From Firmicutes bacterium ADurb.Bin467 (GTDB taxonomy: Bacteria; Bacillota; Clostridia; Christensenellales; Aristaeellaceae), in assembly GCA_002068815.1 (NCBI GenBank), contig MWAC01000086.1, positions 1 to 12,090 on the forward strand: a stretch of DNA of 12,090 nucleotides, in the 5' to 3' direction. Positions 1 to 12,090 of the stretch are shown here, in pieces. The notes beneath the pieces are model-generated. The model saw only the letters and a list, made by a program, of their open reading frames with translations. It did not search any database and was not told the DNA's origin. Made by a program: the position numbers and the translations under genes. Positions within the stretch are counted from its first letter, which is position 1; each line of letters begins with the position of its first letter.

Positions 1-144
1 CCTGTTCGTAGCGCCCGCACGCGGCGAGCGCCAAGGCCGCATCCGGGGTCGGTACCGGCCCCACATGGATTCCGAAAACGCCGCGACGGCCTTTTGCAAT
101 CACGCTGGCGGCAGGGTATGAGGCGCGGCGGAACCGGAGCGAAC

Positions 145-675
145 ATGATCCTCTACCCAGCCATAGACCTCAAGGACGGCCAGTGCGTGCGGCTGCTCCG
201 CGGCGAGATGGACAAGGCGACGGTCTTCGGCACCGACCCGGCGGCGCAGGCGCGGGCCTTCGAGGCAGCGGGGTGCCGGTGGCTGCACATCGTCGACCTG
301 AACGGCGCGTTCGCGGGACGGTCGGTCAACGGCACCGCCGTCGAGGCGATCCTCGCGGCCGTCTCGGTGCCGGTGCAACTCGGCGGCGGCATCCGCGACC
401 GCGCCGCGATCGACGCCTGGCTCGACAAGGGCGTCGCCCGCGTGGTCCTCGGCACCGTCGCGGTCAACGATCCTGATCTACCGAACGTCACGGCGACCGC
501 GGCGCTCGCCGGCGCGGTCGCGATCCCGGTGATCGCCTCGGGCGGCATCGCCTCGCTCGACGACCTGCGCGCGCTGAAGGCGAGCGGCGCGGCGCTCGAC
601 GGCGCGATCTCGGGCCGGGCGCTCTACGAGGGGCGGATCGACCTCGCCGAGGCCGTGCGGCTGCTCGCGGCATGA
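145..675 (+). CDS. hisA: HisA-like phosphoribosylformimino-AICAR isomerase, internally deleted (176 aa)
   Basis: HisA is a (beta/alpha)8-barrel that isomerises ProFAR to PRFAR in histidine biosynthesis. The N-terminal half is intact: YPAIDLKDG with catalytic Asp8, the LHIVDLNGA strand, and the phosphate-binding strand QLGGGIRD at about 78-85. The C-terminal quarter is also intact: IPVIASGGI at about 127-135 and GRALYEG. Between NDPDL (about 108-112) and PNVTATAAL (113 onward) roughly 65 residues are missing. HisA is normally about 240 aa; this one is 176. The lost part should carry the second catalytic Asp (in the family's DARDG strand) and the TDIARDG region, so isomerase activity is unlikely. 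The ATG at 145 follows GGAG at 136-139 and gives the usual N-terminus; longer in-frame starts would add a non-homologous leader. The next ORF begins 10 bp downstream. Either a real deletion or an assembly join is possible. Confidence 0.85.
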
Positions 676-685
676 GGGGGATCGC

Positions 686-1357
686 ATGAGCCTCGAGGTC
701 TGGCTTGCCTTCGTCGCGGCGTCCGCCGTGCTTCTCGTCATTCCCGGGCCGACGATCCTCCTCGTCGTCTCGTACGCGCTCGGCCGCGGCATGCGGGTGG
801 CGGCTCCGGTCGCGACCGGCGTCGCCCTCGGCGACCTGACGGCAATGACGCTGTCGATGCTCGGCGTCGGCGCGCTGCTCGCGACTTCGGCGACGCTCTT
901 CACCGTCCTGAAGCTGATCGGGGCCGCCTACCTCGTCTGGCTCGGGGTGAAGCTCTGGCGGACCGCGGGCACGCCGCTCGACTTCCGAAGCGGGAGGGCG
1001 GTCGGGGACGCGGCCGCGCGCGCGGAGTTTCCCGAAATCCGCGCGGCGGGAGGCGTCGATCACTACTTCGCATGCGACGGCGAGGGCTTCCGCACGATGG
1101 CGACGCTTGCAAGCCCCGCGAGCGGGCTGACGCTTACCTGCTCGTCCGACGCGCCGGGGCTTCTCGTCTACACCGGCAACGGGCTCGACGGCGTCGCCGG
1201 CAAGGGGGGCAAGATCTACGGCCGGCACTGGGGCGTCTGCCTCGAGACCGGGCGCTTCCCGAACGCCGTCAATTTCCCCGGGCGCCGGGAGGGCGTGCTG
1301 CTCCAGCCCGGCGAGGCGTACGAGAGCGCGACGGAGTTCGCATTTTCCGCCGAATAA
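686..1357 (+). CDS. Chimeric ORF: LysE/RhtB exporter N-terminus fused to aldose 1-epimerase C-terminus
   Basis: Residues 1-92 match the start of LysE/RhtB amino-acid exporters: a hydrophobic first helix, the IPGPTILLVVSYALGRG signature, then helices to AAYLVWLGVKLWR. Such exporters are usually about 200 aa with five or six helices, and only about the first half is here. From about residue 95 the sequence becomes the C-terminal third of a galactose mutarotase: GTPLDFRSGRAVG, then GVDHYF (Asp125 in the place of the family's catalytic Asp), LLVYTGN, and CLETGRFPNAVNFP (Glu187 in the place of the catalytic Glu), ending in the beta strand after LLQPGEAYES. The two catalytic His residues of GalM lie in the missing N-terminal two thirds. 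The join falls near nt 959-973. The start at 686 follows AGGGGG at 675-680. I expect neither transport nor mutarotase activity. A designed fusion is unlikely because both partners are truncated inside their folds. Confidence 0.8.
   Translation: MSLEVWLAFVAASAVLLVIPGPTILLVVSYALGRGMRVAAPVATGVALGDLTAMTLSMLGVGALLATSATLFTVLKLIGAAYLVWLGVKLWRTAGTPLDFRSGRAVGDAAARAEFPEIRAAGGVDHYFACDGEGFRTMATLASPASGLTLTCSSDAPGLLVYTGNGLDGVAGKGGKIYGRHWGVCLETGRFPNAVNFPGRREGVLLQPGEAYESATEFAFSAE
968..1357 (+). pseudogene. galM: galM (aldose 1-epimerase) C-terminal remnant
   Basis: This is the mutarotase-derived part of the chimeric ORF, listed separately so that the broken gene is searchable. About 130 of the usual roughly 345 residues remain. 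They include the DHYF and CLET motifs, which carry the catalytic Asp and Glu in the family, but not the two catalytic histidines. It is read in frame with the upstream LysE fragment and has no start or ribosome binding site of its own. The boundary is approximate, to within about 10 bp. Confidence 0.65.
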
Positions 1358-1380
1358 CCGGAACGCTTCGCGCGCAAAAT

Positions 1381-1422
1381 CGTCTAACAGACGGTTTAGC
1401 AATCCGTTCCGGATTGCTAAAC
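1381..1422. repeat. Tandem palindromes: 5-bp hairpin plus 13-bp perfect hairpin
   Basis: Two hairpins abut. CGTCT (1381-1385) and AGACG (1389-1393) pair around AAC. GTTTAGCAATCCG (1394-1406) pairs perfectly over 13 bp with 1410-1422 around a TTC loop. The region is A/T-rich compared with its surroundings. It ends one base before the AGGAGG ribosome binding site of the next gene. There is no T-run after it, so it is not a standard terminator. It could be a dispersed palindromic element or a translation-control hairpin. Confidence 0.75.
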
Positions 1423-1436
1423 AGGAGGTGCGCATC

Positions 1437-1637
1437 GTGAAGAAATTTATCCCATACGAAAAGCTGTCGAAACGGAAGCGGCGGGAGACCGATCGCCTCA
1501 GGCGCGCGGACTGGGGAGAGCTCTGCCCGGTCACGCGCAGGCCCGAGAACCCGAACGCCTACAACCGAAAGAGAGACCGGCGCAAATCCGAGGAGGACGG
1601 CGTCGGTTCTTTTTTGTTGCGTTCAAATATGGTATAA
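1437..1637 (+). CDS. Small basic conserved-type hypothetical protein (66 aa)
   Basis: I recognise the sequence style, an N-terminal KKFIPYEKLSKRKRRE, a central WGELCPVTRRPENP and then AYNRKRDRR, as resembling small uncharacterised Firmicutes proteins, but no function is known to me. It is very rich in Lys and Arg in its first 55 residues and has no transmembrane segment or cysteine pair, so RNA or ribosome binding is possible but only inferred. The GTG at 1437 is chosen because AGGAGG at 1423-1428 lies 8 nt upstream; the in-frame GTG at 1428 overlaps that site. The last dozen residues are less basic, and the stop codon overlaps the -10 box of the next gene's promoter. A strong hairpin sits directly before the ribosome binding site and could modulate its translation. 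Confidence 0.7.
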   Translation: MKKFIPYEKLSKRKRRETDRLRRADWGELCPVTRRPENPNAYNRKRDRRKSEEDGVGSFLLRSNMV

Positions 1638-1638
1638 T
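1630..1638 (+). promoter_or_regulatory. Extended -10 promoter for the SRAP gene
   Basis: TGGTATAAT is a perfect TATAAT (1633-1638) with an extended TGn. The -35 is weak, being only a T-rich stretch around 1611-1616. Transcription would start about 1645, just ahead of the GGGAGGA ribosome binding site at 1648-1654, leaving a very short leader. The box overlaps the stop codon of the small basic protein. Confidence 0.7.
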
Positions 1639-1660
1639 CAGGCGGATGGGAGGAATCGGC

Positions 1661-2218
1661 ATGTGCGGGCGGTATTTTCTGGAACCGGAGATGAGCGACG
1701 AGGAGTGGGCGCGGATCGTCGAGGCGCTGAACCGCCGCCCGATCCCGGCGGGCACGAAGCTTGCGGGCGAGGTGTTCCCGACGGACGTCGTGCCGGCGCT
1801 CGCGGGCGGAAAGGCCGTCGCGATGCGCTGGGGGTTCACGAAACCCGTCGGGAGCGGCGTCGTCATCAACGCGCGCAGCGAGACCGCGGCGCAGAAGCCG
1901 ATGTTCCGCAGCGCCGCGCGCTGCCTGATCCCCGCCGGAGGCTACTTCGAGTGGGGCCGCGAGGACAGGGTAAAGTACGCGCTGACCGGGCCCAGCCGCA
2001 CGATCTACATGGCCGGGCTGTATCGCATAGAGGAACCCGGCGAACCCGCGCGCTTCGTGATCCTGACGCGGGCCGCCGCGCCGTCCGTTGCCTACATACA
2101 CGACCGCATGCCGGTCATCCTCGACGGAGACGCGAGACGACAGTGGCTGAATCCCGGTTCTTCCCCGGCGGAAGTGCTCAAGGGCGCGGTGGGGGAGGTT
2201 CAGAGCGCGCCGCAGTAG
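1661..2218 (+). CDS. SRAP-domain abasic-site DNA-protein crosslinking protein (YedK/HMCES family)
   Basis: SRAP proteins bind single-stranded DNA at abasic sites and form a stable thiazolidine crosslink through Cys2 once the initiator Met is removed, shielding the lesion during replication. All signature residues are visible: MCGRY with Cys2, INARSE with Asn70, GGYFEWG with Glu97, and HDRMPVIL with His147. At 185 aa it is slightly shorter than E. coli YedK (about 220 aa), but the core is complete. The start must be the ATG at 1661 so that Cys becomes residue 2; it has GGGAGGA at 1648-1654. An in-frame start at 1646 would bury the catalytic Cys. It has its own promoter and lies alone on this strand. 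Its 3' end overlaps the convergent MerR-family gene by 19 bp. The family is confidently identified. Confidence 0.95.
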   Translation: MCGRYFLEPEMSDEEWARIVEALNRRPIPAGTKLAGEVFPTDVVPALAGGKAVAMRWGFTKPVGSGVVINARSETAAQKPMFRSAARCLIPAGGYFEWGREDRVKYALTGPSRTIYMAGLYRIEEPGEPARFVILTRAAAPSVAYIHDRMPVILDGDARRQWLNPGSSPAEVLKGAVGEVQSAPQ

Positions 2219-2928
2219 ATTTCGACGGCCTTCGCGGTGAAATGCGCCGTGCCGGGGCCGCCCATCTCATCGAGGGACGCGGCAAACTCGCCGTCGCCCT
2301 CGTACATGCGCCCGAGCAGCCGCAGTATCTCCGGCGTGCAGGTGTAGAAGTTGTCGTCGATCGTCTTGCGCAACTCCGCGACCAGCTTCTGCGCGTCGCC
2401 GCGCCCCGGGTCGCCGCCGACGAGCTTCCCGAAGCCCTCGAGCACCGCCTTCATCCTCGCGGCCGCGGCCTCGTCGTCCGCCTCCGTCCGGCGCTTCGCG
2501 CGCTCGGTAAATTCCCGGTACGCGTCGCTTTCGCCCCAGGCCTCCTTCGCGCGCCGGGCGTAGTCGTCGATCTTTCTCGTGTCGAATGCGGAAAAGTCCA
2601 ATGTCTTTACTCCCAACCCCTTGATTCCGGCGGCGAGCGCGATCAGGTTTTCGAGGTGCTCCTTCTTGAGCGTCAGAAGCTCGATCTGCTGCTGGAGCGC
2701 GCGGTTGCGGTCGAAGCCCGGCGCGTCGAGCGTCCGCTTGATCTCCTTCAGCGGGAACTCGAGCTCCCGAAAAAGCAATACCTGCTGCAGACGCTCGAGG
2801 GACTCCGCGCCGTAGAGCCTGTACCCGGCCTCGGTCACGTCGTCCGGCTTCAGCAAACCCAGCCTGTCGTAGTAGCGCAGCGCCCGCGCGCTCACGCCCG
2901 TGAGATTCGAGACCTCCGAAACCGTCAT
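2200..2928 (-). CDS. MerR-family transcriptional regulator with TipAS effector domain
   Basis: Residues 1-70 form the MerR winged helix-turn-helix: VSEVSNLTGVSARALRYYDRLGLL, then the GYRLYG wing, then an ELEFPLKEIK helix. A dimerisation coiled coil follows at about 72-105. From about 125 the C-terminal half resembles the TipAS drug-binding domain (WGESDAYREF and a helical remainder ending in the FTAKAVEIYC segment). Such proteins activate their own or neighbouring promoters on binding a ligand, often an antibiotic-like peptide; the ligand here is unknown. The ATG at 2928 is preferred because a GGGAGG lies 10 nt upstream; the alternative ATG at 2937 would touch that site. The promoter has the 19-bp spacer expected for MerR control, so it is probably autoregulated. 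No exporter gene follows on this strand, since transcription converges on the SRAP gene. Confidence 0.9.
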   Translation of the reverse strand: MTVSEVSNLTGVSARALRYYDRLGLLKPDDVTEAGYRLYGAESLERLQQVLLFRELEFPLKEIKRTLDAPGFDRNRALQQQIELLTLKKEHLENLIALAAGIKGLGVKTLDFSAFDTRKIDDYARRAKEAWGESDAYREFTERAKRRTEADDEAAAARMKAVLEGFGKLVGGDPGRGDAQKLVAELRKTIDDNFYTCTPEILRLLGRMYEGDGEFAASLDEMGGPGTAHFTAKAVEIYCGAL

Positions 2929-2956
2929 CACGCACATCCCTCCCGTCGGTGGGAAC

Positions 2957-2987
2957 AGTATAAGGCCTGACGCAGTGTCAAGGTCAA
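2957..2987 (-). promoter_or_regulatory. MerR-type promoter/operator (19-bp spacer)
   Basis: On the minus strand, TTGACC (2982-2987) and TATACT (2957-2962) are separated by 19 bp. This is longer than the 17 bp optimum and is the hallmark of promoters that MerR proteins activate by DNA distortion. The spacer carries an imperfect dyad, CCTTGAC...GTCAGG, between the boxes. It lies 29-59 bp upstream of the MerR start codon, which points to autoregulation. Confidence 0.75.
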
Positions 2988-3008
2988 GCCCCGCTGCGAA
3001 TATATTTT

Positions 3009-3563
3009 TTACCACATGCTGACCGCGCCGATGCGCACGCAGTCCTCGCGGAGTTCTATGCTCGCGGATTGGGACTCCCCGTTGAAGTTGACGCCGACGC
3101 GCGCAGTCCGCAGCGCACCGTCCCGCGGCGCGCCTTCCTCGGCGGTGTAGCCGCGCCCGCGGGAATAGGTGCGCTGCATCCCGGCATAGATTCGGTCGAA
3201 CAGTTCGCCGCCGTCCTGCGCGCCCTCGATCGGAATCTCGACGTCGACTTCATTCACGCCCCCGAACAGCAGCCATTTGAGCCAGGGGGATTCGCCGTCC
3301 AGCACGTATTCGATCGAGCAGCTTCGCCCGAACGCCACCTGATTCTCATAGCGCCAGCAGACGAACGGCGTGTCCGAGAAGGGTTTCGTCGAATTAGGTG
3401 CGCCCTTGAGAAGCCGCACCGCCAGCGGCATGGCCGAGAACCGCACCATGTCGCCCTGCACGCCGGTTGCGCCGCTCCCCGTCCCGATGAAGCCGAACAG
3501 CCTGAAGCCAAGAAGCGCGATCAGCGAAGCGACAATGCAGCCGATGACGATCCACTTCCGCAT
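3009..3563 (-). CDS. Hypothetical membrane-anchored extracytoplasmic protein
   Basis: I do not recognise this 184-aa protein. The N-terminus, MRKW followed by a hydrophobic stretch to about residue 26, looks like an uncleaved signal anchor or a signal peptide. The remaining part is soluble, mixed alpha/beta in character, with an internal pair of Cys residues (FVCWRYE and GRSCSIEY) and a third Cys near the C-terminus. A Cys at residue 9 is too close to the N-terminus to be a lipobox. The ATG at 3563 is chosen because the G-rich ribosome binding site just upstream leaves about 6 nt of spacing, while the ATG at 3569 abuts it. It has its own consensus-like promoter. A short gap separates it from the MerR promoter downstream, so readthrough into merR is possible. 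Confidence 0.7.
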   Translation of the reverse strand: MRKWIVIGCIVASLIALLGFRLFGFIGTGSGATGVQGDMVRFSAMPLAVRLLKGAPNSTKPFSDTPFVCWRYENQVAFGRSCSIEYVLDGESPWLKWLLFGGVNEVDVEIPIEGAQDGGELFDRIYAGMQRTYSRGRGYTAEEGAPRDGALRTARVGVNFNGESQSASIELREDCVRIGAVSMW

Positions 3564-3583
3564 CCCCATCCCCCCTTTTCCAC

Positions 3584-3612
3584 AATATACCACGCGCGTC
3601 CAGACCCGTCAA
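3584..3612 (-). promoter_or_regulatory. Sigma-A-type promoter for the membrane-anchored hypothetical
   Basis: On the minus strand, TTGACG (3607-3612) is followed after 17 bp by TATATT (3584-3589), which is preceded by TGG as an extended -10. It lies directly downstream of the operon terminator at 3619-3646, so the hypothetical gene is transcribed independently of hflX. Confidence 0.8.
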
Positions 3613-3618
3613 CCGCGC

Positions 3619-3646
3619 AAAAAACCCGCCCCTTGCGCGGGGCGGG
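3619..3646 (-). terminator. Rho-independent terminator of the iscR-nifS-iscU-hflX operon
   Basis: CCCGCCCC (3625-3632) pairs with GGGGCGGG (3639-3646) around a 6-nt loop. On the minus strand the stem is followed by TTTTTT (complement of 3619-3624). It lies 17 bp beyond the hflX stop codon. Confidence 0.92.
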
Positions 3647-3662
3647 CGGAAATCCTGCATTT

Positions 3663-5492
3663 TCAGCTCTCCAAAATCCTAAGCACCTTCTGATACAGCC
3701 CCGAATCGAGCAGGCACTCGACCTTCGTCCCATTCTCGAGGTACTCCTCGGAGATCACGACGCCCCGATCGTGGATCAGCGACAGCGCCGCGCCCTTCGC
3801 GTAGGGCACGACGAGCTCGGCGCGGTGGCGCATCGACGCGATGCGGCGGGAGATTTCGGCCTTCAGCCGGTCGAGGCCCTCGCCGGTCTTGGCGGAGATC
3901 ACGATCGCGTCGGCGGGCTCGATGACGCCGTCGACCTGCGCGCGGTCTGCCTTGTTGAGCGCCTCGAGCACGGGCTTTCCGCAGGCGCGGTTTTCAAATT
4001 CATTTGAAAACCCGCGGTCGGCTTGCCGACTTGAAAACCTTTGGTTTTCAACCTTGCAGCCCAGCTCGTCCAGCACCTCGAACACGGTGTCTCGCTGTTG
4101 TTTGTAGAACGGGCTCGCGAGGTCGCTGACGACGACGAGCAGGTCGGCGTAGAGCGCCTCCTCGAGCGTCGAGCGGAACGCCTCGACGAGCTGGTGCGGG
4201 AGTTTTCGGATGAAGCCGACGGTGTCGACGAGCAGGCACTCGCGGTTTTCGGGAAGCGAAACCTGCCGCACAACCGGGTCGAGCGTCGCGAACAATTTGT
4301 CCTCGACGAGCACGTCCGAGCCGGACAGCGCGTTTAAAAGCGTGGACTTCCCGGAGTTCGTGTAGCCGACGAGCGCGACGACGACCTGGTCCTGCTTCTC
4401 GCGCCGCGCCCTGCGCATATCCCGCTGGCGCTTGAGCTCGTTCAACTGGTTTTCGAGGTCGTCGATCCGCTTGCGCACGCGCCTGCGGTCGACCTCGAGC
4501 CGCGTCTCGCCCGGGCCGCGCGTGCCGATGCCGCCGCCGAGCCGCGAGAGCCCCTCGCCGAGCCCGACGAGCCGCGGGAGCCGGTACTTCATCTGCGCGA
4601 GCTCGACCTGCAATTTGCCCTCGGAGGACTGCGCGCGCCCGGCGAAGATGTCGAGGATCAGCGCCGTGCGGTCGATCACGCGCACGCCGAGCGCGGCCTC
4701 GAGGTTGCGCTGCTGCGCGCCGGTCAGCTCGTCGTCGAGGATCGCCAGGTCGATCTCCTGCGCCTGGCAGTCGAGCGACAGCTCCTGCGCCTTGCCGGAG
4801 CCGATGAACGTCGCGGGGTCCGGGCGCTGGCGCTTCTGCATCTGCCGCGAGACGACGAGCGCGCCCGCGGTCTCGGCGAGGCTCGCAAGCTCGTCGAGCG
4901 ACTCCTCGCTGTCGGTCGAGATCAGCATCGCGCGCTCGGCGGATTCGGTCAGCCCGCCCTTCAAAATCGCCTGCCGGACGCGCTCCTCGGCGAGTTCGAT
5001 CTCGTGCATCCACAGCGCCTGCGGGATGCGGCCGGGCTTGACGGGTCCGAAGGTCGCGATCGAGAACTTGTCGTACTCCATCTCGCCGAGAAACGACGCC
5101 ATGATGCCGGTCGCGCGGTTGTCCGCGACGCCGACCGAGCACATCGAGTCGAACCGGAGCAGCCGGAGCGCCTGCGTGTCGACGTCGGACAGCCGCGCGT
5201 CGCCGCCCGGATGCGTGTGTATGCAGCGGAAGCCCGCGAGTCGGTCGAGGTTGCGCCGCAGGTGCAGCTCCGGCAGCGATATGCTCGAGATCGACCCGAT
5301 CGCGATCTCGAGCACGGCCCCGTTGCGGTCGAGGTAGACGAGCAGCTCCCGGTTCAGCATCGTCGTGAACCGAACGAGCGCGGCGAGCAGCCTGTCCGGC
5401 AGGTACTCGTCGCGCGGGAACTCCGCGTCGTACAGCTTTTCCAGTTCGTCCAATACGCTTTGGCGGATGCCCTCGAGATTTCCGTGAATCAT
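3663..5492 (-). CDS. hflX: GTPase HflX with N-terminal JAMM-like domain and a palindrome-encoded insertion
   Basis: HflX is a ribosome-associated GTPase that splits stalled or stress-damaged 70S ribosomes. At 609 aa it is longer than the E. coli form (about 426 aa). Residues 1-185 are an extra N-terminal domain with HTHP...S..D (His92, His94, Ser102, Asp105), the spacing of a JAMM/MPN metal site. The HflX N-terminal domain spans about 187-330, ending in RGPGETRLE, followed by a coiled coil at about 332-368. The G domain has G1 GYTNSGKST (376-384), FATLDP with Thr403, G3 DTVGF (423-427), G4 NKAD (513-516) and G5 SAK (533-535). Residues 480-502 are an A/T-rich insertion, encoded by three tandem palindromes, between the helix before G4 and the G4 strand. 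All nucleotide-binding motifs are intact. The ATG at 5492 has GGAGG 4 nt upstream; a TTG at 5513 would lie before that site. It is last in the iron-sulfur operon. Confidence 0.95.
   Translation of the reverse strand: MIHGNLEGIRQSVLDELEKLYDAEFPRDEYLPDRLLAALVRFTTMLNRELLVYLDRNGAVLEIAIGSISSISLPELHLRRNLDRLAGFRCIHTHPGGDARLSDVDTQALRLLRFDSMCSVGVADNRATGIMASFLGEMEYDKFSIATFGPVKPGRIPQALWMHEIELAEERVRQAILKGGLTESAERAMLISTDSEESLDELASLAETAGALVVSRQMQKRQRPDPATFIGSGKAQELSLDCQAQEIDLAILDDELTGAQQRNLEAALGVRVIDRTALILDIFAGRAQSSEGKLQVELAQMKYRLPRLVGLGEGLSRLGGGIGTRGPGETRLEVDRRRVRKRIDDLENQLNELKRQRDMRRARREKQDQVVVALVGYTNSGKSTLLNALSGSDVLVEDKLFATLDPVVRQVSLPENRECLLVDTVGFIRKLPHQLVEAFRSTLEEALYADLLVVVSDLASPFYKQQRDTVFEVLDELGCKVENQRFSSRQADRGFSNEFENRACGKPVLEALNKADRAQVDGVIEPADAIVISAKTGEGLDRLKAEISRRIASMRHRAELVVPYAKGAALSLIHDRGVVISEEYLENGTKVECLLDSGLYQKVLRILES
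3987..4055. repeat. 69-nt insertion of three tandem palindromes inside hflX
   Basis: Three inverted repeats lie end to end. GGTTTTCAAAT (3989-3999) pairs with 4002-4012 around TC and extends outward with one bulge. GTCGGC (4017-4022) pairs with GCCGAC (4025-4030). TTGAAAACC (4031-4039) pairs with GGTTTTCAA (4043-4051) around TTT. The outer hairpins share the GGTTTTCAA/TTGAAAACC arm. The segment is A/T-rich against a G+C-rich gene, and is 69 nt, exactly 23 codons, so HflX stays in frame. It corresponds to residues 480-502, which have no counterpart in ordinary HflX. This resembles protein-embedded palindromic elements such as the Rickettsia RPE, although the sequence is unrelated as far as I can see. 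Confidence 0.85.
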
Positions 5493-5513
5493 GCTGCCTC
5501 CGGTCCGGCGCAA

Positions 5514-5550
5514 GGCCCCCGGGACGGTCGATGTCGCCGTCCCAGGGGCC
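5514..5550 (-). promoter_or_regulatory. Strong intercistronic hairpin between iscU and hflX
   Basis: GGCCCC (5514-5519) pairs with 5545-5550, and GGGACGG (5521-5527) with 5537-5543. One mismatch separates the two helices and the loop is 9 nt. No T-run follows on the minus strand, so full termination is unlikely. It probably acts as an RNA-processing or stability element, or an attenuator that lowers hflX relative to iscU. There is no clear promoter for hflX in the 69-bp gap. Confidence 0.6.
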
Positions 5551-5561
5551 GCTGGCCTGCG

Positions 5562-5942
5562 CTAGTTCTTGGGGTGGTTCTTGCGGTAGTCCTCGATCGC
5601 CGCGTGCAGCGCCTCCTCGGCCAGCACCGAACAGTGGTGCTTGACCGGCGGCAGCCCGCCCAGCGCGTCCGTGACCATCTTGTTCGTCAGCTTCAGCGCC
5701 TCGTCGACCGTCTTTCCCTTGACCATCTCGGTCGAGATGCTCGAGGTCGCGATCGCCGCGCCGCAGCCGAACGTCTTGAACTTCACGTCGGTGATGACGT
5801 CGCTGTCGTCGACCTTGATGTAGATCTTCATGATGTCGCCGCATTTCGCGTTTCCGACCTCGCCGACGCCGCTCGCATCCTCAATTTCCCCCACGTTGCG
5901 CGGGTTCATGAAGTGATCCATGACCTTATCCGTGTACGCCAT
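5562..5942 (-). CDS. iscU: Iron-sulfur cluster assembly scaffold protein IscU/NifU-N
   Basis: This scaffold accepts sulfane sulfur from the cysteine desulfurase and assembles a [2Fe-2S] cluster before passing it to apo-proteins. It is a complete single-domain NifU-N/IscU protein of 126 aa. It has the three conserved cysteines, Cys34 in NAKCGD, Cys60 in FGCGAA and Cys104 in HHCSVLAEEA, with Asp36 after the first. The N-terminus YTDKVMDHFMNPRNVG is typical of the clostridial type paired with NifS. The start at 5942 lies 3 bp after the nifS stop, with a G-rich ribosome binding site inside the end of nifS, so the two are co-transcribed and probably translationally coupled. Confidence 0.97.
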   Translation of the reverse strand: MAYTDKVMDHFMNPRNVGEIEDASGVGEVGNAKCGDIMKIYIKVDDSDVITDVKFKTFGCGAAIATSSISTEMVKGKTVDEALKLTNKMVTDALGGLPPVKHHCSVLAEEALHAAIEDYRKNHPKN

Positions 5943-5945
5943 TGT

Positions 5946-7124
5946 CTATGCCCCCCGTTCCTTCAAAAATTCCTCGTAGAGCGGCGACATGTCGCGAAGC
6001 CGCCGGACGATGCCCACGAGCGCGTCCGCCGCGTAGTCGACTTCCTCCATGGTGTTCTCCTCCGACAGCGAGAGCCTGAGCGACCCGTGCGCGATCTCGT
6101 GCGGCAGCCCGATCGCGAGCAGCACGTGCGACGGGTCGAGCGAGCCGGACGTGCACGCGGAGCCGGAGGAGCCCGCGATCCCCTTGAAGTCCAGCAGCAG
6201 CAGCAGCCCCTCGCCCTCGATGAACCGGAAGCAGAGGTTCGCGTTGCCCGGCAGCCGCTTCGTCGGGTGGCCGTTCAGCCGCGTGTAGGGGATTTCGGCG
6301 AGCAGCCGCGCAATCAGGCGGTCCCGCATCGCGGCGACCTTCTTTGAAACCTCGTCCATATTTTGAACCGCGATCTCGAGCGCCGCGCCGAGGCCGACGA
6401 TCGACGCGAGGTTCTCCGTGCCCGCGCGCTGCTTGCGCTCCTGCGCGCCGCCCAACATGAAGCTGCGGATGCGCACGCCCTTGCGGATGTAGAGGGCGCC
6501 GATGCCCTTGGGCGCGTGGAACTTGTGGCCGGAGAGCGACAGCATGTCCACGCCGAGCGCCTTTACATCGACCGGGATGTGCCCGACGGCCTGTACCGCG
6601 TCGGTGTGGAACAGCGCGCCGTGGGCCTTCGCGATCTTCGCGAGTTCCGCGATCGGCTCGACCGTGCCGATCTCGTTGTTCGCGAGCATGATCGTGACGA
6701 GCACCGTGTCCGGGCGCAGCGCCGCCTCGAGCGATTCCGGGCTCACGAGCCCGTATTCGTCGACCGGGAGGTACGTGACCTCGAAGCCCTCCTTTTCGAG
6801 CTGTTCGCAGGCGTGCAATACCGCGTGGTGCTCGATTGCCGAGGTGATGATGTGCTTTCCCTTGCCGCTCAACTGGAGCGCCGCGCCGCGGATCGCCCAG
6901 TTGTCCGCCTCGGTGCCGCAGCCGGTGAAGTAAATCTCCTCCGGGTTGGCGTTCAGCGCCCTCGCGACCTGCCCGCGCGCCTTGTCCAGCGCCTCGTGCG
7001 CCTCGCGGCCGAACTGGTGCACGCTCGAAGGGTTTCCGTACACCTCGCAGAAATAGGGCTTCATCGCCTCGAACACCGGCTCCGTGACCCGCGTCGTCGC
7101 CGCATTGTCCATGTACACTCTCAT
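5946..7124 (-). CDS. nifS: Cysteine desulfurase NifS/IscS family
   Basis: This PLP enzyme removes sulfur from L-cysteine, giving alanine and a persulfide on its active-site Cys, and supplies sulfur to IscU. The fold-type I aminotransferase domain is complete at 392 aa. It starts with MDNAATT, has His99 and His100 in IEHHAV for cofactor stacking, HTDAVQAVGH at about 173-182, the PLP lysine Lys201 in SGHKFHAPKG, and the catalytic Cys324 in SSGSACTSG. The short loop around Cys324 and the partner IscU point to class I (IscS/NifS). The ATG at 7124 overlaps the iscR stop in an ATGA arrangement, with GGAGG 8 nt upstream. A farther-upstream in-frame start would run into the iscR coding region and add unrelated residues. 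Confidence 0.97.
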   Translation of the reverse strand: MRVYMDNAATTRVTEPVFEAMKPYFCEVYGNPSSVHQFGREAHEALDKARGQVARALNANPEEIYFTGCGTEADNWAIRGAALQLSGKGKHIITSAIEHHAVLHACEQLEKEGFEVTYLPVDEYGLVSPESLEAALRPDTVLVTIMLANNEIGTVEPIAELAKIAKAHGALFHTDAVQAVGHIPVDVKALGVDMLSLSGHKFHAPKGIGALYIRKGVRIRSFMLGGAQERKQRAGTENLASIVGLGAALEIAVQNMDEVSKKVAAMRDRLIARLLAEIPYTRLNGHPTKRLPGNANLCFRFIEGEGLLLLLDFKGIAGSSGSACTSGSLDPSHVLLAIGLPHEIAHGSLRLSLSEENTMEEVDYAADALVGIVRRLRDMSPLYEEFLKERGA

Positions 7125-7531
7125 TCCTCGTCCCTCCGCAACATATCCTCCAGCGTTATGCCGTCGACAATTTCGTGAACCCCGTCCCTGAGCTTTTTCC
7201 AGACGAGCCTCGACGGGCAGTCGCAGCTCTTTCCGCAGGCGTCCTCCTCGTCGAGGCACTCGATGATCGAGAGCCCGCCCTCGAGCGCGCGCAGCACCGC
7301 CCCGACCGTAATTTCCCGCGGCGGCCGCGAAAGCATGTATCCGCCCTGCGCGCCGCGCACGCTCGTCACGAGCCCTTCGCGGCGGAGCACGCCGATCAAC
7401 TGCTCGAGATACGCCTCCGGCACGCCCTGCTTCTCCGCGATCAGCTTGATCGGCCGCGGCTGCGCGCCGTAGTTCTCCGCGAGGTCGTACATCGCGTGGA
7501 TGCCGTAGCGCCCGCGCGTCGATAGCTTCAT
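7121..7531 (-). CDS. iscR: Rrf2-family iron-sulfur cluster regulator (IscR-like)
   Basis: This is a winged helix-turn-helix repressor that senses Fe-S cluster status and controls the isc genes. The N-terminus MKLSTRGRYGIHAMYDLA, the recognition-helix region around LEQLIGVLRREGLV (42-55) and the wing RGAQGGYMLSRP are diagnostic for Rrf2. Four cysteines, Cys92, Cys99, Cys103 and Cys105, fall where IscR binds its [2Fe-2S] cluster; CymR-type relatives lack these, which favours an IscR-like sensor. Length is 136 aa. The ATG at 7531 has GGGGAGG 8 nt upstream; more upstream in-frame codons would lie in the promoter. It is first in the operon, so it probably represses itself and the downstream nifS, iscU and hflX. 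Confidence 0.93.
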   Translation of the reverse strand: MKLSTRGRYGIHAMYDLAENYGAQPRPIKLIAEKQGVPEAYLEQLIGVLRREGLVTSVRGAQGGYMLSRPPREITVGAVLRALEGGLSIIECLDEEDACGKSCDCPSRLVWKKLRDGVHEIVDGITLEDMLRRDEE

Positions 7532-7553
7532 GGCCAACGCCTCCCCGTCAATT

Positions 7554-7603
7554 CCGACCATTTCGGTCGCGTATAATATATCACCCGGAGCGCCGGTCGT
7601 CAA
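7554..7603 (-). promoter_or_regulatory. Promoter and likely operator of the isc operon
   Basis: On the minus strand, TTGACG (7598-7603) is followed after 17 bp by TATATT (7575-7580). Immediately downstream of the -10 is an inverted repeat, CGACC (7555-7559) with GGTCG (7565-7569), which is well placed to block transcription and is a candidate Rrf2 operator. The promoter assignment is strong. The operator is inferred from position and symmetry only. Confidence 0.75.
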
Positions 7604-7651
7604 TACAATTCCGACGCATTTCGTCAGAATTTAACTTTGCGGCGATCGCAC

Positions 7652-7681
7652 TTGTCAGAACGCCCGGGCGGATGCTATAAT
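7652..7681 (+). promoter_or_regulatory. Promoter of the membrane protein-sugar kinase-sigma-like operon
   Basis: TTGTCA (7652-7657), an 18-bp spacer, and TATAAT (7676-7681) preceded by TGC as an extended -10. It is divergent from the isc promoter; the two start points lie roughly 120 bp apart. No operator-like repeat is obvious beside it. Confidence 0.82.
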
Positions 7682-7701
7682 AGGGAAAAGCGAGGGTTTG
7701 T

Positions 7702-8046
7702 ATGCGGTTTTTGAAGGGATTTCTGTGGTGGCTTGCGCAGGCGGCCGCGTCGCTTGCGGTCTGTACACTCCTGACGCTCCTGATCTGGCTCGACGGAACG
7801 CTCTACGCGGTTGCGAGCTGGGCGGCGATGCCCGTCATAGGGCTGTTCACGGCGTACTTCGTCGCGCGCCGGGGCGTCAACAACTACCTCGCGTGGATCG
7901 CGCCGCCCGTCTGCCTGTACGCGGCGCATCTTATCGTGACCGGCTACGCGCCGAACTCGGTCGGGCCGGCGCTGTTCACCGCGTTTCTGTCGATCGTCGG
8001 CGCGGCGGCGGGGCTCGTCCAGAACGGCCGAACAGCGAACAAATGA
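7702..8046 (+). CDS. Small hypothetical integral membrane protein (114 aa)
   Basis: I do not recognise a family. Four hydrophobic segments are visible at about 5-30, 33-55, 62-80 and 85-107, joined by short loops with basic residues (ARRG at 55-58), and a short polar C-terminus. The positive-inside pattern is ambiguous, but N-in and C-in is plausible. The ATG at 7702 follows a GAGGG-like ribosome binding site and a promoter about 20 bp upstream. The sugar kinase gene starts 16 bp after its stop, so the two are likely co-transcribed. It could be a minor membrane accessory to sugar uptake, but no motif supports that. Confidence 0.75.
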   Translation: MRFLKGFLWWLAQAAASLAVCTLLTLLIWLDGTLYAVASWAAMPVIGLFTAYFVARRGVNNYLAWIAPPVCLYAAHLIVTGYAPNSVGPALFTAFLSIVGAAAGLVQNGRTANK

Positions 8047-8062
8047 TCCGGAGGGCAAGTCG

Positions 8063-9589
8063 ATGGCTTCTGAGAGGGACCTGATCCTGACCTTGGACGC
8101 GGGCACGAGCGGCCTGAAGTGCAATTTGTTCAACGCGCGCGGCGAGGCCGTCCGCACGGTCCGGCGCGCGTACGGCACGGAGTATCCGCGCCACAACTGG
8201 GCGGAGCAGGACCCGAACGTCATCCTTGAAAACGTGTTCTCCGCGATTCGCGAGGCGCTCGAGCAGGTCGGCGCGCGCAGGATCGCGTGCGTCGGGCTCT
8301 CCGGCCACATGAACGGCTGCATACCGGTCGACGCGGACGGAAACGCGCTGCACCCGAACATCATACACGCCGACGCGCGCTCGGAAAAGCAGGTGCGCGC
8401 GATCGCGAAGGTCATCGACCCCGCGGAGTTCTACCGGCTGACCGGCAACCGGCTCGACGCGCACTACACGCTGCCGAAGATGCTCTGGTTCAAGGAGAAC
8501 CTGCCGGACGTCTACAAACGGACGCGCTGGTGGCTCAACACGAAGGACTACGTCTACGGCCATTTGACCGGGCGCTTCGGCCAGACCGACTACTCCGACG
8601 CGGCGCTGACAATCGCGATGGACATCAACCGCAAGGTCTGGGCGGAGGAATTGATCCGGAGCCTCGGCCTTTCGATGGAGCAGATGCCGAAGATACTCGT
8701 CGGCCACGACATGCGCGGCCAGACAACGCGCGACGTCTACCGCAAGACCGGGCTGATCGCCGGCACGCCGGTCGCGATCGGCGGCGGCGACGCGGCCTGC
8801 ACCGCGCGCGGCGCGGGCGTCTACGAGCCGGGGAGCTCGTACACCTACATCGGCTCGTCCGCGTGGGTCTCGCAGCTGATGAAGCGCCCGGTGCTCGACC
8901 CGCAGGCGCGCATATTCAACTTCCTCGACATGGACGGCGAGAGCTGCCACATCTGCGGAACCGTACAGTGCGGCGCGGCGGCGTTCGACTGGGCGCGCGC
9001 GAACCTCTTGGGCTGCGCGGAGCCGAAGGACATGGCCGACATCTCGCGCATCGAGAACATGGCCCGGCAGTCTCGGCCCGGCGCCGAGGGCGTGATGTTT
9101 CTGCCGACCCTGATGGGCTCCCGCACGCCCTACTGGGACGCGAACACGCGCGGCATATTGATGGGCTTCACGCTCTACCACGACCGGAAGCACATCGCGC
9201 GCGCGGTGTACGAGGGCGTCGCCTACGCGCTCAACAGCTGCAAGGAGATCATCGCCGAGTGCGCAAGCCCGATGAAGAGCATGATGCTGACCGGCGGCGG
9301 CGCGCGAAGCGGCCTCTGGCCGGACATACTCGCGGCGCTGTTCGGGCTGCCGGTCGACGTCCACCAGACGCCGGGCGAGACGACCTCGCTCGGAGCGGCG
9401 ATCACCGCGGGCGTGGGCATCGGCATGTTCAGGAGCTACGAGGACGCCGCGAGCGTCGTGCGCACGCGCTCTCGCCACCCGGTCAACCCGGCCTGGCGGG
9501 ACGCGTACCTGCGGTTCTACCCGATCTACGCCGAGCTCTACGAGAAAATGCGCCCCGTCACCGACGCGCTGGCGGCGCAGGGGATATAG
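8063..9589 (+). CDS. FGGY-family carbohydrate kinase, xylulokinase-like
   Basis: FGGY kinases transfer the ATP gamma-phosphate to a sugar or polyol. This 508-aa protein has the full two-domain fold: phosphate-1 motif LDAGTSGLK (11-19, Asp12), the substrate-loop region GHMNGC (81-86), DARSE (104-108), the catalytic base Asp243 in IGGGDAACTARG, the second phosphate motif around YIGSSAW (262-268), and the adenosine motif TGGGARSGLWPDILA (410-424). XylB-type xylulokinases usually carry QMHG where this one has HMNG, so the substrate may not be xylulose, and I leave the gene symbol open. The start at 8063 has GGAGGG at 8050-8055. No sugar transporter, isomerase or regulator is adjacent, so context does not settle the substrate. 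The sigma-like gene starts 2 bp after its stop. Confidence 0.92.
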   Translation: MASERDLILTLDAGTSGLKCNLFNARGEAVRTVRRAYGTEYPRHNWAEQDPNVILENVFSAIREALEQVGARRIACVGLSGHMNGCIPVDADGNALHPNIIHADARSEKQVRAIAKVIDPAEFYRLTGNRLDAHYTLPKMLWFKENLPDVYKRTRWWLNTKDYVYGHLTGRFGQTDYSDAALTIAMDINRKVWAEELIRSLGLSMEQMPKILVGHDMRGQTTRDVYRKTGLIAGTPVAIGGGDAACTARGAGVYEPGSSYTYIGSSAWVSQLMKRPVLDPQARIFNFLDMDGESCHICGTVQCGAAAFDWARANLLGCAEPKDMADISRIENMARQSRPGAEGVMFLPTLMGSRTPYWDANTRGILMGFTLYHDRKHIARAVYEGVAYALNSCKEIIAECASPMKSMMLTGGGARSGLWPDILAALFGLPVDVHQTPGETTSLGAAITAGVGIGMFRSYEDAASVVRTRSRHPVNPAWRDAYLRFYPIYAELYEKMRPVTDALAAQGI

Positions 9590-9591
9590 CG

Positions 9592-10470
9592 ATGGCCGTC
9601 GGCGCGATGACCACCGATCGGCTGCGCGTCTACTTCGCGCGCGTGAAGGGCGTCTACCGGGAGCTGTTCAACATGGCGCACGCGATCTGCGGCAACTACG
9701 AGCTCGCCGAGTACGCGGTGCAGCGGGCGCTCTTGACGTGCTTTTTGCGCAGCGGTCGGCTCAAGAGCCGCGTCGGCTTTCAGGAGAACCTGCGCGCGGC
9801 GGTCCGGCGCGAGTCCGTCGAGCAGGTGCTGCTCATCGGCGACGCGGAGCTCAACTGGGACGGCTTCCGCGAGGACGCGATCGACGGCGCGCAGGGCGAC
9901 CTCGTGCTCTCGATGGCCTCGGGGGAGAGCTCCGACGCGCGAAGGCTGCTCGTGCTGCGCTACGGCTGCGCTCTGCGCATCGGCCAGATCGCGCGCGTGC
10001 TCAGGATGCCGCCCAAGCAGGTCAGGGCCGCGCTCGACCGCTTCGAGCGCCGCGCCCGCAAGCGGTTCCCCGCGAGGGAGCGCGGCCGCGTCGACGCCCG
10101 GATCGCGGGAAGCGCGCGCGTGTGGCTTGCGCAGCACACGGGGGGCGTCCCGGACACCGGCACGGTCTACCGCAGCTTCGAGGCCGAGGTCATGGAGACG
10201 GGCGGCGGCGGGCCGCGCCTTTCGAGGATATTCGCGGCCGTCCTGACCGGCATTTTGGCGATCCTCTGCGCCGGCATCTTCTGGGTGACGATGGTGCTTT
10301 TGCAGCCGCCGGAGATGGAGGAGCCGAAGGAGCCCGCCGCGCAGATCGACGTGCAGCCGGAAGCCGTGCAGGAAGCGCAGCCGACCGCCCAGCCCGAGGC
10401 CGCGCAGCCGGGGGCCCGGCCGAAGGCGACGGGCGGCGGGAGCGGCACGTATTTCGACCTGCTGAACTAG
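9592..10470 (+). CDS. Sigma-factor-like protein with C-terminal membrane anchor and Pro/Gln/Ala-rich tail
   Basis: Residues 13-55 resemble sigma-70 region 2 (YRELFNMAHAICGNYELAEYAVQRALL, the ECF pattern of a helix, G-N, then A-E-x-x-V-Q). Residues 108-160 resemble region 4, a helix-turn-helix (DARRLLVLRYGCALRIGQIARVL followed by a helix rich in Arg). A linker leads to one hydrophobic helix at about 211-237, followed by an acidic, then Pro/Gln/Ala repeat-like tail (QPEA recurring, 240-275) and a Gly/Ser end. This would place the sigma-like part in the cytoplasm and the tail outside. The ATG at 9592 has AGGGG 8 nt upstream; an ATG at 9607 is possible. No separate anti-sigma gene is adjacent. 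It could be an ECF sigma fused to a membrane sensor, or a degenerate sigma that now regulates by other means. The sigma homology is moderate. Confidence 0.75.
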   Translation: MAVGAMTTDRLRVYFARVKGVYRELFNMAHAICGNYELAEYAVQRALLTCFLRSGRLKSRVGFQENLRAAVRRESVEQVLLIGDAELNWDGFREDAIDGAQGDLVLSMASGESSDARRLLVLRYGCALRIGQIARVLRMPPKQVRAALDRFERRARKRFPARERGRVDARIAGSARVWLAQHTGGVPDTGTVYRSFEAEVMETGGGGPRLSRIFAAVLTGILAILCAGIFWVTMVLLQPPEMEEPKEPAAQIDVQPEAVQEAQPTAQPEAAQPGARPKATGGGSGTYFDLLN

Positions 10471-10475
10471 GGTTT

Positions 10476-10550
10476 CCCCTTCGTTTGTGGCAATTTCTTG
10501 ACAGCCCGACCCGCGATTGCTATAATGGCGGTATTCCATCCACGAAGGGG
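10476..10550. repeat. Inverted repeat flanking the promoter and covering the ribosome binding site
   Basis: CCCCTTCGT (10476-10484) is the perfect complement of ACGAAGGGG (10542-10550), with 57 bp between. The right arm lies on the G-rich ribosome binding site of the CorC-like gene. The left arm lies upstream of its promoter, so only transcripts reading through from the sigma-like gene would contain both arms. Confidence 0.55.
10498..10526 (+). promoter_or_regulatory. Consensus sigma-A promoter for the CNNM/CorC-type gene
   Basis: A perfect TTGACA (10498-10503), a 17-bp spacer, and a perfect TATAAT (10521-10526) preceded by TGC. It is the strongest promoter in the window. The start point would be near 10533, about 26 nt before the TTG start codon. 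Confidence 0.92.
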
Positions 10551-10558
10551 GAGTTTCC

Positions 10559-11899
10559 TTGGACCCACTGGCGGGTCAATTGCTATTGCAGGTGTTTCTG
10601 ATTTCGATCAACGCCTTTTTCGCCGCGACGGAGATCGCGGTCATTTCGCTGAACGACAACCGACTCAAGCGGGACGCCGCCGCGGGCGACCGGCGCGCGA
10701 AGCTGCTTTTGAAGATCGCCGAGGCGCCGACGACGTTTCTGTCCACGATACAGGTCGGCATCACGCTCGCGGGGTTTCTCGGCTCCGCGTTCGCGGCGGA
10801 CAACTTCGCCGGGCGCATCACGAACTACTTCGTCAACACGCTGAAGGTAAAATCCGTCTCGGCCGGCGCGATCAACACGCTGTCGGTCATCCTGATCACG
10901 ATCGTGCTCTCCTATTTCACGCTGGTGTTCGGCGAACTGGTCCCCAAGCGCATCGCGATGAAAAAATCCCGGCAGGTCGCGCGCGCCGCGTGCGGCGTGA
11001 TCAACATAGCCTCGAAATTCCTGCGGCCTTTGATCTGGCTTCTGACCGCGTCGACGAACGGCGTGCTGAAGCTGTTTCGCATCAGCCCCGAGGACGAGGA
11101 CGACGAGGTCTCCGAGGAGGAGATCCGCTACATGGTGGACGTCGGCGAGGAGCTGGGCGCGATCGAGACGAGCGAGCGCGAGATGATCGAGAACATCTTC
11201 GAGTTCAACAACATCACCGCCGAGGACGTGATGATCCACCGGACCGACATGCGCTTCATCTGGATGGACGACACGCACGAGGACATCGTAAACACCATCC
11301 GCGAGAGCGGGCTCTCGCGCTTCCCGGTCTGCGGCGAGGACGCCGACGACGTCAAGGGCATTCTGATCACGCGCGACTACCTGCTCAACCGGGAGCTCCC
11401 CGAGAAAAAGCCGCTGGAGATGCTGATGCGGCCCGCGTACTTCGTGCCGGAGTCGGTGCGCGCGGACGTATTGTTCCGCAACATGCAGAAGAAGAAGGTG
11501 CACATGGCGATCGTCGTCGACGAATACGGCGGCACGAGCGGCCTCGTGACGCTCGAGGACCTGCTCGAGGAGATCGTCGGCAGCATCTACGACGAGTCCG
11601 ACCCGCTCGAGGCGCGCGAGATCACCGAGCTCGAGCCGGGCGTATACCGCGTCGCCGGGCACGCGGGGCTCGACCTTTTGCGCGAGAAGCTCGGCGTCAC
11701 GATCCCCGAGAACGACGAGATCGACACGTTCGGCGGCCTGATCGTCAACGAGCTCTCGAACGTCCCGGAGGACGGCGCGACGTTTGACATAGAGCTCTGC
11801 GGCATGCGCGTGCACGTCGACGAGGTCGCCGACCGCCGCGTCGAGTGGACGACCGTGCGACTGATCCCCGCGGCCCCGGAGGAAGCCGCGAATCCCTGA
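10559..11899 (+). CDS. CNNM/CBS/CorC-domain membrane protein (hemolysin C/CorB family)
   Basis: This family includes magnesium and divalent-cation efflux or homeostasis proteins, sometimes annotated as hemolysins. The 446-aa protein has a CNNM (DUF21) membrane domain over about residues 1-185, with helices at about 5-32, 58-80 and 104-127 and the GELVPKRIAM motif after the third. An acidic linker (EDEDDEVSEEE) leads to paired CBS domains at about 215-340, with VMIHRTDM opening the first and AIVVDEYGGTSGLVTLEDLLEEIVG closing the second. A CorC/HlyC domain at about 355-440 contains DTFGGLIVNEL. The TTG at 10559 is chosen because the G-rich ribosome binding site lies 5 nt upstream, right after a consensus promoter, and it yields the typical family N-terminus. 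The next gene begins 40 bp downstream. The transported ion cannot be told from sequence. Confidence 0.93.
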   Translation: MDPLAGQLLLQVFLISINAFFAATEIAVISLNDNRLKRDAAAGDRRAKLLLKIAEAPTTFLSTIQVGITLAGFLGSAFAADNFAGRITNYFVNTLKVKSVSAGAINTLSVILITIVLSYFTLVFGELVPKRIAMKKSRQVARAACGVINIASKFLRPLIWLLTASTNGVLKLFRISPEDEDDEVSEEEIRYMVDVGEELGAIETSEREMIENIFEFNNITAEDVMIHRTDMRFIWMDDTHEDIVNTIRESGLSRFPVCGEDADDVKGILITRDYLLNRELPEKKPLEMLMRPAYFVPESVRADVLFRNMQKKKVHMAIVVDEYGGTSGLVTLEDLLEEIVGSIYDESDPLEAREITELEPGVYRVAGHAGLDLLREKLGVTIPENDEIDTFGGLIVNELSNVPEDGATFDIELCGMRVHVDEVADRRVEWTTVRLIPAAPEEAANP

Positions 11900-11939
11900 C
11901 CCGACCGCAACCCCGACGGCCCTGCGAGGGAGTGGTACG

Positions 11940-12090
11940 ATGCAAAAGCGAAGGCGGCCCGCGCGCGATATGCGGGCGTTCCTGCTGTTCTTTTTGGTGG
12001 TGCTCCTGCTCATCGGCGCGCTCGCGTTTGCGATGACGCGGCTGGTCGGCGGATGCGCGCCCCCGGCGGACGTCCGCGCGCTCGAGGCGG
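11940..12090 (+). CDS. N-terminal part of a membrane-anchored or exported protein, cut by the window edge
   Basis: An open frame of 50 codons runs to the end of the window. It starts at the ATG at 11940, with GAGGGAG at 11926-11932. The product begins with a strongly basic stretch (MQKRRRPAR), then a hydrophobic helix at about residues 13-32 (FLLFFLVVLLLIGALAFAM), then TRLVGGCAPP and a polar continuation. This is a signal anchor or signal peptide; the Cys at about 39 does not sit in a clear lipobox. The function cannot be judged from this fragment. It is probably co-transcribed with the CorC-type gene. Confidence 0.7.
   Translation, partial: MQKRRRPARDMRAFLLFFLVVLLLIGALAFAMTRLVGGCAPPADVRALEA

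Follow-up and report, generated by a model that had tools for sequence, protein, structure and literature searches.

Here we describe a unit of three adjacent hairpins that lies inside the hflX GTPase gene of Firmicutes bacterium ADurb.Bin467 and leaves its reading frame intact. The unit is very probably one copy of a short, non-autonomous, structure-based family of mobile palindromic elements, which inserts without regard to reading frame and of which the tolerable copies are kept; the hflX copy is most likely translated with the rest of the gene. It was found in a stretch of 12,090 nucleotides (hereafter, the window), positions 1 to 12,090 of contig MWAC01000086.1. A sequence-only reading of the window had proposed a dispersed mobile palindrome that tolerates insertion in coding DNA, and both proposals are borne out by the searches and the comparisons with empty sites in relatives that are presented below.

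The hairpin unit in hflX

The hflX open reading frame spans 3663-5513 and is matched by the Pfam domains GTP-bdg_N, GTP-bdg_M, MMR_HSR1 and HflX_C, as well as by HflX chains in the PDB. The gene and the parts of its insert are:

3663..5492, minus strand: hflX GTPase gene, likely start codon 5492-5490, stop codon 3665-3663
4056..4061, minus strand: left flank codons GGC TGC, preceding the unit; TGC occurs again after the unit at 3981-3983
3984..4055, minus strand: three-hairpin unit, 72 nt, from 5' AAGG to CGCC 3', coding in frame for KVENQRFSSRQADRGFSNEFENRA
4031..4051, minus strand: hairpin 1, TTGAAAACC-AAA-GGTTTTCAA; in the family, both-side changes in 8 of 9 pairs
4017..4030, minus strand: hairpin 2, GTCGGC-AA-GCCGAC; in the family, both-side changes in 3 of 6 pairs
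3985..4015, minus strand: hairpin 3, arms GGTTTTCAAAT/ATTTGAAAACC plus three further pairs and one bulged base

On the minus strand the unit reads AAGGTTGAAAACC...AAACCGCGCC, and it encodes residues 479-502 of the protein (P0001). The three inverted repeats noticed in the sequence-only reading are real: their arms match exactly at 3989-3999/4002-4012 (11 nt), 4031-4039/4043-4051 (9 nt) and 4017-4022/4025-4030 (6 nt), and on the minus strand the fold of 3980-4062 has an energy of -35.4 kcal/mol, where shuffles average -22.35 (z -4.13) and none of 200 folds as well. That reading had located the block correctly and cut it short, giving 69 nt at 3987-4055 and missing three bases (one residue) of the 72-nt unit; the 23 residues it counted as gained (480-502) become a net gain of 24 relative to other HflX proteins. 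The GC content of the unit is 0.46-0.47, as against 0.67 across the remaining hflX gene. The form of its third hairpin is common to two apparently intergenic copies in the same genome (L290, 585-662, and L291, 41-118), which look like the closest subfamily of the hflX copy in this genome.

The search for HflX covered 60 genomes, that of ADurb.Bin467 included, and all 60 gave some match, several of them only a weak one to another GTPase. Thirty loci were aligned, namely the present gene and 29 relatives, five of which come from the same genus (G002-G006), and the 24-residue insert is present in none of the 29, in agreement with the earlier expectation that these residues would prove unique to this HflX. 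In a sixth genome of the genus (G001), outside the alignment, the HflX matches stop at residue 478 and restart at 502. In the MAFFT alignment the gap of 24 residues is shifted leftwards by one residue from the ends defined by the unit, and the codon count at the site, compared with relatives, is consistent with no duplication. Despite the insert, the gene keeps its reading frame and, downstream, its NKAD motif, as had been stated from the sequence. In the alignment the insert falls between G3 and G4, and by the general topology of G domains this would be the loop that joins helix 3 to strand 5, the strand of G4, at a distance from the nucleotide. A single-sequence AlphaFold2 model of the GTPase part reached a mean pLDDT of 40.4 and was unusable, and the phmmer alignment to the PDB HflX chains is unreliable in the region of the insert.

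Three other genes of the window deserve a word. In an open frame at 686-1354 (plus strand), the N-terminal half of a LysE transporter (Pfam positions 2-86 of 193) is followed by the C-terminal portion of an aldose 1-epimerase (positions 194-298 of 299), a hybrid that we read as due either to a fusion by deletion or to a join made in assembly. A HisA-like protein of 192 aa at 97-672 (plus strand) matches its Pfam model in two separate parts, of which the best spans 2-111 of 228, and its middle seems to be missing, possibly through an internal in-frame deletion. The gene at 2203-3015 (minus strand) encodes a regulator of the MerR family that carries a TipAS domain for antibiotic recognition.

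Structure and dispersal of the family

A nucleotide search with the block matched 5 of 60 genomes (ADurb.Bin467 included), mostly via hairpins 1 and 2. A degenerate pattern of the core gave 63 matches in the ADurb.Bin467 genome (32 + 31) against 25 + 14 for its control, and it was replaced by covariance models. With genome counts that include ADurb.Bin467 itself, and with model-building copies that match by construction, the first model (R1, 12 copies) found 8 of 36 genomes at E <= 0.1, and the second (R2, 24 copies) found all 7 genomes of the genus, 33 of 250 genomes and 10 of 50 genera of the bacterial family at E <= 1e-4, and 5 of 297 genomes of the order, one of which (G366, single match) is not a member of the family. 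The ADurb.Bin467 genome holds at least 11 R2 matches at no fewer than 10 places, a lower bound, as are all copy numbers here, since at most the best 126 (R1), 150 (genus), 18 (family) and 15 (order) candidates were scored per genome. The block, which the sequence-only reading had wanted searched for in the genome and its relatives, is therefore not single-copy. At hflX itself (3984-4061) the models score 58.5 bits (R1) and 50.3 bits (R2), this copy being among the sequences from which they were built.

In the alignment of 24 copies, units mostly start with RAGG, end with CRYC and have three stems. Of the cells at paired columns, 92.3% are paired, and 20 of 28 pairs show changes on both sides, including 9 of 13 in the region of hairpin 3 (helices 3-5 of the alignment). 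Cells changed on both sides number 90 against 26.5 in shuffles, and the covariation score was equalled in none of 500 shuffles, which leave the relatedness among copies in place and are applied to a structure partly derived from the same sequences. Further pair types are less telling (40 observed against 33.8, a value reached in 5 of 500 shuffles). When the pairing partners are slid by 1-3 columns, pairing falls to 26.7-55.5%.

The 168 distinct units have on average 3.29 open (stop-free) frames, compared with 3.85 in their own shuffles. The family is therefore not shaped for coding, and the idea of an element adapted for read-through by avoiding stops finds no support; the shortage fits selection after insertion, and one argument for a coding-adapted element is gone.

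Contig ends are where many copies of the family are found. Judged by eye, in G006 (L116-L139), G005, G022 and G002 (L010-L028) the unit serves as a module in longer repeats that are rich in hairpins, vary in module content and often lie at contig ends. One such longer repeat of a relative (L011:1480-1880) had no match among phage or plasmid records, and the exact pattern of hairpin 3 did not occur in the viral contigs searched; a pattern scan of genome contigs gave one Bacteroidales match (L029), taken as chance. At gathering scores Rfam matched nothing in the window, and at 20 + 18 further loci it left the unit itself unmatched, finding only RNAs around the unit or apart from it. The copies in the ADurb.Bin467 genome are these, with the contig of each:

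hflX (the window): protein copy, sense to the gene
C225: protein copy in gpmI (Pfam iPGM_N, Metalloenzyme), antisense to the gene
C45 (L113): protein copy in tatD (Pfam TatD_DNase in two stretches), antisense to the gene
C312: protein copy at the C-terminal end of a DUF951 protein, two overlapping units
C39: leader copy inside a cobalamin riboswitch (Rfam RF00174, 80.7 bits), where the unit falls in the model's insertion
C17: leader copy just upstream of the Rfam-matched part of the ileS T-box (RF00230, 55.7 bits, below the gathering score of 93)
C110 and C62: leader copies upstream of rpsJ and of rimP, gene names read from translations and not from a database result
C258 and C142: copies apparently between genes

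The part of the ileS T-box leader upstream of the Rfam match is presumably stem I. Outside this genome, one copy (G021:C106, L142 422-580) directly follows a match to a group II intron domain, and that intron may carry the element too.

The tatD locus (L113 1392-2360, minus strand) has a further peculiarity, some 36 additional residues where the opposite strand reads like a segment of a CapD polysaccharide-biosynthesis protein, which we read as a template switch or a chimera. A further TatD N-terminus, with 87% identity over 101 residues, lies at the end of contig C138 (L238), stops at the contig end near the same position and has no element before the break; we read the two as alleles or paralogues in the draft.

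Empty sites and reading frame

Three other genes offer the same comparison of filled and empty sites as hflX. The insertion in GpmI is 75 nt long and absent from 23 of 23 other rows (13 genomes), in an alignment that took only the part of the query from the start codon, its open frame extending upstream of the gene. That in TatD is 78 nt long and absent from 21 of 21 other rows (13 genomes), two of the 24 loci (L228, L229) having been left out as they do not span the site. In the relative G021, a mannitol dehydrogenase carries a 78-nt insertion, antisense to the gene, that is absent from all eight aligned relatives (9 of 14 loci, L342-L350, were used). Each of the four units, of 72, 75, 78 and 78 nt, runs exactly from RAGG to CRYC, and a perfect terminal inverted repeat, the only terminal match tested, amounts to 0-1 nt.

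All four of these coding copies are multiples of three and open in the frame of the host gene. The share among delimited non-coding copies is 27 of 76, about what chance gives; these 76 include partial units and near-identical copies and leave out 13 of 89 listed places that could not be delimited. Counting codons against the empty sites leaves no target-site duplication over in GpmI, TatD or the dehydrogenase. The same triplet flanks the unit on both sides in HflX and TatD, and the flanking triplets differ in GpmI and the dehydrogenase. In TatD the 3-nt match is explained by host codons, and in HflX, less certainly, by the same; there may nonetheless have been a short duplication at these two sites, given their matching triplets.

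Scans for coding potential covered 92 and 90 places, a few of them counted twice. In the first, whose list does not include the window copy, L112, L113 and L140 are convincingly coding on both sides, and L016, L139 and L182 are marginal. In the second, two in-frame copies lie in one phage-type polA of G060 (L268), with Pfam exonuclease and polymerase matches around them and a frameshift unrelated to the element; two more lie in one frame of G153 (L284) that ends in a YodL domain; an SNF2 helicase of G021 (L239) is a weak in-frame case; and the remaining flagged places are short or coding on one side only. Most of the remaining places in relatives carry no coding flag. The contig of the polA gene (G060:C46; L268, L310) reads as prophage-like and carries the element several times.

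In two cases the copy disrupts the frame of its host gene, one a SprT-like gene of G060 (L310) and the other a RibD-like reductase of G257 (L283), and both genes look dispensable. Together with the chance share of multiples of three, these two gene-breaking copies make insertion look frame-blind.

Origin of the insert and comparison with known elements

In the explanation we propose, a unit with three adjacent hairpins would insert regardless of reading frame, in a manner for which the codon counts require no target-site duplication. Selection would then keep, in needed genes, only the least harmful copies, those whose length is a multiple of three, that read without a stop in the frame of the host and that lie at tolerant places. 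The hflX copy would be such a survivor, most likely simply translated into a polar segment of 24 residues between helix 3 and the G4 strand; for this copy we infer transposition as the cause, translation, and the position in a loop. As for a mobilising enzyme or an autonomous partner element, a search confined to the Y1 transposase domain PF01797 found it in 11 of 30 genomes, and none in ADurb.Bin467 (a 74% complete draft), G003 or G006. Since G006 has many copies and no Y1, the presence of Y1 does not track copy number, and a Y1/RAYT transposase as the mobilising enzyme is unsupported. Perhaps, although we hold this doubtful, the element spreads through a single-stranded form in which the folded three-hairpin shape is recognised, without duplication, favouring loop-tolerant places or surviving only there. 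If this were true, the same DNA module would be a peripheral protein loop in one copy and a riboswitch loop in another, a general loop-insertion module at the level of RNA and protein within one bacterial family.

The insert might alternatively be excised from the RNA, or the ribosome might bypass it where the hairpins stand, so that the protein never carries it. Precedents for hairpin-bearing inserts in coding sequence, sometimes with matching flank triplets, are the hop in gene 60 of phage T4 and the mitochondrial byp elements, and the hflX and TatD copies resemble these in both respects. The stable multi-hairpin fold, the insertions inside conserved enzymes and a riboswitch, and the matching triplets in HflX and TatD all speak for such a route. 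It would, however, make frame and stops irrelevant, yet every coding copy with an empty site is open and a multiple of three; moreover the triplets do not match in GpmI and the dehydrogenase, and the two frame-breaking copies lie in genes that look dispensable. Since frame and openness are kept, no bypass is needed here, unlike in gene 60 and the byp elements, and we regard excision or bypass as improbable.

It is similarly unlikely, in our estimate, that the unit is kept for a role in RNA, as a signal for mRNA stability or attenuation, with the coding sites as by-products. All helices covary, and copies lie in or at 5' leaders (the cobalamin riboswitch, the ileS T-box, and upstream of rpsJ and rimP as read), as such a role would suggest. 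However, a mobile DNA hairpin would also covary, the unit occurs in both orientations to the gene (sense in HflX; antisense in GpmI, TatD and the dehydrogenase), and in the protein genes, where the comparison was made, relatives lack it at the same sites.

An assembly artefact, in which a repeat was wrongly joined into hflX, is highly unlikely. The genome is a draft of 320 contigs, with many copies of the family at contig ends, a further odd insert in TatD and, towards the window's left end, one gene that looks fused and one that looks internally deleted; its incompleteness and these two genes mean that there may be some assembly error or population mixing. Against this, the insert in hflX is exactly the unit, with the frame kept and the relatives' sequence on both sides, and clean in-frame insertion is seen three more times, once in a different genome. 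Lastly, an ancestral, lineage-specific loop of HflX can be ruled out, as the residues are missing from all aligned relatives, those of the same genus included, and the same DNA unit lies elsewhere in the genome: a single copy and conserved residues, by which the sequence-only reading would have recognised such a loop, were both looked for and neither was found.

A mobile palindrome kept in frame by selection, the reading we prefer, has several known counterparts, and in the portions consulted of the open-licence literature on palindromic and small dispersed repeats we found no description of this three-hairpin element. ERIC, RUP, Correia, BOX and other bacterial MITEs include some in-frame fusions, and T-box-like motifs have been suggested in BOX (PMC2229807, PMC10969869). 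The present element is likewise a small non-autonomous mobile repeat, but compared with these it is shorter, has several hairpins and no perfect terminal inverted repeat, and its codon counts require no target-site duplication. REP and REPIN sequences are short dispersed palindromes, often multiple, with intragenic units known, and are built of single stems of 20-40 bp with a GTAG or CGTC tag; there are CGTC repeats without a known transposase, and RPE-4 and RPE-6 are counted among the CGTC repeats (PMC3733652). Our element is also short, dispersed, palindromic, multiple and intragenic, and differs from these descriptions in its fixed order of three hairpins, its RAGG/CRYC ends and the lack of a Y1 transposase among the matches in its own genome.

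The closest likeness is to the palindromic elements of Rickettsia (RPE) and Wolbachia (WPE), described as repeats of ~100-150 bp that lie in frame in protein genes, with two cases in RNA genes (PMC2229807, PMC10969869, PMC3733652, PMC3767692, PMC2694212). RPE are given as 105-146 bp long, with long stem-loops and 12-bp terminal inverted repeats (PMC2229807), or as 100-150 bp (PMC3767692), and the two RNA genes that carry them are those of tmRNA and M1 RNA (PMC2229807, PMC10969869, PMC3767692). As described for RPE and WPE, the present palindromes are dispersed, lie in frame in conserved protein genes and are absent from the orthologues (HflX, GpmI, TatD and mannitol dehydrogenase). They also share with RPE the use of sites in structured RNA, here a cobalamin riboswitch, a T-box leader and a place beside a group II intron match; insertions in a riboswitch or T-box are not among the RPE cases that PMC2229807, PMC10969869 and PMC3767692 present in the portions consulted. 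The unit here is 72-78 nt long, with three separate hairpins and no perfect terminal inverted repeat. Since length, fold and ends differ, we do not file it as an RPE, a distinction drawn from published descriptions.

Insertion of palindromes into protein-coding genes at high frequency has been described for Rickettsia and Wolbachia (PMC2229807, PMC10969869, PMC3767692), and if elements of another structure do the same in a further bacterial family, the conversion of repeats into protein is a process that recurs. With filled and empty sites for four enzymes, plus the riboswitch copy, the cost of one kind of insert becomes measurable across proteins and RNAs, and the frame-breaking copies can serve as a natural control in asking which insertions selection lets through. 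The event in hflX is of the same kind as the insertion of an RPE or WPE; what is uncommon is that the same short module is found in both proteins and regulatory RNAs of one genome.
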